From positions 1-64,000 of the forward strand of contig NZ_LXYR01000010.1 in NCBI RefSeq assembly GCF_001650195.1: 64,000 nucleotides of DNA. Direction: 5' to 3'. The notes beneath the pieces are model-generated. The model did no database searches. It was not told where the DNA came from and worked only from the letters and a program-made list of their open reading frames with translations. The stretch is from Phormidesmis priestleyi BC1401 (GTDB lineage Bacteria > Cyanobacteriota > Cyanobacteriia > Leptolyngbyales > Leptolyngbyaceae). Positions within the stretch are counted from its first letter, which is position 1, and every line of letters begins with the position of its first letter. Both the position numbers and the translations under genes were made by a program. Below are positions 1-64,000 of this stretch, one piece after another.

Positions 1-102
1 ATCCAGTCTCCTAAACGGGATAGTGACTCTCGTCACTTCACCAATTCCTTAACCGTGACTCTCCAGAACCAGGCTCAGATTCGGGCGCGCTCGCACCAGT
101 GA
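1..102 (+). CDS. C-terminal end of a gene that starts left of the window (partial)
   Basis: Reading frame 1 is open from the first base and stops at a TGA at 100-102, giving 33 residues that end in NQAQIRARSHQ. The length alone is not significant, but the composition is protein-like and no other gene occupies the segment. The family cannot be named from this tail. The stretch 103-443 to its right holds no gene: it contains a long inverted repeat and a dispersed repeat, listed separately. Confidence 0.35.
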   Translation: MQSPKRDSDSRHFTNSLTVTLQNQAQIRARSHQ

Positions 103-213
103 TAAATCGGTCTTAACTGTCAGAGCATTAGCTTCACATTAGGGCAAGATGAGGACGGGGGATTGAGTGTTTCTTACTTTCTTAACCCACCCTTCTGCGT
201 GGGACAATTGCTC

Positions 214-309
214 AGATCTTGCACCCGTCTATTCGCTGCGGTTCTGTCCCGCCCGTGAATGGAATTTCGGGCGGGACAGAACCGCAGCGAATAGACGGGT
301 GCAAGATCT
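214..309. repeat. Perfect 42-bp inverted repeat with a 12-bp loop
   Basis: Arms at 214-255 and 268-309 are exact reverse complements over 42 bp; the loop is 256-267. The arms contain the words TCTATTCGCTGCGGTTCTG and GTCCCGCCCG. Such a long perfect palindrome can extrude as a cruciform or form a very stable RNA hairpin. It is not followed by a T-run, so it is not a classical terminator. It may be the relic of a MITE whose two ends were joined. Confidence 0.9.
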
Positions 310-324
310 CAGCTAAAACTTTCC

Positions 325-393
325 CCAGGGGCGAGGGGACATGAATTCTGGCTCCCTTCTCCCTAAGGAGAAGGGTTGGGGATGAGGGTGCAG
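325..393. repeat. Dispersed REP-like repeat, copy 1
   Basis: This is a partial copy of the repeat family that recurs at about 13.0, 17.7, 21.7, 34.4, 41.8, 44.3, 49.0 and 52.7 kb. Its hallmarks are CTCCCTTCTCCC, a short centre, GGAGAAGGGTTGGGGATGAG and a flanking CCTCACC or GGTGAGG. It ends about 50 bp before the methylase reading frame. Confidence 0.8.
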
Positions 394-443
394 GGTTAAA
401 CGTCTCATCGATTTTGAGTTAACAACGTGGCTGGTGATTCAAC

Positions 444-1994
444 ATGAGCAGTGAAAAACAGGTAAAAGAGAACATTCTTCGGGATCTCAAGCGGTTTGAG
501 CGGGGGGATTTGGTGGAGAGCGCGATCGCACTTTTCCGGACATTGGGCTATGGGACGGATAAGCGAGTCAGCTTAGATCAGCCAACGGCAGCGAGCTTTT
601 TGAATAGCTTTAATGGCGATGGCGTTCTCAAGCCAGAAAAAGCGCGGGTCGATGAGTGGCAATCTGTCGATCTGCTGTTTCAACTCACGAAGGATAAGAT
701 TGTTGAAAGTGATCAGCTTGGCATTCAATTTAATGATGTGAAGGTTGATAACACGATCATTGAGTCTTATTTGTTTTTTGGGATTCGGTTAAGAGGTGAA
801 TCGTATTCTCGATCGAAGCTAGCGGATATCACTCGTGAAGCCAATAAGCTGTTTCAGATGCCTGTGATGCTGGTGTTTCAGCATGGGAAAACGGTGACGC
901 TTTCGGTGATTAATCGGCGGTTGAGTCGGCGAGATAGCTCGATCGACGTGTTAGAAAAAGTGACGCTGGTTAAAGATATTGCCGTTGCAAATCCGCATCG
1001 TGCCCATGTCGAGATTTTGGCGGATCTGTCGCTAGAGCAGCTTTATAAGACTCATAAGGTGAGCAACTTTGTGGAGCTGCATCGATCGTGGCAAAAAACC
1101 CTCGATAGCTCGGAACTCAATAAGCGCTTTTTTAAGGAAGTGTCGAACTGGTATTTTTGGGCGACGCAGCAGGTGATGTTTCCAGATGGGGCGGATAAAA
1201 ATCAGGCGGTGCGAAATGCGACGAGTGTGATTCGATTGATTACGCGGCTGATTTTTGTGTGGTTTCTCAAAGAAAAAGGGATGGTGTCGGATCGGTTGTT
1301 CGATCGGGCGCAACTGTCTCAACTGATTGGTCTAGAGAATGTTGAGTCGAGCACCTATTAGGCGATTTTGCAAAATCTGTTTTTTGCAACGCTGAATCAA
1401 GAGATGAACACGGACGCGAAACCGAAAAATCGTAAGTTTCGACATCAGGGAAAGACACGAGGCCAACACTATATGGTACACAACGTTTATCGCTATCGAG
1501 AGTTGTTTAAACAACCCGATGCAGCGCTGGCGTTATTTGAAACGATGCCCTTTTTAAATGGGGGATTGTTTGAATGTTTGGATCGGACTGACAAAGAAAA
1601 TCCGAAGCAACCTAGCCGAATTGATGGGTTTAGAGATCGCGCCGATAATCCGCTATCTGTCCCTAATTTTCTGTTCTTTTGTGACGAGCAGAAAGTCGAT
1701 CTCAATCCGATTTATGGCACTAAAAATAAGCACTATGACATGCGGGGATTGATTGATATCTTTAATAGCTATAAGTTTACGATCGCTGAAAACACGCCGA
1801 TCGAGGAAGAAATCGCGCTTGACCCGGAAATGTTGGGCAAGGTGTGTGAGAATTTGTTGGCAGCATATAATCCTGAGACTGAGGCGACGGCACGAAAGCA
1901 AACGGGATCGTTTTATACGCCGCGTGAAGTGGTCGATTATATGGTCGATGAGTCGCTGATTGTCTATTTGGTGAGGAAGATGCCCTCACCCTAG
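444..1994 (+). pseudogene. N-terminal half of an Eco57I-type restriction-modification DNA methylase (broken)
   Basis: A 305-codon frame (444-1361) ends at an in-frame TAG (1359-1361). The same frame then runs on without shift to 1994, so this is one gene with a nonsense mutation. The first part is the N-terminal region typical of cyanobacterial class I/Eco57I-like RM methylases. Near the end is TGSFYTPREVVDYMVDES, the conserved segment that in this family precedes the SAM-binding motif I. Family homology stops at 1980 (VYLVRK), where repeat DNA begins and supplies the last codons and the stop. The rest of the gene lies on the minus strand at 39121-36961, beside an inverted copy of the same repeat. 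Function is certainly lost. Confidence 0.85.
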
Positions 1995-2008
1995 CCCTCT
2001 CCCCAAGC

Positions 2009-2185
2009 CTACCGTGTACACACAAACCCGCGTAGACTGGGTTTCAGGTCTTTCAGCCCCCCTAAATCCCCCAAGATTAGGGGACTTTGAACCCGGAATT
2101 TTAGCTTGAAGTCCCCCAGATTGGGGGATTTAGGGGTAGAAGATCTCAGCAATGACCGATCAAGCAACTTGTATGTACACAGTAG
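2009..2185 (+). mobile_element. MITE-like element, left breakpoint copy (177 bp)
   Basis: Terminal inverted repeats: CTACCGTGTACACACAA at the left end and a slightly degenerate complement ending GTATGTACACAGTAG at the right. Inside is a palindrome built from CTAAATCCCCCAA and CCCCCAGATTGGGGGATTTAG around a 31-bp loop. There is no reading frame, so it would depend on a transposase elsewhere. The 27 bp to its left (1981-2007) are half of a REP-like palindrome and touch the broken methylase. Copies lie at 39149-39323 (inverted) and 44165-44289, with a lone end at 33247. Confidence 0.85.
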
Positions 2186-2296
2186 CCTCAGGAAGAGGGA
2201 ACAAGAGGTTCTAGCTCCCTTCTCCTTGGGGAGAAGGGTTGGCGAGGGCTTGCCCCACTTCGTGAGGAGGGCTGTCCAGCTTTACGCAGGAGGTCT
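2186..2296. repeat. Right part of a second MITE (AGACCTCCTGC family), cut by the first element
   Basis: This segment matches the second half of the complete 151-bp element at 34327-34477, including the GAGGGCTTGCCCCACTTC region and the terminal GCAGGAGGTCT (2286-2296). Its missing left part appears, degenerate, at 39324-39365, immediately beyond the other copy of the CTACCGTG element. The two parts together reconstitute one MITE, which supports an inversion between the two loci. Confidence 0.7.
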
Positions 2297-2552
2297 ACAG
2301 TTGAATGGTGGTTTTGTCGTGCAATTCCTCCACTTGAATGAGTGAACCATTGCCCAGGACAATATTGACAATCTGATATCCCGGCAACACTCGGATAATT
2401 TGATATTCAGTCGTTACATCACTCGTGCCATCCCACTTGAGAAATGCCAGTTGATTAGACGCAATCTCACTTAGCTGGGAAACAAAGTCTTCAATAGCAT
2501 CGCTAATGTTGGGCACAATGCCCGATGACAGGAAGATATAACGCTCTTGCAA
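2295..2552 (-). CDS. Small hypothetical protein, probably shortened by the MITE insertion
   Basis: An 85-residue acidic frame begins MQERYIFLSSGIVPNISDAI and ends in TTIQL. It contains no motif I recognise. Its stop codon (complement of 2295-2297) uses the last base of the MITE terminus, so the original C-terminus may have been cut off. The composition looks like a genuine protein, but there is no clear ribosome-binding site and no operon partner. It may be a remnant. Confidence 0.4.
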   Translation of the reverse strand: MQERYIFLSSGIVPNISDAIEDFVSQLSEIASNQLAFLKWDGTSDVTTEYQIIRVLPGYQIVNIVLGNGSLIQVEELHDKTTIQL

Positions 2553-3060
2553 ATCTAACGTGACACTAACTCAATAACGCCGTTCTGTTGAGCATCGCAA
2601 CTCAACGGTGAACGAAATCGAGTTACGCACGATCGTCCTAACTCCCATAGTTTTTGTCCTCTCTAATTAGTTAAAGAGGACAAAAACATTGAGTTCTTAG
2701 ATATTCCCTGTGGGTAAAAACTGTATGCAGGATCTTGATTCCAGCCTTTCAAGATCCCATAGCAAAGCCGAGGGTGTACAATCATGAACGCCTCCTGAGT
2801 TAATGGTACTAACTAGGGATGGAAGTCCTCGGAGTCTGATTGTCCAGATCAGATTTCCGGGGCACGACATCCATCACTGCGATGTATTCTACAGGAGTTT
2901 TTTGGTTTTTGGAATCCTAGAAGATTTAATGTTTATCTCAAGGGTTGCGATCGTGGGAGAGCAGGAGTCCGATCGACAAAGCGCAATGGCTTGTTCATTT
3001 TAAGAGGTAGAGAAGCAGAGTTTTTCCAGTTCTAGAAAGGAAAAGTCCGAAAGTCGTTCG
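2553..3060. other. Intergenic stretch with one strong hairpin
   Basis: I see no convincing gene. The main structure is a perfect 13-bp inverted repeat, GTTTTTGTCCTCT at 2650-2662 and its complement at 2675-2687, with a 12-bp A/T-rich loop. It has no T-run and is probably a remnant of a small repeat. A 66-codon frame at 2803-3003 has no protein-like features. Confidence 0.5.
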
Positions 3061-3213
3061 GTATAACTGCCGAAATAGAGGAGTTATTCTGTGAAGATTC
3101 GGTATAGAACCTCAAAAAACAGGAATTATGCTGTGTGCAAACCGCATAGTTCTCCTGTGAAGGGTGTTATGCCGATTGGCAGGAGTCCAAACGGCAGAAA
3201 TAATTGTTATGCC
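3061..3213. other. Cluster of imperfect palindromes; possible degenerate attC-like site
   Basis: The left end carries GTATAACTGCCG and the right end CGGCAGAAATAATTGTTATGC, which pair as GTATAAC/GTTATGC plus TGCCG/CGGCA. Two further imperfect palindromes lie between them, for example CAGGAATTATGC with GCATAGTTCTCCTG. The outer boxes resemble the R and L boxes of integron attC sites, and the R-box word GCATAAC recurs at the better site downstream of the next gene. The match is weak and could be a decayed repeat cluster. Confidence 0.25.
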
Positions 3214-3341
3214 GCTGGGCGATCGATAGGGAAGCAACTTGAAGATTGCTTATAGTTAAGAAATTAGTACCAATGGTAAAAGTAGTTTCCTATAACGTGG
3301 AATGACCCAAGGCAATCAACCAATCTGAAGGCAAATCATAG

Positions 3342-4088
3342 ATGCGTCGTTTTCATGGAAGTACAATTCTCCTTCTGCTACGGAATGGTCTTGCAAACGA
3401 CTGGACAAGCTTATGTATTCAGTGTGGACTAGAGCCTAGTGAATATCACACTGGACACGGGATGCTCAGGCGAACTCTTGACGGGCTTCATGAAGCTGGT
3501 CTTATTGAGTTTACGACCGAAGAAGGAGATCGTTGGGATCTCGCAATTAATGGTGAGATTAAAGTCTCAAAACAGTGGGAGGACATTCAAAACGCTCTTG
3601 GAATCAGCTTGTCAGAAGTATCTAAGTTGGATGCCGATAAGTCCATGATTGTGAAGCCATATTTTGGACTACCGGACAAGTCTATTAGCAGTGCTGATGT
3701 ATTCGTTTTAATGCCGTTCAAACCAGAAATGAAGCCTCTATATGATGATCACATTGTAAAAGTGGCGGCTGATTTAAATTTGAGTGTTGCCCGTGGAGAT
3801 GACTTCTTTACTGCTCATTCGGTAATGTTAGATGTTTGGAGTGCTATTTATTCAGCAAAAGTGATAATTGCAGATTGTACAGGTCGCAATCCAAACGTCT
3901 TCTATGAAATTGGTCTTGGACATGTGTTAGGTAAACCCGTCATCCTCATTACGCAAAATAATGAGGATGTGCCGTTTGATGTAAGACATATGCGTTATAT
4001 CCAATATTCATATACTCCACGAGGAATGCTAGAGTTTGAAAAACGTCTTGCTGAGACTATCAAAACTGTTTTGCAGCTTGAACAGTAA
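3342..4088 (+). CDS. Winged-helix plus nucleoside-deoxyribosyltransferase/TIR-like protein
   Basis: 248 residues. The first ~90 resemble a small helical or winged-helix region. From about residue 115 to 230 there is an alpha/beta domain of the nucleoside 2-deoxyribosyltransferase-like superfamily: VFVLMPFKPEMKPLYDDH, then AKVIIADCTGRNPNVFYE (the NPNVFYE acid is the likely catalytic Glu), then GLGHVLGKPVILITQ and VPFDVRHMRYIQY. Stand-alone members are often uncharacterised; related domains act as NAD- or nucleotide-cleaving effectors in bacterial immunity, which is an inference here. The gene has no HIP1 site, is AT-richer than its neighbours and lies between two attC-like hairpins, which suggests a mobile gene cassette. 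Confidence 0.7.
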   Translation: MRRFHGSTILLLLRNGLANDWTSLCIQCGLEPSEYHTGHGMLRRTLDGLHEAGLIEFTTEEGDRWDLAINGEIKVSKQWEDIQNALGISLSEVSKLDADKSMIVKPYFGLPDKSISSADVFVLMPFKPEMKPLYDDHIVKVAADLNLSVARGDDFFTAHSVMLDVWSAIYSAKVIIADCTGRNPNVFYEIGLGHVLGKPVILITQNNEDVPFDVRHMRYIQYSYTPRGMLEFEKRLAETIKTVLQLEQ

Positions 4089-4134
4089 AGCTGAAATGTC
4101 TCCTAGATAGTACAAAATTGACTAAAATGACGCA

Positions 4135-4222
4135 GCATAACAACGCTGTTGCAGCGGACTTTCAAGAATTTGCGATGTGAATGAAAAGGTTTTTGGCAGC
4201 CGCTGAACAGCAACGTTGGGAT
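4135..4222. other. Integron attC-like recombination site
   Basis: The left arm CATAACAACGCTGTT-G-CAGCGG (4136-4157) pairs with the right arm CCGCTGAACAGCAACGTTGGG (4200-4220): AAC/GTT, then GCTGTT/AACAGC, then CAGCGG/CCGCTG, leaving one unpaired G in the left arm. Paired R and L boxes separated by a spacer, with a single extrahelical base, are the structural signature of attC sites. The central ~40 bp is not strongly paired. No integrase gene is visible in the window. Confidence 0.5.
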
Positions 4223-4253
4223 GACAGGCTAGTGAGTCCATAATCCTAAATGA

Positions 4254-4756
4254 ATGAATCAGAATCGGCGATCGCTAGGCAACCTGTTATGGAGCGGACT
4301 GGGAATCGGATTGCTCCTCATACCCATCATTTTGTACGGAATTCCTCTTTTTTGCGTCCGGTTCGCGCTTCTGAAACTCGATCGCTGTTTCAAGGCATTG
4401 ACTATCGGCGAGAAGTGCGATCTCTACCTCGTCCGATCGTGATTCATATTGTGACGATCGACTTAACCGCACCCGGAGTTCGCGCCTTTGTGACTCCTGG
4501 ATCAGCAGCCTTCGACGGTACCGAAACTAACGCCCAAATCACGTCTAAGTTTCTGAGCGAATTCAATTTGAAGCTGGCGATCAATGCGAATTTTTTCTAT
4601 CGCTTTCGTGAAGAAACGCCCTGGGATTATTTTCCTCACGTTGGCAATTTTCACGCCATCAGGCACCAAGCTTTTGAATTCTCCCATTCAAAACAAGATT
4701 CCGATGAATGAGCGCCCGATCGCCCATCATTTAGGATTTTACGCCAGGGGAAAATG
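4254..4756 (+). pseudogene. Truncated, frameshifted phosphodiester glycosidase (NAGPA/DUF2233 family)
   Basis: One frame opens with MNQNRRSLGNLLWSG and a hydrophobic anchor (LGIGLLLIPIILYGIPLF). The homology then moves to another frame, with LFQGIDYRREVRSLPRPIVI and LAINANFFYRFREETPWDY typical of this family. After DYFPHVG it shifts again and ends at a TGA at 4754-4756. Two frameshifts and loss of the C-terminal half make this a remnant. It abuts the convergent hydrolase gene by 2 bp, so a deletion probably fused the two regions. Confidence 0.75.
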
Positions 4757-4758
4757 AC

Positions 4759-6012
4759 TTATCTCAACGCCCATTCCAAAAATCGCTCAGTGTAATAGAG
4801 CGCTAACTGATTGCTCACGCCATTAAACACCGCATCAAACGCGTGATCTGCCCAGGGAATCTCTAGAAAAACAGCGCGGCTGCCCACAGACTGCAAGCGC
4901 TCGGATAAAGCTTCTCCAAATTTTGCTTGAACGATGTGATCGCGACCTCCATAAATCAGCAGCGTCGGCGGCAGAGGACGGGTCACATATTGATAGGGAG
5001 AAGCCTGTCGATATAAGTCTGGCAACTCGTCAGGAGTGCCACCTAGGAAAGCTTTGAGGGTTGCACGAGAATCGATCGGGTCAGGGTTGGGCGGATTGCG
5101 ATAGCCCAGCGTCAACTCAACCGGACCATAATAATCAACGACCGCTTTAATGGGAGGCGCATCAGATTGAAACGCTGCCAGCATCGCTAAATGAGCACCC
5201 GACGATCGCCCCATCACCGCAATCCGATCGCGGTCAATATTATAGTCATCCACATGATCTAACACAAATGCAAACGCTGTGTTGATATCTTCTAACTGAG
5301 CAGGAAACTTAAATTGAGGAGCGTGACGATAATCGATCGCGACCACTACATATCCATGTGCCGCCATATAGCGACTAAACGATTCATTGCTGTCAGGAGT
5401 ACCACGTTGCCATGCACCGCCATAAATCATGACGATCGTCGGATATTTCCCCGGTTGCAGCGGTTGATAGAGATTGAGCGTTAACGGAACGCCACCGGGA
5501 TTCGAAAATTGAATGTTTGACGTGGAGCGAACATCACTAGCAGGAATGCCACGAAACGCATCCAACAACACAAAAGGAGAAGGACGATTATTGACTCGTC
5601 TCTCTTGAGAAATTTGCTCTAGATAATCGTTACCCAACGCTGACTGCATCGCCACAGAGAATCGCTGATTAGTAGACGAAACCTGCATGAGAGGCAGCAG
5701 ACTTAATATCAATGCAACAACGCTGCCAACTAGAAATATACGAGAGAACAATCCTTGATGGAATCTCAGAAGCAGGAGAATCGCGATCGCGTTCACACCC
5801 ACCAACCAAGGACTGATTTCTGGCGCACCAACTCCTAACGGCAGCAGGAATAAAGTTGGAGCGGGAATGACGATCCACAGTGAGAGAAAAAGTCCGATGA
5901 GACTGAATGCTGGCGGAACAACACTCAACAGGAGAATGGCAACGATCGAGCCAAGTTTTCGGTTTCCTCGAAATCTTGGCTGATGATGAGATGCCTGGTT
6001 TTCCTGAGCCAT
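4759..6012 (-). CDS. Membrane-anchored alpha/beta-hydrolase (BD-FAE/esterase-lipase type)
   Basis: 417 residues. The N-terminus has about four hydrophobic segments between residues 20 and 110, which place the enzyme in the membrane. From ~165 onward it is an alpha/beta-hydrolase: oxyanion segment MIYGGAWQRG (about 195-204), nucleophile elbow GRSSGAH with Ser270, and the acid/histidine region IYGGRDHIV and WADHAFD near the C-terminus. Members hydrolyse esters or peptides of small substrates; the substrate cannot be read from sequence. It is transcribed alone and converges on the DUF2233 remnant. Confidence 0.85.
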   Translation of the reverse strand: MAQENQASHHQPRFRGNRKLGSIVAILLLSVVPPAFSLIGLFLSLWIVIPAPTLFLLPLGVGAPEISPWLVGVNAIAILLLLRFHQGLFSRIFLVGSVVALILSLLPLMQVSSTNQRFSVAMQSALGNDYLEQISQERRVNNRPSPFVLLDAFRGIPASDVRSTSNIQFSNPGGVPLTLNLYQPLQPGKYPTIVMIYGGAWQRGTPDSNESFSRYMAAHGYVVVAIDYRHAPQFKFPAQLEDINTAFAFVLDHVDDYNIDRDRIAVMGRSSGAHLAMLAAFQSDAPPIKAVVDYYGPVELTLGYRNPPNPDPIDSRATLKAFLGGTPDELPDLYRQASPYQYVTRPLPPTLLIYGGRDHIVQAKFGEALSERLQSVGSRAVFLEIPWADHAFDAVFNGVSNQLALYYTERFLEWALR

Positions 6013-6358
6013 GTTTGAGCCTTCGACCTAAACTCCTGCTATGTTAGCAGCGCTGCTTACGATCGAGCAGTCAAGCCTGACAGGAATGGAAGCGATCGAG
6101 ATCCTCTCAGATCAGAGATTAATGTTCCACCGCTATCGCTTCCCTCTCAAACACGTTGCTCTTAAAGGCTTGAGGTGCTTTGAGAATGAAGGCACACAAG
6201 AAGCAAACAACGACTGCCGACACGCTCAAACGTTCAAAGAACGATCGATTCCCTTCTACAGTTTGAGAATGGCTCTATTTTTTGTTGCCTACAGATTTAG
6301 GGCTGGCGGTCCTCTTACACGTAAGCGTTCTAAAATTCTCAATGAGCAAATTGAGCGT
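6013..6358. other. Intergenic stretch without a supported gene
   Basis: This is the upstream region of the leftward hydrolase gene and the downstream side of the leftward debranching-enzyme gene. A 117-codon plus-strand frame (6041-6394) fills most of it, but its amino-acid composition is not protein-like and it overlaps the 3' end of the debranching gene. I see no clear promoter or terminator. Confidence 0.4.
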
Positions 6359-8380
6359 CTAGAGAAACTCTGGAGCCAAAGCCCTCAACACTGAAGCGTC
6401 ATTTTCAAACAACCGCACGAGTTCAGCGATCGTCACACCATGCGCGACTGCCCCTCTCGGCACATGAGGAAAATCCCCATCAAATAATTCTGAGGCGGCA
6501 TCTAAGCAGCCCTGTTGTTCAATGTGAGTCAGCAACATCTGCCCATCAAACGGCAGCGGCAAATCTCCACAAAACTGATGCCAGCTTCGCAAAAATGCCC
6601 CCAGCAACCAACTCCAGACTGTGCCTTGATGACAGGCAAATTCGCGATCCCAAACCCCGCCGCTATAAGTGCCGATATAAGCCGGATCGGAGGGATCAAG
6701 CGATCGCAGCCCATAGGGGGTTAATAAGCGATCGCGGGCAACCTGCAACACTTGTCGCGCCCGCTCATCTGAGAATGCACAGTGACGCAGCGACAGTGCT
6801 AACACTGCATTGGGGCGAATGGTCGAATCGCGTTGATCGTCCGGTTCGATCGTGTCTAATAAATAACCGCTATCTGCATTCCAAAATCGCTGTAGAGAGT
6901 GCTTAACCTGCTGTGCTTGATCGACATAACGACGCGCCTGATTTGCCAACGTCGCATTCGTGGGGTCGGTCTGTCTCAAGATGTCTGCCCACTGACTTGC
7001 CCAACAGAGAGCCGAATACCAAAGGGCATTGACCTCGATCGGTTTACCTCGACGTGGAGTCACCGGGTCTCCTTTGACCCTCGCATCCATCCAGGTGAGC
7101 GCCGCCATCGGGTCATCCCACGTCACCAATCCATCAGAGGCATCAATGCGAACGTTGTAGAGCGTTCCTGCCGTAAATGCTTTATAGATTTGCTTGACGA
7201 TCGCATATTGCTGCGTGAGAAACTCCCAGTCTTGACTGGCTTCGAGATAGTGTCCTAGCATCTCAATCCACCACAGAGAAGTATCGATGCTGTTGTAAAT
7301 CGGTTTCCCATCAGGTTCGGCAAACCCGTTCGGGATCAATCCTTGATAGCAATAGTGCCCCAGCATCGACAGCAGACTTCGTGCCAGCGAGAAGCGTTGA
7401 GGAACCAGCATCAATCCGGGTAACGCCATCAGCGTGTAGCGTCCCACGTCACGAAACCAGGGATATGCGGCGATCACCGTGGGAGTGGCAGTTGTCGTGC
7501 GGAAGGCAATGAAGCGATCGCTCGCTCTCAATAACGTTCTTTGAATGGGATAGGTTGCAGAATCTAAAAGCGGCTGGAGTCGGTCTCGCTCGGCTTGCAG
7601 GGCACGATCGAAGGTTTTGTCATCCAAAATCGGCACGTCGGTCGCGGCTCCGACTCTGGCTTCTAGCGTGATGGATTCTCCCGATCGCAGCGACACCGTG
7701 AGATAACCGGGACTGTAAAGATCTTCATTATCGCCCAAGCCTCGACGCGTCTCTTCAGGATAGTGAAAGCTCATATACCACAAGCTATCGGGCTGATAAT
7801 GAGCATGACTCCAGTGCAGTTGCCAGAGAGTGCCGGGTTGCCCCATACGGAACGACTGCAACTCTAAATAATCGGCTCCTAACTGCTGCGAAAAGGTTAA
7901 ATTGGGAGATCGATGCTGAGGATGATGAAAACTACGATCGCCCACCAACGGACGCAATTTTAGAACCGCCGATCCCTCTCCCACATAGGTATAGCGAATT
8001 AAAACCCGATGAGAAAACTGGGGGATTTGATCGCCTGTTAGCCCATAAGGCAGGATAATTTCGCGAGTCAACTGCCATGAATCTTGCTGCCAAACCCAAG
8101 TTGGCGTAGGGTCAAGCGAGAACGATCGCAGAAGCCGATATCCCATCGGTGACACTGAGCCGCCCAGCCAAAAATGAGTGCTCAAGGGAATATCTTGTCC
8201 GGCAATTTCGAGGGTGGCATCTAAGTGCGAGAGAAGGAGAGTGCAGCGATCGGGCGGGTCAAGCGCTGCAAACAGCCACCCGTGATAAGTGCGCGATCGT
8301 GCATCGCAGACAGTGCCGCTCGCAAAGCTGCCCAACCCATTGGTCAGCAGCCATTCTCGCGTGTCTAAACTATCGCTCAT
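6359..8380 (-). CDS. Glycogen-debranching-type amylo-alpha-1,6-glucosidase
   Basis: 673 residues. The N-terminal domain (about 1-270) has the family opening WLLTNGLGSFASGTV followed by RTYHGWLFAAL. The C-terminal (alpha/alpha)6 barrel (about 290-660) carries WFRDVGRYTLMALPG, TWMDARVKGDPVTPR, GKPIEVNALWYSAL and the GTYSGGVWDREFACHQGTVW segment typical of GH133-like GDE C-terminal domains. It should hydrolyse alpha-1,6 branch points of glycogen-like glucans in the cytoplasm. It is monocistronic and divergent from the peroxiredoxin gene, from which it is separated by 147 bp. Confidence 0.9.
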   Translation of the reverse strand: MSDSLDTREWLLTNGLGSFASGTVCDARSRTYHGWLFAALDPPDRCTLLLSHLDATLEIAGQDIPLSTHFWLGGSVSPMGYRLLRSFSLDPTPTWVWQQDSWQLTREIILPYGLTGDQIPQFSHRVLIRYTYVGEGSAVLKLRPLVGDRSFHHPQHRSPNLTFSQQLGADYLELQSFRMGQPGTLWQLHWSHAHYQPDSLWYMSFHYPEETRRGLGDNEDLYSPGYLTVSLRSGESITLEARVGAATDVPILDDKTFDRALQAERDRLQPLLDSATYPIQRTLLRASDRFIAFRTTTATPTVIAAYPWFRDVGRYTLMALPGLMLVPQRFSLARSLLSMLGHYCYQGLIPNGFAEPDGKPIYNSIDTSLWWIEMLGHYLEASQDWEFLTQQYAIVKQIYKAFTAGTLYNVRIDASDGLVTWDDPMAALTWMDARVKGDPVTPRRGKPIEVNALWYSALCWASQWADILRQTDPTNATLANQARRYVDQAQQVKHSLQRFWNADSGYLLDTIEPDDQRDSTIRPNAVLALSLRHCAFSDERARQVLQVARDRLLTPYGLRSLDPSDPAYIGTYSGGVWDREFACHQGTVWSWLLGAFLRSWHQFCGDLPLPFDGQMLLTHIEQQGCLDAASELFDGDFPHVPRGAVAHGVTIAELVRLFENDASVLRALAPEFL

Positions 8381-8527
8381 GCCCCCACGTCCCTTTAGTC
8401 AAAATCGTTATGACTATGATATAGTCGTTACAGTTCGTAAATGATTTTAGTGGGTCTTTTGACAAAGCGCTTGAGATCTACACCATCAGTTCGAGACAGT
8501 AGATAGACTGCTAAGGAGATTTTTTTC

Positions 8528-9133
8528 ATGACCCAAACCAACGAAGAATGTTTACGGGTCGGTCAATCCGCTCCCGAATTTAAAGCAACGGCTGTTGTTG
8601 ATCAAGAATTCAAAGACATCAAACTATCTGACTATCGCGGTCAGTATGTCGTTCTATTTTTCTACCCTCTTGACTTTACCTTCGTCTGTCCGACTGAGAT
8701 CACGGCATTTAGCGATCGTCACGAAGACTTTAAGAAAATCGGCACCGAAATTCTAGGCGTGTCAATCGATAGCGCATTTTCCCACCTCGCTTGGATTCAG
8801 AGCGATCGCAAGTCGGGTGGAGTTGGCGACCTCAGCTATCCGCTTGTGTCTGACCTCAAACGAGAAATCAGCATTGCTTACAACGTCCTTGACCCCAATG
8901 AAGGCGTTGCGCTGCGTGGTCTTTTTATCATTGATAAAGACGGCGTGATTCAACACTCCACGATCAACAATTTGTCGTTTGGTCGCAGCGTTGATGAAAC
9001 CCTTCGCACTCTGCAAGCCATTCAATACGTGCAGTCTCACCCTGATGAAGTCTGCCCCGCAGGTTGGCAGCCCGGTGACAAAACAATGAACCCTGACTCT
9101 GTGAAGTCAAAAGAGTTTTTTGCTGCACTGTAG
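8528..9133 (+). CDS. 2-Cys peroxiredoxin
   Basis: 201 residues, the normal length for a typical 2-Cys peroxiredoxin. The peroxidatic Cys54 lies in FTFVCPTEI and the resolving Cys176 in [13 protein letters not shown]; the [10 protein letters not shown] segment is the GGLG-like loop linked to over-oxidation sensitivity. It reduces H2O2 and alkyl peroxides with electrons from thioredoxin in the cytoplasm. A strong AAGGAG ribosome-binding site lies at 8512-8517, and a terminator follows the gene. Confidence 0.95.
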
Positions 9134-9148
9134 TTAATCGTTAAGATT

Positions 9149-9191
9149 AAATAGTGGATGGGGGTCGCTGACTGTCATCCACTATTTTTTT
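9149..9191 (+). terminator. Rho-independent terminator after the peroxiredoxin gene
   Basis: A perfect 12-bp stem (AAATAGTGGATG at 9149-9160 and CATCCACTATTT at 9176-9187) is followed by a run of T residues to 9191. It lies 16 bp after the peroxiredoxin stop and just before the second redoxin gene, so that gene probably has its own promoter or depends on readthrough. Confidence 0.9.
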
Positions 9192-9207
9192 ATAAAGAAT
9201 TTGACTT

Positions 9208-9750
9208 ATGCTGACTTCCACTGATTTTAGCGGCTTACTCAACCAGCGTTTCTTCAATAACTTCTTTCCAGTTCCCGCTACCAATCGTTTAGCGTTGGGT
9301 TCTGTGACCCCTGGGTTTGAATTATTGGATGTGACTCACGATCGCACCGTCAAACTCTCTGATTATCAAAACGATCGCCCAGTGATTCTTGCCTTCACTC
9401 GCATCTTCACTGAAAAGCAATACTGTCCCTTTTGCTTTCCTCACATCAAAGCATTAAACGAACAGTATCAGCAGTTTGTCGATCGCGGTGCAGAAGTGTT
9501 GATGATCACCAGCACTGATGCTCAACAAAGCAAAAAAGTGGTGCAAGATTTAGAGCTAAAAATGCCCTTGTTGAGCGATTCTGGCTGTCAGGTGTTTCGG
9601 GCTTATCAAACGGGTCAAGCATTGGGCGCGCCGTTGCCTGCTCAATTTTTGCTCGATCGTCAGGGTATTCTGCGCTACAAACACTTGTTTTCTTTTCTCA
9701 ATCACAATGCCAGTATGGAGACTTTGCTGTCAGCTTGTGAATTGCTCTAA
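9208..9750 (+). CDS. Peroxiredoxin-like (AhpC/TSA superfamily) protein
   Basis: 180 residues with a thioredoxin fold. SVTPGFELLDV and VKLSDYQNDRPVILAF form the N-terminal part, QYCPFCFPHIKAL gives Cys73 and Cys76 (a CPFC pair), and GAPLPAQFLLDRQGILRY is the C-terminal strand. The CPFC arrangement differs from the PxxxTxxC motif of true peroxiredoxins, so it may be a thiol reductase or atypical peroxidase. The start lies 17 bp after the terminator of the preceding gene. A redox role is likely; the substrate is unknown. Confidence 0.75.
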   Translation: MLTSTDFSGLLNQRFFNNFFPVPATNRLALGSVTPGFELLDVTHDRTVKLSDYQNDRPVILAFTRIFTEKQYCPFCFPHIKALNEQYQQFVDRGAEVLMITSTDAQQSKKVVQDLELKMPLLSDSGCQVFRAYQTGQALGAPLPAQFLLDRQGILRYKHLFSFLNHNASMETLLSACELL

Positions 9751-9989
9751 ACGTCTTTCTAAGCATTTCTATAAGATTGACACATCCGATCGGCAGTTAG
9801 ATACGTATCAAGAGCAGAGATGTTTAAGAGCACAAGATGGGAATTCTAAAAATCCTTTCTCTAAAGAGGAAGATTGATTCACATCACAATAATATCAAAG
9901 TGAGGTTTGAATAATTAGTTAAATTCGCTAGAGTTCACTTTCTCAAGCCCGATCTGCCCCATGTCAGACTATCTGAAATCATCACACTT

Positions 9990-10739
9990 ATGACTTGGGC
10001 GATGTCTTCAGAACACTTACAGCTATTAATTGCGGGATATGTCTTGGGCGACCTTGATGCGGATGAGGCAGCAGAATTTGAGCGGCTTTTGAGTGAGCAC
10101 CCAGCGATCGCAGACGAGGTGACCCAGATGCAAAAAGCGCTAGAACTGTCTTTTGATCTGCCCGACGTAGACCTTCCCGCACATCTCCGTTCAGCCGTTC
10201 TGGGTGCTCAATCAATGCCGATCGTCGCCCTGCCAAGCCCTACCTCTGGCAGAAAGCCGTTTCCCTGGAGCAGAGCGCTCAATGTTGCGGCGGCTGTCTT
10301 CATTGGCGTGTTGGGAGTCAATAATTATCGGCTGCGACAAACGCTGCAAGCGTCACAGACTGAAACTCAGCGATTAGCTGCCCTCACCTTTTCTTTGAAG
10401 GGCACCCAAGCAGCAACTGCGGCTTCTGCAACCGTCGCTGTCAACCCCAACACTTTAGAAGCCGTCTTGACGGTCAAGAACCTGCCGCCACTTCCACCCG
10501 GAAAAGTCTATGTTTTGTGGACGCTGCCAAAGCAGGATGCTCCATTTACGACTGACCTCAAGGGAGCCATCTTGACGGAAGTATTCAACGTCGATGCTCA
10601 AGGAAATGTGGCTCAACCGATCGTCGTGCCTAAAGTGTATCGGTCTGAAGCGTTGGTTTCAAAAGTCGCGGTCACGGTAGAAGATGCGGCATCGCCACAG
10701 AAACACCAGGGAAAACCCGTCAAGATCACGAATTTGTAA
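9990..10739 (+). CDS. Anti-sigma factor-like membrane protein (RskA type), orphan
   Basis: 249 residues. The N-terminal ~75 form an anti-sigma zinc-finger-like helical domain (LLIAGYVLGDLDADEAAEFERLL) without an obvious HxxxCxxC. A membrane helix follows at about 92-106, then a periplasmic RskA-type domain with PPLPPGKVYVLWTLPK. MSSEHLQ four codons in (10002) is an equally plausible start. It has no sigma gene on its own strand. It faces a paralogous anti-sigma gene, with only 4 bp between the stop codons, so it may act on the same ECF factor or on a distant one. Confidence 0.75.
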   Translation: MTWAMSSEHLQLLIAGYVLGDLDADEAAEFERLLSEHPAIADEVTQMQKALELSFDLPDVDLPAHLRSAVLGAQSMPIVALPSPTSGRKPFPWSRALNVAAAVFIGVLGVNNYRLRQTLQASQTETQRLAALTFSLKGTQAATAASATVAVNPNTLEAVLTVKNLPPLPPGKVYVLWTLPKQDAPFTTDLKGAILTEVFNVDAQGNVAQPIVVPKVYRSEALVSKVAVTVEDAASPQKHQGKPVKITNL

Positions 10740-10743
10740 CGAC

Positions 10744-11517
10744 TCACAAGACACTTTTCATCACCAAATCACCTGCCGGAACTAATGGAGCCGTCGCTGA
10801 CTCAGCCGTAATCAGCATTTGAGAAACAGCCCCATTGCACACTGCGTCTGAGTTTGACAACTGACTCGTGGTTCCGTTAGTGCGGCTATTAAACTGCCCA
10901 CAAAAGGATGGCTTTGTGGCACCTTTTGGCATTGCCCAAAGGCGGTAGGTTTGACCTGACGGTAAGTTAGGCAAGTTTTGCGTTAAAACCGTCAGCGTTT
11001 TTTGGGTTGGGTTGATGACTAAACTGCCAGAAGCGTTTGTCGCCTTCTCGGTGCCTCGTAGCGTGTAGAGAATGGTGTCAGGCTGCTGTAAAGCTGCGAT
11101 CACAGATTGAGTCTCTTGAGTGGTTTGACGCAGACGATAGTTGTCAACGAATAGCGCGATCAATGCCAGAGTGGCGATCGCTCCCCCAACCTGAAGCCAT
11201 TTAGGATTGCGGCGGCGTGGGGAAGAGCGATCGAGCCGCTGTGACTCAGCCTGTCTGGGTCGTAAATCTCTAACAAGTTCAGTTGCGACTGGTTGGCTCA
11301 ACCGCTGAAATAAGCGATCTTTGAGATCGGTTGCCATTGGCACAGGTTCGGCGCTGTAAGAAATGGCTCCCACCGTTGCCTGAATGTCTGCTAACTCAGT
11401 CGCTAAATCTGAAGATGCAGCCGCCTGTTGCTCAATCCATGTCTGATCTTGTTCGTCTAAGAGATCAAGAGCATAGAGGGGAGCCAGTTCACAAAAGCAG
11501 CGATCTTCGTTGTTCAT
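10744..11517 (-). CDS. Anti-sigma factor (RskA-type) partner of the ECF sigma gene
   Basis: 257 residues. The cytoplasmic N-terminus contains ELAPLYALDLLDEQDQTWIE, the family's sigma-binding opening. One membrane helix lies near 107-125 (VGGAIATLALIALFVDNY), followed by an RskA-type extracytoplasmic domain with PNLPSGQTYRLWAMPKG. The start lies 27 bp after the stop of the sigma gene on the same strand, a standard sigma/anti-sigma operon. Regulated proteolysis or ligand binding outside the membrane would release the sigma factor. It is a paralogue of the convergent gene at 9990-10739. Confidence 0.85.
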   Translation of the reverse strand: MNNEDRCFCELAPLYALDLLDEQDQTWIEQQAAASSDLATELADIQATVGAISYSAEPVPMATDLKDRLFQRLSQPVATELVRDLRPRQAESQRLDRSSPRRRNPKWLQVGGAIATLALIALFVDNYRLRQTTQETQSVIAALQQPDTILYTLRGTEKATNASGSLVINPTQKTLTVLTQNLPNLPSGQTYRLWAMPKGATKPSFCGQFNSRTNGTTSQLSNSDAVCNGAVSQMLITAESATAPLVPAGDLVMKSVL

Positions 11518-11544
11518 CTCATCTCATGTGTGAATAACTTCATC

Positions 11545-12120
11545 CTAGCTTGGCTCCCAGGTGCCAAGGGCGATTCGCAGCTTACTCAAACCCAGACGGA
11601 TGCGCGTTTTAACGGTGCCTAGCGAGAGTCCGAGTTGAGCCGCAATCTCTAATTGAGTCAGCCCTTTATAGTACGCCAACTCGATCGCCTGACGTTGTTC
11701 TTCGGGCAACTGAGCGATCGCGGTCAAAACGTGAGCGCGGCGTTCTGAGAGCAGCACATCTTCAATGGGATCATCGCTCAGTTGATGGGGTTGACTCTTG
11801 GCAGCATCGGCAGAGGCAAGGGCAATTTTTGTTGCTCGCTGGAGACGACGTAACCGATCTAACGTGCGGCTGCGGACGATCATAAAGAGCCAGGTGTCTA
11901 TCCGGCTTCTGGTGAGGTCATAGTTGGCAGCCGTGCGCCAAACTTGAGAAAACACATCTAATACGACTTCTTCGCTTTCTTGGGCAGAACCAAGACTCTT
12001 GAAAGCAACTGCATACAGAATTCGAGCATAGCGATCGTACAGGGCTGCGAGGGCAGCTTGGTCTTGCTGGGCAATTCGCTTCAGTAGGGAGGCTTCATTA
12101 AAAGCTGACTCGATCTTCAT
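11545..12120 (-). CDS. ECF RNA polymerase sigma factor (SigK/RpoE-like)
   Basis: 191 residues, the usual ECF length. Region 2 is RYARILYAVAFKSLGSAQES through FSQVWRTAANYDLTRSR and WLFMIVRSRTLDRLRRL. Region 4 is LPEEQRQAIELAYYKGLTQ followed by the helix-turn-helix LEIAAQLGLSLGTVKTRIR. It directs RNA polymerase to a stress regulon and is held by the anti-sigma factor encoded 27 bp downstream. The nearby PEP-CTERM and DUF4331/transport clusters on the same strand could belong to its regulon, which is inference. Confidence 0.92.
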   Translation of the reverse strand: MKIESAFNEASLLKRIAQQDQAALAALYDRYARILYAVAFKSLGSAQESEEVVLDVFSQVWRTAANYDLTRSRIDTWLFMIVRSRTLDRLRRLQRATKIALASADAAKSQPHQLSDDPIEDVLLSERRAHVLTAIAQLPEEQRQAIELAYYKGLTQLEIAAQLGLSLGTVKTRIRLGLSKLRIALGTWEPS

Positions 12121-12268
12121 TCAGCAGAGGTTACATCGTGACCCACAACCTACTCTGAATAAGAGATTGCAGGATGAACTTCCAACAGCCCGATCAAGGA
12201 TATGAAGGATTATCCAGGATGGTACTCTGACCTGTCAGCTTCTAGCATCTAGCGTAAGAGCGAGTGCA

Positions 12269-12871
12269 TCACCAAATCTTTGCCATTTGCAGTACAAATC
12301 TCGGCAGTTCTGGATCACCACTCACTGTTTCAGGCTGCTCTAAAATTTCGGGTGTGCGATCGCGGCGATAACTGTGAACCGTGCGATTTTTGCGGTCAAT
12401 CAGAAACCCTAAGACAGCGCCATTCTCGATATATTCCTGCATCTTGGCTTGCAAACCGATTAACGTATCGCTGGAAGACCGCAACTCAACCACAAAATCA
12501 GGACAAATCGGCGCAAATGAAGCTTTTTGTTGATCGGTTAAACGATTCCATCGCTCTAGCTTGATCCAGCAGGCATCGGGCGATCGCGTTGCCCCGTTCG
12601 GCAGCGTAAACCCTGCACTAGAGTCAAACACTTCGCCAGTCCCATCTTGTTCAGCCCAATTAGCAACCTGTTGACTAATTTTCATGTTGCGATTGCCCGT
12701 ATCTGAGAACGCAGGCGGCATAATGATTACTTCTCCAATTGCAGTCCGTTCAATTCGCAAGTCTCGATTGGCTTGGCAAAATTCATAAAACTGCTCATCG
12801 GTCATCTGCACCAGTGCCGGAAAGCTAACGGTTAGGGGAATCTGATCTGACTGAATCAGCAACGTCGTCAT
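12269..12871 (-). CDS. Uma2 family (DUF820) PD-(D/E)XK nuclease-like protein
   Basis: 200 residues, the standard length for this family, which is greatly expanded in cyanobacteria. Diagnostic segments are MTDEQFYEFCQANRDLRIER, GEVIIMPP, SPDACWIKLERW, CPDFVVELRSSSDTL (the D and E of the nuclease core) and YIENGAVLGFLIDRKNRTV. The biological role is unknown, and links to mobile elements have been suggested. It is monocistronic. Confidence 0.9.
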   Translation of the reverse strand: MTTLLIQSDQIPLTVSFPALVQMTDEQFYEFCQANRDLRIERTAIGEVIIMPPAFSDTGNRNMKISQQVANWAEQDGTGEVFDSSAGFTLPNGATRSPDACWIKLERWNRLTDQQKASFAPICPDFVVELRSSSDTLIGLQAKMQEYIENGAVLGFLIDRKNRTVHSYRRDRTPEILEQPETVSGDPELPRFVLQMAKIW

Positions 12872-12949
12872 CGGTTCCTGCTCCTGGCTAAATCAAGTGC
12901 TTTTACAGTTTAGTAGGCGATGTGCAACTTCTCTCAAATGCTTGAGAAT

Positions 12950-13045
12950 ACAGCCCTCACCCTAGCCCTCTCCCCAAGGAGAGGGAACTAGAAAGAATCT
13001 GAAAGCCCTTCTCCCTAGGGAGAAGTGTTGGGATGAGGGTAAATT
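12950..13045. repeat. Dispersed REP-like repeat
   Basis: The segment reads CCCTCACCCTAGCCCTCTCC, a short gap, GGAGAGGGAAC, then CCCTTCTCCC, TAGGGAGAAG and GATGAGGGTAAA. It is a palindromic unit of the same family as the other intergenic copies. It sits upstream of the Uma2 gene and is flanked by a short inverted repeat (GATGTGCAACTT and its complement TTGCACATC). Confidence 0.8.
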
Positions 13046-13113
13046 AGTTGCACATCACCTTTTAGTCGTAATGCCTACAATTAGGTTACGACTAAACTAT
13101 TAATCAGACTGAC

Positions 13114-13248
13114 CTAACCGATGTATATAGTTTCGGCAGTTGCGTTAAGGTTGAGCCAGAACAATGTTTCAGCGTGTGACAGGCTGATTTCAAAGTAGCC
13201 CACAATGCAGAGAACGGTAATTAAGAAAATGATGCTAAATCGCTTCAT
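13114..13248 (-). CDS. 44-residue secreted or membrane peptide
   Basis: An ATG at 13248 opens MKRFSIIFLITVLCIVGYFE and the frame ends in TAETIYIG before a TAG. The first 20 residues form a basic start plus a hydrophobic stretch, like a signal peptide or single membrane helix. A GAGGAAACC ribosome-binding site precedes the start. It lies 26 bp after the preceding leftward gene, so it may be the third gene of the PEP-CTERM operon. Coding status is supported only by the start context and hydropathy. Confidence 0.45.
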   Translation of the reverse strand: MKRFSIIFLITVLCIVGYFEISLSHAETLFWLNLNATAETIYIG

Positions 13249-13274
13249 GGTTTCCTCAAAAATAGCTTTTGTTT

Positions 13275-13727
13275 TCATTGCCAATTCTGAAAACGAACAC
13301 TGAGTCCGCCAGGTTCTTGATCTCGCAGTTCAGCTTTGTCAAACAGTCCGCTTGCGAGAACTGACTGCCCCGGCTTTAGAGTTTCGTTCATGAAAATAGG
13401 GACGATCGCGATCGGAACGTCAGCGCGATTAATTTGCAACTGAATCATTTCTATCTGAATGGGGCGACTGCTGCGATTGGTAATCGTGGCTTTAACCTTA
13501 GACGATAGAAATTCTTGATCGGGAACGTCTAGGCTGAGGTTAGTGACCACGATCGGAGACAGTTCAGCCATGTTTTCAAGGTTGCATAAGGCGGTTAGAT
13601 CGACCGTCTCGTGGGTCGTAACCATGTAGCAAAGTGCGTCTTGGGCAGACGTAGAGCGCGGCGAGGAAACTGCGTTAGGGGCGACCAGCAGCACGATCGC
13701 GGTAGATGCAAGGATTTTTTTAAACAT
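13275..13727 (-). CDS. Secreted hypothetical protein
   Basis: 150 residues with a clear signal peptide (MFKKILASTAIVLLVAPNAV) and likely cleavage before SSPRSTSAQ. The mature part has two cysteines (ALCYMV and TALCNLEN) that could form a disulfide, and a beta-rich middle (SPIVVTNLSLDV, KVKATITNRSSRPIQI) resembling a small immunoglobulin-like or FxLYD-like fold. It begins 8 bp after the PEP-CTERM gene and is very likely co-transcribed with it. The function is unknown. Confidence 0.7.
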   Translation of the reverse strand: MFKKILASTAIVLLVAPNAVSSPRSTSAQDALCYMVTTHETVDLTALCNLENMAELSPIVVTNLSLDVPDQEFLSSKVKATITNRSSRPIQIEMIQLQINRADVPIAIVPIFMNETLKPGQSVLASGLFDKAELRDQEPGGLSVRFQNWQ

Positions 13728-13735
13728 GACTGACT

Positions 13736-14377
13736 CTATTTGGATTCTGAAACGGCTACTGGCAGCAGTCTTAGTTTACGTTTGCGAATTTGACCTCCAG
13801 CAACCATCAACCCAAAGACGATCATGCCTGCGGCGGTTGACGGTTCGGGTATCGGGGTTGCAGTTTTGAGGGTGATGTTGCCAGCACCCGCGATCGTGTT
13901 GGTAAATTTTCCGTAGCTGATGTTGATGGGGTTATCCGCATTGTCATAGCCAGCCGTCACTAGAAAATAGGGTGTGTTGTTCATCAGAGACAACCCGCTA
14001 AACCCAGAATTTCCTACGTCTGGAAAGGAGTCTTTGCCAGAGATTAAATTTGTGATGGGAGACAGAGGATCGAAGAAGTTTCGATACAAAAACTGGACTC
14101 CATCAAACGCTTGAGTGCCCGTAACATCATACGATCCAGCGGTGTCTACTGAGAAAGCCTGACTGAAATAAGAGACCGCCGTGCCCACATCAGATAGCGA
14201 GTTGGATGGGTCTTCAATTCCTTCAAACCCTTGCGCTTTGGGTCTGTGAAACGTCGGAGCATTCGTCGTGTCTCCTGAGTAGGACAGAGTGCCTGCTGTG
14301 GCAGGTAGAGCGACTGAGAACGAGAGCGCAAATCCGGTGGCGGCAAGGCAGAGTGATGTTTGAGTGAACTGAGGCAT
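13736..14377 (-). CDS. PEP-CTERM sorting-signal protein
   Basis: 213 residues with an N-terminal signal peptide (LCLAATGFALSFSVALPATA, then G). The C-terminal tripartite PEP-CTERM signal is IPEPSTAAGMIVFGLMVAG followed by the basic cluster RKRKLR. Such proteins are processed by exosortase and exported to the envelope or extracellular matrix. The central domain is low in charge and not assigned. The gene leads an apparent operon with the secreted 150-residue protein and the 44-residue peptide. Confidence 0.88.
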   Translation of the reverse strand: MPQFTQTSLCLAATGFALSFSVALPATAGTLSYSGDTTNAPTFHRPKAQGFEGIEDPSNSLSDVGTAVSYFSQAFSVDTAGSYDVTGTQAFDGVQFLYRNFFDPLSPITNLISGKDSFPDVGNSGFSGLSLMNNTPYFLVTAGYDNADNPINISYGKFTNTIAGAGNITLKTATPIPEPSTAAGMIVFGLMVAGGQIRKRKLRLLPVAVSESK

Positions 14378-14460
14378 GGTGATTTTTAAGGTAAGGTTTG
14401 CTGGAAAAACAAATCAGACTTCCGAGGTGAATGAACGCTTTATTGAGATGTGAGGCAGGT

Positions 14461-15960
14461 TTATAACGCGCGATCGAGGAGTGCTTTTGTCGTGATGCCT
14501 AAGCCAATCAGCGTCACAAATAAGGCACTCATTGCTGGAAACAATCTGCTTCTAGAGGCTTGAATCGGCAACCGCTCAAACCAATCTTTGGCATAGACCA
14601 GCGTTAACCCAATTGCGGTGAGCACCCCTGCTAACCCCAAGCTAAACGCAGACACTAACGCGAGTCCGAACCCGATTCGACCCAGCGCGATCGCACTCAG
14701 CAACACCACCAATGCTGAAGGGCAGGGCAACAATCCGCCTGAGATTCCCAACGCTAAGATGCTCGACCAGGTAATGGAACCATCAGCACCGGGCGGCAAG
14801 TGAGAATGCCCGTGATCGTGATTGCGATCGTGATTGCGATCGTGATTGCGATCGTGATCGTGATCGTGATGATGATGTCCTTGTCCCGATATCGATGTTT
14901 GGAAGATTTGAGAACTGCGCGAGCGCTGAATCAATAAGTTCAATCCGATGCCCGTCACTAACACGCCAGACATCACGTTTAGCCAGGGAAACACCGCTTC
15001 GGTCAACACAAACTGAGACGTGCCGAGCATCAGCAGACCCAGCGCAAAAATGCCGATCGTGTGAGTCAGCGTTACGGTCAGCCCCAGAACAAGCGCATGA
15101 TGAACTTTGCTACGAGAACCGACTAAATAAGCACCGACGATCGCTTTGCCATGACCGGGAGACAGCGCGTGAAATCCGCCCCAAACAAATGCGATCGCCA
15201 ACGCAACCAGAGTCGCAGACAGGCTATGGTCTTCTAGTGTGATCAATCGGGTGAAAGCATCATTGGTTCTGCCGATTAGTGCCTGACTCGGTTGATTAGC
15301 AGATTTAGACAATGGCGCAACGGATGGATCAGACAACAGAGACGGATTGAGCGTAAAGGAAACTTGACGCTGATTGAGAGGGCTACTCAGCAAATCGGTA
15401 GGGTAGTCTGTCAAGCGTTTTGTAATGCTAGTAGACGTGGAAGTATTACCCTGAATAGGAACGCCAGCAGACACCGTAATCTCACGCCATCCCAAACGCT
15501 GGGGATAATAGGTGTCTTCAAATTCAACCAACTGATTTGTGATGGGTGACGCGATCGCTCCCTCAAGTCTACAAGTCAGCCGCAGCGTGTCTAACCCGCC
15601 GACTCCGGGCGGAAATTCAACACTTGAGCGAGTCAGGGAGAGTGCTAGAGGCGTTTGGTTGAGCCGCAGATTTAAGTGAGACTTGACCTCGCGGCACTTA
15701 TCAGCAGGATAATTCTTCGTCTCGATCGCGTCGGCTTTGTGATTGCGATCGAGATCAAGCTGTCGAATCTCCTGAAACGCCGGAATCTCCGCCATATCTA
15801 AAACATAGTCAATTCCAACGTGGTCACGCTCTATATGCAGCCCTGTATAGTGATTGATGGTGAAGTTACCAAGCGGATGAGCATCAGCAAGTGGCACCCA
15901 AGATAGAAAAACTAACGCGATCGCAGCGATCGAAGTCAAGCAATTTAGCAAAGTTCTCAT
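14461..15960 (-). CDS. Nickel/cobalt transporter-like protein with His-rich loop (RcnA/HoxN superfamily)
   Basis: About 499 residues from the start chosen at 15960 (MRTLLNCLTSIAAIALVFLS, a signal peptide). The frame extends to 16026, but that would overlap the upstream gene by 53 bp. An N-terminal extracytoplasmic region starts HPLGNFTINHYTGL. The membrane part follows, with ALAIAFVWGGFHALSPGHGK, the HxxxPGHGK motif of this superfamily, and later GISGGLLPCPSALVVLLSAI. A cytoplasmic loop is rich in His/Asp (HHHHDHDHD, HDHGHSH) and should bind metal. It likely exports or imports Ni or Co. It is grouped with TPR and DUF4331 genes on the same strand. Confidence 0.85.
   Translation of the reverse strand: MRTLLNCLTSIAAIALVFLSWVPLADAHPLGNFTINHYTGLHIERDHVGIDYVLDMAEIPAFQEIRQLDLDRNHKADAIETKNYPADKCREVKSHLNLRLNQTPLALSLTRSSVEFPPGVGGLDTLRLTCRLEGAIASPITNQLVEFEDTYYPQRLGWREITVSAGVPIQGNTSTSTSITKRLTDYPTDLLSSPLNQRQVSFTLNPSLLSDPSVAPLSKSANQPSQALIGRTNDAFTRLITLEDHSLSATLVALAIAFVWGGFHALSPGHGKAIVGAYLVGSRSKVHHALVLGLTVTLTHTIGIFALGLLMLGTSQFVLTEAVFPWLNVMSGVLVTGIGLNLLIQRSRSSQIFQTSISGQGHHHHDHDHDRNHDRNHDRNHDHGHSHLPPGADGSITWSSILALGISGGLLPCPSALVVLLSAIALGRIGFGLALVSAFSLGLAGVLTAIGLTLVYAKDWFERLPIQASRSRLFPAMSALFVTLIGLGITTKALLDRAL
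14813..14874. repeat. 12-bp tandem repeat encoding the His/Asp/Arg/Asn loop
   Basis: The unit CGATCGTGATTG is repeated about three times and then shortens to GATCGT hexamers. Read on the minus strand it encodes HDRN repeats and HD repeats. The core CGATCG is the centre of the HIP1 octamer, so the metal-binding loop has grown by slippage of a HIP1-like word. Confidence 0.85.
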
Positions 15961-15973
15961 AACAGGTTGCAGA

Positions 15974-16318
15974 TTAGTTGAGAAGACTGGAGTGAACGCA
16001 CTTTGTGTTGTTGAGCAATGATTCAAACGTTGGTGACAACATTTTGAAGCCTTTGACCTTGCTCAGTTCTGCCTCGATTAAGCCTCCATGTCGTTCGTTT
16101 GCCTCTAACGTCATAAAGACATATCGCTCGATCTGATTTTCGGCAACGCAATCCACCACAGTCACACCCGGAGCACTGTGAATGAGGTAGGTGAGATTTG
16201 TGCCCGATACGGCGAGGTCAAACTCTAACTGCCACAGATCTTCGATCGTCTGAATTTCTGCCACGATCGTCGCCACGTCAGCAGGGCGATTAAATCCATA
16301 AAAACGTCGTTGCATCAT
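15974..16318 (-). CDS. Hypothetical protein in the Ni/Co transporter cluster
   Basis: 114 residues with no signal peptide and no membrane segment. It opens MMQRRFYGFNRPADVATIV and is a mixed alpha/beta sequence that matches no family I can name. Its start overlaps the stop of the TPR gene by 4 bp (ATGA), a sign of translational coupling. The transporter start lies 13 bp downstream. It is thus a tightly embedded member of the operon, perhaps an accessory or regulatory subunit. Confidence 0.65.
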   Translation of the reverse strand: MMQRRFYGFNRPADVATIVAEIQTIEDLWQLEFDLAVSGTNLTYLIHSAPGVTVVDCVAENQIERYVFMTLEANERHGGLIEAELSKVKGFKMLSPTFESLLNNTKCVHSSLLN

Positions 16319-17682
16319 GACTCCACTTTGGTAGGGGACAGGTCGGCTAAAACTTGACGCGCTTCAGCCGCATATTTGTGATGAAACTGAGGATTGAGAC
16401 GCAGCGCCTCACTGAGTTGCTGAATCGCAGTCTCGCGATCGCCGCTGTGCAGCGCAATCATGCCGCGATGAAATCGCAAGAGCGGATCTTCGGTGCCATA
16501 GCGAGTCGCTTGCCGAGTGGCTCGTTGGGCGGTCTGCCATTGCCCATTGGCGGCAGCTGCCCACGCTAAAGTGTCTTCGGCATAAATATCGTCGCGAATG
16601 GCAACTTCTCGTTGAGCGATCTCCAGCGCTTCGGGTAAATGAACCCCGTGCTCACTGTAGTAAACAGCCAGGGCACGATCGTAGATACCTTTAACCTGAC
16701 TCAGACGCGCCACCACTTCGATCAGATCTTGGGTTGCAGCGGCTCCCGATGAGTCTCCGAGAGCCTGTTGTGCGTCTGCTTTATATGCCAGCGTTTCGAC
16801 GAGTGGCACCCACTCAATGCCCTGATTAGCGGCTTCTAGAGAAGCTTGCCAGCGATGTTGAGCGGCATAGAGTCGAGCCAGACCCGTAAACGCCGCAACA
16901 TCGTGAGGAAAGAGCGTGATCGCTTCTCGATATCGCTGCTCCGATCGAGCCAAATCGCCTGCTAAAAATGACAGATCACCCGCTCTCACATGAAACCAAG
17001 CACGAGTCTCAGCGGGGTTAGTGTAGAACTCATCCATTTGCTGCATGGCTGAGTCCATCTGTTGCCGCGCTACTGATAAGTGGCTGGTTAATTCTAGATA
17101 TCGAGCCAGCACTGCATTATGCCCTGAGTTATCCTCTGATTCGCTCGTCAGCGTTTGCAAGAATTGATGAGCCGATTCATAATCTCCCAACTCCATCTGA
17201 ATCGAGGCTTTGAGAGATGCAAGCTGATCAGTCGCAGTCAACTTTTCAGCGTCTGTCACAACCTGCAACGCCTCCTGAAATCGATGCTGTGAAAGCAACG
17301 TTGAGGCTAACAGCATCGAAGCCCCCTCGTTATGACGCGGTTGCAGCGCTAGCGATCGTCGGGCTGCTTGTTCGGCACGAAGCAAATCTTCAACATCTGC
17401 CCGTTCTCGAAAGCGTTTGAGATAGTGATCAGCCAGCAATCGCAACAGCAGAAATGAATCAGGAGACTGACGCACCTGCTGCTCATAGTTGTGGATAATT
17501 CCATCGCGCTCTAGATAATCGGGAAACACCAAATCTGCTGAGATCTGAGTGTCCGCGATCGACTCTTTGCCAAAGCCCAATGCGAGTGTAGACGGGTGCC
17601 CTAACAGAAACACTAGGAGGCTGACTAGCACCCAAAACAGCCCCAACGATCGTCTAGTCATAAGTAGATGGACTTTAATCAA
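16315..17682 (-). CDS. Secreted TPR protein
   Basis: 455 residues. A signal peptide or anchor (RSLGLFWVLVSLLVFLLG) follows two alternative starts, Met1 and MTRRSLG (Met8). The remainder is a run of tetratricopeptide repeats, for example EQAARRSLALQPRHNEGASM, YREAITLFPHDVAAFTGLAR and AIQQLSEALRLNPQFHHKYA. It likely scaffolds partners at the envelope. It is coupled by a 4-bp overlap to the 114-residue gene and lies downstream of the DUF4331 gene across a 137-bp gap holding a repeat. Confidence 0.85.
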   Translation of the reverse strand: MIKVHLLMTRRSLGLFWVLVSLLVFLLGHPSTLALGFGKESIADTQISADLVFPDYLERDGIIHNYEQQVRQSPDSFLLLRLLADHYLKRFRERADVEDLLRAEQAARRSLALQPRHNEGASMLLASTLLSQHRFQEALQVVTDAEKLTATDQLASLKASIQMELGDYESAHQFLQTLTSESEDNSGHNAVLARYLELTSHLSVARQQMDSAMQQMDEFYTNPAETRAWFHVRAGDLSFLAGDLARSEQRYREAITLFPHDVAAFTGLARLYAAQHRWQASLEAANQGIEWVPLVETLAYKADAQQALGDSSGAAATQDLIEVVARLSQVKGIYDRALAVYYSEHGVHLPEALEIAQREVAIRDDIYAEDTLAWAAAANGQWQTAQRATRQATRYGTEDPLLRFHRGMIALHSGDRETAIQQLSEALRLNPQFHHKYAAEARQVLADLSPTKVES

Positions 17683-17699
17683 ACATAAAATGCCGGGGA

Positions 17700-17785
17700 T
17701 GCCCTCACCCCAACCCTCTCCTGCGGGAGAGGGAGCCGGAATCCGGTTCTCCTTTTCCTGCGGGAGAAGGGGTTAGGGGATGAGA
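17700..17785. repeat. Dispersed REP-like repeat
   Basis: GCCCTCACCCCAACCCTCTC is followed by a TGCGGGAGAGGG stem, a spacer, and CTTTTCCTGCGGGAGAAGG with GGATGAG. It sits between the TPR gene and the DUF4331 gene and could form a large hairpin in a shared transcript. Confidence 0.8.
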
Positions 17786-17819
17786 GTCTTCAGTTTCATC
17801 GCGCCTACCTGCTTCGCCC

Positions 17820-19076
17820 TTAAAGAGGATTGCCTAAATAAGGAAACGTGGGCAGAAAATTGGCATTATTAGGACCTACGTTGTCGCTGGTCAACGCTGG
17901 AATGGCACCCTGTGTAATGCCAGTCACCGCGCTGCCAAACACAACCGATGCTGTCACATCAATCACGTCATCTTTCGGTCGTCTGCCGCCAAAGTTTTGA
18001 CCTAACTGAGTGCCAAAATAGCTCCCAGTTGGTTTAGACAAGTCGGCTTGAATCACATCTGGAATTGCGACTGAGATCACCGCGTCTGCGATGCCTTTGG
18101 GTCGCCCGATCGTCGTCACAAACGAACGAATAAATTTCGATTGGTTGGGCGCATCGGCGGTCGGAGTCTGAAGATTACTCGCGTTGTGCGCTTTGAAATC
18201 CATAAATAATTCATTCAGCGCTGGGACAGCTAACCGTTCGATTTGGGCATAACTGCCCTCTCTCAATCTGGCAGTCTGATAGCTGGTGGTCATCCAAACT
18301 CCGATCTTTCCAGTTCCTAGCAGACTTCTAGGTAGCTCGACCACGATCGAGTGCACGTTAAACGGAGCCAGCGTGTCTTTGGCTTCACCCGGCGGTCTAA
18401 ACGCTTTGACCGTGAGCGGCGGACCAGGATTCGGCTGAACTTGGTAGTTACGATCGGGCAAAATCTTAAAAAATTGCTCCAGATCAAAGAAGAAGGGATC
18501 TTTGCGTTCTCCCACGAAGACTTTTACTCCCTTGCTCGTAGAAAACGTCTGGTTCAACTCTCCTATGGCACTTGCGCGGATCAGTCTTGACACAGTGCCC
18601 ACTTGACTAGGGCGACCCGGACCAAACACCGTAACAGATTGCTTGCGCCCTCTGACTATGCCATTCACCCGAAATTGCAGCACCAGATCTTCAACGTTGT
18701 CGCCCGTCTTATCGATCTTAAATTGATAGAGAACGGCAGGGTCAAACGGTCTCACCTCGCCGTGAGTGATCAGGGGGTCAAAGTCCATTGCTAAAACGAC
18801 TTTGCTGGGATCGCTTGGACTCTCAAACACAAACAAGTCAGTCAAGTCGGCGGCGGTCAGCTTATTGGCTAAAAAAGTGGTGTCTTGGTGGTCTGAAGCC
18901 AAAGCGGGAAGGGTTGTTAAAAACGTCGCCAGTACGATCGCACAAATTCCAATCGGGCGAAGCCAACCGTTGGTCGATCGCTGAATGAAAGAAACGACCT
19001 TATTGAGGACATTCTCTAGAAGAGAGGTGCATTTGCCAGCCAGTGCGTAAGTGCTACCCCGGACGTTGATTCTCAT
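17820..19076 (-). CDS. DUF4331 family secreted protein
   Basis: 418 residues. After a basic leader, IGICAIVLATFLTTLPALA is the signal peptide. The mature protein begins SDHQDTTFLANKLTAADLTD, the hallmark opening of DUF4331, followed by DLFVFESPSDPSKVVLAMDF. An internal start such as MetLeu or Val nearer the signal peptide is possible because the first ~35 residues are atypical. The family is envelope-located and of unknown function, and is often found near ECF sigma and metal-transport genes. Here it heads the TPR-hypothetical-Ni/Co transporter group. Confidence 0.85.
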   Translation of the reverse strand: MRINVRGSTYALAGKCTSLLENVLNKVVSFIQRSTNGWLRPIGICAIVLATFLTTLPALASDHQDTTFLANKLTAADLTDLFVFESPSDPSKVVLAMDFDPLITHGEVRPFDPAVLYQFKIDKTGDNVEDLVLQFRVNGIVRGRKQSVTVFGPGRPSQVGTVSRLIRASAIGELNQTFSTSKGVKVFVGERKDPFFFDLEQFFKILPDRNYQVQPNPGPPLTVKAFRPPGEAKDTLAPFNVHSIVVELPRSLLGTGKIGVWMTTSYQTARLREGSYAQIERLAVPALNELFMDFKAHNASNLQTPTADAPNQSKFIRSFVTTIGRPKGIADAVISVAIPDVIQADLSKPTGSYFGTQLGQNFGGRRPKDDVIDVTASVVFGSAVTGITQGAIPALTSDNVGPNNANFLPTFPYLGNPL

Positions 19077-19291
19077 AATGACTCTCCTTAAAACTCTTCA
19101 TCCTGTATGTGAGCTTGACGCTAGTGTTAAAGCTGTCTCAAACCGACACACATAGCTATACGCACCCAAATCCAAGTCGGATCTGTCAGCAATAAAGAGA
19201 TTTACGGAGAATAAAGAATTTACGGAGAATGCAATGCGCTAGCGATCTTTAGACGCGATCGCTGCATCACAATCAAACCTGACGTTGATCA

Positions 19292-20293
19292 TTAAAGTTT
19301 GATTCCTGCGAGATGACTGCGCGGATCAGAACTGCGGTTGTCGCGGATCTTCTCATAAGATTCTCGCTCGATCTCGCTCAACTCTTTGGGAGGCACGATC
19401 GTCAGTTTGATCATCAGATCAGTTCTCTCGCCCTTGAGATTTTTCCACCCCTTGCCCCGCAGCCGCAGCGATTGACCCGATCGCACCCCAGCAGGAACGT
19501 TAACTTTCACCATGCCATCAGGAGTCGGCACGTCAATTTGAGTCCCCAAAACGGATTCATCGGGCGCGATCGACACTTCACAGACTAGATTGTTGTCTCC
19601 ATCAAGCTGAAAGAATGGGTGCGCTGTGAGTTCGACAATCAGATAGAGATCGCCGCGCTGACTCGTGTAGTGAGGGCTAAATCGCCCCTTGCCGCGCATC
19701 CGAATCCGAGTTCCCGTTTTGGCACCTGCGGGAATGTTGACATCAAAGGTTTCGCCGCCAATGCCCAACCGTTTTTGTGCGCCATTAAACGCTTCTGAAA
19801 AGGTTAGCGAGATGGGCGCTTCGACATCCAGGTTGACTCCGGCGGTGGCGCGATCGTCGCCAAACCCTGAGCCGCTGGGCGACGTGCGATAGCCGCTAAA
19901 CGGATCGGCAGTGCGTCCATAGCCTGTGCCTGCCCGTCCGAGGAGATCGTTGACAAACTCGTCAAAGCTGCCGTAGCGCCCAAATTCAAATTCGTCAAAG
20001 CCGGGGCTGGTGTTGGTAGAGGGCGATCGTCCGCCTCTCGGTGCCCCTGCTCGATCGGCTTGCTGCCAATATTGCCCAAACTGATCATATTTTTGGCGAT
20101 TATCGGTGTCAGATAAGACTTCATAAGCTTCGTTGATTTCTTTAAATCGAGCCTCGGCTGCTTTGTCACCCGGATTCACATCGGGGTGATATTGTCTCGC
20201 CAGTTTACGAAATGCTTTCTTAATATCATCGACGCTGGCAGTCTTGGCGACTCCAAGAAGCGCGTAATAATCTTTAAAGTCGGTTGCAGCCAC
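19292..20293 (-). CDS. DnaJ-type co-chaperone without zinc finger (CbpA-like)
   Basis: 333 residues. The J-domain spans residues 8-75 (DYYALLGVAKTASVDDIKKA, then RQYHPDVNPGD with the HPD motif). A Gly/Ser-rich linker runs to ~140, and the two beta-barrel peptide-binding domains (SLTFSEAFNGAQKRL, FNVNIPAG-like VNIPAGAKTGTRI, and VNVPAGVRSGQSLRLRGKGW) fill the rest. No CxxCxGxG repeats are present, so it is a class B J-protein that stimulates DnaK. It is monocistronic. Confidence 0.93.
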   Translation of the reverse strand: MAATDFKDYYALLGVAKTASVDDIKKAFRKLARQYHPDVNPGDKAAEARFKEINEAYEVLSDTDNRQKYDQFGQYWQQADRAGAPRGGRSPSTNTSPGFDEFEFGRYGSFDEFVNDLLGRAGTGYGRTADPFSGYRTSPSGSGFGDDRATAGVNLDVEAPISLTFSEAFNGAQKRLGIGGETFDVNIPAGAKTGTRIRMRGKGRFSPHYTSQRGDLYLIVELTAHPFFQLDGDNNLVCEVSIAPDESVLGTQIDVPTPDGMVKVNVPAGVRSGQSLRLRGKGWKNLKGERTDLMIKLTIVPPKELSEIERESYEKIRDNRSSDPRSHLAGIKL

Positions 20294-20362
20294 CCGTCTA
20301 TCTCCTCTAAAACTTTGAATAATGAACTCTATATCTATGATGCCCCAGGCATTGCAGAGACG

Positions 20363-21310
20363 CTATTTAACCTCTAGGTTCGATCGAGCGTTTCGGCGCA
20401 TCATGTTGGGTTTGATCCGTCTCAGCGCAGAAGCCGGAAAGCGCCGATCGTAGTCTTGGTCTGACATCTCGGCTAACTCGACGAGCGTCGGAGCAACGTT
20501 GTCGGGGTAAGGCTGAAAGTCGGTCACGTCGGTCTCTTGGGCAAAGCGCTGATTCCAGGGGCAGACCTCTTGGCAGATATCACAGCCAGCGACCCAGCCT
20601 TGGAGATGTGGGGTGATGGTGTCGGGGAGGGTTTCAGCGCGGTTTTCGATCGTGTGATAGGCGATGCAGCGATTGGCATCGACCACAAACGGCTGGGTGA
20701 TCGCTCCGGTGGGGCAAGCGTCGAGGCAGCGGGTGCAGGTGCCGCAGTGGGAAGTGTGAGGACGATCGCCCACGAGTTCTAAATTGGTCAACACTTCGCC
20801 GAGAAACACCCAGGAGCCGTAGTCTCGCGTGATCACGTTGCTGTTTTTGGCGACCCAGCCGATGCCTGCCTGCTGTGCCCAAAATTTGTCTTGCACAGGT
20901 CCTGTATCTGCATAGCAGCGCGCCTGAATGTCGTCGCCTTGTGACTCTAGCCAGGTGGACAGTGCCTTGAGCTTCTTGTGCAGAATCCGGTGATAGTCGC
21001 GACCCCAGCCATAGCGAGAAATCTTGGCGTACTGAGCACCATTAGGTCGATCGTGCGGCGTGTAGTAGTTGAGGGCAACGCAAATCACCGATCGGACTTC
21101 GGGCATCACTAAGCGAAGATCTTGCCGTTTGGGATTTGCCATCCACGCCATGTCTGCCTGATAGTCTTGGTTTAGCCAGCTTTGCAGAGAAGTAACCGCC
21201 GCTTTTTCGTCATCTGACTCGACGGGAACGATCGCGATCCCTGCCTTGTGAAACCCAACGTCTAAGGCTTTTTGTTTAATTTGGTCTGTGATTGAAGCCC
21301 GATCGGTCAT
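20363..21310 (-). CDS. queG: Epoxyqueuosine reductase
   Basis: 315 residues. The enzyme reduces epoxyqueuosine to queuosine in tRNA anticodons and uses cobalamin and two 4Fe-4S clusters. The clusters are visible as [15 protein letters not shown] and [11 protein letters not shown]. The N-terminal domain has [11 protein letters not shown] and [10 protein letters not shown], the middle has [11 protein letters not shown] and [20 protein letters not shown]. The length is typical of the short bacterial form without a long HEAT extension. It is monocistronic. Confidence 0.95.
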
Positions 21311-21397
21311 GGTTAATCGCTGCGGAGGACTATAGATTCTTAGACTTAAGACTGGCGAACCCTTAGTCTACCAACCTAGAATTCAGAGTAACTTGTG

Positions 21398-21649
21398 AAC
21401 AACTCTCAGACACTCATGAACGACTCTCAGACACTCACGGACGACTTTGAGGAACTCACGGACGACTCCCAGATACTCACGGACGACTCCCAGACACTCA
21501 CGGACGACTCTCAGACACTCACGGATGACTCTCAAACACTCACGGATGACTCTCAAACACTCACGGATGACTCTCAAACACTCACGGACGACTCTCAGAT
21601 ACTCGCGGACGACTCTCAGACACTCACGGACGACTCTCAGATACCCAAG
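21398..21649. repeat. 21-bp minisatellite, 12 units
   Basis: Twelve tandem units of 21 bp match GACGACTCTCAGACACTCACG with few changes. Because 21 is a multiple of three, frames stay open on both strands (LTDDSQT heptads on plus, RECLRVV heptads on minus). The plus frame starts without a ribosome-binding site and the repeat purity is at DNA level, so I treat it as non-coding. A second 21-bp array of different sequence lies at 39544-39711. Confidence 0.95.
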
Positions 21650-21699
21650 GGCGTACTATTTGAGACAGAGCGAAGCCCGATCGGGTGAGACTCTAATAA

Positions 21700-21853
21700 A
21701 TCTCCTGCACGAATACTTCGCCCTCACCCTAGCCCTCTCCCTAAGGAGAGGGAACAAGAGGTTCTAGCTCCCTTCTCCCTGGGGAAAAGGGTTGGCGAGG
21801 GCTTGCCCCACTTCGTGAGGAGGGCTGTCCAGATTCACGCGAGACTCCACCAA
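21700..21853. repeat. Nearly complete AGACCTCCTGC-family MITE with REP core
   Basis: The segment matches the reverse complement of the complete element at 34327-34477: CTCCTGCACGAATACTTCG, CCCTCACCCTAGCCCTCTCC, GGTTCTAGCTCCCTTCTCC, CTTGCCCCACTTCGTGAGG and GATTCACGCGAGACTCC. Its terminal inverted repeats are degenerate. Confidence 0.8.
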
Positions 21854-21956
21854 ATCGCAAGTTCCTTACCTTTTTGAGCAACTATCTCTCTAGAGACAGG
21901 ATTCATTCTGCTTTTTTGGTTTATTGTGCGATTGAACTTCAAGACGCAGAATCGCT

Positions 21957-22388
21957 ATGCAAACTGTTAACTCTGATGCCGCAACTCCCCCGATCGAGGA
22001 AATCGCCCCGATCTTAAATATTAAAACTCCCACGATCTTGAATTATTTTGAAGCCTTTGATGCGTGTGACTATGAGGCGACGAGTCAGCAGTTTGCGCTC
22101 GACGGCACGCTACATCCACCATTTGAGTCGCCCATTGTAGGTCGAGACGCGATCGAGCACTATCTCAACGCTGAGGCGAAGGGAATCACATCTCAACCCC
22201 AGCAAGAGATGATCGGGCAAGCTTTAGAGGACGGCTGCACTGAGATTCAGGTCACGGGTCGAGTGAAAACGCCCTTGTTTGGAGTAGGCGTATCGTGGCT
22301 ATTCACGCTAAACGATCAGCAAGAGATTGTCTTGTTAAAGCTAAAACTGATTGCATCTCCTCAAGAGTTGCTGAAACTGCGGAAATGA
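21957..22388 (+). CDS. Orange carotenoid protein C-terminal-domain homologue (CTDH, NTF2-like)
   Basis: 143 residues with the NTF2-like fold. The match to the OCP C-terminal domain is strong: PTILNYFEAFDACDYEATSQ, HPPFESPIVGRDAIEHYL, AEAKGITSQPQQ, ITGRVKTP-like QVTGRVKTPLFGVGVSWLF and SPQELLKLRK. The Trp in VSWLF corresponds to the carotenoid-binding Trp of OCP. Cys37 and Cys94 are present; a Cys is known to control dimerisation in a studied CTDH. CTDHs bind keto-carotenoids and pass them to helical carotenoid proteins. No N-terminal-domain partner gene is nearby. Confidence 0.85.
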   Translation: MQTVNSDAATPPIEEIAPILNIKTPTILNYFEAFDACDYEATSQQFALDGTLHPPFESPIVGRDAIEHYLNAEAKGITSQPQQEMIGQALEDGCTEIQVTGRVKTPLFGVGVSWLFTLNDQQEIVLLKLKLIASPQELLKLRK

Positions 22389-22484
22389 GTTCGCGTATCC
22401 CTGTTGACGACTCCTTAAGATTGGCTGCGGCAGACTAGGGGATAATGCGATACTGAGCTATCGTCACCCTTGCAGCCAATTCTC

Positions 22485-22928
22485 TTGAAGTTAACGACTC
22501 GCGGACACTATAGCGTCAAAGCCTTGCTCGATCTCAGCTTTCAGCCGGAGTATGGTCCTGCGGCAGTGAAAGCGATCGCGCAACGGCAAGATCTGCCAGC
22601 CCCTTATTTAGAAAAGCTGCTGATTGAGATGCGACGGGCAAATCTGGTCATTTCCGTGCGCGGCGCTCATGGTGGCTATCAGTTGGCGCGTCCGCCTGCA
22701 CAAATTTCACTAGGGCAAATCTTAGAAGCGGTGGGAGAGAGCGTAGAACCGTTGCCGCGTCACACTCCCGATGATGCACAAGCCGAAGACTGGGTGACGT
22801 TTAGCTTGTGGAATCGACTTCACAAAAAGCTCAAAGAGGCGCTTTATGGCATCTCTTTAGAAGACCTCTACTACGATGCGCGAAGCTGGCAAGCCGCACA
22901 GGGGGAGGAGGCAAGCTTTGTGGTTTGA
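22485..22928 (+). CDS. Rrf2 family transcriptional regulator
   Basis: About 147 residues from a TTG start at 22485 that gives the canonical opening MKLTTRGHYSVKALLDL; an earlier TTG at 22470 adds five residues. The winged helix contains AIAQRQDLPAPYLEKLLIEM and VRGAHGGYQLARPPAQISL. No CxxxxxC iron-sulfur cluster cysteines are present, so it is not an IscR-type cluster sensor. Its 3' end overlaps the cbiB frame by 53 bp. Confidence 0.88.
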   Translation: MKLTTRGHYSVKALLDLSFQPEYGPAAVKAIAQRQDLPAPYLEKLLIEMRRANLVISVRGAHGGYQLARPPAQISLGQILEAVGESVEPLPRHTPDDAQAEDWVTFSLWNRLHKKLKEALYGISLEDLYYDARSWQAAQGEEASFVV

Positions 22929-23907
22929 TGAGTGGTCAGGAATTAGCGTGATCGCGATCGCTGCTCTCCTAGATTATCTGATCGGTGATCCGTGGGGGTG
23001 GCTGCATCCGGTGCAGGTGATGGGGTGGACGATTAGTCACTACACAAAACTGGCTTTAAAGGAATTCAATCATCCGGCATCGCTGCGGTTTGCAGGAGTG
23101 ATTCTCGCAATTCTCATAATTGTAGGCAGTGGCGCGATCGGATGGATAATCATATTCATCTCGACAGCGTTACATCCAGCATTCGGGGTTACGATTTCAA
23201 GTATTTTGTTAGCGAGTTGTTTTGCGGGGCGAAGTCTACGATCGGCAGCAGAAGATGTGTTGCGACCCCTGGCAGAGGGGAATCTCGATCGGGCACGGTC
23301 TCAGCTAACGCAATATGTCGGACGCGATACCGACAACCTGACCGAATCAGAAATCTTACGCGCAGTGTTAGAGACGGTGACCGAAAATGCAACCGACGGT
23401 GTGATGGCTCCGTTGTTCTACGCGTTGCTCGGCTTATTCCTACCGTTTGTTGGAAGCGTTCCGTTAGCGCTGTCCTACAAAGCAGCTAGTACATTAGATT
23501 CAATGGTGGGATATCGCACTCCGCCCTATCGAGATATCGGCTGGTGTAGTGCTAAAACGGATGACGTTCTCACATGGCTTCCGTGCCGATTAACGGTGTT
23601 GACTTTGGCGTTGCTTTCTAGAAAGCCTCGTCACGTTTGGCGAATCTGTCAACGAGATGCCCCTAAAGATTCCAGTCCTAATTCTGGTTGGAGCGAGTGT
23701 GCGTATGCAGTAGTCTTGGGAGTGCAGGTCGGCGGAACCAATTGGTATCGCGGGGTAGAAAAGCATAAACCTCTATTAGGGGAACCCACTCAGCCGATTA
23801 CTCCTGAACGAATTCGGAAGGCGTTGACGTTGACGCGGCTGGTTTTTTTGGGTTGGTTAGCGATCGCGCTTTTAGGCTCGAACGGGTTAGCAGTTTATCA
23901 GCATTAA
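22876..23907 (+). CDS. cbiB: Adenosylcobinamide-phosphate synthase
   Basis: 343 residues, a polytopic inner-membrane enzyme that joins aminopropanol (or its phosphate) to adenosylcobyric acid in cobalamin synthesis. Family segments include ALLDYLIGDPWGWLHPVQVM, VGRDTDNLTESEILRAVLET, TENATDGVMAPLFYALLG, KAASTLDSMVGY and CAYAVVLGVQVGG. The listed start overlaps the Rrf2 gene; later starts (TTG or GTG around 22918-22948) would remove most of the overlap. It lies upstream of ggt with a 19-bp gap. Confidence 0.93.
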   Translation: MREAGKPHRGRRQALWFDEWSGISVIAIAALLDYLIGDPWGWLHPVQVMGWTISHYTKLALKEFNHPASLRFAGVILAILIIVGSGAIGWIIIFISTALHPAFGVTISSILLASCFAGRSLRSAAEDVLRPLAEGNLDRARSQLTQYVGRDTDNLTESEILRAVLETVTENATDGVMAPLFYALLGLFLPFVGSVPLALSYKAASTLDSMVGYRTPPYRDIGWCSAKTDDVLTWLPCRLTVLTLALLSRKPRHVWRICQRDAPKDSSPNSGWSECAYAVVLGVQVGGTNWYRGVEKHKPLLGEPTQPITPERIRKALTLTRLVFLGWLAIALLGSNGLAVYQH

Positions 23908-23926
23908 AATAGGGAGTGACCAATTT

Positions 23927-25666
23927 ATGAGATATGTAGACTCGTTTCGATCGATTCAAAGAATCTGTTCTTTTAGCGTGGTGGTCTCGATCGCGCTGGT
24001 TCGATCGACTTCAGCGATCGCGGCTCCGACGATTTTGCTCGATCGGGCAACTCAAGGCATGGTTGTGTCTGCCCATCCGCTGGCGACTCAAGCAGGACTA
24101 TCGATGCTGCAACAGGGAGGAAACGCCGTGGATGCAGCCGTTGCCACAACCTTTGCAATCTCGGTGGTAGAGCCATTTTCGGCGGGGCTAGGTGGAGGCG
24201 GATTTTTGTTGATGTATCAGGCGAAAAGCAATGAGATAAAGGCGTTAGATTTTCGAGAACGTGCGCCACTGAATGCTACAAAAACAATGTATTTGGACAA
24301 CCAGGGAAACGTGCGTCCTAATGCGAGCACGAATGGATATTTGGCAGTGGCAACACCCGGCACGATCGCGGGACTCTATGAAGTGCATCGCAAATATGGA
24401 CGCTTACCCTGGAAGACTGTGATTGCTCCTGCGATTCAGTTAGCAGAAACCGGACTTCCGGTGAGTTGGCGATTTGTAAGCGCAACGAAAACGCGTCTGC
24501 CAACGCTACTCAAAAATCCTGATGCACAAAAGATTTTTACTCATAACGGAAAGACCTATCAAATAGGTGAGCGGTTAGTGCAACCAGAATTAGCTGCTAC
24601 ATTACGATCGGTGTCTCAAAATCCTCAAGATTTTTATACGGGGACGATTGCGACGGCAATCGCAGCCGACATGGCAGCGAATAGCGGATTGATTACACAA
24701 AAAGATTTGCAGCAATATCGTCCGACTTGGCGCGATCCAGTATGCGGTGATTTTCGGAAAGCGCGAGTTTGCTCAATGCCGCCGCCTTCGTCAGGAGGAG
24801 TGCACCTGCTGCAAATTCTCAACATAATTGGCGACACAGATTTGAAGACGTTAGGGTGGCACAGTCCCGATGCGCTGCATTTGTTAATCGAGTCGATGCG
24901 AATTGCTTACGCCGATCGTGCCACCTATCTCGGCGACCCTGATTTTATCAAAGTCCCAGTCAAGGCACTGATCAGTCCGGTCTATGCTCAAAAACGACGA
25001 CAGGAAATCAACCCTCAAAAAGCGACTCCCTCAAGTCAAGTGAAGGCAGTTGACCCCGCAGTGCTGCAACGTCTCACCAAAGAATCGGTTGAAACGAGTC
25101 ATCTCACGGTGGTCGATCGCGATCGCAATGCCGTCAGCCTAACTTTCACAGTGAATCTCGGTTTTGGTGCAGGAGTCGTCGCTAAGGGAACGGGCATCGT
25201 CTTAAACAACGAGATGGACGACTTTGCGATCGCGCCCAACACTCCCAACGCGTTCGGACTTGTAGGCGGCACTGCCAACGCGATCGCACCCAACAAAATT
25301 CCGCTATCGAGCATGACCCCGACAATCATCACCGAAAACGGTCGGCTGCGATTAGCCGTAGGTTCACCGGGCGGCAGCACAATCATTACAACGGTGTTGC
25401 AAATTGTCTTAAACGTGTTGGTCTACGAGATGGATGTTCGCAAAGCAGTTGCGGCTCCACGTGTGCATCATCAATGGCTTCCCGATCGCCTCAACGTCGA
25501 ATCGTGGGGATTGGACACACTGACGATCGCCGATCTAAAACGCCGAGGACATCAGATCGAAGAACGCCCAAGTTGGGGAAATGCTAACGCGATCGTAGTG
25601 ATGCCCGATGGTTCTTTAGAAGGGGCAGCAGATCCGAGAGGTGAGGGAGCCGCATCGGGGTTTTAA
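23927..25666 (+). CDS. ggt: Gamma-glutamyltransferase
   Basis: 579 residues with a secretion signal (VVVSIALVRSTSAIAA). It is a self-cleaving N-terminal nucleophile hydrolase: the predicted nucleophile is Thr390 in ETSHLTVVDRDRNAVS. Other signatures are QQGGNAVDAAVATTFAISVV, GLGGGGFLLM, LNNEMDDF and the glycine loop GSPGGSTIITTV. It cleaves glutathione and gamma-glutamyl peptides in the periplasm. It is probably co-transcribed with cbiB. Confidence 0.95.
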   Translation: MRYVDSFRSIQRICSFSVVVSIALVRSTSAIAAPTILLDRATQGMVVSAHPLATQAGLSMLQQGGNAVDAAVATTFAISVVEPFSAGLGGGGFLLMYQAKSNEIKALDFRERAPLNATKTMYLDNQGNVRPNASTNGYLAVATPGTIAGLYEVHRKYGRLPWKTVIAPAIQLAETGLPVSWRFVSATKTRLPTLLKNPDAQKIFTHNGKTYQIGERLVQPELAATLRSVSQNPQDFYTGTIATAIAADMAANSGLITQKDLQQYRPTWRDPVCGDFRKARVCSMPPPSSGGVHLLQILNIIGDTDLKTLGWHSPDALHLLIESMRIAYADRATYLGDPDFIKVPVKALISPVYAQKRRQEINPQKATPSSQVKAVDPAVLQRLTKESVETSHLTVVDRDRNAVSLTFTVNLGFGAGVVAKGTGIVLNNEMDDFAIAPNTPNAFGLVGGTANAIAPNKIPLSSMTPTIITENGRLRLAVGSPGGSTIITTVLQIVLNVLVYEMDVRKAVAAPRVHHQWLPDRLNVESWGLDTLTIADLKRRGHQIEERPSWGNANAIVVMPDGSLEGAADPRGEGAASGF

Positions 25667-25761
25667 GATTCAGCGATCGCGCTCTCTTAAGTAAAGTTGA
25701 CCCACCCCAATCAATCACGCTAGGCTACTGCAAACCTGTGTCTAGACCCACAGTGCTCATA

Positions 25762-26358
25762 ATGCAACTTCAGTCAGAAATTCATACCCACGATTCTCAC
25801 AAACTCCAGCGAATCGCGATCGCGTTGCGCGAGGTTTTGGTTAGAGCTTGTGTTAAACGCCGCTTCAGGGCTAGTGTTGGTGCTTGCAATCTCTGGACGA
25901 AGCTTTACCCAGTCGGCAGTGACCCCTCTTCCGGGTGGAGGCATTGCTCAAGGGGTGACTCCGGGATTGAGCGTTGGCATCTTTTGGGTAACCTGCGGGT
26001 TAGCGGTGCTGTTGTTTGATCTCTGTTTGGCATTCCGATATACGCAATTTGCGAGACGGCTCCGAAACCCAAATTCTGCGGTGCACCCCAAAAAGGCAGA
26101 TGTGATGCAGGTCTTATAGTTGGGCGCGATCGTGGGTTTGGTAGGGTTGGGAGTCACGATTTTGGGCGGAGGAGCCCCACTAGGGGTCTTGCTGTCGAAG
26201 TCGATTACTTAGCCTCAAGGGGTTGCTATCTACGATCCGAGTCGGATTTTCGATCGGTCGATGTCTTGGTCGCAATGGCAAATATGAACGGGATTGCAGG
26301 ACATTTCGTGGCGACCGTTGCAGCATTAGGGTTAACTAGCTGGCTCGATCGGGCATAG
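25762..26358 (+). pseudogene. DUF3611 family membrane protein (frameshifts and stops)
   Basis: The opening MQLQSEIHTHDSHKLQRIAI is in one frame; after about 25845 the homology moves frame to VLNAASGLVLVLAISG and CGLAVLLFDLCLAFRYTQFA. A TAG at 26117-26119 interrupts it. LGVTILGGGAPLGVLLSKSI follows, then a second TAG, and a further shift leads to VAMANMNGIAGHFVATVAAL. These segments in this order match the cyanobacterial DUF3611 family. At least two frameshifts and two nonsense codons mean it is dead. Confidence 0.75.
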
Positions 26359-26684
26359 TGGTCGATTGGTCCTAAGCAGCAAAACAAGCTAAGTATTACT
26401 ACGGCTGGAAAATTCTTTGAGCTTTTTGCTTATGTAGGGTCAACTCTTCACAGTCCGGCTGTGTAGCTCTTAAAGAGTTCATATTCCAATCCAAAATACG
26501 AGTAATTGTACTGAAATAAGACCGATAAGAAGTGTCTAAGCTATAGCTATGACTTCAATCACGGAGCGGATTCACGCGGGTTGTGATGGCAATTTGATAA
26601 AACCCTCAACGTGTGTGAGAACTTTGTGGATTTTGCTGCGGATGGGTAGAAGTTCGATCGGCACCGTTACTAGGAACTTAGAAA
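26359..26684. other. Intergenic stretch with a nested stem-loop
   Basis: I see no convincing gene. A nested hairpin lies at 26442-26479: AACTCTT/AAGAGTT outside and CACAG/CTGTG (26449-26463) inside, with loop TCCGG. It marks the boundary between the decayed DUF3611 gene and the accessory island. Base composition becomes AT-richer from here and HIP1 sites disappear until about 28.4 kb. Confidence 0.45.
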
Positions 26685-27332
26685 ATGACAGCAACCAAAA
26701 CTCGTCCAAAGAAGGTACAACAAAGTACGGAAAGTACAACTGTTAAAGAAAATATGTCTAAAATCACACTGAATCAGCTAGTTCAAAATGAGATCTCACG
26801 ACTTGCGAAAGTCCAAGGCTTAGATACAGCGACACTTAGAGCATTTGCTCAATTTGTAGTTGAGAATCACAAGAAAGATTCTAAACCCAAGCCGCCAAAA
26901 GTTGTCAAGCCTGAAAAAGTTAAGCCTTTAACCTTAGCTCAACTCAAGAAAGCCATTTTTGGTTATTTTGCCGTTAAAGATGTCAAAGAATTAAAAAAAT
27001 CTGGCTCCTTTGCAATGGCGACAAGCGGCATGGAGAAACTTGATTTCAGCAAGAAAGACGGTTGGGAAAAGCTATATCGCAAGTTTATCGGTGTTTTGCC
27101 AGGTGAAGAAAACGAGACTGGCTATGGTTGCATCAATGGCATCAACATCTTCAAATACGATCTGGTATGGAAGGCGTTTGGACTAGACCCCGAAACAGCA
27201 ACTTCAGAGGATATTAAGTCTGCCTACCGTGAACTCAGCAAAGTTTACCACCCGGACATTCCCAACACAGGAGATGCTCAAGTCTTCGCTCGTCTGAACG
27301 TGTTTTACAAGAGTCTTAATCAAAGGTTTTAG
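26685..27332 (+). CDS. Protein with a C-terminal J-domain
   Basis: 215 residues. Residues 1-25 are basic and disordered (Met24, MSKITLN, at 26754 is an alternative start). A helical segment spans 25-60, a Lys/Pro-rich linker 63-82 (PKPPKVVKPEKVKP), and a middle domain 83-160. A J-like domain at 163-215 contains SEDIKSAYRELSKVYHPD with HPD at 189-191. A J-domain at the very C-terminus, without zinc finger or peptide-binding domains, implies DnaK recruitment by a specialised adaptor. The next gene starts 2 bp after the stop. It has no HIP1 site and is AT-rich. Confidence 0.75.
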   Translation: MTATKTRPKKVQQSTESTTVKENMSKITLNQLVQNEISRLAKVQGLDTATLRAFAQFVVENHKKDSKPKPPKVVKPEKVKPLTLAQLKKAIFGYFAVKDVKELKKSGSFAMATSGMEKLDFSKKDGWEKLYRKFIGVLPGEENETGYGCINGINIFKYDLVWKAFGLDPETATSEDIKSAYRELSKVYHPDIPNTGDAQVFARLNVFYKSLNQRF

Positions 27333-27334
27333 AA

Positions 27335-28357
27335 ATGGCAGAACTATATATCACCTCTCAAAAGTTAGTCGAGACATTAAAGATTGCCACTCAAGACCTC
27401 ATTGAGACTGAACAATTCTTTGACTCAATTCAAGATGATGAGTGGGAATTAACTGAAGGCAAGGATTACAAAGTAGTTAATAAAACTAGTGGGTTACGGG
27501 AATACACTTCATCAGGAGCTTATACGATCGCTCGTTACCTCGAAGCAACGCAAAAGCAGACATTTTGGCAACGTCTGACAGAATGGATTACACACACTAG
27601 AGAAGAAATTCGTAAAGCATTTGTTAAGAAACACATTCTTGATAACTCTTCATCACTAGTCAAACGTAATGGACTGTTCTTTGTTTCAAGGTCAGACCTC
27701 ATAGCAATTTTCAAAACTAAGTCCGTCTATTTAAAGAAGATGGCTGAACACACTCAAACAACTCAGTATCCTCTGATTGAAGGTGAAGATTTCCAGGATT
27801 TAGTTGATGAGGGCGGCTTGTACTACTCCTTAGCAGGTATTGAGAAACTATCTCGCTCTTTTAAGGAATGCCAGTCTAAAAAGAATCGTCAAGAATGGTG
27901 TGGGGATGTCGGAGAAGTTGCTAAACCTCAAGTTGATGCCATCGTAGCTGAGATTCAAAATCGTGAAAAGCGAATTCAATCGGCAATGGACAAAGCTAAA
28001 AAGCGAGATGGCAATACTTGTCAGGTTACGGGTCAGAAGAAAAACCATGTTAACAAACTCAAGTTAGCGGCGCATCACTTATATTCTCAAAATGGGTATC
28101 CATATTTGGCAGACGTTGAAAATAATCTGCTTACCCTAGTTCCCGAAGTCCATGAACAGTTTCATCAAGACTACCTGGGAGGGACTCAGAAGCCCTGCAC
28201 GATCGACGATTTTATCAAATTTGTCCAAGATTATTATCCTAGCAACACTAGAATCATAATCTGGCTAAATGCTCAGAAGCAAGTTTTGGGAAACCATCAG
28301 CCTACAGATCAGCGAAAACCTCATGTCCTCTATCTTCCAGCAAGTAGAGTGATGTAA
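27335..28357 (+). CDS. HNH endonuclease with duplicated antirepressor-like module
   Basis: 340 residues. Two related segments lie at about 36-70 (ELTEGKDYKVVNKTSGLREY) and 146-178 (PLIEGEDFQDLVDEGGLYYS), a duplication resembling phage antirepressor/KilA-N-like DNA-binding modules. A basic coiled region at 200-225 is followed by the nuclease domain at 224-280: RDGNTCQVTG, then KLKLAAHHLYSQNG with His247/His248, NNLLTLVPEVHEQFH with Asn264, His273 and His277. It is likely a metal-dependent DNase. It starts 2 bp after the J-domain gene, so the pair is an operon. Confidence 0.75.
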   Translation: MAELYITSQKLVETLKIATQDLIETEQFFDSIQDDEWELTEGKDYKVVNKTSGLREYTSSGAYTIARYLEATQKQTFWQRLTEWITHTREEIRKAFVKKHILDNSSSLVKRNGLFFVSRSDLIAIFKTKSVYLKKMAEHTQTTQYPLIEGEDFQDLVDEGGLYYSLAGIEKLSRSFKECQSKKNRQEWCGDVGEVAKPQVDAIVAEIQNREKRIQSAMDKAKKRDGNTCQVTGQKKNHVNKLKLAAHHLYSQNGYPYLADVENNLLTLVPEVHEQFHQDYLGGTQKPCTIDDFIKFVQDYYPSNTRIIIWLNAQKQVLGNHQPTDQRKPHVLYLPASRVM

Positions 28358-28446
28358 TTGCTAGACTGACCCTGATCGCCCTTTCTATTACAACAATAGG
28401 AGTAGAAGGGCGATCGCTTTGGGTAATCTTGACCGAGAGAACCACT

Positions 28447-28578
28447 ATGTCAGCAGCAACCATTAAGCCAATGAAAGAAGTTACGACAACCATCACCCTT
28501 GTTAATCGGATTGACCAGATTCTTGTCGATCGAGGCTTCATTTCTACGATCGCTCCAGTCACTCTTTTTCATCCATGA
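28447..28578 (+). CDS. Small 43-residue protein (tentative)
   Basis: An ATG at 28447 opens MSAATIKPMKEVTTTITLVN and ends in PVTLFHP at a TGA at 28576-28578. A GAGAGAACC stretch upstream could serve as a ribosome-binding site. The frame overlaps the 3' end of the convergent XRE gene by 20 bp. The region just upstream has a hairpin around the word GGGCGATCGC. It may be an antitoxin-like small protein or simply an open frame. Confidence 0.3.
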   Translation: MSAATIKPMKEVTTTITLVNRIDQILVDRGFISTIAPVTLFHP

Positions 28579-28801
28579 TCCGCCTCTCCCAATAAAGAAG
28601 AGTAAATGCCTTTGCTGCGGCTGGATCAATCGTCTCAAGCGCGTCTCGGATGTCGATCGCGGATTCAGCAGAAGGATCTCGATTTTCGTTCACCCATCGG
28701 CTAATGTTTCCAGAAGCAATCCCCATCGTGGATGCTAGTTGAATTTGACTGATTCTGTAGGTCGCTAACACCTGCTTAAGCGCTTTGCCTGCTGTTCCCA
28801 T
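28559..28801 (-). CDS. XRE-family helix-turn-helix repressor
   Basis: 80 residues. The helix-turn-helix is YRISQIQLASTMGIASGNIS followed by RWVNENRDPSAESAI, and the C-terminus (DALETIDPAAAKAFTLLYWE) is a short dimerisation helix. It is a phage- or TA-type repressor. It faces away from the plus-strand gene at 28997, and the shared region holds two palindromes overlapping a promoter. The likely role is control of that promoter, and perhaps of the neighbouring J/HNH operon. Confidence 0.85.
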   Translation of the reverse strand: MGTAGKALKQVLATYRISQIQLASTMGIASGNISRWVNENRDPSAESAIDIRDALETIDPAAAKAFTLLYWERRIMDEKE

Positions 28802-28842
28802 TCACAAGATTTTGTTAGAAGCTCACTGTTGAATAACTCAGA

Positions 28843-28889
28843 TTCCAAATGGAATAAATAGTTTCCAAATGGAAGTATCTGTGTATAAT
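28843..28889 (+). promoter_or_regulatory. Promoter with tandem operator palindromes
   Basis: Two identical 12-bp near-palindromes TTCCAAATGGAA (TTCCA-AA-TGGAA) lie at 28843-28854 and 28863-28874, with starts 20 bp apart, about two helical turns. The second overlaps a possible -35 box (TTTCCA, 28862-28867). A perfect -10 box TATAAT is at 28884-28889, 16 bp downstream. This is the arrangement expected for repression by the divergent XRE protein. Confidence 0.7.
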
Positions 28890-28924
28890 GGGTACTACCA
28901 ATCTTGAAATACCCTTTGATTGAA

Positions 28925-28961
28925 GCCGATGCTGTTTAGCGTCCAACTCCTCAGCATCGGC
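28925..28961 (+). promoter_or_regulatory. 5'-leader hairpin before the small gene
   Basis: Perfect 10-bp arms, GCCGATGCTG at 28925-28934 and CAGCATCGGC at 28952-28961, enclose a 17-nt loop. It lies between the TATAAT promoter and the start codon at 28997, with no T-run. It could stabilise the leader or act in attenuation. Confidence 0.55.
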
Positions 28962-28996
28962 AGTAGTCCCCATTTGCAATAGAGACAAACCTAATT

Positions 28997-29197
28997 ATGA
29001 CCTACAGTGATCGTTTGAAGCACTGGGCGATCGTGCGTCTTTTACCCAAAATGCAGCGAGTCGTGATCGAGCGCTTCCGCCGCCGAGTCGATGCCGAAGG
29101 ACATCTTCAGTTTCTACAGCAACGCATCCCGACTGCGACCTTTATTGTCGTATTTGATGTGACGATCGCCCGTGACCCCATCCAAAAAGATATTTGA
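28997..29197 (+). CDS. Small conserved-looking cyanobacterial protein
   Basis: 66 residues, opening MTYSDRLKHWAIVRLLPKMQ and continuing RVVIERFRRRVDAEGHLQFL, then PTATFIVVFDVT. It is basic with a beta-alpha-beta pattern. Similar short proteins starting M-x-YSDRLK-x-W occur in cyanobacteria, usually annotated as hypothetical. It lies directly downstream of the TATAAT promoter and tandem operators, so it is probably the regulated gene. The function is unknown. Confidence 0.6.
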   Translation: MTYSDRLKHWAIVRLLPKMQRVVIERFRRRVDAEGHLQFLQQRIPTATFIVVFDVTIARDPIQKDI

Positions 29198-29214
29198 TAT
29201 CAACTCACCGATCG

Positions 29215-29266
29215 GGCTTCGACTCCGCTCAACTCTCAAGTTTAATCTAGTGGGTTGAGCGAAGCC
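29215..29266. repeat. Small dispersed inverted repeat
   Basis: GGCTTCGACTCCGCTCAAC and GTTGAGCGAAGCC form an imperfect palindrome with a central A/T-rich loop. It is a common type of cyanobacterial dispersed palindrome and marks the right edge of the accessory island. Confidence 0.65.
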
Positions 29267-29336
29267 GAAATCTCAATCAACGTAGCGAGAACTCTAATTC
29301 TGTGCAAGTCTCTAACTCTGCGCTGTGGCTCATGGG

Positions 29337-29576
29337 TTATCGAATGCGCACCTCCACCAGCACCGATGCCACCTCAAAATGGTTACAAAACTCAGTTAAT
29401 AATGCCAGTTCTAATCTTTGGGATAGTCGTCTTAGCTTCTGGAGTTCTGCATCCGTAAACTCAAACTCCGTCAAATCGATCGAGGTTGAAATCAGAGTTG
29501 GTTCTGCTTCAGCCGATGACGGGGTTTGCATGAGCAAGAAGAACTCCTCGACCAGTGCCAGATTGCTTGATGTCAT
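29337..29576 (-). CDS. Small acidic hypothetical protein
   Basis: 79 residues, opening MTSSNLALVEEFFLLMQTPS, with a helical segment TDAELQKLRRLSQRLELALL. Composition and hydropathy are protein-like, whereas the opposite frame (29302-29868) is rich in Ser/Asn and looks like a shadow. No family is recognised and no clear ribosome-binding site was seen. The stretch 29577-29896 holds nothing else I can support. Confidence 0.4.
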   Translation of the reverse strand: MTSSNLALVEEFFLLMQTPSSAEAEPTLISTSIDLTEFEFTDAELQKLRRLSQRLELALLTEFCNHFEVASVLVEVRIR

Positions 29577-29896
29577 AGCAAATTGTGAATGGGACAGGGG
29601 AGAAATTGTTCTGGCAACACCCGTGTATTGCCTAGAAAATGAGCGATCGGTTCAGTTGTTTTCAGAGCAAAAAACTTGTCTTCCTGCCCGTAAAAACACC
29701 CAACCAGCAGTTATAAAACTGCTTGCGTTTGATAGTAGCTCTCAATTAGACCCGATTGTTTCTGTCTTGAGACAGACTAACCCTACTATCGAGAGAACCG
29801 CGATCGAGATTCACCCATTCACGATCGATAACAGCAACGATACGATCGTCAATCGCTACGCTAAATAAGCAAGTTGCTATTGAGGAAGCCTACATC

Positions 29897-30673
29897 TTGA
29901 TTCCAATCACCCATCTTTTGATCCACCCTGCGGCACTCAGCCTGTGGGATAAAACAAGCGGCACCTGGATCAACGTCGCCACTATCCTCGGAGGCACCCT
30001 CATCGGACTCGTCTTAACCGAAAGTCTGCCCACTCGAATGCAGCGCATCATCACCCAAGGACTCGGCTTACTGACGCTGTTTTTAGGAGTCACTCTGGCA
30101 GACAGCTTATTAAAAGTCAAAGCAGGTTCGATCGATGGAGTGATCATTGGGCTACTGGCGATCGTCCTCGGTGGTCTGCTCGGTGAGTGGTGGCGCATCG
30201 AAACCCAATTGCAAACGATCGGCAACTGGCTGCGCGACCTCTTTAAAGGCGGGGGCAACTTTACCGAAGGGTTTGTCGCCGCCAGTCTGTTATTCTGCAT
30301 CGGTCCTCTCGCAATCTTGGGCAGTCTCAATAACGGCATATCGGGCGACCATGCGCTGCTATCGATCAAATCTGCAATGGATGGGTTAGCCTCGATCGCC
30401 CTCAGCAGCAGCTATGGCATTGGGGTCGGTTTCTCTAGCATTGCTATCTTGCTCTACCAGGGTGGCTTATCTCTCTGTGCGGGCTTCTTAGCGCAAGTGC
30501 TGCCCGATCCGGTGAATGCGCCTCAAGTGTTATTAACCTCTGGGGTCGGTGGCTTAATGATTATGGGATTGGGATTGAACTTACTAGAAATCACACGGTT
30601 AAGCATCGCGGCATTTCTTCCGGCATTGCTGCTTGCCCCGATCTTTTGCACGATCGCTCAACGGTTGGGTTAG
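29897..30673 (+). CDS. DUF554 family membrane protein
   Basis: 258 residues with about seven hydrophobic segments. Family hallmarks: GTWINVATILGGTLIGLVL near the start, LGLLTLFLGVTLADSLL, GLLAIVLGGLLGEWWRIE, FTEGFVAASLLFCIGPLAIL and SLNNGISGDHALLSIKSAMD. It is a presumed small-molecule transporter of unknown substrate. The start is TTG at 29897, with a GAGGAA ribosome-binding site about 11 bp upstream; no ATG fits the conserved N-terminus. Confidence 0.88.
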   Translation: MIPITHLLIHPAALSLWDKTSGTWINVATILGGTLIGLVLTESLPTRMQRIITQGLGLLTLFLGVTLADSLLKVKAGSIDGVIIGLLAIVLGGLLGEWWRIETQLQTIGNWLRDLFKGGGNFTEGFVAASLLFCIGPLAILGSLNNGISGDHALLSIKSAMDGLASIALSSSYGIGVGFSSIAILLYQGGLSLCAGFLAQVLPDPVNAPQVLLTSGVGGLMIMGLGLNLLEITRLSIAAFLPALLLAPIFCTIAQRLG

Positions 30674-30845
30674 CAGTTCAATCAATCTCAGGAATACAAA
30701 TTAACTAACGTTGACTATCCTTGGGGAAAAGAGAAGATGCGACTCGTTAGCGATCATAAAAGTGGCGACATTGATAAAGCTGTAATGACTCTTAGAGCAA
30801 CCAAAACGATCGCTTCCTCCAATTCTAGAAACAATTTTTTAAGAT

Positions 30846-30876
30846 TTGATTCCAAACTCTAAAAGGTCTCTATAAT
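30846..30876 (+). promoter_or_regulatory. Possible promoter for the H1-like gene
   Basis: TTGATT at 30846-30851 and TATAAT at 30871-30876 have a 19-bp spacer, slightly long. They lie in the 376-bp gap before the histone-like gene, which otherwise holds nothing I recognise. It would give a leader of about 170 nt. Confidence 0.3.
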
Positions 30877-31049
30877 TGACAGCGATGGTCATGATGGTGA
30901 CAGCAGCACCAATGACTCGCAAATTGAAAAATCAATCAGCAGTCTCCACAAGTCACGCATCTTTTGTCAAAGCTCATCGGGTCAAAACCTTTTGTTAGGA
31001 AATACCGAGAGAAACCCGTTCACATCACTCAATTATTGAGGACAACAAA

Positions 31050-31598
31050 ATGGTAACAACCAAACGAAGATCACCCACATCAACGCTAGTGTCAAAAGGT
31101 GCAATCAGCAGTGCATCGTCAATTTTAGAAGATTTACCCGAAAAGCCTAAAGAAATTTGGTCACTGCGAGAAGCGATCGATTTACTAAAAGAACCGATTT
31201 CAGCAGCGCTCGATCGAGGCTATAGCTACGCAGAAGTTTCAAAAATGCTAACGGAAAAGGGAGTAGAAATCAGCCCGTCAACGCTGAAATATTATCTCTC
31301 ATCTGCGCGTAGAGAAAAAGATGGTAGCAAGCCCAAAACGAGAAGACGACGCAAAACACAAGGCATTACGCTAAATCCAGAAACGGTGACATTGGCGAAT
31401 GGAACCGCAAACGGAGCAGCCGCAACGCTCGATGAAGAAGAGGCTCCTGCAAAACGCACTCGCGTAATCACAGCCGCCAAAACTAAAACTACTGCTAAGA
31501 CTCCTGCAAAAGCTGCGGCAACCAAAGCCAAAACCACCTCGACAAAAGCGGCTCCTAAAGCCCCTTCCACTAGAGGTCGCAAAAAAGCGGCTGAATAA
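31050..31598 (+). CDS. Histone H1-like DNA-binding protein
   Basis: 182 residues. The N-terminal domain (about 35-90) is helical with SLREAIDLLKEPISAALDRG and YSYAEVSKMLTEKGVEISPS, resembling a helix-turn-helix. The C-terminal half is a low-complexity Lys/Ala/Thr tail (KTKTTAKTPAKAAATKAKT and similar) typical of eukaryote-like H1 tails in bacteria. It probably binds DNA or RNA non-specifically and condenses the nucleoid. A plasmid-partition or mobilisation relative cannot be excluded from the N-terminal domain. Confidence 0.65.
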   Translation: MVTTKRRSPTSTLVSKGAISSASSILEDLPEKPKEIWSLREAIDLLKEPISAALDRGYSYAEVSKMLTEKGVEISPSTLKYYLSSARREKDGSKPKTRRRRKTQGITLNPETVTLANGTANGAAATLDEEEAPAKRTRVITAAKTKTTAKTPAKAAATKAKTTSTKAAPKAPSTRGRKKAAE

Positions 31599-31775
31599 AG
31601 TTGCTCGATCGCACGAGATAGGGGCGAGGCAGTGAGTGCGGAGTCCCTTGATCGCGTCTACCTATTCATAGGATGCTGTCCATAACAGACAGTTAAACCC
31701 TGCAAAACTGTAAGGGTTGTTTTGCTGTTTGTTCAACGTTTTAAAAGCCAGCCCGATTCTTCATTAGGCACTCAC

Positions 31776-33107
31776 ATGCAAGAGCTTGTCATCCCGTCAA
31801 TGCCAGCCAGCCTTGACGCTTTCTGGATGCCCTTCACCGCCAATCGTCAGTTTAAATCGCAGCCTCGGTTAATGGTGTCTGCGAAAGGAATGTATTACAC
31901 CACTGCCGACGATCGTCAGGTGCTCGACGGCACCGCAGGGTTATGGTGTGTCAACGCTGGTCACTGCCGCGAAAAGATTATTGCGGCGATTCAAACTCAG
32001 GCGGCAACGCTCGACTTTGCTCCCACGTTTCAAATGGGTCATCCGGCTCCGTTTGCGTTAGCCGATCGTCTCGCTAAAATGCTGCCCGGAGACTTAAACC
32101 ACGTCTTCTTTACAAACTCTGGATCTGAAGCTGTCGATTCTGCCCTTAAAATTGCGCTGGCTTATCATCAAGTCCGAGGAGAAAGCCGTCGGACGCGACT
32201 GATCGGACGAGAGCGAGGATATCATGGCGTGGGCTTTGGCGGTATCTCGGTAGGCGGCATTGCCCCCAATCGCAAGTCCTTTGGCAGTTTGCTTCCGGGG
32301 GTTGATCATCTGCCTCACACGCACAATTTAGAGCAGAATGCGTTCACTCGCGGTCAGCCACAGTGGGGTGCACATTTAGCCGATGAGTTAGAGCGACTGG
32401 TGACGCTTCACGATGCCTCGACGATCGCATCTGTCATTGTCGAACCCGTGGCTGGCTCGACTGGAGTTTTAGTTCCTCCTAAAGGATATTTAGAACGGCT
32501 AAGAGCGATCTGCGATCGCCACGGCATTCTCCTAATTTTTGATGAAGTGATCACCGGGTTTGGACGGCTGGGAACTGGGTTTGCGACTGATTATTTTGGA
32601 GTCATCCCGGATTTGGTGTGCGTGGCAAAAGGCATTACGAATGCGGCGGTGCCGATGGGAGCGGTGTTTGCGCGTGACGGCATTTATGATGCGTTTATGC
32701 ACGGGGCAGAGAACGCGATCGAGCTTTTCCACGGTTACACCTATTCAGGGCATCCTCTTGCGTGTGCGGCGGCTCAAGCCACGTTAGATATTTATGAAGA
32801 AGAGGGCTTGTTTGACCATGCAAATCATTTGTCTGGCTACTGGGAAGAGGCAGTTCACTCACTCAAAGGGTTCCCTCACGTCATCGATATCCGCAATCTG
32901 GGATTAGTTGCCGGAATCGAATTAGAATCCATTCCCAGTAAAGTCGGGAGTCGCGCTTACGATTGCTTAGTGCGTTGCTTTGAGAACGGATTATTAATTC
33001 GGACGACAGGTGATATTATTGCGCTGTCTCCACCGTTGATCATTCAAGAACATCACATCGATCACATGATAGAAATGCTAGGAGCAGTGCTAAAAGAAAT
33101 CGATTGA
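31776..33107 (+). CDS. Class III PLP aminotransferase (omega-amino acid:pyruvate type)
   Basis: About 443 residues from the start chosen at 31776 (MQELVIPSMPASLDAFWMPF); the frame extends 18 codons upstream but that part is not family-like. Signatures are LDGTAGLWCVNAGHCRE, FFTNSGSEAVDSALKIAL, RERGYHGVGFGGISVGG, LLIFDEVITGFGRLGTGF (PLP-binding Asp) and VAKGITNAAVPMG with the Schiff-base Lys. It transfers an amino group from beta-alanine or similar omega-amino acids to pyruvate. Confidence 0.88.
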   Translation: MQELVIPSMPASLDAFWMPFTANRQFKSQPRLMVSAKGMYYTTADDRQVLDGTAGLWCVNAGHCREKIIAAIQTQAATLDFAPTFQMGHPAPFALADRLAKMLPGDLNHVFFTNSGSEAVDSALKIALAYHQVRGESRRTRLIGRERGYHGVGFGGISVGGIAPNRKSFGSLLPGVDHLPHTHNLEQNAFTRGQPQWGAHLADELERLVTLHDASTIASVIVEPVAGSTGVLVPPKGYLERLRAICDRHGILLIFDEVITGFGRLGTGFATDYFGVIPDLVCVAKGITNAAVPMGAVFARDGIYDAFMHGAENAIELFHGYTYSGHPLACAAAQATLDIYEEEGLFDHANHLSGYWEEAVHSLKGFPHVIDIRNLGLVAGIELESIPSKVGSRAYDCLVRCFENGLLIRTTGDIIALSPPLIIQEHHIDHMIEMLGAVLKEID

Positions 33108-33246
33108 TCCTCAAGAATAAAAAGCTATACAGTCTATTTTCTTAATAGCTAGAATGTGATTTCAATATCATACGACGAATGCTCTAGCCTTGAAGATCCC
33201 TCTTAGAAAGGGGACTTTGAGAGGTTCAGTTCCTTCCTTTTTAAGG

Positions 33247-33338
33247 CTACCGTGTACACACAATTCCTCGTAGATTCGTTTGAGTCGGCTTATGCCCCAC
33301 TTCGTGAGGAGGGCTGCCCAGATTTACGCAGGAGGTCT
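33247..33338. repeat. Lone end of the CTACCGTG element fused to a MITE remnant
   Basis: CTACCGTGTACACACAATTC at 33247-33266 matches the terminal repeat of the 2009/39149/44165 elements, but no opposite end follows. After ~25 bp comes the right end of the AGACCTCCTGC-family MITE (GCCCCACTTCGTGAGGAGG through GCAGGAGGTCT at 33328-33338). It is a decayed nested insertion of the same two families. Confidence 0.7.
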
Positions 33339-33380
33339 ATTACTCACCGATCGAACTTAATTTCTCTATAGAGATATTGA

Positions 33381-33659
33381 TTAGTCAGACTTACGGATCG
33401 TGAATGAGATCGGCTTTTGAGGAGACGACGATCGGGCATCATTCATCGACTGAGATGGTGCTATCGGCTGAGAATCTCGATCGGGAGACTTGCCGATCAG
33501 GTTAAAGGGAAATCCGGCGCGTCGATCGTAGTTAGACACGACCGCCAAAAACGCCCCGCCCAAAATAAACACCGGCAACGGCAGCGAAAGCTGTTTCATC
33601 CACTGAAACAGTTCTGACAGCCCAAACAGCACTAAAAAACAAGCTAACCAAACCTGCAT
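33381..33659 (-). CDS. Small membrane protein, hypothetical
   Basis: 92 residues. Two hydrophobic segments, LACFLVLFGLSELFQWM and PLPVFILGGAFLAVVSN, are followed by a polar, Ser/Pro-rich tail (SQPIAPSQSMNDARSSSPQ). It is probably an inner- or thylakoid-membrane protein with a cytoplasmic tail. I do not recognise a family with certainty; similar short proteins occur in cyanobacteria. It is monocistronic. Confidence 0.6.
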   Translation of the reverse strand: MQVWLACFLVLFGLSELFQWMKQLSLPLPVFILGGAFLAVVSNYDRRAGFPFNLIGKSPDRDSQPIAPSQSMNDARSSSPQKPISFTIRKSD

Positions 33660-33793
33660 GGCTTCAAAGGTACGGAGTTACTAGCAGGATACTCGATTTT
33701 TCAAATTTTTGAACTCTGACTCATGATCAACGGCACCTTTGTAGCAATGAAACACAGGCAGGAACTCTTTGATCGTCCATAACATTGTCTCTA

Positions 33794-34024
33794 TTAGCTT
33801 GACCAGTCTTGAATTTTTAGTCCTAGTACTTTCTCAAAATCCTTCAGGTTTCTGGTGAGGAGAATGCACGATCGAGCCAAGGTATTGAGGCAATTCTGAG
33901 ATCCTGTGTACCGACTCAGATACTTGCTTGTCTAAGGTTTCGGAAGTGTTTGTCAGCCTGAAGGTCGTAGTCTAAAATCTTCAAATCAGAAAACAGTTCA
34001 ATCGGCTTCTGGCTGAACTGAGGA
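33794..34024 (-). pseudogene. VapC-like PIN-domain toxin remnant
   Basis: On the minus strand LFSDLKILDYDLQADKHFRN leads into LRQASI and a TGA, then VGTQDLRIASI, and after a frameshift ARSCILLTRNLKDFEKVLGL ending IQDWSS. These segments follow the C-terminal half of VapC PIN domains, including the GTQDLRIA active-site region. The N-terminal part is missing, and a stop and a shift interrupt the rest. It lies just downstream of the antitoxin-like gene. Confidence 0.7.
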
Positions 34025-34027
34025 AAC

Positions 34028-34219
34028 TTAAACAGTTACAAACTGACCCGTTGCCAGTTGAGCTTCAAGTGCTGTGGTCACTTTAGCGACCCCTTGCGGA
34101 TAACTCGAAGAGATTGCTTCTGCCTCGGTTGCTCCCTCAACAGACAAATTAGGCATCCCTACAGCAGATGCAACAAAGGAATGATCTGGATGACTTTGAA
34201 TAAAAACCTGGTATTGCAT
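34028..34219 (-). CDS. Antitoxin-like protein, partner of the decayed toxin
   Basis: 63 residues, opening MQYQVFIQSHPDHSFVASAV and containing GMPNLSVEGATEAEAISSSY and LEAQLATGQFVTV. This is the N-terminal part of a common cyanobacterial antitoxin type that usually continues for another ~50 residues; here a TAA ends it after FVTV. With the toxin destroyed it is probably under no selection. Confidence 0.6.
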   Translation of the reverse strand: MQYQVFIQSHPDHSFVASAVGMPNLSVEGATEAEAISSSYPQGVAKVTTALEAQLATGQFVTV

Positions 34220-34326
34220 CAGGTAATACCTTCACTGCAAACGATGGATGATTTCTCTACATTGTAGAAGATAAATGGCGGGGTCAAGATCAATGCCATA
34301 GACCCCAGAATCTAAAGTTAAAGAAT

Positions 34327-34477
34327 AGACCTCCTGCGTGAACCTGGATAGCCCTCCTCACGAAGTGGGGCAAGCCCTCGCCAACCCTTCTCCCTAGGGA
34401 GAAGGGGCTAGAACCTCTGGTTCCCTCTTCTTGGGGAGAGGGCTAGGGTGAGGGCGAAGGATTCGTGCAGGAGGTCT
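34327..34477. mobile_element. Complete MITE with perfect 11-bp terminal repeats (151 bp)
   Basis: AGACCTCCTGC at 34327-34337 and GCAGGAGGTCT at 34467-34477 are perfect inverted ends. The trinucleotide AAT flanks both sides, a possible target duplication. The interior carries the REP-like palindromes. There is no reading frame. This is the best-preserved copy and the reference for the fragments at 2186, 21700, 33290 and 39324. The remaining non-coding stretch to 34950 holds nothing I can support. Confidence 0.85.
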
Positions 34478-34896
34478 AATGTTGTCAAGCATATTCTTCA
34501 ATCCAAGCCAGTCTTCTGCTAGACACTCGATCGCTACTGCCCAACTAACATTGAATCTATTGCAACAGTAAACAAAATTGTGATTGTCTAAACACCTCAT
34601 TGCGATCAGAAATAAACCAGTGCGATCGCTCACTCTTAGGTTGGGTTGAGTCACAAAACCCAACATCTGCATAAGTTATCGGCAAACGTAACGTTCTCCC
34701 AACCTGCACTTTGGGTTCGCGGAGATCGGCAAACGACAACGGCAAAGACGGTTGATAAAAATCATGGGGGTCGATCGGGGTCATCTGCAAATTGCCTTTG
34801 ATGACCTTGTCCGACGCATCGTGCTCTACCTCTCCTGCATTTTGGAATTTCCGCACATCAACTCTGACCCATTATCAAGACGCTACGGTAGAATAG

Positions 34897-39121
<4,225 letters not shown>

Positions 39122-39148
39122 GCCCTCACCCTAGCCCTCTCCCCAAGC

Positions 39149-39323
39149 CTACCGTGTACACACAAGTCTTTCGATCAGTCATCGCTGAGATCATCGCCCC
39201 CTAAATCCCCCAATCTGGGGGACTTTGAACCCGGAATTTTAGCTTGAAGTCCCCCAGATTGGGGGATTTAGGGGGCTGAAAGACCTGAAACCCAGTCTAC
39301 GCGGACTTGTGTGTACACGGTAG
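39149..39323 (-). mobile_element. MITE-like element, right breakpoint copy (175 bp)
   Basis: Near-perfect terminal repeats CTACCGTGTACACACAAGT and CTTGTGTGTACACGGTAG. Its outer arms are inverted relative to the copy at 2009-2185: the segment CCGCGTAGACTGGGTTTCAG lies next to the right end here but next to the left end there. The 31-bp inner loop (GACTTTGAACCCGGAATTTT onward) has the same plus-strand orientation in both, so the loop is flipped relative to the arms. No coding capacity. Confidence 0.85.
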
Positions 39324-39365
39324 GCAAAGGAGCGGGCGAGGGTGAAGTATTCGTGCATAAAGTCT
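39324..39365. repeat. Left part of the split AGACCTCCTGC-family MITE
   Basis: Read on the minus strand from 39365 it begins AGACTTTATGCACGAATACT, matching the MITE end with three mismatches, followed by a degenerate CCCTCACC-like stretch. It stops at the CTACCGTG element. The complementary right part is at 2186-2296. The 39366-39543 stretch has no supported gene. Confidence 0.55.
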
Positions 39366-39543
39366 TGTAAAAAGTCCGGGAGTCGTTGATGACCTCTTTT
39401 AGGAGCGACTCCCTGATTGCAGTTTGGTGATCGTGAGTGACACCTGCTTGTAGCGATCGTTGTGGATGAACAACCCAATTGAAGGCAGTGCATTGCCATA
39501 GGTGCGAGACTTTAGCAGAAGCAGCAAAGCCTTTAGCAACCCT

Positions 39544-39711
39544 AACTTCAGCTTGAACGCAAGTCACGATCGCTTAAATGAAAGTTATGACTGCTTCAGT
39601 GGAAGTAACTTCCGCTCGAACGAAATTAACTTCCGCTTGAACAGAAGTCATGATCACTTGAGCAAAATTAACTTCCGCTTGAATGGAAGTCACGATCGCT
39701 TTAAAGTTGGC
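39544..39711. repeat. Second 21-bp minisatellite, eight units
   Basis: Eight units of 21 bp alternate loosely between two subtypes: AACTTCCGCTTGAACAGAAGT and CATGATCACTTGAGCAAAATT. The units are more diverged than in the first array. A 74-codon frame (39502-39726) runs through because the period is a multiple of three, giving NFRLN and SHDRL motifs, but it has no ribosome-binding site. It lies about 0.2 kb outside the right inversion breakpoint. Confidence 0.85.
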
Positions 39712-39929
39712 AACTGTAGTTTATAGCAGCGCCACAGCAGAGGACAAAAGTTGTAGAATTCGCTAGACCTGTTGGGATTAAGCTTATGCAAAGAAGTTAG
39801 CAAGCGCATCTAAGGCTTAAAATTGGCGACTAATTTTGACGAGGCATCGTCACACAGATTTTTCTCAAACCATCGGATACTTCAATCAGATTTGATGTAG
39901 AGTCAGCAATACAGTCAGTGGTCTAGCTT

Positions 39930-40142
39930 ATGAATTTGATTCTCGTTGCCGCCGCGATCGTCATTTCCGTCCTGGTTTTTACCTGGCTGGTCAAAGTTGT
40001 GAAGGCAACGGTCAGCACCGCGCTAGTAATCGCCGCGATCGTGCTGGTGATGCAATTTGTCTTCGGCATCGGAGCCGACAAACTGATTCAGCAAGTCTGG
40101 GAATTTGGGCAATATTTGTGGCAGATGGTAATCAAGCGATAG
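39930..40142 (+). CDS. Small membrane protein, hypothetical
   Basis: 70 residues, almost entirely two hydrophobic helices: LVAAAIVISVLVFTWLV and ALVIAAIVLVMQFVFGIG, with a short amphipathic C-terminus (QVWEFGQYLWQMVIKR). The ATG start gives a typical membrane insertion sequence. I do not recognise a named family; similar short proteins occur in cyanobacteria. Its stop is 2 bp from the convergent thioesterase stop. Confidence 0.65.
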   Translation: MNLILVAAAIVISVLVFTWLVKVVKATVSTALVIAAIVLVMQFVFGIGADKLIQQVWEFGQYLWQMVIKR

Positions 40143-40144
40143 CA

Positions 40145-40642
40145 TTACTTTTTCATCAGGGCATCCTTCACCGATGACGGCAATTGACGCAGGATCTTGC
40201 CTTTTGCGAGATCAACCGCAACGAGTGTCACCCGTGCGGTCGCATAGAGCACGTCGCCATCTAAAGATTGAATCTGAGAATCGCAGTTAATCCGAACGCC
40301 TTCCATGTCTGCAATGCGGGTTCTGACGATCGCGTCCATCCCCATTTGAATCGCTTGATGATAGCGGATTGACAATTCCATCACAGGCAGATTGCAGCCC
40401 AGGGCGACCAGTTCAGCAAAGTCAACGCCCATCGATCGCAAACACTCTACCCGCGCCTCTTCTAGCCAGGTCAAATAGGTGCCGTGCCATACGACACCCG
40501 AATAATCTGTGTGATGCGGAAACGCTCTCACTGGGTAATCAAACCAGTCGATCGGAGCCACTTTCAGTTCTGGTTGAAGAATATTGGTCGTTGATAATTG
40601 CGGTTGTTCTGACACGTCACCCACTCTCCTAAAATCACCCAT
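40145..40642 (-). CDS. Acyl-CoA thioesterase (hot-dog fold, 4HBT type)
   Basis: 165 residues. The catalytic loop HHTDYSGVVWHGTYLTWLEE carries the Asp of the YbgC/4-hydroxybenzoyl-CoA thioesterase motif. It is followed by MELSIRYHQAIQMGMDAIVR and the strand-rich C-terminal half. The first ~30 residues are not family-like, so an internal start is possible. In cyanobacteria a related enzyme hydrolyses DHNA-CoA in phylloquinone synthesis; whether this is that enzyme cannot be decided here. Confidence 0.82.
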   Translation of the reverse strand: MGDFRRVGDVSEQPQLSTTNILQPELKVAPIDWFDYPVRAFPHHTDYSGVVWHGTYLTWLEEARVECLRSMGVDFAELVALGCNLPVMELSIRYHQAIQMGMDAIVRTRIADMEGVRINCDSQIQSLDGDVLYATARVTLVAVDLAKGKILRQLPSSVKDALMKK

Positions 40643-40761
40643 AGTATCTTAAGCTTGCCAATGTCTAGCCGCCAATTGTGAACCATTGCAACGTTTTGCA
40701 AAATGGGTCAAGGGCGCGATCTTAAATACGATCAGAGACAAATCACTGGTAAGGCAAACTT

Positions 40762-41607
40762 ATGATAGAGAAAATTTTGCTGGCTGACTCAGGAACCGGA
40801 CAATCTGAAGCGATGCTCAAAGCGCTGATGGAGATTCCTGTCATTCAACGGGCGTTTGTGACTGTGCTGCACGTCGTTCCGGCTCAAGTCTCTGCGAATG
40901 CAATGACAGAGAAATGGGAGGAAGGTGGCAAGGTGTTGGCAAAGGCGATTCAGTCGCTCAACTTAGATTCTGATCATGTCGCTGCGGTCTTGCGCCAAGG
41001 CGAACCGAAAGATGTGGTGTGCAAAGTTGCCGAAGAACTCAACACCGACCTGATTATTATGGGGTCTCGTGGCTTAAAGCGACTGGTTTCAATTTTAGAA
41101 AACTCAGTTAGTCAATATGTGTTTCAGCTATCGTCGAGTCCAATGTTGCTGGTTAAAGACGATATTTATGTCCGCAAGATTAACAAAGTGATGGTGGCGA
41201 TCGACCGTTCTGCGGCTTCTAAGCAGTCTTTAACGCTGGCGTTGTCTCTGGTTAGAGACATCAAAGGTGGGCAGTTACTTCTAGTGCATGTCGATTCTGA
41301 TGCTAAAAAAGCTGAGAAGACAGGAGCCGATGCAGAAAAAGAGCCGAGTTTGGCAGCGGCGGTTTCTGAGGCGAAGAAGGCAGGAGTCGCCTATCGCAGC
41401 ATTTTAGGTTCAGGAAAAGCTGGGGAAGCGCTTTGTCGTCTTGCAGAAGACAATAAGGCAGATTTGCTGATGCTTGGCTCTCCAGAGCGTCGCCCCTCGA
41501 TCGCTAAGGGATTGCCTGACCTCGATCGGCTGTTAGGAACGTCTCTTTCGGATTATGTGCGGGTTTACGCCAACTGTCCGGTGCTGCTGACCCGAACGGC
41601 GGCTTAG
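40762..41607 (+). CDS. Tandem universal stress protein
   Basis: 281 residues with two UspA domains. Domain 1 (about 1-135): MIEKILLADSGTGQSEAMLK, with LIIMGSRGLKRLVSILENSV close to the ATP-binding G-2x-G-9x-G(S/T) motif. Domain 2 (about 140-280): NKVMVAIDRSAASKQSLTLA and LLMLGSPERRPSIAKGLPD. Domain 1 lacks the usual DGS in the first loop (ADSGT instead). It is a cytoplasmic stress protein, monocistronic, and followed by nested palindromes. Confidence 0.9.
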   Translation: MIEKILLADSGTGQSEAMLKALMEIPVIQRAFVTVLHVVPAQVSANAMTEKWEEGGKVLAKAIQSLNLDSDHVAAVLRQGEPKDVVCKVAEELNTDLIIMGSRGLKRLVSILENSVSQYVFQLSSSPMLLVKDDIYVRKINKVMVAIDRSAASKQSLTLALSLVRDIKGGQLLLVHVDSDAKKAEKTGADAEKEPSLAAAVSEAKKAGVAYRSILGSGKAGEALCRLAEDNKADLLMLGSPERRPSIAKGLPDLDRLLGTSLSDYVRVYANCPVLLTRTAA

Positions 41608-41639
41608 ATTTCGTCGCGATCGTGCCTTGACCCGATGCT

Positions 41640-41903
41640 GTAGAGACGTTTCGGTGGAACGTCTCGCCGATTTTGTGCCATAACCGATGATGGATTGCAT
41701 TCAAACATTAGACCTGTTGCAAAAGTCCCTGCCCTCACCCTAAATCCCTCTCCCAAATGTGGGAGAGGGACTTTGAAATCTGGCTCCCCTTCTCCCAAGC
41801 TTGGGAGAAGGGGTTGGGGGATGAGGGCATCTTCGGACTTTTGCAAGAAGTTTATCGTGCGTTTACCCGATGGCGTGGAGATGTTCCACCGAAACGTCTC
41901 TAC
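41640..41903. repeat. Triple-nested inverted repeats
   Basis: The outer pair is GTAGAGACGTTTCGGTGGAA (41640 on) and its inverted copy ending at 41903. The middle pair is TTGCAAAAGTCC at 41717-41728 and GGACTTTTGCAA at 41835-41846. The inner part is a REP-like unit with CCCTCTCCC, CTTCTCCCAAGCTTGGGAGA and GATGAGGGC. The right copy of the outer repeat touches the start of the leftward cyclase gene's stop region. Confidence 0.88.
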
Positions 41904-44098
41904 CCGATTTTGCTGACTTTTGACGCGAATATCGATTGATTTTTGCCTAACCCTTTTGCCTGATACATCGCTTCGTCGGCTTGCTGAAGGAGGGTCTCAA
42001 TCTCTTCACTATTGTGAGGAAAAATACTGATTCCAATGCTCGTAGTTACGAAAATCGTTTGCCCTGAAATAGCAAATGGCTGAGAGAGTGTAGCCAAAAT
42101 CTTTTCAGCCACTCGCGTCACATCCTGCACGTTTAGAATCGTAGGTAAAATAATCACAAACTCGTCTCCACCGAGGCGAGCTACCAAGTCACTCGTTCTT
42201 AAACAGCCAGTCAGCCGCTTTGCCACTGCCTGCAAAAGCACATCTCCAATTCCGTGACCATGAGTGTCATTAATTGTCTTAAACCCATCCAGATCTAGAA
42301 ACATCAATGCCACCATTTGAGTGCTGATGCTTGCCCACTCTAAATGTTCGGTGAGGCGATCGTAAAGAAGGCTGCGGTTGGGCAATCCGGTTAGAGCATC
42401 GTGATTTGCCAGGTGATTCAAACGGTCTTGCGAGAGGCGTAACTCTGCATTTGATTGTGATAACTCTGCTGTGGTGCGCCGTAGCGCCTCTTCGATCGTT
42501 TTGCGTTGAGTAATATCTCGAATCACGCCCACCAAAAATAGATTTCCGGCAGCATCTTTGTGCAGCGATCGCTTGGTTGCAATCTGGTGAGTCATGCCAT
42601 TTAAGCTGGTAAATTCTTCTTCGTGCTCGATCTCATTTCCATGCTTGAAAATCAGTTCATCTTGCTGTCTAAAAACATCAGCTTCGTGGTTAGGAAATAC
42701 ATCATAATCAGATTTGCTGACTAACTCCTCGATCGGCTTTCCTAAAAACCTTGAATATGCTTCGTTCAAGACAATCCAACGATGGTTTTTATCTTTGACA
42801 AAAATGGGATCAGGAATGGTGTTAATGATGCGATGCAAAAAATCTTTCGATCGCTGAAGTTCTTCTGCTGAGTGAGCAAGATAGCTAATAATCACAATTG
42901 CTGATACCGATAGCGCCACCAGAGGAGGCACCACGGGCACGACCCAACCCAGCAAAAACGCCAGATAGCAGCCGATCGTCAATCCTGTACCCAGCACTGC
43001 GATCGCGATCATTGAGCGTCTAGGCGATCGTAACCGCCAACTCAAATGGGTTCCCACAAATGCCCAAACCCAGATCCAGATCCATTCTCCAGGCTCAACC
43101 CAAACTTTGAGTAGGGTTCGTCCGTCGAGCGTTGTGCTGATGATTTGGCTAATAAAGTTCGCTTGCAGTTCGACTCCTGCCATTGGCTCTGGGGCTTTTG
43201 TCCAAGAACTGCTGTAAGGAGTCGAAATCAAGTCTTTTAGGCTCGTTGCAGTTGAGCCAATTAAGACGATGCGATCGCGCAACCCCTCGGCTGAGACTTG
43301 CCCATCTAAAACGTCTGCCACCGAAACGGTGCGAAAGTGATGTGCCGCACCTCGGAAATTGACCAGAATCTGATATGCCCGGTCGTCTGCCTGTGTATAA
43401 ACGCCATCATTAGAGCGAAACTGAGGAAATACGGCTCGATCGAGCCGCAGATAACGAGAATTTTCAGTGGCGGCTTGTTCTTCAATGCCGTTTGTTTTGA
43501 GATAAGTTAGCGCCAGTTTTAGAGAGAAACTCTGATAGATGTTGCCGTCTGATTGCTTTTTCCAATAGAGAAACGCTCGCCGAACTTTGAGATCGGGGTC
43601 AAAAATAACATTATTAAAGCCCACTTGTCCGAGTTCAGCTAACCCGGGGGGAGGGGCTACTCCGTCACTCTCGTGATCTTTGAGTTGCTCGATTCCAACC
43701 AAATGGGGAATGTCGCGAAACGTCTTGAGCAATGCTGACTGGCTCGATCCACTCGGCAAATCTCGATATAGGTCGAGTCCGATCGCGCGCGGTTTGGCTG
43801 CCTCAATCGTTTGCAGCAGTTGCGCTAACGTAGCGTCTGAGATGGGCCAGTTAAAGCGTTTTAGATCTGATTCATTCAGTCCCACAATGACGATGCGATC
43901 GTCGATCGGCTCTGGGGGGCGCAGCCGAAAAAACTCATCTAACGCTCCTAGTTCCCACGGTTGCAGCAACCCCGTCAGACGCAGCGCAATCACACAGCCT
44001 GCAACTCCAGAAGCGGTGATCCAAACTCGACCTCCTTTCCAAATAGCTTGAGTGAGCCGTGCCCAACTATGCCTTTGCCGTCTATTGGACTGCACCAT
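41900..44098 (-). CDS. CHASE2-PAS-GGDEF diguanylate cyclase
   Basis: 732 residues. A membrane helix near 20-45 is followed by a periplasmic CHASE2 sensor domain (about 50-330; FRLRPPEPIDDRIVIVGLNE, KPRAIGLDLYRDLP). Three membrane helices lie at about 340-415, a PAS domain at ~420-545 (IINTIPDPIFVKDKNHRWIV), and a GGDEF domain at ~560-725 with RLGGDEFVIILP and DALTGLPNRSLLYDRL. The intact GGDEF suggests synthesis of cyclic di-GMP in response to an envelope signal. No EAL domain is present. Confidence 0.93.
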   Translation of the reverse strand: MVQSNRRQRHSWARLTQAIWKGGRVWITASGVAGCVIALRLTGLLQPWELGALDEFFRLRPPEPIDDRIVIVGLNESDLKRFNWPISDATLAQLLQTIEAAKPRAIGLDLYRDLPSGSSQSALLKTFRDIPHLVGIEQLKDHESDGVAPPPGLAELGQVGFNNVIFDPDLKVRRAFLYWKKQSDGNIYQSFSLKLALTYLKTNGIEEQAATENSRYLRLDRAVFPQFRSNDGVYTQADDRAYQILVNFRGAAHHFRTVSVADVLDGQVSAEGLRDRIVLIGSTATSLKDLISTPYSSSWTKAPEPMAGVELQANFISQIISTTLDGRTLLKVWVEPGEWIWIWVWAFVGTHLSWRLRSPRRSMIAIAVLGTGLTIGCYLAFLLGWVVPVVPPLVALSVSAIVIISYLAHSAEELQRSKDFLHRIINTIPDPIFVKDKNHRWIVLNEAYSRFLGKPIEELVSKSDYDVFPNHEADVFRQQDELIFKHGNEIEHEEEFTSLNGMTHQIATKRSLHKDAAGNLFLVGVIRDITQRKTIEEALRRTTAELSQSNAELRLSQDRLNHLANHDALTGLPNRSLLYDRLTEHLEWASISTQMVALMFLDLDGFKTINDTHGHGIGDVLLQAVAKRLTGCLRTSDLVARLGGDEFVIILPTILNVQDVTRVAEKILATLSQPFAISGQTIFVTTSIGISIFPHNSEEIETLLQQADEAMYQAKGLGKNQSIFASKVSKIG

Positions 44099-44164
44099 TT
44101 GCTGATTTTGATAAAGTCGAAAGAACTAACGCGATGTGCAGCTAATTTGCCCTCCTCACGAAGT

Positions 44165-44289
44165 CTACCGTGTACACACAAGTCTGGACTTTGAACCCGA
44201 ACTTTTAGCTTGAAGTCCCCCAGATTGGGGGATTTAGGGAGCGAGGATCTCAGCCATGACCGATCGAGCAACTTGCGTGTACACGGTAG
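44165..44289 (+). mobile_element. MITE-like element, third copy (125 bp) with 11-bp target duplication
   Basis: The ends are CTACCGTGTACACACAAG and CTTGCGTGTACACGGTAG. It is shorter than the other two because the CCGCGTAGACTGGG arm is missing. Identical 11-bp sequences CCTCACGAAGT flank it (44154-44164 and 44290-44300), the only copy with a clean target-site duplication. It inserted into a REP/MITE unit. Confidence 0.88.
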
Positions 44290-44414
44290 CCTCACGAAGT
44301 GGGGCAAGCCCTCGTAACCCTTCTCCCCAAAGAGAGGTCGGACATTTCCGGTTCCCTCTCCTGCGGGGAGAGGGCTAGGGTGAGGGTAATTGCGTGAACT
44401 ATAACACGAGGTCT
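44290..44414. repeat. REP-like repeat interrupted by the third MITE copy
   Basis: CTCACGAAGTGGGGCAAGCC, a stem TTCTCCCC, CGGTTCCCTCTCCTGCGGG and AGAGGGCTAGGGTGAGGGTA make up the right side of the host repeat. Its left edge is the CCCTCCTCACGAAG at 44150-44163. It ends 13 bp before the gshB stop codon. Confidence 0.75.
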
Positions 44415-44427
44415 CACAGCCCCAAAA

Positions 44428-45399
44428 TTAACGGCTCTGATCAGGCTCCGTAAGCCATTTGATGACTTGATGGGCGAGGCGTGCGTCATTGAGTCGATCG
44501 ACTTCACGAATTCCAGTTGGGCTGGTGACGTTCACTTCAGTTAAGTAGCCTCCGATCACATCAATGCCGACAAACACCAATCCATCTCGCTGTAAGGTGG
44601 GCGCAAGTTGAGCGCAAATCTCGTGTTCGCGCTCAGTGATTCCCACAGATGCAACTCGTCCACCGACTGCCATGTTGCCTCGAAAGTCGGTTCCAGTTGG
44701 AATGCGATTTACGGCTCCGATCGGGCTGCCGTCGAGTAGAATAATTCGCTTATCGCCCTCTTTGGCTTCGGGCAAATAAGTCTGCACCATTACAGGCAGT
44801 TTGCCCTGAAGGGTGCTGATCTCAATCAGCGAGTTGAAGTTACGATCGCTCGGTTCTAAAAAGAGGATGCCTTCCCCAGCTTTTCCGCCCAAGGGTTTGA
44901 GAACTGCCGCTCCTTTTTTCTCTAGAAACTGCCGAATCACTGTTTTGTCTTGGCTGACGATCGTTTCAGGAATTGCCTCAGTGAATTGCAGCGCATACAT
45001 TTTCTCGTTAGCAGCTCGAATGCCGCTCGGAGAATTGAGCACTCGCGTCTTAGCTGGATCGATGTAATCTAAAATGTAAGTCGCGTAGAGATAAGCCGTA
45101 TCGACGGGCGGATCGGTTCGCATAAACACCGCATCCATGTCTTCAAGCGGACGAAAAATCGGCGCGTCGAGAGAGAACCAGGACTCGATCGTCACCCAGC
45201 GACCGTCTACCAGTTTCACCGGGGTGAGATGCGCCTGCTCTAGCATTGCCCAGGCTTTGCCATCAATCACACTCAACCGATTTGCTTGAGTGATCCAAAC
45301 TTCGTGCCCCAACTCTTGCGCGGCTTCCATGATCGCAACGCTAGTGTCGTGAGTCGGGTCAAGTCGATGAATGGGGTCGATGATGAATGCAAATTTCAC
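44428..45399 (-). CDS. gshB: Glutathione synthetase
   Basis: 323 residues. It joins gamma-glutamylcysteine and glycine with ATP. Hallmarks of the ATP-grasp enzyme: MKFAFIIDPIHRLDPTHDTS, AVFMRTDPPVDTAYLYATYI, AVLKPLGGKAGEGILFLEP (glycine-rich loop) and FVGIDVIGGYLTEVNVTSPT. It lies 28 bp after grxC on the same strand, so glutathione synthesis and glutaredoxin are in one transcription unit. Confidence 0.96.
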   Translation of the reverse strand: MKFAFIIDPIHRLDPTHDTSVAIMEAAQELGHEVWITQANRLSVIDGKAWAMLEQAHLTPVKLVDGRWVTIESWFSLDAPIFRPLEDMDAVFMRTDPPVDTAYLYATYILDYIDPAKTRVLNSPSGIRAANEKMYALQFTEAIPETIVSQDKTVIRQFLEKKGAAVLKPLGGKAGEGILFLEPSDRNFNSLIEISTLQGKLPVMVQTYLPEAKEGDKRIILLDGSPIGAVNRIPTGTDFRGNMAVGGRVASVGITEREHEICAQLAPTLQRDGLVFVGIDVIGGYLTEVNVTSPTGIREVDRLNDARLAHQVIKWLTEPDQSR

Positions 45400-45427
45400 A
45401 GTTTATGTCCTTCGGCGTTGTGTCGGG

Positions 45428-45691
45428 TTAGCTGGCTTGCAGCAAGGGATCTAATTTTCCTTGACGATCGAGCGCATGAATATCGTCACAGCCGCCAATG
45501 TATTGATCATTGATGAAAATTTGGGGCACCGATCGGTTGCCGTTTGCCCGTTGAGACATTTTTGCTCGTCCGGGTTCGTCTCCATCGAGATTATATTCAG
45601 TGTAATCAACGCCTTTGCGGTCTAGTAAAGCTTTGGCACGAACACAGAAAGGGCACGTACTCCAGATGTAAATCTCAACGTTAGCAGCCAT
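45428..45691 (-). CDS. grxC: Glutaredoxin 3
   Basis: 87 residues, the normal length. The active site is STCPFCVRAKALL (CPFC), with the glutathione-binding segments NGNRSVPQIFIND and GGCDDIHALDRQG. It reduces protein disulfides and glutathionylated cysteines with glutathione. It is followed 28 bp downstream by gshB and preceded 26 bp upstream by mutY, a compact redox/repair group. Confidence 0.96.
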   Translation of the reverse strand: MAANVEIYIWSTCPFCVRAKALLDRKGVDYTEYNLDGDEPGRAKMSQRANGNRSVPQIFINDQYIGGCDDIHALDRQGKLDPLLQAS

Positions 45692-45717
45692 AGTTTCTCA
45701 GCGTCAGCAATGTTTCT

Positions 45718-46869
45718 TCATTTTAGAGGAGGGTGAGAAGATTGCGCGTCACTCTGACGGAGAGCTTGGATAATTTGCAGGTTTGCCTTGGGAAACGGAA
45801 ACTGGTCAAACTCTGCTAATGTGACCCAGCGAATCTCATCACACTCGATCGCTTGTGGCTCTCCGCTCAAATGCTGGCAGTGATGCACATTCAGCGTCAC
45901 CCGAAAGTGGCTGTAGGTATGATCGACGACGACTAGACGATCGCCCACCGCAATCTCAATGCCCAACTCTTCTCGAATCTCACGGTGAATGCAGGCTGCG
46001 ATCGTTTCCCCCACTTCGACTTTGCCACCCGGAAATTCCCACAAGCCTCCGAGTAAGCCGTCTGATTTGCGGCGATCGATTAAAATCTGTCCCCGATCGT
46101 TCCAGATCACAGCAACACCAATTTGCTTATGGGGTATGGGGGCACGAGTTTCTGACATCGGTATTTGAGATTGAATGTCTAAATTGTAAGCCTGACAGTG
46201 ACCTCGCCACGGACAAACTGAGCAAGCGGAATTGTGAGTCGTGCAAACCGTCGCGCCCAAGTCCATAAACGCCTGATTAAAATCTCGTCCGTTGCGTGGA
46301 TCGACTAACTCTTGAGAAAGCGTCCAAAGTCTCGGCAACGCTTTAACGGGCGGAACGTCCAACGCAATCAGCCGCGCTAGGACTCGCTTGACATTTCCAT
46401 CCAAAATTGCCAACGGCTGATTGAAAGCTGCACTGAGAATGCCTCCAGCCGTGGTGCGTCCAATTCCGGGCAGCGCCAGCACCGCGTCTAGTTCGGTGGG
46501 AAACATCCCGCCATGCTGCTGCACAATTACTTGGGCGGCTCGATGAAAATTTCGGGCACGGGCATAATATCCCAATCCTTCCCACGCTTTGAGAACCTGT
46601 TGTAGATCCGCCGCCGCCAAGTCCTGCACAGTGGGAAATTGTGACATCCAGCGATCGAAGTAAGGCAGCACCGTCTTTACCTGCGTCTGCTGAAGCATAA
46701 TCTCAGAGACCCAAATCGCATAGGGATCACGGGTTTGTCTCCAAGGCAAGTCACGCCCAGATTGGGAATACCAGGCGAGAAGAGAGGTGCGTAACTCTAA
46801 AACAGCGAAAGGCGGCAGACCATCGGGGTGATCTGCCGCTATTCGATTAGATTTCACGTTAGGGATCAC
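45718..46869 (-). CDS. mutY: A/G-specific adenine glycosylase with intact Nudix domain
   Basis: 383 residues. The N-terminal HhH-GPD domain has WVSEIMLQQTQVKTV, LPGIGRTTAGGILSAAF and the catalytic Asp in LAILDGNVKRVLARL. The 4Fe-4S cluster is C-X6-C-X2-C-X5-C, as in CTTHNSACSVCPWRGHC. The C-terminal domain contains a full Nudix box, GGKVEVGETIAACIHREIRE followed by ELGI. It removes adenine opposite 8-oxoguanine. In many MutY proteins the Nudix box is degenerate, so this one may also hydrolyse oxidised nucleotides. Confidence 0.95.
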   Translation of the reverse strand: MIPNVKSNRIAADHPDGLPPFAVLELRTSLLAWYSQSGRDLPWRQTRDPYAIWVSEIMLQQTQVKTVLPYFDRWMSQFPTVQDLAAADLQQVLKAWEGLGYYARARNFHRAAQVIVQQHGGMFPTELDAVLALPGIGRTTAGGILSAAFNQPLAILDGNVKRVLARLIALDVPPVKALPRLWTLSQELVDPRNGRDFNQAFMDLGATVCTTHNSACSVCPWRGHCQAYNLDIQSQIPMSETRAPIPHKQIGVAVIWNDRGQILIDRRKSDGLLGGLWEFPGGKVEVGETIAACIHREIREELGIEIAVGDRLVVVDHTYSHFRVTLNVHHCQHLSGEPQAIECDEIRWVTLAEFDQFPFPKANLQIIQALRQSDAQSSHPPLK

Positions 46870-46907
46870 AAAACGAGGGCACGTCAGTGGTTAAAATCGC
46901 GCCGAAA

Positions 46908-47261
46908 TTACTGATTGTCGGATGCACTAGACTCGGCGACCTGAAAAGCGGTCTCAAACGTCATGCGCTGTTCGGCATTGCGGAGAAAATAGCCGCTCAT
47001 CATTGCAGATGCCAGGAGCCGACCTAGATGCTCACGGCTCGTCGTGATGCTGACATCAAAATTATCAGAAGGCAGACCACCCAATAAGCCAATGATGTTG
47101 CGTTCAACGACTTGAAACACATCAGCAGAAGACGGCTTTGAAAGTTGAGCGATCGTTTCAGGGCTGAGAGACTGGACGTATTGCCACAGCACGCCAGACT
47201 CGCCATTTTTGATGAATTCTGGAACTTGATTGGATGTATCGTTCACGTTTATCAACCTCAC
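46908..47261 (-). CDS. DUF760 family protein
   Basis: 117 residues. SGVLWQYVQSLSPETIAQLS, then VVERNIIGLLGGLPSDNFDV and SREHLGRLLASAMMSGYFLR match the DUF760 family of cyanobacteria and plastids, whose function is not established. It is soluble with no signal peptide. It starts 100 bp downstream of the sigma factor gene's stop on the same strand and may be its own unit. Confidence 0.88.
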   Translation of the reverse strand: MRLINVNDTSNQVPEFIKNGESGVLWQYVQSLSPETIAQLSKPSSADVFQVVERNIIGLLGGLPSDNFDVSITTSREHLGRLLASAMMSGYFLRNAEQRMTFETAFQVAESSASDNQ

Positions 47262-47361
47262 TCATGAGGACGGAATCAACTTTTGTTAGACCCACTCTAA
47301 CAACAGAAATGGGCAATGTAAGTAGGTGGAACCGAACCGATCGAGGGGGGATGCTACGAGT

Positions 47362-48318
47362 TTAGCTTGCCAGATACTCTCCCATGTCGCCCTTGCGCTT
47401 GCGGAGCTTGGTGAGTGCCTCGCGCTCGATTTGACGAACTCGCTCACGGCTGATGTTGAGCTGATCCCCGATTTTTGCCAAGGTCAAGGCTTTTCCATCT
47501 TCTAAACCAAACCGGAGTGCCAAAACTTCTCGCTGCTGAGGGGTGAGATCTGCCATCAGAGTCTCAAGATCGTTGCGGAGCGCAGTTTGCGCAGCAAAAT
47601 CTTCTGGAGAAGGTCCGGTGTCTTCGAGAAGTTCGCCGAGTTCAGTATCTTGATTGTCGCCGACCCGCAGATCTAGAGATAGAGGAGAACGCGCCCGCTC
47701 TAGGTACTCACGCACCTGTCGAGGCGTTAATTCGAGTTCGATCGCCAGTTCCGCAGCCGTGGCAGCCCGTCCTAATTTTTGGGTCAGCGCTCGCTGAGCT
47801 TTTTTAATCTTGTTGAGTTTCTCGGTGATGTGAATGGGGAGGCGGATGGTCCGACCTTTCTCAGCGATCGCGCGGGTGATCGCTTGACGAATCCACCAGT
47901 AGGCGTAGGTTGAGAACCGATAGCCTTTAGTGGGATCAAACTTCTCAACGCCGCGCTGCATCCCGATCGTGCCTTCTTGGATCAAATCCATGAGGTCTAC
48001 GTTGCGCTTGGTATATTTTTTTGCCACCGAGACGACGAGGCGCAGGTTGGCTTCTACCATCCGACGCTTGGCAGTCTCACCATCGACGATCGTCTGCTGC
48101 ATTTCGGCTTCAGATAAGCCCGTTTGCTCTAACCATTCCGATAGGTTGGGTTCACGATCGAGCGTCAGAGCCATCTCTTCTTTGACGCGGTTGAGCAACG
48201 AAAGTCGCTGAACCTGTTTGCCGTAAAGAATCTCCTGCTCGTGGGAGAGAAGGGGAACACGACCAATTTCACGCAGATAAGCACGAACGGAATCAGTGGG
48301 AGTTTGGGCTGTCTTCAT
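47362..48318 (-). CDS. Group 2 RpoD-family sigma factor
   Basis: 318 residues. Region 1.2: [20 protein letters not shown]. Region 2: [40 protein letters not shown] and [20 protein letters not shown]. Region 3: [20 protein letters not shown]. Region 4: [20 protein letters not shown] with [20 protein letters not shown]. It lacks region 1.1, as group 2 factors do. Length and order fit cyanobacterial SigD-like factors, but I cannot separate these subgroups by eye. The 5' side is an 870-bp gene-free stretch. Confidence 0.93.
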
Positions 48319-49187
48319 AACGCTGGATTGGATAGAAATGACGGGTTAGAAGTATTCGTAGAGTGACTTGGAAGCGACGATAGCCCTGATGAGAAGCTGA
48401 TGTAGAGCGATCAGGAGAGGGCTAGATAACTTGGTTCAAAACCAGTTGAGAATTGGGCTACTAGCGGCAGCGTAGAAATCTGTCCTTCTAGTTGCCTGAT
48501 GAAGTGCATCTCTGCCACGTTTTCTATGAAGGTGCAAGGCTCTATTAAGATTATGTCTGAACTTGTTAACAAAAGTAAAGATCCTGAGAGACATTAGTTC
48601 AGCTTGGAGGTAAAAGGCTGAAGGAGCGATCGGGCTGTCTTAGAGTCTTTAACGCATCGGTAGCCTACCTAGAAACCGATTCAGCGACTGCATCGCTTGA
48701 GACAAAACTCCCCGACTTCTAATATCCATTGAGACCAGCTACAAATTCTTAATGATTTGCTGGAGTTTCTTAAGTTGCTTCAGTAAGGTTTATTTTATAG
48801 AGATACTCCGATCGGACAGAAAATCGCATCTGTCTAGTGGTAGAAGACTGTAGTCTCAGTGTAACTTTCATCACATAAAGCGAATCGGAAAAGAAAGAGA
48901 AGAAGCTGATGTTGAGCCGATCGACTCCAGTTTTAGGAAGGGCAAGGATCGTGAATTAAACAAGAGCCGGATTTGCCCTCACCCCAACCCTCTCCCTAAG
49001 GAGAGGGGGCAAACGAGTTTCCCTTTCTCCCTAGGGAAAAGGGGTTAGGCGAGGGCTTTGCCCCACTTCGTGAGAAGGGCAGATCCGGCTTGTACAATTC
49101 CCGAAGTTATTTAATCCACGATCCCAAGAGTCAAAGCCCCCAGAATTACGAGATTAGGAAGTCTACCGCACTGCGTTTTAGCTGCTT
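48319..49187. other. Long intergenic region with a REP-like repeat
   Basis: No gene is supported in 869 bp. The part next to the sigma factor gene (48319-48900) may hold its promoter and leader, but no clear box was found. A REP-like repeat spans about 48975-49090: CCCTCACCCCAACCCTCTCC, AAGGAGAGGGG, TCCCTTTCTCCC and GGCTTTGCCCCACTTCGTGA. It is flanked by imperfect inverted copies (AGCCGGATTTGCC and AGATCCGGCTT), again MITE-like. Confidence 0.6.
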
Positions 49188-52100
49188 TTATTGGAGGTAT
49201 TCTTGCAGTGATTTGACAGTGAGCGGCTGAGATTGAAGAGACCGGATGGCAGCAGCCGTAGCTTTTGCCCCTGCGATCGTCGTGATGACTGGAATCTTGT
49301 AGCTCAATGCGGTGCGACGAATCAGGCGATCGTCATTCAGCGCTTCTTTGCCCAACGGGGTGTTGATAATGAGTTGAATCAGCTCATTTTTAATGGAATC
49401 AATCACATGGGGTCTGCCCTCATGGACTTTGAGTACGAGGTCAACCGCACAGCCATTCTCGACAAGAACTTTGCGGGTGCCTTCGGTGGCGATGACTTTG
49501 AAGCCTAAGCTGATCAGATCTTTGACGACTGGAACGACGGCTGCTTTTTCACGATCGCTCATTGACACAAACACGGTGCCCTTAAGCGGCAAACGCTGAC
49601 TGGCGGCGAGTTCTGCCTTGGCGAAGGCTTTGCCAAAATCGGTATCAATGCCCATGACTTCTCCAGTCGATCGCATCTCAGGTCCGAGAATGGTGTCGGT
49701 GCCGGGAAATTTGTCGAAGGGCAACACGGCTTCTTTGACGGAAATGTGTTTAGGAATAATTTCCTCAGTGAAGTTCAACTCTTTTAGGGTTTTGCCAGAC
49801 ATGACGCGGGCGGCAATTTGAGCGAGAGGATGTCCGATCGCTTTCGACACAAAGGGCACGGTGCGCGACGCACGAGGATTCGCTTCTAAAATAAATACCT
49901 GATCGCCTTGAACGGCAAACTGAATATTCATCAAACCAATCACGTTTAGGGCTTTGGCAAGCTCGATCGTCCAGGTGCGAATCTGATTGAGAACTGGCTC
50001 CGACAAAGTGATTGATGGAATCGAACAAGCTGAGTCTCCAGAGTGGATTCCCGCCTGTTCGATATGCTCCATGATGCCGCCGATTACGACTTGCCCAGTC
50101 ATATCGGCGATCGCGTCTACATCGACCTCGATCGCGTTCTCTAAAAAGTGATCGATCAGAATCGGGTGATCGGGTTCGATCTGGACGGCATAGCTCATGT
50201 AGCGTTCTAGCTCCGAGTCGGAGTAGACAATCTCCATCGCTCGACCGCCCAACACATAGCTTGGACGAACCACGACGGGATATTGGATTCTCTGGGCGAC
50301 TTCTCGCGCGGCTTCATAGGTGCGGGCAAGCCCGTTGGGAGGCTGTTGGATGTTGAGTTTGCGGAGAATCTTCTCAAATCGCTCTCGGTCTTCGGCGGTG
50401 TCGATCGAGTCGGGTGAGGTGCCCCAGATCTTGGTTTGAGGGAGGGATTTCAGCGCCTCTTGTAGAGGAATCGCCAGCTTGAGCGGGGTCTGTCCGCCAA
50501 ACTGAATGATTACGCCCTCCGGGTTCTCAGCTTCGATGATGTTAAGGACATCTTCTTGAGTTAATGGCTCAAAATAGAGCCGATCGCTGGTGTCATAGTC
50601 GGTCGAAACGGTTTCGGGGTTTGAGTTAACCATGATCGTCTCAAATCCATCGGCACCGAGCGCAAATGATGCGTGACAGCAGCAATAATCAAACTCAATG
50701 CCCTGCCCGATTCGGTTGGGTCCACCTCCCAGAATCATAACTTTTCGCCTATCGGACGGCAGCACCTCAGTTTCTTCTTCGTAAGCAGAATAATAGTAAG
50801 GAGTCAGTGCCTCAAATTCAGCCGCGCAGGTGTCTACGGTTTTATAGACGGGGATCACGCCAAGAGACTTGCGATAGGCGCGGACATCATTCTCGTGAGT
50901 TTTAGTGGCAAAAGCAATTTGTCGATCGCTAAACCCTTGCCGTTTGATGGTGTACATCTTGGCTTTATCAAGACTCTGCAATGTCGTGCGTTTGAGCAGC
51001 TTTTCAGTCTCTAGCAAGTCGTGCATCTTGTCTAGAAACCAGGGATCGATGTTGGTTAGCTCATAAATTTCCTCAACCGTCATGCCCATTTGCATCGCGT
51101 GGCGCACCGTGAAGATGCGATCGGGGTTTGGGGTGCGAAGTCCTGCTCGAATTTGTTCGAGACTGGGAAGCTTTTCTGGGCGATCGCAGCCCCAACCCGC
51201 CCGTCCGGTTTCTAATGAGCGAAGTGCCTTTTGAAACGATTCTTGAAAAGTGCGCCCGATCGCCATTGCCTCACCCACCGACTTCATCTGCGTGGTCAGA
51301 ACCTGGGAGGAGCCGCTGAATTTCTCAAAGGCGAAGCGGGGAATCTTGGTGACGACATAATCGATCGTCGGCTCAAAGCTAGCAGGAGTCTTTTTGGTAA
51401 TGTCGTTGGGAATCTCGTCTAGTGTGTAACCAACCGCGAGCTTTGCCGCCATTTTAGCGATCGGAAATCCGGTTGCCTTGGATGCCAACGCCGAACTGCG
51501 CGACACGCGAGGATTCATCTCGATCACGACTAACTCGCCCGTCACCGGATTGATCGCAAACTGAATATTCGATCCGCCCGTCTCGACCCCAATTTCGCGA
51601 ATAATCTTGATTGATGCGTCTCGCAGGCGTTGATATTCTTTATCAGTCAGCGTTTGCGCCGGAGCCACCGTGATCGAGTCGCCCGTGTGGATGCCCATCG
51701 GGTCAATGTTTTCGATCGAGCAGATGATCACGACGTTATCGGCGAGATCGCGCATCACTTCTAGCTCATACTCTTTCCAGCCGAGCAGAGATTTCTCAAT
51801 CAAAATCTGAGACACCGGACTGGCATCTAGACCTGACTGGGCGATTTCCTCAAACTCTTTCTGGTTATAGGCGATGCCGCCCCCGGTTCCGCCCATCGTA
51901 AAGCCGGGACGGATAATTAAGGGATAACTGCCGATTTGCTGCCCGATCGCGCGAGATTCTTCTAGAGTTTCTGCCAAACCAGACGGACACACAGCGACTC
52001 CGATCCGCCCCATTGCCTCTTTAAAGAGTTTGCGATCTTCAGCCATCTCGATCGCCGGAAGTTTTGCGCCGATCAGTTCGACATTGTATTTATCGAGAGT

Positions 52101-52418
52101 GCCATTCTTTGCCAGCGTAACTGCAAGATTGAGAGCCGTTTGTCCGCCCATCGTCGGCAAGAGCGCATCGGGGCGTTCTCGCTCGATAATCAGGGCGACC
52201 AATTCAGGAGTCAGCGGCTCAATGTAGGTGCGATCGGCGGTCTCTGGGTCGGTCATGATGGTCGCTGGGTTTGAGTTGACCAGAACCACTTCATATCCTT
52301 CATCTCGCAGGGCTTTGCAGGCTTGAGTACCGGAATAGTCGAATTCGCAGGCTTGCCCAATCACAATGGGACCGGAGCCGATGAGCAGAATTTTGTGGAG
52401 GTCTTGGCGACGAGGCAT
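49188..52418 (-). CDS. carB: Carbamoyl-phosphate synthase large subunit
   Basis: 1076 residues, full length. Two ATP-grasp halves are visible: [20 protein letters not shown] and [20 protein letters not shown] open the two PreATP domains, and [20 protein letters not shown] and [20 protein letters not shown] are the glycine-rich loops. The C-terminal MGS-like allosteric domain (from ~940) has [20 protein letters not shown]. It makes carbamoyl phosphate for arginine and pyrimidine synthesis. The small subunit gene is not in the window. Confidence 0.98.
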
Positions 52419-52637
52419 GGTGAAGTTAGAGCCGTTGAGTTTAAATCCAACTCATTGTAGAGGCTTTCATTTACAGAATTGTTGCGGTTTTATCCATTCC
52501 AAAGATTTGATGATTTAAAGGACAGGAGTGAATGGACAAGGCGGCAAGAAGACAAGGGTGGAGAGGAAGGTTAAGTTTTAAGTAGTACAAGGTTGGAAAA
52601 AGCAGAGTGTTCTGAGCGACGAACCTCTTCAACGATC

Positions 52638-52752
52638 GATGCCCTCCTCACGAAGTGGGGCGAAGCCCTCGCCAACCCCTCTCCCCAATGGAGAAGGGAG
52701 CCAGAACTCCTGTCCCCTCTCCATTAGGGAGAGGGCTAGGGTGAGGGTAAAA
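52638..52752. repeat. REP/MITE-family repeat upstream of carB
   Basis: TGCCCTCCTCACGAAGTGGG, CCCTCGCCAACCCCTCTCCC, AATGGAGAAGGGAGCCAGAA and CCATTAGGGAGAGGGCTAGG follow the element at 34327 in the same orientation. The terminal AGACCTCC ends are not preserved. The rest of the gap 52419-52925 has no supported gene. Confidence 0.75.
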
Positions 52753-52925
52753 TCTGCGCTTCCAATAGATCGATTCAGCAACGCCAAAATTCGACCGTGT
52801 GCAGCCAGACTATAAGTGATGCGATCGACGTGCCGCTTGCGAAAATTAACACTATCACTGGGCACGTTCTAATATGTAGGTGACTTCCCTCGTACCATAG
52901 TTTTTAGTGACCGAGAATAAATGAC

Positions 52926-54050
52926 TTGGACGTGCGAAATGATCAAGATCAACTGATTCGCGCTGACCCGCCTCAGTGGTTACGGCGACTCCCAACTGCT
53001 GTACGGGTAGCATTATTAGTAGCGCTCTACCTCATAAGCTGGTATGTGCTAGATCTCGTCGCTCTGCGGTTTGAATCAGCACCCGAAATTCAGATCTGGT
53101 ATCCACCATCGGCTCTAGACGTGATGCTGCTGCTAGTGTTTGGGCTGCGCTTTGCGCCAGCCTTGCTGCTCAATACCTTCATCCATGTGTGGTTTGTCAC
53201 GGGTCGCTATCTGCCTCTCGACACGCTGATCATTTTTGACCTTACAACGACTCTGGGCTACACAATAGCGTGTGCTCTATTGCTCCACAAGCTGCGCATT
53301 AACCCTCGGCTGCGGCGACTCCGCGATGTCATTTGGTTTACGGTGATTGCTGCCCTGATCGCCCCGTTGGTCATTGCCCTAGTGCAAGCTGCAAATTTTG
53401 CCGCGATCGGGCTGATTCCCTGGTCAGGCTGGCTGATTTCTACCTTAAATTATTGGGCAGGAGATTCTACTGGCGTTGGAATGCTCGCACCTTTGCTGCT
53501 GGTTCTGTCGCGCAGAGTGCCGTGGGTTTGGACTCACAAAGAGACTCGATCGCAGCAGGCGTTTGAGGACACGCATGAGTTGCGCTTGCCCTCTGGGCGG
53601 GGGTTACCGCTGCTGCTATTCCACATCGTGCTGTTGGCATTGGGTACATGGGCAGCATTTGGTGCTCCACGGGGAGCCAAGTTGGACTATGCCTATCTTG
53701 TTTTTTTACCGCTCATCTGGGTCGCAGTCCAGTTTGGCTTTTCTAGAGCAGCCTTGTCAGTTTTAGGAATTAATGTTGGTGCAGCGCTTTTAGTGGGTAC
53801 CAGCACTGGCGTTGCGAATACGCTGGCGCTGCAATTTGGCTTGATGGCAATGACCCACATAGGGATTTTGTTAGGGGCAATCTCCACTGAGCGCGAAAGG
53901 ACAGAAGTAAAACTGCGGCAGGCGTACCGCAAGGTGCAAACCTTCAACCATAATTTGGAACGCCAAGTCCGCGATCGCCCCCGTCAGCATCAAGCCCAAT
54001 GCCAATGCCCCAACCCGAATTCGCTGATTGGCTTTGTGGTTTGCCTCTGA
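52926..54050 (+). CDS. MASE1-type membrane sensor protein, truncated
   Basis: 374 residues from a TTG start. About eight membrane helices form a MASE1-like domain: VALLVALYLISWYVLDLVAL, IWYPPSALDVMLLLVFGLRF, LIAPLVIALVQAANFAAIGL, LNYWAGDSTGVGMLAPLLLV and FLPLIWVAVQFGFSRAALSV. A coiled stretch (LRQAYRKVQTFNHNLERQV) normally leads into PAS, kinase or GGDEF modules, but the frame then runs into foreign sequence (RDRPRQHQAQCQ) and stops. The output domain has been lost. Confidence 0.7.
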   Translation: MDVRNDQDQLIRADPPQWLRRLPTAVRVALLVALYLISWYVLDLVALRFESAPEIQIWYPPSALDVMLLLVFGLRFAPALLLNTFIHVWFVTGRYLPLDTLIIFDLTTTLGYTIACALLLHKLRINPRLRRLRDVIWFTVIAALIAPLVIALVQAANFAAIGLIPWSGWLISTLNYWAGDSTGVGMLAPLLLVLSRRVPWVWTHKETRSQQAFEDTHELRLPSGRGLPLLLFHIVLLALGTWAAFGAPRGAKLDYAYLVFLPLIWVAVQFGFSRAALSVLGINVGAALLVGTSTGVANTLALQFGLMAMTHIGILLGAISTERERTEVKLRQAYRKVQTFNHNLERQVRDRPRQHQAQCQCPNPNSLIGFVVCL

Positions 54051-54192
54051 CAGCAATTGCTTTGCCTGCTCCTCCGCGTCTAGACGAGTTTGCATCACTC
54101 GCTTATCAGGATCTTGGCTAGCAGCCAGAAACCCCCCGCGCTTCACGACCAAGCCCGTTAGCCGCAAATCTACCTGCTCTGCGCTGTCATCA
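53970..54192 (-). pseudogene. Fragment of another membrane protein joined to the MASE1 gene
   Basis: The minus strand encodes DDSAEQVDLRLTGLVVKRGG, QDPDKRVMQTRLDAEEQAKQ, LLSEANHKANQRIRVGALAL and GLMLTGAIAD: a helical stretch leading into a membrane segment, as in large cyanobacterial nSTAND or TPR proteins. It has no start codon and no continuation past about 53970, where the MASE1 coding sequence ends. The junction is a recombination scar. Confidence 0.5.
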
Positions 54193-54540
54193 TTGATTGG
54201 GCTTTGACTGGGCTTTTCCGGGGAACTTGCACTTCACCTGGATCTTGAACGATCCTTCAGTCGAAGTTTCAGCCAGGACAGGTATGCCTGCCTTTCCAAC
54301 AACTTTTAAATTAAATTCCAGGCTCATTTCTTCGATTTCAGCTAAACCGAAGTTGGCGAATGCACCGATCGCGTACTTGACGTAGCCCCGTATCGTGTTA
54401 TGAACCTTCTGTAAATCGACTGTTGGTAGGTCATCCCGATATTCAGGCTCGTCGTCTGGGACTTCAGTAATATTCTTCGACTCAATGTAAATTTCGTATT
54501 CTTCACCGTTGTCCTTGACGATCAACTTCTCGATTTCCAA
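54190..54540 (-). CDS. Trypco1-like (CU044_2847 family) small protein
   Basis: 116 residues. The N-terminal strands (MEIEKLIVKDNGEEYEIYIE) are followed by an acidic loop (PDDEPEYRDDL) and the characteristic core LQKVHNTIRGYVKYAIGAFA, then IEEMSLEFNLKVVGKAGIPV and GSFKIQVKCKF. This matches the trypsin-co-occurring domain 1 family, known from genome context of peptidase- and NTPase-based conflict systems. It is divergent from the caspase/nSTAND gene with 74 bp between the starts, which fits that association. Confidence 0.6.
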   Translation of the reverse strand: MEIEKLIVKDNGEEYEIYIESKNITEVPDDEPEYRDDLPTVDLQKVHNTIRGYVKYAIGAFANFGLAEIEEMSLEFNLKVVGKAGIPVLAETSTEGSFKIQVKCKFPGKAQSKPNQ

Positions 54541-54614
54541 AATGGATGACCTCGCCAGAAAATATTGCTACGTTGGTAAGAATACCGTGAAACCTCTAGG
54601 CTGGCTCAGGAATT

Positions 54615-57600
54615 ATGACTCGATATGCGCTTGTCGTTGGAGTTGCTAGGTATGACAATTTCCGCAATCTGGATAAGGCGGCTACGGATGCAGCAGCGAT
54701 CGCCCATATCCTTCAAGTTCACGGTCGGTATCAAGTCAAACCATCACCGAGACGGTTGGTTAAGCCAGAAAATCGATGGGAGCTTGACCTAGACAAGAAG
54801 CTGACAGCAAAGGATTTAAGTCAAGACCTCGAAGAATTCTTGCTAGATAAAGCGGAGGGTCATGAGGCGCTGATCTATTTTGCGGGACACGGGTTTGAGT
54901 TGACAAGATTGGGGCGAACAAAGAAGGGCTATCTAGCGACCTCCGATTGTAAGAAAGATGAGGTAGGCAACGCGATTTCGTTTGATGATTTGAATGCCCT
55001 GATTCAAAAATCACGCCTCAGCAGTCTCGTAATGATTCTAGATTGTTGCAATGCAGGGTCATTTCTGGAACGGACGCTACTAGATTCAGCCTTGACTGCC
55101 TTTAATGGGAAGCAAGACTATTACTTAATTACAGCCTGTCGATCGTTTGAACGGGCACGGGAAGGAGAGGAGCATGGTGTTTTTACAGCGTCTGTCCTCA
55201 AAGGATTGCAGGCGGAGAATGCAGACAGTGAGGGGGCTGTAACGGGTGATCGCCTATTTGACTTCATTCAACGCGATTTGCGGCAGAGTGGACAGGAGCC
55301 GATTCGGACAGGAACAGGGCGATCGATCGCGTTAGTGAATTACCAACCGCAAGCGAAAACTGTGACAGCAATTGTGGATGAGGGCGGTGAAATCATCTGC
55401 CCTTATCAGGGGCTACAGGCATTTACAGTAAAGCAACAGGAATTTTTCTTCGGTCGCAAGCAGGTTGTTGAGTTAATTAACCAAAAACTAAATAAAAAGC
55501 CATTTGTTCCAGTGATTGGGGCATCGGGAAGTGGCAAATCTTCAGTGGTGAGAGCAGGGTTGATGCCTTGGCTATCCGAGAGTGGTTGGCACATTTTGGA
55601 GCCAATTAAGCCAGGGTTTGAACCATTGGCAGCATTGCGTGGGACATTTGAACCGTTCTTCAAGCGATCGCGCTCAGAAATTCAAACACTGCATCACTTA
55701 ATTGCTCGTGATTCAGCAGGATTATCCAGCGTAATAGAGCGGTTACCAAACGATGGTAAGTATCTGCTTGTGGTGGATCAGTTTGAGGAAGTGTTTACGG
55801 TTTGTGCAAACAAAACAGAACAGCAACGGTTCATTGAGTTGATTACCCAGATCGCAGAGACTCAAAACTCTCAATTAGCGGTTGTGACAACAATGAGAGC
55901 AGATTTTCTAGAACCCTGTCTGCATCACCCATCATTGCATCAACTGATTCAGTCTCAAGCAGTGTATATGAATCCATTAACTGGAATAAATTTGCGGGAT
56001 GCCATTATGGAACCTGCAAAGCGCCAAGGCTACACAATTGAGGAAGCATTACTACTGCAAATTCTGGAGGATGTAGGAAAAGAACTAGGATTTCTACCAT
56101 TGCTGGAGTTTGTTCTGACAAAGCTGTGGGAGAAACGGGATACAGACGATCATCTGCTAACGCTAGAACAGTATGAAAAACTGGGCGGACTCACTGGGGC
56201 ACTCAATCTCCATGCTGAACGAATTTATCTCTACCAAGATTACAAAGCAGAGTCGCCTTCTGACAAACGAGGTGAGCAAGAGCAAGAGTGGATAAAGCGA
56301 ATCTTTCTGAGACTTGTACGGACAGGAGAAGGAGAAAAAGATACTCGTCAACGCCAACTCAAAGCAAGTTTGTTGACAATCGGAGGAGATGCTCCAGCAA
56401 CGCAAGAAGCTTTGAGAGAATTAATAGATGGCGAGGGTGGGTTAGTGCGAGAGCGGTTGCTATTTTCTGGACAGGAAACCTATGATTTGGAACCTTGGGT
56501 AGATTTAGCACATGAAGCCTTGATAGATGGATGGAGACGATTTGCCGAGTGGCGTAAGGAGAATCGTGAACTACGCAGGTTAACTGATCGACTTGAGGAC
56601 GCGAATCGAGAATGGCTACACAACAAGCAAGATTCTCAATTCTTATTGATGGGAGGGTTTTTAGGTCAAGTACGAGAACAGTGGCAGAAGCTTGAGCCAG
56701 ATTTGAACTCTAGCGTTCGGAAATTCTATGATTTCAGCAACCAATATGAACATGGCCAGATAGCCGAAAAAGAGAGGCAAGAACAGATAACGCTCACCAT
56801 GTATCGCTACATGCCACAAGAACTAATAGAAGAGGTACTTAAAAGTGGTAACGCCAAGTTGGGCGGCGAGCGCAAAGAGGTTTCGGTGCTGACCTCTAGC
56901 ATTCTTGACTACACCACATTAACCGAAATCTTGGCGGCAGAAGAAGTGGTGAAAGTGCTGAACGAATATTTCGAGTTGATGGTGGATGCAATCGCTGCGC
57001 ACAGAGGTACACCATACAGATATACTGATGGCGGTGGGATCATGGCGGTTTTTGGTTCGCTTATACTGGGTGATGGCTCACCTCTGGATGATCACGAGTG
57101 GATGTCGGGGCAAACGGCAGTTGAGATGCTTCATCGGCTCATCGACTTCAACGCAAAACGTCGAGCAGAACATAAGAAGACCATCAAAATCGGCATTGGC
57201 ATCAACTCTGGCACCGTGATTAGCGGCAACATTGGTTCCAGTAAGCGAATGGAGTTTACCGTGACCGGTAGCGAAGTGAGCTTGGGTTCTACATTAGGAG
57301 AAGCCAATGAGCAATACGGCACCGATATTCTAATTAGCGAGAGCACTTATCGCCCCTGCGCCGATCGCTTTTGGACGCGGGAACTCGACTTCATTAGAGT
57401 CAAAGGCAAAAATAACCCGGTGGCTATTTATGAACTGGTGGGGCTGCGATCGGAAAGGATTTCTGACCAAAAGCTGCAAGTGATTGAGCACTACGAAAAA
57501 GCACGAAAGCACTACTTAAATCGCAAGTTTGCTCTCGCGATCGCTGGATTTGCAACCGTTTTAGAAATTGACAGGCGCGACAAAGCGGCGGCGCTGCACA

Positions 57601-57677
57601 TGGAGCGCTGTCAACACTGGCTCACAAATCCTCCGATTGGCGAGTGGGATGGCAGCTTGGAATTTGGTAGACGTTAG
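54615..57677 (+). CDS. Caspase-nSTAND ATPase-pseudocyclase protein
   Basis: 1020 residues. Caspase-like peptidase at 1-245: MTRYALVVGVARYDNFRNLD, His92 in YFAGHGFE, Cys145 in ILDCCNAGSF. nSTAND1-type ATPase at about 262-640: CPYQGLQAF, Walker A GASGSGKSS at 302-310, Walker B YLLVVDQFEE at 383-392. A helical region follows. A class III cyclase-like domain spans about 745-930 (KRMEFTVTG, GINSGTVISGNIG). All its catalytic residues are replaced, so it should be inactive. A C-terminal helical tail ends HMERCQHWLTNPPIGEWDGS. It is probably an NLR-like immune or stress switch in which ligand sensing drives proteolysis. Confidence 0.82.
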   Translation: MTRYALVVGVARYDNFRNLDKAATDAAAIAHILQVHGRYQVKPSPRRLVKPENRWELDLDKKLTAKDLSQDLEEFLLDKAEGHEALIYFAGHGFELTRLGRTKKGYLATSDCKKDEVGNAISFDDLNALIQKSRLSSLVMILDCCNAGSFLERTLLDSALTAFNGKQDYYLITACRSFERAREGEEHGVFTASVLKGLQAENADSEGAVTGDRLFDFIQRDLRQSGQEPIRTGTGRSIALVNYQPQAKTVTAIVDEGGEIICPYQGLQAFTVKQQEFFFGRKQVVELINQKLNKKPFVPVIGASGSGKSSVVRAGLMPWLSESGWHILEPIKPGFEPLAALRGTFEPFFKRSRSEIQTLHHLIARDSAGLSSVIERLPNDGKYLLVVDQFEEVFTVCANKTEQQRFIELITQIAETQNSQLAVVTTMRADFLEPCLHHPSLHQLIQSQAVYMNPLTGINLRDAIMEPAKRQGYTIEEALLLQILEDVGKELGFLPLLEFVLTKLWEKRDTDDHLLTLEQYEKLGGLTGALNLHAERIYLYQDYKAESPSDKRGEQEQEWIKRIFLRLVRTGEGEKDTRQRQLKASLLTIGGDAPATQEALRELIDGEGGLVRERLLFSGQETYDLEPWVDLAHEALIDGWRRFAEWRKENRELRRLTDRLEDANREWLHNKQDSQFLLMGGFLGQVREQWQKLEPDLNSSVRKFYDFSNQYEHGQIAEKERQEQITLTMYRYMPQELIEEVLKSGNAKLGGERKEVSVLTSSILDYTTLTEILAAEEVVKVLNEYFELMVDAIAAHRGTPYRYTDGGGIMAVFGSLILGDGSPLDDHEWMSGQTAVEMLHRLIDFNAKRRAEHKKTIKIGIGINSGTVISGNIGSSKRMEFTVTGSEVSLGSTLGEANEQYGTDILISESTYRPCADRFWTRELDFIRVKGKNNPVAIYELVGLRSERISDQKLQVIEHYEKARKHYLNRKFALAIAGFATVLEIDRRDKAAALHMERCQHWLTNPPIGEWDGSLEFGRR

Positions 57678-57737
57678 ACGTGTTGAAAATCTGATTGAAA
57701 AAGTCTTAATCAACAGCTCACCTGCAAAACATCACGC

Positions 57738-57743
57738 TATAAT
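57738..57743 (+). promoter_or_regulatory. -10 box of the tmRNA promoter
   Basis: TATAAT lies 12 bp upstream of the mature 5' end of the tmRNA. No good -35 box is seen at the usual distance. The caspase/nSTAND gene ends 60 bp upstream on the same strand. Confidence 0.6.
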
Positions 57744-57755
57744 GAGGAAAGTCAC

Positions 57756-58136
57756 GGGGCTGTAACGGTTTCGACAGGTTGGCGAACGTCACAACGTGAT
57801 TCAGGTCGAGAGGGAGTCCACTCTCGTAAATATCGGCTCAAAACACAGTACATGCGAACAACATTGTACCCTTCGCTCGTAAAGCAGTCACTGCCTAAAA
57901 ACCCCTAGCGGTTCGAGCGTCTACGATTTGACACCGTTAAGGATCGTAGAACAACCCCAACGGTTGCTCTAGTCGATCGCCTCAAGTCGGTTTGCTAGCT
58001 AAGACAATACTTGAGAATCCCACCGTTCGGGATAATGAACGGTTCCCGCTTCGAGGATTAGAGAAGCTAAACCTGTGAATGAGCGGTGTGCTAATACCCA
58101 ATTTGGACACGGGTTCGACTCCCGTCAGCTCCACTA
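57756..58136 (+). ncRNA. ssrA: Transfer-messenger RNA
   Basis: The 5' end GGGGCTGTAACGGTTTCGAC and the 3' end GGTTCGACTCCCGTCAGCTC are the conserved tRNA-like halves; GGGGCTG pairs with CAGCTCC as the acceptor stem. The tag frame at 57854-57898 encodes ANNIVPFARKAVTA and a TAA. ANNIV is the usual cyanobacterial tag start. The C-terminal VTA differs from the common alanine-alanine end. The 3' CCA is not encoded (ACTA follows). It rescues stalled ribosomes together with SmpB. Confidence 0.95.
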
Positions 58137-58142
58137 ACCATC

Positions 58143-58178
58143 AAAAAGGGGAGGTTCTAAATCAGAACTTCCCTTTTT
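58143..58178 (+). terminator. Rho-independent terminator of tmRNA
   Basis: The stem AAAAAGGGGAGGTTCT pairs with AGAACTTCCCTTTTT (one bulge) around a 5-nt loop, with the T-run inside the 3' arm. Because of the A-run it may also work in reverse for the leftward gene that ends at 58239. Confidence 0.88.
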
Positions 58179-58238
58179 AGATTGAACATCTCAAGTCGTT
58201 AAGCATCCCTACAAGTTTCTGTGAAATAGGTGTTAGCC

Positions 58239-58607
58239 CTATTTTGCGAGAGATTGACCAACCCCTTTTTCTGCAAAATATTGACTGAGAAACGTGTTGG
58301 TAAAGGAAAGCACAACGGGAGCTAACACGATCGCTAACACACCGTGCACTGCAAATCCGGGAACTAGGAGGGACGCTAGCCAAAAGCAAACTCCGTTTAC
58401 AACCAGCGAAAACAAGCCTAATGTCACAAAGGTAACTGGCAGCGAGAGAAGAGAAAGAACGGGTTTAACAAACGCGTTGACCAATCCGATCGAGATCGCT
58501 GCTAACAATGCAGCAGGGAATGTGTTGATGTCAACTCCAGGAACGGTGAGGTCAACGATCAGTAGACTTAATGCAGTCGTCAACGTAGTCAAAAAGAATC
58601 CAAGCAT
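58239..58607 (-). CDS. Phage-holin-family small membrane protein
   Basis: 122 residues with four hydrophobic helices: MLGFFLTTLTTALSLLIVDL, FPAALLAAISIGLVNAFVKP, VLSLLSLPVTFVTLGLFSLV and FAVHGVLAIVLAPVVLSFTN. FVKPVLSLLSLPVTFVTLGL is the hallmark of the 'phage holin family' (superfamily IV) proteins common in cyanobacteria; most are not lytic holins and are of unknown function. It shares strand and spacing with the next two genes and may be co-regulated with them. Confidence 0.85.
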   Translation of the reverse strand: MLGFFLTTLTTALSLLIVDLTVPGVDINTFPAALLAAISIGLVNAFVKPVLSLLSLPVTFVTLGLFSLVVNGVCFWLASLLVPGFAVHGVLAIVLAPVVLSFTNTFLSQYFAEKGVGQSLAK

Positions 58608-58637
58608 ATTTATTTCTCTAAGTTAAGTGAAGTCGAG

Positions 58638-58826
58638 TCAGAAAGTGCCTTGCTGATTGGCTTTTTCTTCAGATTTAGCGATCGCCCAAACTGCATGAAT
58701 TACGCCAGGAATCCAGCCTAAAAAGGTAAGCGCGATGTTAATCAATAAAGTGGTGCTAAACCCATAGGTTAGAAAAACACCAACGGGGGGTAGAAGAATG
58801 CCAAGTAAAATGCGAATGAGTTGCAT
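58638..58826 (-). CDS. YqaE/Pmp3 family membrane protein
   Basis: 62 residues with two helices: LIRILLGILLPPVGVFLTYG and LLINIALTFLGWIPGVIHAV. The LPPVGVFL and GWIPGVIHA motifs define the Pmp3/YqaE family, stress-induced membrane proteins linked to salt and cold tolerance. It lies 30 bp upstream of the holin-family gene on the same strand. Confidence 0.93.
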   Translation of the reverse strand: MQLIRILLGILLPPVGVFLTYGFSTTLLINIALTFLGWIPGVIHAVWAIAKSEEKANQQGTF

Positions 58827-58889
58827 AAATTAACCTCAGTGGGAATGATAAAAGAATGGGAACTGAAATCTAGATCGTGGACGTTGAAG

Positions 58890-59450
58890 CTATTTGGCGG
58901 CGACAGTTTTCAGAAGATCTTTTAACTGTTGCCGAATTTGCTGTTCTTTCCGGGCAGCAGACGTTCCGGCTTCACCGACTTTGTTCTCAAACTCTGTCTG
59001 CCTTTGCTGAAGCGGATCAGACCCTTGCGCCTCAGCTTTTGCGATCGCGGTGGTGTATCGGTCTGCTAGTTTCTCGACGCGCTGTTTAGCTGCATGGTAG
59101 CGATTGCCATATCGAGTTGTCAGCGTTGCATCTAGAGTAATCCAGCGACTTTTTAACTCAACAGACAGCCGATTTTTAAAGGTGGCGAAGAGATTTTTAA
59201 TCACCGTTTGAGAACTGTTTGAAGTCGTCTCTTCGGAGGAGTTTGAACTCTCTTCGTTGAGGGTGCTAGCGATCGTAGAGAAACTGTCTTTGGCGATCGT
59301 GCCCACTTCGCTAGAACCTGCTTTGAGTTCGGTCACAGCTTGCGATGCTGCTTCTCGGACGATTTCACCAATCCGAACGGCTCGCGTTCCTCCTTGGGCT
59401 TTGACTTTTTGAAAGTTGGTTGTGATGCGGTCTTTGATGGAGTCTGTCAT
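58890..59450 (-). CDS. Hypothetical helical protein
   Basis: 186 residues, highly charged and largely helical, with no membrane segment. It opens MTDSIKDRITTNFQKVKAQG, includes VREAASQAVTELKAGSSEVG and a Ser-rich linker (SNSSEETTSNSSQ), and ends with a basic/acidic coiled region (RQQLKDLLKTVAAK). It resembles late-embryogenesis-like or coiled stress proteins in composition only. No family is assigned. It is part of the leftward group with Pmp3 and DUF1232. Confidence 0.65.
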   Translation of the reverse strand: MTDSIKDRITTNFQKVKAQGGTRAVRIGEIVREAASQAVTELKAGSSEVGTIAKDSFSTIASTLNEESSNSSEETTSNSSQTVIKNLFATFKNRLSVELKSRWITLDATLTTRYGNRYHAAKQRVEKLADRYTTAIAKAEAQGSDPLQQRQTEFENKVGEAGTSAARKEQQIRQQLKDLLKTVAAK

Positions 59451-59495
59451 GGTTTACCTGCTGTTTAGCGTTGCAAATTTGGATGGGTCATCGGA

Positions 59496-59759
59496 CTAAC
59501 TGACTGAAACAGTTTCTGGGTTGGCACTCTTTGTTTTGCGCGTTTTAAGCTGTGCTAAAAGCAGTTGAGAAACTTCTGTAACCAGAACGGTTGCAATCAC
59601 TCCGTCGTCAATCCAGCCCAAAATCGGAAGTGCATCGGTGGCTAGATTAAAAGGACTCACGAGATAAAACAAACTACCTAATACGATCAGCCAACGATAT
59701 TTAGAATTCTGCAACGTGGTGCGATACCAAGCATAGAGCGGTTGAGTGAAGAATTTCAT
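59496..59759 (-). CDS. YkvA/DUF1232 family membrane protein
   Basis: 87 residues from the ATG at 59759 (MKFFTQPLYAWYRTTLQNSK). The open frame continues 40 codons upstream, but that part is not family-like. The DUF1232 signature is SLFYLVSPFNLATDALPILG followed by WIDDGVIATVLVTEVSQLLL. It is a small membrane protein of unknown function, often in stress-related contexts. It starts the leftward group 59.8-58.2 kb. Confidence 0.85.
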   Translation of the reverse strand: MKFFTQPLYAWYRTTLQNSKYRWLIVLGSLFYLVSPFNLATDALPILGWIDDGVIATVLVTEVSQLLLAQLKTRKTKSANPETVSVS

Positions 59760-60152
59760 CGGTTGCCTTTTGGTTGACAAGACTATCTTCGCAAACCCCT
59801 CGCTATATTTCTGGTGTTGATAACCCACGATTTTGTCGTAGCATTCCCACCTTATAGACTTCTGTAATCGTCTTAGCATTCGGTGGATGTCTTGGTAGCA
59901 GTTTCAAAGTCATCCTTCAAATAAGCCTATCTCGATCGATAGACAAGGTGAGAATCATTTATGTCCCTTAGGTAGATGCAGGTTTATATATCTTCTGAGT
60001 GACTTAGCTGCTTTTAGTTGAACCGTGTATCATCTCTATACACAGCTCTCAAAAACAAAATCTAATTTGTAGTTTTTGCTACAGAATATATTAGAATTAT
60101 GGAGTTCAGAGAAAAACTCTGTTAATCGTTAGAATCTTGCATTTTGTGAATC

Positions 60153-60539
60153 ATGGCTATTGCACTTCAAGTCAACCCTTCTAAAATTTCTGCTCAACAC
60201 CAAGCCACGATCGCAGCTTCTCTCGCCCATCGGCTAGCCGTTGCAAAGGTGGCTCAAAACAATCAACTCATCACTCTGTTAGAGCAAGAACAACGTCAGC
60301 TAGATGGCACCTCAAATCGTGCACTTGGTTTGTCTGAGTTTGCCGCACACATTCAGCGAGCTTGGCACTCCTGGTTAGATGCGCTCGATCGTCAGTCTCA
60401 GCTTTCAGTTAAGAGAGTTGTTGGTGAGTCTGGTATGACTTTTTGGCACGCCTATGACCCTCAAACTGGGAAGTCTCTCTACGCAGAGTCCTCTTCAGAA
60501 GTCGTGAAGTGGATCGAAGACAATCGTTTAGGACAGTAA
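60153..60539 (+). CDS. Hypothetical protein
   Basis: 128 residues. The helical N-terminal part (PSKISAQHQATIAASLAHRL) is followed by a helical middle and a C-terminal segment with GMTFWHAYDPQTGKSLYAES and SEVVKWIEDNRLGQ. The last part resembles a small beta-hairpin motif common in cyanobacterial proteins of unknown function. It is monocistronic and followed by a strong hairpin. Confidence 0.7.
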   Translation: MAIALQVNPSKISAQHQATIAASLAHRLAVAKVAQNNQLITLLEQEQRQLDGTSNRALGLSEFAAHIQRAWHSWLDALDRQSQLSVKRVVGESGMTFWHAYDPQTGKSLYAESSSEVVKWIEDNRLGQ

Positions 60540-60569
60540 ACGTGTCGAGAAAGCTTGAGACATTTTAGA

Positions 60570-60615
60570 CAAACGAATCTTTACGATCGTGGTGAGAATC
60601 GTAAAGATTCGTTTG
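60570..60615. terminator. Perfect 18-bp hairpin after the hypothetical gene
   Basis: CAAACGAATCTTTACGAT at 60570-60587 pairs perfectly with ATCGTAAAGATTCGTTTG at 60598-60615, with a 10-nt loop. It lies 30 bp after the stop codon. Without a T-run it is an unusual terminator; it may act as an RNA stabiliser. Confidence 0.7.
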
Positions 60616-60750
60616 CTGATCTCGGTTAGCCGTCAGTTTGACCAACCCCCTCAGTCAGCTTGATTTGAGCTTTACGGGTATGAACTACTTTGCTTAAACC
60701 TTATTAAGGCGTATGGTGAAGTTGAACGAGGAGACTTTATCGGCACAACT

Positions 60751-61725
60751 ATGGCTCCACTGGTCGCAAACTACTATCTGACCTACCGCTGCAACGCCCG
60801 CTGCCACTTTTGTGACATCTGGGCACTCGAAGCCAAACAAGAAGCATCTTTCGAGACGATTCAGAAAAATCTAGCTGATTTGCGTCGTCTAGGTGTCAAA
60901 TATGTTGACTTTACAGGGGGCGAACCTCTGCTTAGAGCCGATGTCGCTGAGGTCTTTACCGAAGCCAAGCGGCAGGGCTTTACCACGAGCATGACCACCA
61001 ACACGATTCTCTACCCTAAGCGCGCCAAAGAGATGCAGGGCTTGGTAGACTTTCTCAACTTCTCGCTAGACGGGGGCGATGCTGAAACCCACGATCAGTC
61101 GAGAGGGGTGAAGATTTTTGACACGTTGGTCGAGTCGGTTAAAATCGCTCATTCGCTGGGAGAATATCCCGTTCTCAATCACACCGTTACAGCCCAAAAC
61201 TTTGGACGGATTGGTGAAGTCGCCGAGCTGGGTCAGCGTCTGCAAGCCCGCATTTGGCTCAATCCTGCGTTCACTGCCCACAGCAACTACAACTCTAAAA
61301 AGAACCCCACCCCCGACATGGTGAAGGCGATCGAGGTTGCGGCTAAGAAATATAACAATCTTGGTTACAATAAAGCGGCTCTAGCGTTTATCGAAGCGGG
61401 CGGCAACGACACCGAAAAACCTCGCTGTAAGGCGGTCGAGGCGGTGATCGCGATCGGTCCTCACGATGAGCTTCTGCTGCCTTGCTATCATTTTGCTCAA
61501 AAAGGGTTGCCGATCGAAGGTCGCCTCTATGAGCTTTATAAGCAGTCAGAAGAAGTCGAAGAGTTTCGGCAATCGCAGGGTAAGCTGTCGGTCTGTGAAG
61601 GTTGCACCGTTTGGTGTTATCTCATTCCCAGCTTTTTTAAGGGTGTAGACAAATATTGGCTGTTAAACCAAGCAACCTATGTCGGAGAATTCTTGGCAAG
61701 AAAACGATTCTTACAACGAGCTTGA
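60751..61725 (+). CDS. Radical SAM enzyme with SPASM-like C-terminal cysteines
   Basis: 324 residues. The cluster motif is TYRCNARCHFCDIW with Cys14, Cys18 and Cys21. DFTGGEPLLRADVAEVF is the SAM-binding GGEP. C-terminal cysteines (KPRCKAVEAV, LLPCYHF, VCEGCTVWCYLIP) suggest an auxiliary cluster as in SPASM/Twitch enzymes. The substrate is unknown. The next gene, a glycosyltransferase, starts inside its 3' end (47-bp overlap), so the two proteins probably act in one pathway, such as modified lipid or envelope polysaccharide synthesis. Confidence 0.88.
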   Translation: MAPLVANYYLTYRCNARCHFCDIWALEAKQEASFETIQKNLADLRRLGVKYVDFTGGEPLLRADVAEVFTEAKRQGFTTSMTTNTILYPKRAKEMQGLVDFLNFSLDGGDAETHDQSRGVKIFDTLVESVKIAHSLGEYPVLNHTVTAQNFGRIGEVAELGQRLQARIWLNPAFTAHSNYNSKKNPTPDMVKAIEVAAKKYNNLGYNKAALAFIEAGGNDTEKPRCKAVEAVIAIGPHDELLLPCYHFAQKGLPIEGRLYELYKQSEEVEEFRQSQGKLSVCEGCTVWCYLIPSFFKGVDKYWLLNQATYVGEFLARKRFLQRA

Positions 61726-63169
61726 GTCTCTTCCCGAAGAAGCGTGTGCGGCGATCGCTGCCCTCGTAGGGGATTTGCCCGAACCGTCGGAGTTTGATGA
61801 GGTAGATGACAAGCCCTATTCGGGGTTTCGAGGGCGTAGGCGAAAAGCGGCTACGGTCTTAGTCGTGATTTGGGGCGGCACGATCGCGCTGCATCTCGTA
61901 ACGTGGGGATACTGGTTTGTGCTGGGTCTGACCACGTTGATGGGGCTACACGCCGCTAGATTTTTGTTGGCACGTCCATCTGACTTACCAGAACCATTGT
62001 CGGACGACACGCGGGACTCGTATCCGTATATATCGCTGATGATTGCTGCCAAAAATGAAGAGGCGGTGATTGGAAACATTGCCGATCGGCTCTGTAATTT
62101 GGACTATCCGAGCGATCGCTATGAAGTCTGGGTGATTGACGACAACAGCACCGACAAAACGCCGATTCTCTTAGACGAGTTGGCGACTCAATCTCCACAA
62201 CTCAATGTTTTTCATCGTCCTGCAAACGCTGGAGGCGGCAAGTCTGGTGCACTCAATCAAGTGCTGCCGCTGACTCAAGGAGACATTATCGTAGTCTTTG
62301 ATGCGGATGCTCAAGTCGAGCCAGACTTTTTGCGGCGAGTCGTGCCGATGTTCGATCGTCAGCAGGTCGGTGCTGTCCAAGTTCGCAAGGCGATCGTCCA
62401 AGCCGAACCTTGGTTTCAATCCAAAGATGATAATAACTTTTGGATTCGCGGACAGATGGCAGAAATGGCACTTGATGCCTTTATTCATCAACAGCGAGTT
62501 GCGATCGGTGGCGTGGGCGAACTGCGCGGCAATGGTCAATTTGTCCGGCGCACTGCCTTAGAGCAAGTTGGCGGATGGAATGAAGAAACGATCACTGACG
62601 ATTTGGATCTGACGATTCGACTCCACGTTAATCGTTGGGACATTGATGTGCTCACCGTTCCGGCGGTTTATGAAGAGGGCGTGACCAGCGCGATCGGGCT
62701 ATGGCATCAGCGAAATCGTTGGGCGGAGGGCGGCTATCAGCGCTATCTCGACTATTGGCGGCTGATTGCTAGAAACCGCATGGGAACGCGCAAAACCCTT
62801 GATTTACTGATGTTTTGGATCATTCAATATGTCATTCCTACGGCGGCGCTGCCCGACTTTTTGATGGCGATCGCCCGCAGCCGTCCATTGCTGCTCAGTC
62901 CGATTTCGGGGTTGACGGTGACGCTGTTTCTGTTTAGCATGATGGGCGGGTTGCGACGCATTCAGAGAGTCAGCAGAGTCGAGAACAAACTCCGACCGCC
63001 TTCTAAAAGATTTGACTTCTCTCTATTTGTGACGTTGCTGCAATCTCTGCGCGGCACGTTGTATATGATGCACTGGCTTCCGATCGTTGCCAGCACCACG
63101 GTTAGAATGTCCATCCGTCCCAAACGGTTAAAGTGGGTCAAAACGGTGCATCGTGGCGTAGACGACTAG
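61679..63169 (+). CDS. Family 2 processive-type membrane glycosyltransferase
   Basis: 496 residues. A cytoplasmic acidic N-terminus is followed by helices at about 58-100. The GT-A domain has MIAAKNEEAVIGNIADRLCN, VWVIDDNSTDKTPILLDELA, VVFDADAQVEPDFL (DxD), TITDDLDLTIRL and WHQRNRWAEGGYQRY, the QxxRW motif of processive enzymes. Several C-terminal helices start near LLMFWIIQYVIPTAALPDFL. It likely polymerises or exports a polysaccharide. The ATG overlaps the radical SAM gene by 47 bp. Confidence 0.9.
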   Translation: MSENSWQENDSYNELESLPEEACAAIAALVGDLPEPSEFDEVDDKPYSGFRGRRRKAATVLVVIWGGTIALHLVTWGYWFVLGLTTLMGLHAARFLLARPSDLPEPLSDDTRDSYPYISLMIAAKNEEAVIGNIADRLCNLDYPSDRYEVWVIDDNSTDKTPILLDELATQSPQLNVFHRPANAGGGKSGALNQVLPLTQGDIIVVFDADAQVEPDFLRRVVPMFDRQQVGAVQVRKAIVQAEPWFQSKDDNNFWIRGQMAEMALDAFIHQQRVAIGGVGELRGNGQFVRRTALEQVGGWNEETITDDLDLTIRLHVNRWDIDVLTVPAVYEEGVTSAIGLWHQRNRWAEGGYQRYLDYWRLIARNRMGTRKTLDLLMFWIIQYVIPTAALPDFLMAIARSRPLLLSPISGLTVTLFLFSMMGGLRRIQRVSRVENKLRPPSKRFDFSLFVTLLQSLRGTLYMMHWLPIVASTTVRMSIRPKRLKWVKTVHRGVDD

Positions 63170-63403
63170 TGATCGAGGCAGAAACAAACTCCTACGCGAC
63201 AGTCTCTAAGATAAAGTTGTAGCGAGTTTGCTTTAGCGTGTGATAGAACTAGAAGAGGTAGGTGTAGGACTGTAATCTACCGAAAGGCAGTAAAGGATTA
63301 TTCGTTCAAGATTAGAAATGAAGATGTTAACGATCCAGCGTTTTTAATTCTAGACTCCTCAACATAGATTACGCCACGGATAGGTCAAACCCTTCCCATA
63401 AGT

Positions 63404-63850
63404 ATGCAAAGCGAAGCCCCCGTCTCAAAACCCATTCGATCGTTAGACGATGCGATCGAACGCTGTCAGATCTTAGGAATGCGCCTTAGTCGCCAGCGGC
63501 GTTTTATCTTAGAGCTACTTTGGCACGAACAAGAGCACCTGTCTGCCCGTGAGATCTACGATCGTCTCAATCGCCAGGGTAAAGACATTGGGCACACTTC
63601 AGTCTATCAAAACCTGGAAGCGCTTTCTGAGCAAGGAATTATTGAGTGCATTGAGCGATCGGATGGTCGCCTTTATGGAAACGTCAGTGATGCCCACAGT
63701 CACGTCAACTGCATCGACACCAATCAGATTTTAGATATTCATATCGACCTGCCCGACGACCTGATTCGTCAAGTCGAAGCGCAAACAGGCGTACGAATTA
63801 CTGAATATCACATTGATTTCTACGGCTACCGTGCCGATAAAGAAGCCTAG
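63404..63850 (+). CDS. furC: Fur-family regulator (FurC/PerR-like)
   Basis: 148 residues. The winged helix is GMRLSRQRRFILELLWHEQE and LSAREIYDRLNRQGKDIGHT with SVYQNLEALSEQGIIECIER. The metal-binding region SDAHSHVNCIDTNQILDIHI has the His residues, but neither CxxC structural zinc motif of classical Fur is present (CIDT instead). Sequence and missing CxxC resemble cyanobacterial FurC/PerR peroxide regulators, which I recognise but cannot verify. The 150 bp to the window end hold nothing I can support. Confidence 0.82.
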   Translation: MQSEAPVSKPIRSLDDAIERCQILGMRLSRQRRFILELLWHEQEHLSAREIYDRLNRQGKDIGHTSVYQNLEALSEQGIIECIERSDGRLYGNVSDAHSHVNCIDTNQILDIHIDLPDDLIRQVEAQTGVRITEYHIDFYGYRADKEA

Positions 63851-64000
63851 AGACTCAGTTTTAAAAACCTTTGTCCAGGAATCACTGCAAAGTCGGCGAT
63901 CCCCGGATTTCGTTTGTTCACAATTCGCAAGGCTTTCGTCGATCGTTACTCCCGGACGCTCATTATTCTGAGGAGGATATTGAAATAGCCGTCAGCAAGT

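What the first reader, a model, noticed from the sequence alone, without database searches (positions are those of the whole stretch)
54190..57677. Caspase-nSTAND protein with a catalytically dead cyclase domain beside a Trypco1-like gene
The caspase His/Cys and both Walker motifs are intact. In the class III cyclase domain both metal-binding Asp positions read Ser (VLTSSI) and Gly (TDGGGIM); the purine-specifying position and the transition-state Asn and Arg read Ser, Ser and Thr (TGSEVSLGSTLG). Yet the fold signatures are well kept, so it may now bind a nucleotide or partner as a sensor. Trypco1 domains are known by context from NTP-dependent conflict systems. A protease, a STAND switch and a pseudocyclase in one chain is a plausible undescribed immune receptor.
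Basis: partly seen in the sequence, partly recalled or inferred. Interest (0 to 1): 0.7.

Follow-up and report, generated by a model that had tools for sequence, protein, structure and literature searches.

The report
Caspase receptor carrying dead host cyclase
In a cyanobacterium, a protease-and-switch protein that looks like an immune receptor has captured half of the cell's own cAMP-making enzyme and lost its active site, which suggests that bacteria, like plants, may bait their immune receptors with dummy copies of their own proteins.

Summary

New: residues ~722-1015 are a copy of the C-terminal half of the genome's own CyaB2-type adenylyl cyclase (76% identical, catalytic residues intact; listed in 40 of 42 genomes of the order). 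A Mastigocoleus MAG captured the same half from its own cyclase, independently (AU test against one origin, p=2.5e-5). The window copy is not neutral junk: the cyclase away from the active site has dN/dS about 0.12; six of six catalytic positions are hit against 22 of 113 other invariant ones (p=1e-4).

It belongs to a two-gene module: divergent Trypco1 (51 of 57, window included), constant caspase-STAND, exchangeable C-terminus. Other C-termini include histidine kinases (2 of 10 without the phospho-His), a phosphatase 87% identical to its own-genome parent with three metal Asp changed to Asn, and phycobiliprotein-like domains without the bilin Cys.

Best reading: an integrated-decoy sensor, as in plant NLR-IDs. 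Capture and inactivation are shown; sensing and cell death are inferred.

The parts
54190..54540 (-). Trypco1 (trypsin-co-occurring domain 1) gene, 116 aa, divergent from the receptor gene
   Evidence: Pfam PF19493 E 3.3e-15, NCBIfam CU044_2847 family E 1.4e-15; same divergent arrangement within 400 bp in 51 of 57 proteins, window included
54541..54614 (.). 74-bp intergenic region between the divergent genes; shared control region inferred only from the arrangement
   Evidence: ORF coordinates, sequence
54615..57677 (+). Caspase-nSTAND1-pseudocyclase gene, 1020 aa
   Evidence: AlphaFold2 full-length model, mean pLDDT 77, pTM 0.44
54618..55280 (+). Caspase (Peptidase_C14) domain, residues 2-222
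   Evidence: Foldseek neighbours MALT1 and GSU0716
54888..54890 (+). Caspase catalytic His (residue 92, in YFAGHGFE)
   Evidence: motif position; role recalled from the family
55047..55049 (+). Caspase catalytic Cys (residue 145, in LDCCNAGS)
   Evidence: motif position; role recalled from the family
55401..56636 (+). nSTAND1 NTPase switch, residues 263-674
   Evidence: Pfam PF20703 E 1.4e-107
55518..55544 (+). Walker A, GASGSGKSS (residues 302-310)
55764..55790 (+). Walker B, LLVVDQFEE (residues 384-392)
56778..57659 (+). Captured C-terminal half of the host CyaB2-type adenylyl cyclase (residues 722-1015: linker, cyclase domain, C-terminal helical tail)
   Evidence: 76% identical to own-genome G000:C40:1152-2018; sister to it in the tree
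56874..57419 (+). Pseudocyclase domain, residues 754-935
   Evidence: Pfam PF00211 E 2.8e-15; Foldseek to 2w01, TM 0.73-0.76 by target length
56886..56903 (+). First metal motif VLTSSI (host VLFSDI): Asp to Ser
57018..57044 (+). Second motif RYTDGGGIM (host KYIGDAIM): purine Lys to Arg, metal Asp to Gly, one-residue insertion
57066..57080 (+). Five-residue insertion (LGDGS) not present in the host parent
57264..57299 (+). Third motif TGSEVSLGSTLG (host IGDGVNLGARLE): purine Asp to Ser, Asn to Ser, Arg to Thr
   Evidence: overlaps the model's 870-892 stretch of pLDDT under 50

Best explanation
The two genes are a STAND-type, caspase-armed conflict module of filamentous cyanobacteria. Shown: a constant caspase-nSTAND1 body, usually with a divergent Trypco1 partner, and a C-terminal slot whose content is exchanged; here the slot holds a copy of the C-terminal half of the genome's own CyaB2-type adenylyl cyclase with its active site destroyed and most of the rest kept. 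Inferred: the slot is the sensor, and the dead cyclase is an integrated decoy. It still looks like the host enzyme to an invader's factor that binds, modifies or inhibits that enzyme, but cannot make cAMP. Engagement of the decoy would release the nSTAND1 switch, drive NTP-dependent oligomerisation, activate the caspase and stop growth or kill the infected cell. Trypco1 would be an adaptor or a caspase regulator or substrate (least certain step).
For: Captured host half: 76% identity, own parent intact, tree sister to own parent. Parent is CyaB2-type: its GAF tandem matches 1ykd, E 6e-170. Second, independent capture in Mastigocoleus, 88% identical to that genome's own parent, same breakpoint (AU p=2.5e-5). 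Catalytic positions hit beyond other invariant ones, fold under purifying selection. Caspase and NTPase motifs present in all 57 proteins of the near set, window included (regex; its four misses cleared by eye), while tails vary: 20 label changes on the front tree, close to shuffled labels. Other host-derived tails: GAF-SpoIIE 87% identical to own parent with three metal Asp to Asn; histidine kinase 61-80% identical to own-strain parents, phospho-His to Tyr in two non-sister cases; phycobiliprotein-like fold without the bilin Cys. An invader factor against one kind of slot content exists: cyanophages encode NblA, which acts on phycobilisomes (PMC4103541, passages).
Against: No phage factor acting on CyaB2 is known to me, and none was looked for. 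8 of 10 kinase tails keep the catalytic motifs and the Mastigocoleus cyclase keeps five of six residues, without enrichment of changes at catalytic positions (p=0.42), so deadness is frequent, not a rule. Divergence is not confined to the active site: the 37-residue linker differs at 16 of 36 positions. dN/dS is below 1 also near the active site, so selection for inactivation is not shown, only lost constraint there. Only two cyclase fusions were found. The commonest tail is WD40 (35 of 57, mostly by regular expression), not a host-derived enzyme. The searches made found no phage-defence assay of this architecture.
Confidence: 0.5

Rival explanations
1. Guard or dominant-negative partner: class III cyclases work as dimers with shared active sites (recalled), so the dead half pairs with the real host CyaB2 and either monitors it or poisons it, tying the caspase switch to the state of cAMP signalling.
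For: The cyclase core between the catalytic motifs (7 of 50 positions differ at parent 101-150, 6 of 40 at 186-225) and the C-terminal tail (6 of 64) are well kept; both independent fusions begin in the linker before the cyclase; kinase tails also come from enzymes that dimerise (recalled); the last 69 codons show lower dS to the own parent (0.39) than to the G030 orthologue (0.94), as if exchange had continued.
Against: The linker next to the cyclase, which helps such enzymes pair (recalled), is among the most diverged parts (16 of 36 positions); phycobiliprotein-like, WD40 and FGE tails of the same family have no comparable enzyme partner; the dimer interface was not tested. Lowered from 0.20 to 0.17 on recheck because of the linker.
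Confidence: 0.17
2. STAND-gated enzyme output: the slot received enzyme domains as outputs controlled by the STAND switch (in two-component kinases and cyclases the signal usually runs N to C), and the window copy has simply decayed.
For: 8 of 10 histidine-kinase tails and the Mastigocoleus cyclase look active or nearly so; in the parents the captured half is the output half.
Against: Neutral decay is excluded for the window copy: 0 of 2000 simulated neutral sequences at d=0.48 stay open and mean identity falls to 38%, against an open frame at 76%; losses recur in phosphatase, kinase and cyclase tails; WD40, the commonest tail (35 of 57), is not an output enzyme.
Confidence: 0.2
3. Nucleotide sensor: the pseudocyclase binds ATP, cAMP or another nucleotide without turning it over and reports it to the switch.
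For: The cyclase fold is kept (TM 0.73-0.76 to 2w01).
Against: All six metal, purine and transition-state positions are changed, and the stretch holding two of them is modelled with low confidence.
Confidence: 0.06

Closest known systems
EACC1-caspase two-gene system (Kaur et al. 2020, eLife, PMC7159879, section 33 read)
   Same: Two genes; constant N-terminal caspase followed by a highly variable C-terminus, STAND NTPases among the fused domains; multicellular hosts
   Different: Small partner here is Trypco1 and divergent, not an EACC1 TM gene placed 5'; NCBIfam caspase_w_EACC1 scores 98 bits, below its cut-off of 140; the variable part follows a conserved caspase-nSTAND1 body and includes traceable copies of host genes
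VMAP and other vWA-MoxR ternary systems (same paper; passages and section 35 part 1 of 2 read)
   Same: [quoted passage not shown] Trypco1 was named there as a neighbour of trypsin genes
   Different: No MoxR, vWA or VMAP domain in the module or in the five neighbouring ORFs scanned; caspase and STAND switch in one chain; the host source of the dead domain can be named here
Plant NLR-ID receptors with integrated decoys (recalled; the term occurs in papers seen as search listings)
   Same: STAND NTPase receptor with an extra domain derived from a host protein, thought to bait pathogen factors
   Different: Bacterial, caspase-armed, nSTAND1 clade; binding of an invader factor untested; no common descent of the integration is claimed
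CyaB2-type adenylyl cyclase (Anabaena CyaB2; PMC4411481 seen as search listing only)
   Same: Source type of residues 722-1015; 76% identical to the own-genome parent
   Different: GAF-GAF-PAS half replaced by caspase-nSTAND1; all six catalytic residues changed
Cyanobacterial orthocaspases with accessory domains (PMC8283722, passages with Table 1)
   Same: Caspase homologues with WD40, FGE, pentapeptide, HATPase/HisKA partners
   Different: Its table of accessory domains lists no cyclase, SpoIIE or phycobilisome domain; the three passages seen do not treat origin from host paralogues
Canu caspase-nuclease defence (PMC12799240, outline with abstract, and section 8)
   Same: A MALT1-like bacterial caspase needed for phage defence
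   Different: No STAND switch or host-derived domain in the parts read; output is a gated nuclease

Membership tests
EACC1-caspase system | 5' gene with the EACC1 domain | tested here: not met
   The neighbour is Trypco1 and divergent
EACC1-caspase system | EACC1-type caspase by curated model | tested here: not met
   NF047832 98.4 bits, cut-off 140
EACC1-caspase system | constant caspase with highly variable C-terminus | tested here: met
   57 proteins (window included) with at least seven kinds of tail
VMAP / vWA-MoxR ternary system | MoxR, vWA and VMAP genes adjacent | tested here: not met
   None in the two module genes or the five neighbouring ORFs scanned between 52.9 and 60.5 kb; other ORFs of the window were not scanned
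Pycsar (PycC cyclase) | active cyclase residues | tested here: not met
   PADLOC PycC hit E 2e-8, but all six catalytic positions changed
Pycsar (PycC cyclase) | adjacent cNMP-binding effector (TIR or TM) | tested here: not met
   Neighbours scanned are Trypco1, MASE1, PF04020 and DUF1232 genes and two ORFs without a Pfam family above its cut-off
Active class III adenylyl cyclase (CyaB2 type) | two metal Asp, Lys/Asp purine pair, Asn and Arg | tested here: not met
   S, G; R, S; S, T
Active caspase/orthocaspase | His-Cys dyad in the p20 fold | tested here: met
   Motifs; Foldseek to MALT1 and GSU0716; proteolysis not assayed
STAND NTPase (nSTAND1) | Walker A and B within the nSTAND1 profile | tested here: met
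   E 1.4e-107; motifs
NLR-ID-like receptor (works like) | integrated domain is a copy of a host protein | tested here: met
   Own-genome parent, tree and AU test
NLR-ID-like receptor (works like) | integrated domain binds an invader factor and triggers the switch | not testable with these tools
   Needs binding and phage assays
Avs/AVAST | match to a known Avs model | tested here: not met
   PADLOC hits at E 0.01 were caspase, PycC (three models), mad3 and mad8 only
Avs/AVAST | sensor for phage terminase or portal | not testable with these tools
   Needs binding assays

The most novel reading that the evidence does not exclude
Cyanobacteria run a bacterial counterpart of plant NLRs with integrated decoys: a Trypco1/caspase-nSTAND1 chassis that repeatedly takes up pieces of the cell's own conserved proteins (CyaB2 adenylyl cyclase twice independently, two kinds of histidine kinase, a GAF-SpoIIE phosphatase, a phycobiliprotein-like domain), often disables them, and uses them as bait for invader factors that attack the originals. 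The slot's contents would then be a list of host proteins that cyanophages target.
Probability: 0.4. Interest if true: 0.92.

Novelty: new variant of a known kind. Interest (0 to 1): 0.74.

Why it matters
Bacterial STAND receptors known to me sense phage proteins through repeat domains. A receptor family whose sensor slot holds identifiable copies of named host proteins would make phage targets readable from genomes: CyaB2, a ~575-aa histidine kinase, a GAF-SpoIIE phosphatase and the phycobilisome become testable predictions. It would also show that the integrated-decoy solution arose separately in bacteria, and it gives the 2020 suggestion that inactive enzyme domains serve as decoys (PMC7159879) a case with a traceable parent and two independent captures.

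Tried and rejected
Chance or assembly artefact: rejected (open 3-kb frame; parent on another contig at 76% identity; a second fusion elsewhere). One inherited cyclase fusion: rejected by AU test, p=2.5e-5; the window row is a long branch (0.46), which the tool warns about. Neutral pseudodomain: rejected by simulation, which assumes uniform rates. Positive selection for inactivation: looked for and not found; omega was 0.17 near the active site with dS of 2.05, so near saturation. Active-site enrichment in the Mastigocoleus fusion: not significant (1 of 6 against 9 of 113, p=0.42). Several independent captures of the ~575-aa kinase: not supported; the seven fused kinases are one side of a branch (82/99, not starred, so one origin is neither shown nor rejected). 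Recent host parent of the phycobiliprotein-like tail: not found; in its own genome only the tail itself matched, and one 25% relative in another genome. Recent parent of the second kinase type: not found; best own-genome matches outside the fusions were 60-65% among many kinases. Insertion into the MASE1 gene: the G030 homologue (39%) aligns only up to about residue 348 and no other piece of it matched the window, but at 39% it is not clearly an orthologue, so this is left open. Tail classes of most WD40 and FGE proteins rest on regular expressions, with Pfam run on 10 tails.

Long hit lists were cut by the tool. The 57-protein set includes the window and some close relatives of each other, so its counts are not independent.
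Full report
WHAT IS THERE. The window carries one uninterrupted gene, 54615-57677 (+, 1020 aa), and, 74 bp upstream on the other strand, a 116-aa gene at 54190-54540. Pfam gives caspase (2-222), nSTAND1 (263-674, E 1e-107) and a class III cyclase domain (754-935), and Trypco1 for the small gene. The caspase His and Cys motifs and both Walker motifs are present. In an alignment with 48 host-type cyclases, the six canonical catalytic positions (roles recalled from the family) are invariant D, K, D, D, N, R and read S, R, G, S, S, T here. Four divergent rows (L003, L141, L157, L159) were dropped before that count; with all 52 rows the six positions are still invariant.

WHERE THE CYCLASE CAME FROM. 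The same genome holds, on another contig (C40), a protein 76% identical to residues 722-1015. That gene is a 908-aa open frame with GAF, PAS and cyclase domains, and its tandem GAF matches the solved adenylate cyclase GAF pair 1ykd at E 6e-170; that 1ykd is Anabaena CyaB2 is recalled, and CyaB2's two GAF domains and C-terminal cyclase are as in the abstract start of PMC4411481 (search listing only). The parent's catalytic motifs are intact. Counting the rows by eye, 40 of 42 genomes of the order (own included) list such a match at 57-76% identity; one of them, G009, is partial, and G010 and G031 show none in the truncated table. So the C-terminal part of the receptor is a copy of a conserved host enzyme's output half, beginning in the PAS-cyclase linker.

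A SECOND, INDEPENDENT CAPTURE. The best relative in the genome-contig scan, a Mastigocoleus MAG (L036), is the only one of the 80 kept loci whose match spans both halves (52% over residues 1-1007). Its cyclase is 88% identical to its own genome's parent (L139). In a tree of 54 cyclases the window copy is sister to its own parent (99/78; with the same-genus orthologue 100/99), and the Mastigocoleus copy is sister to its own parent (100/100). Forcing the two fusions together is rejected (p-AU 2.5e-5). Both captures start at about the same place in the parent. The Mastigocoleus copy keeps five of six catalytic residues and has lost the purine Asp (GNGVN), so the substitutions are not shared, and its changes are not enriched at catalytic positions (p=0.42). 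No other spanning match is listed among the 42 genomes of the order or the 388 of the class (about two candidates scored per genome).

DEAD BUT NOT DECAYING. Of 119 columns invariant in the 48 rows, the window copy changes 28: all six catalytic ones and 22 of the other 113 (Fisher p=1.1e-4). The result holds with all rows (6 of 6 against 9 of 50, p=1.5e-4) and without the linker (6 of 6 against 17 of 98, p=7e-5). Whole-piece dN/dS to the parent is 0.175 against 0.04 between the two parents (dN 0.157, dS 0.90; parents dN 0.041, dS 0.94). Within five codons of a catalytic residue dN is 0.35 (parents 0.01); elsewhere in the cyclase 0.105 (parents 0.060), with omega 0.12. The active site is not the only diverged part: the 37-residue linker next to the junction has dN 0.29 and differs at 16 of 36 positions. 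Five of the six catalytic codons differ from the parent by two or three bases, the Lys codon by one. In simulation, 0 of 2000 neutral copies at d=0.48 stay open, and mean identity falls to 38%. Constraint was therefore lost at the active site and relaxed in the linker, and kept over the rest of the cyclase and its tail. Omega is below 1 also near the active site, so selection for inactivation is not shown. The full-length model places the domain on the cyclase fold (2w01, TM 0.73-0.76 by target length), with pLDDT under 50 at 870-892, overlapping the third motif.

THE MODULE. A script census of fetched loci gave 116 distinct front halves, the window's included. Of these, 57 (window included) have at least 48% identity to the window's front and reach its start. 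A divergent Trypco1 lies within 400 bp in 51 of those 57, in 10 of 19 at 38-48%, in 5 of 14 at 30-38% and in 0 of 2 below; the six not counted are L048 (3.9 kb away), L121 (frame overlap beyond the limit set), L043, L044, L228 and L235. Regular expressions found the caspase His motif and Walker A in 57 of 57, the Cys motif and Walker B in 55 of 57 each; the four misses show the residues by eye (FDSCHSG twice, LLFVDQFEE twice). The tails of the 57 are: WD40 35, one type of histidine kinase 7, a second type 3, cyclase 2, phycobiliprotein-like 2, no tail 2, SpoIIE 1, FGE 1, one without a Pfam family (L038/L207; the script labels it Rpn from recall), unclassified 3 (classes by regular expression, Pfam on 10 tails). 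On the front tree tail labels need 20 changes (shuffled mean 21.5, as low in 15 of 200), and fronts with the first kinase type need at least 5, although their tails fall on one side of a branch in the kinase tree (82/99). This points to exchange of tails as cassettes, at about the same point after the nSTAND1 arm.

OTHER HOST-DERIVED TAILS. Nostoc KVJ20 (L042): the tail is 408/467 (87.4%) identical to a stand-alone GAF-SpoIIE protein in the same genome, yet GGDYYD, IGDVMGKG and YTDGLTD read IGNYYD, IGNVMGKG and YTNGLTD; the chance that three of four named Asp fall among the 59 changes is 0.007, three of five 0.016 (metal roles recalled). First kinase type: seven tails 61-80% identical to a 574-611-aa kinase of the same strain; the tails are HisKA-HATPase by Pfam in the three cases run (L056, L060, L040). 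The phospho-His is Tyr in L206 and L210, which are not sisters in the tail tree. The other five, and the three of the second type, keep the motifs (the second type judged by eye). Brasilonema CT11 (L039): phycobilisome domain, Pfam E 1.7e-7, best solved relative R-phycoerythrin alpha, E 1.4e-11, with Phe at the aligned Cys of its CYRD motif (that this Cys holds the bilin is recalled). The 50 best Foldseek rows of its model are phycobiliproteins or phycobilisome chains (one is titled 'bacterial fluorescent protein', which one search lists beside phycoerythrin). Stenomitos (L048) has a related tail (E 4e-17 in a single comparison), with Ser at that position. Unlike cyclase, phosphatase and first-type kinase, no recent own-genome parent was found for the phycobiliprotein-like tail or the second kinase type.

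HOW IT MOST LIKELY WORKS. Established for the families, not shown here: STAND proteins keep an N-terminal effector off until a C-terminal sensor is engaged (recalled; stated for antiviral STAND proteins in a passage of PMC10907252); bacterial caspases can drive phage defence (Canu, PMC12799240, abstract and section 8). Shown here: effector and switch are constant, the C-terminal slot is exchanged, and in several cases it contains a copy of a conserved host protein, sometimes with its catalysis destroyed. The simplest account is an integrated decoy: an invader factor aimed at the host enzyme meets the copy and triggers the caspase. For one slot content an invader factor is known: cyanophages carry NblA, and phycobilisome degradation was reported in Synechocystis given a phage nblA (PMC4103541, passages). 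For CyaB2 no such factor is known to me. The guard/dominant-negative reading remains a serious rival, because class III cyclases are dimers and the core and tail are kept; the diverged linker speaks against it. The STAND-gated output reading explains the intact kinases better than the dead domains.

WHAT IS KNOWN. Kaur et al. 2020 (PMC7159879; passages, section 33, section 35 part 1 of 2; [quoted passage not shown] The idea is therefore theirs. In the parts seen I found no caspase-nSTAND1-cyclase protein, no caspase-Trypco1 pair and no traced host parent. Passages of PMC10907252 mention Trypco1 beside trypsin-like or caspase-like genes at DGR loci. Trypco1 appears in these two papers of the library only. 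'Integrated decoy' with 'antiphage' gives four papers, on plant NLR or TIR immunity by title and abstract start. The orthocaspase survey PMC8283722 lists HATPase_c and HisKA 4 times each and no cyclase, SpoIIE or phycobilisome domain. Passages of PMC8195603, PMC6426788 and PMC13236601 and the listings gave nothing closer. Most subscription papers and bioRxiv proper are not held, so novelty in print is provisional.

VERDICT. As a family this is a new variant of caspase-STAND conflict systems. The captured, inactivated host cyclase with an independent second capture is strong sequence evidence; the decoy function is an inference that ordinary experiments can decide.

Noticed in passing
window 52926-54050 (+): MASE1 membrane-sensor ORF without an output domain; a 751-aa homologue in the same-genus genome G030 (39%), with a kinase half by eye, aligns only up to about residue 348. 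The module may sit where its output half used to be, but orthology is not shown.
   Followed up: partly
window 57468-57674 against G000:C40: The last 69 codons of the captured piece have dS 0.39 to the own parent, against 0.94 to the G030 orthologue and 1.6 between the two parents, as if gene conversion between receptor and host cyclase had continued (short stretch).
   Followed up: partly
G000:C6:93201-93485 (L169): A second Trypco1 gene in the same genome; its neighbours were not examined.
   Followed up: no
L048 / L007 (Stenomitos ULC18, G033:C54): Two caspase-nSTAND1 genes head to head, one with a phycobiliprotein-like tail and one with pentapeptide-like repeats; the Trypco1 gene lies nearly 4 kb from the former.
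   Followed up: partly
L055 / AP018182 plasmid2 of Nostoc carneum NIES-2107: A distant relative (37%) with a trypsin-like C-terminal domain by eye (GSSGSP motif) lies on a plasmid typed as conjugative, so the family can be mobile.
   Followed up: partly
L038:7041-7478: C-terminal tail with no Pfam match at 0.01, ending in a helical stretch that resembles recombination-promoting nuclease families (from recall); a further unknown slot content.
   Followed up: no
L139 (G388:C126) and L141 (G388:C196): The Mastigocoleus genome has two cyclases of this GAF-PAS-cyclase layout (by eye); the captured copy derives from the L139 one.
   Followed up: no
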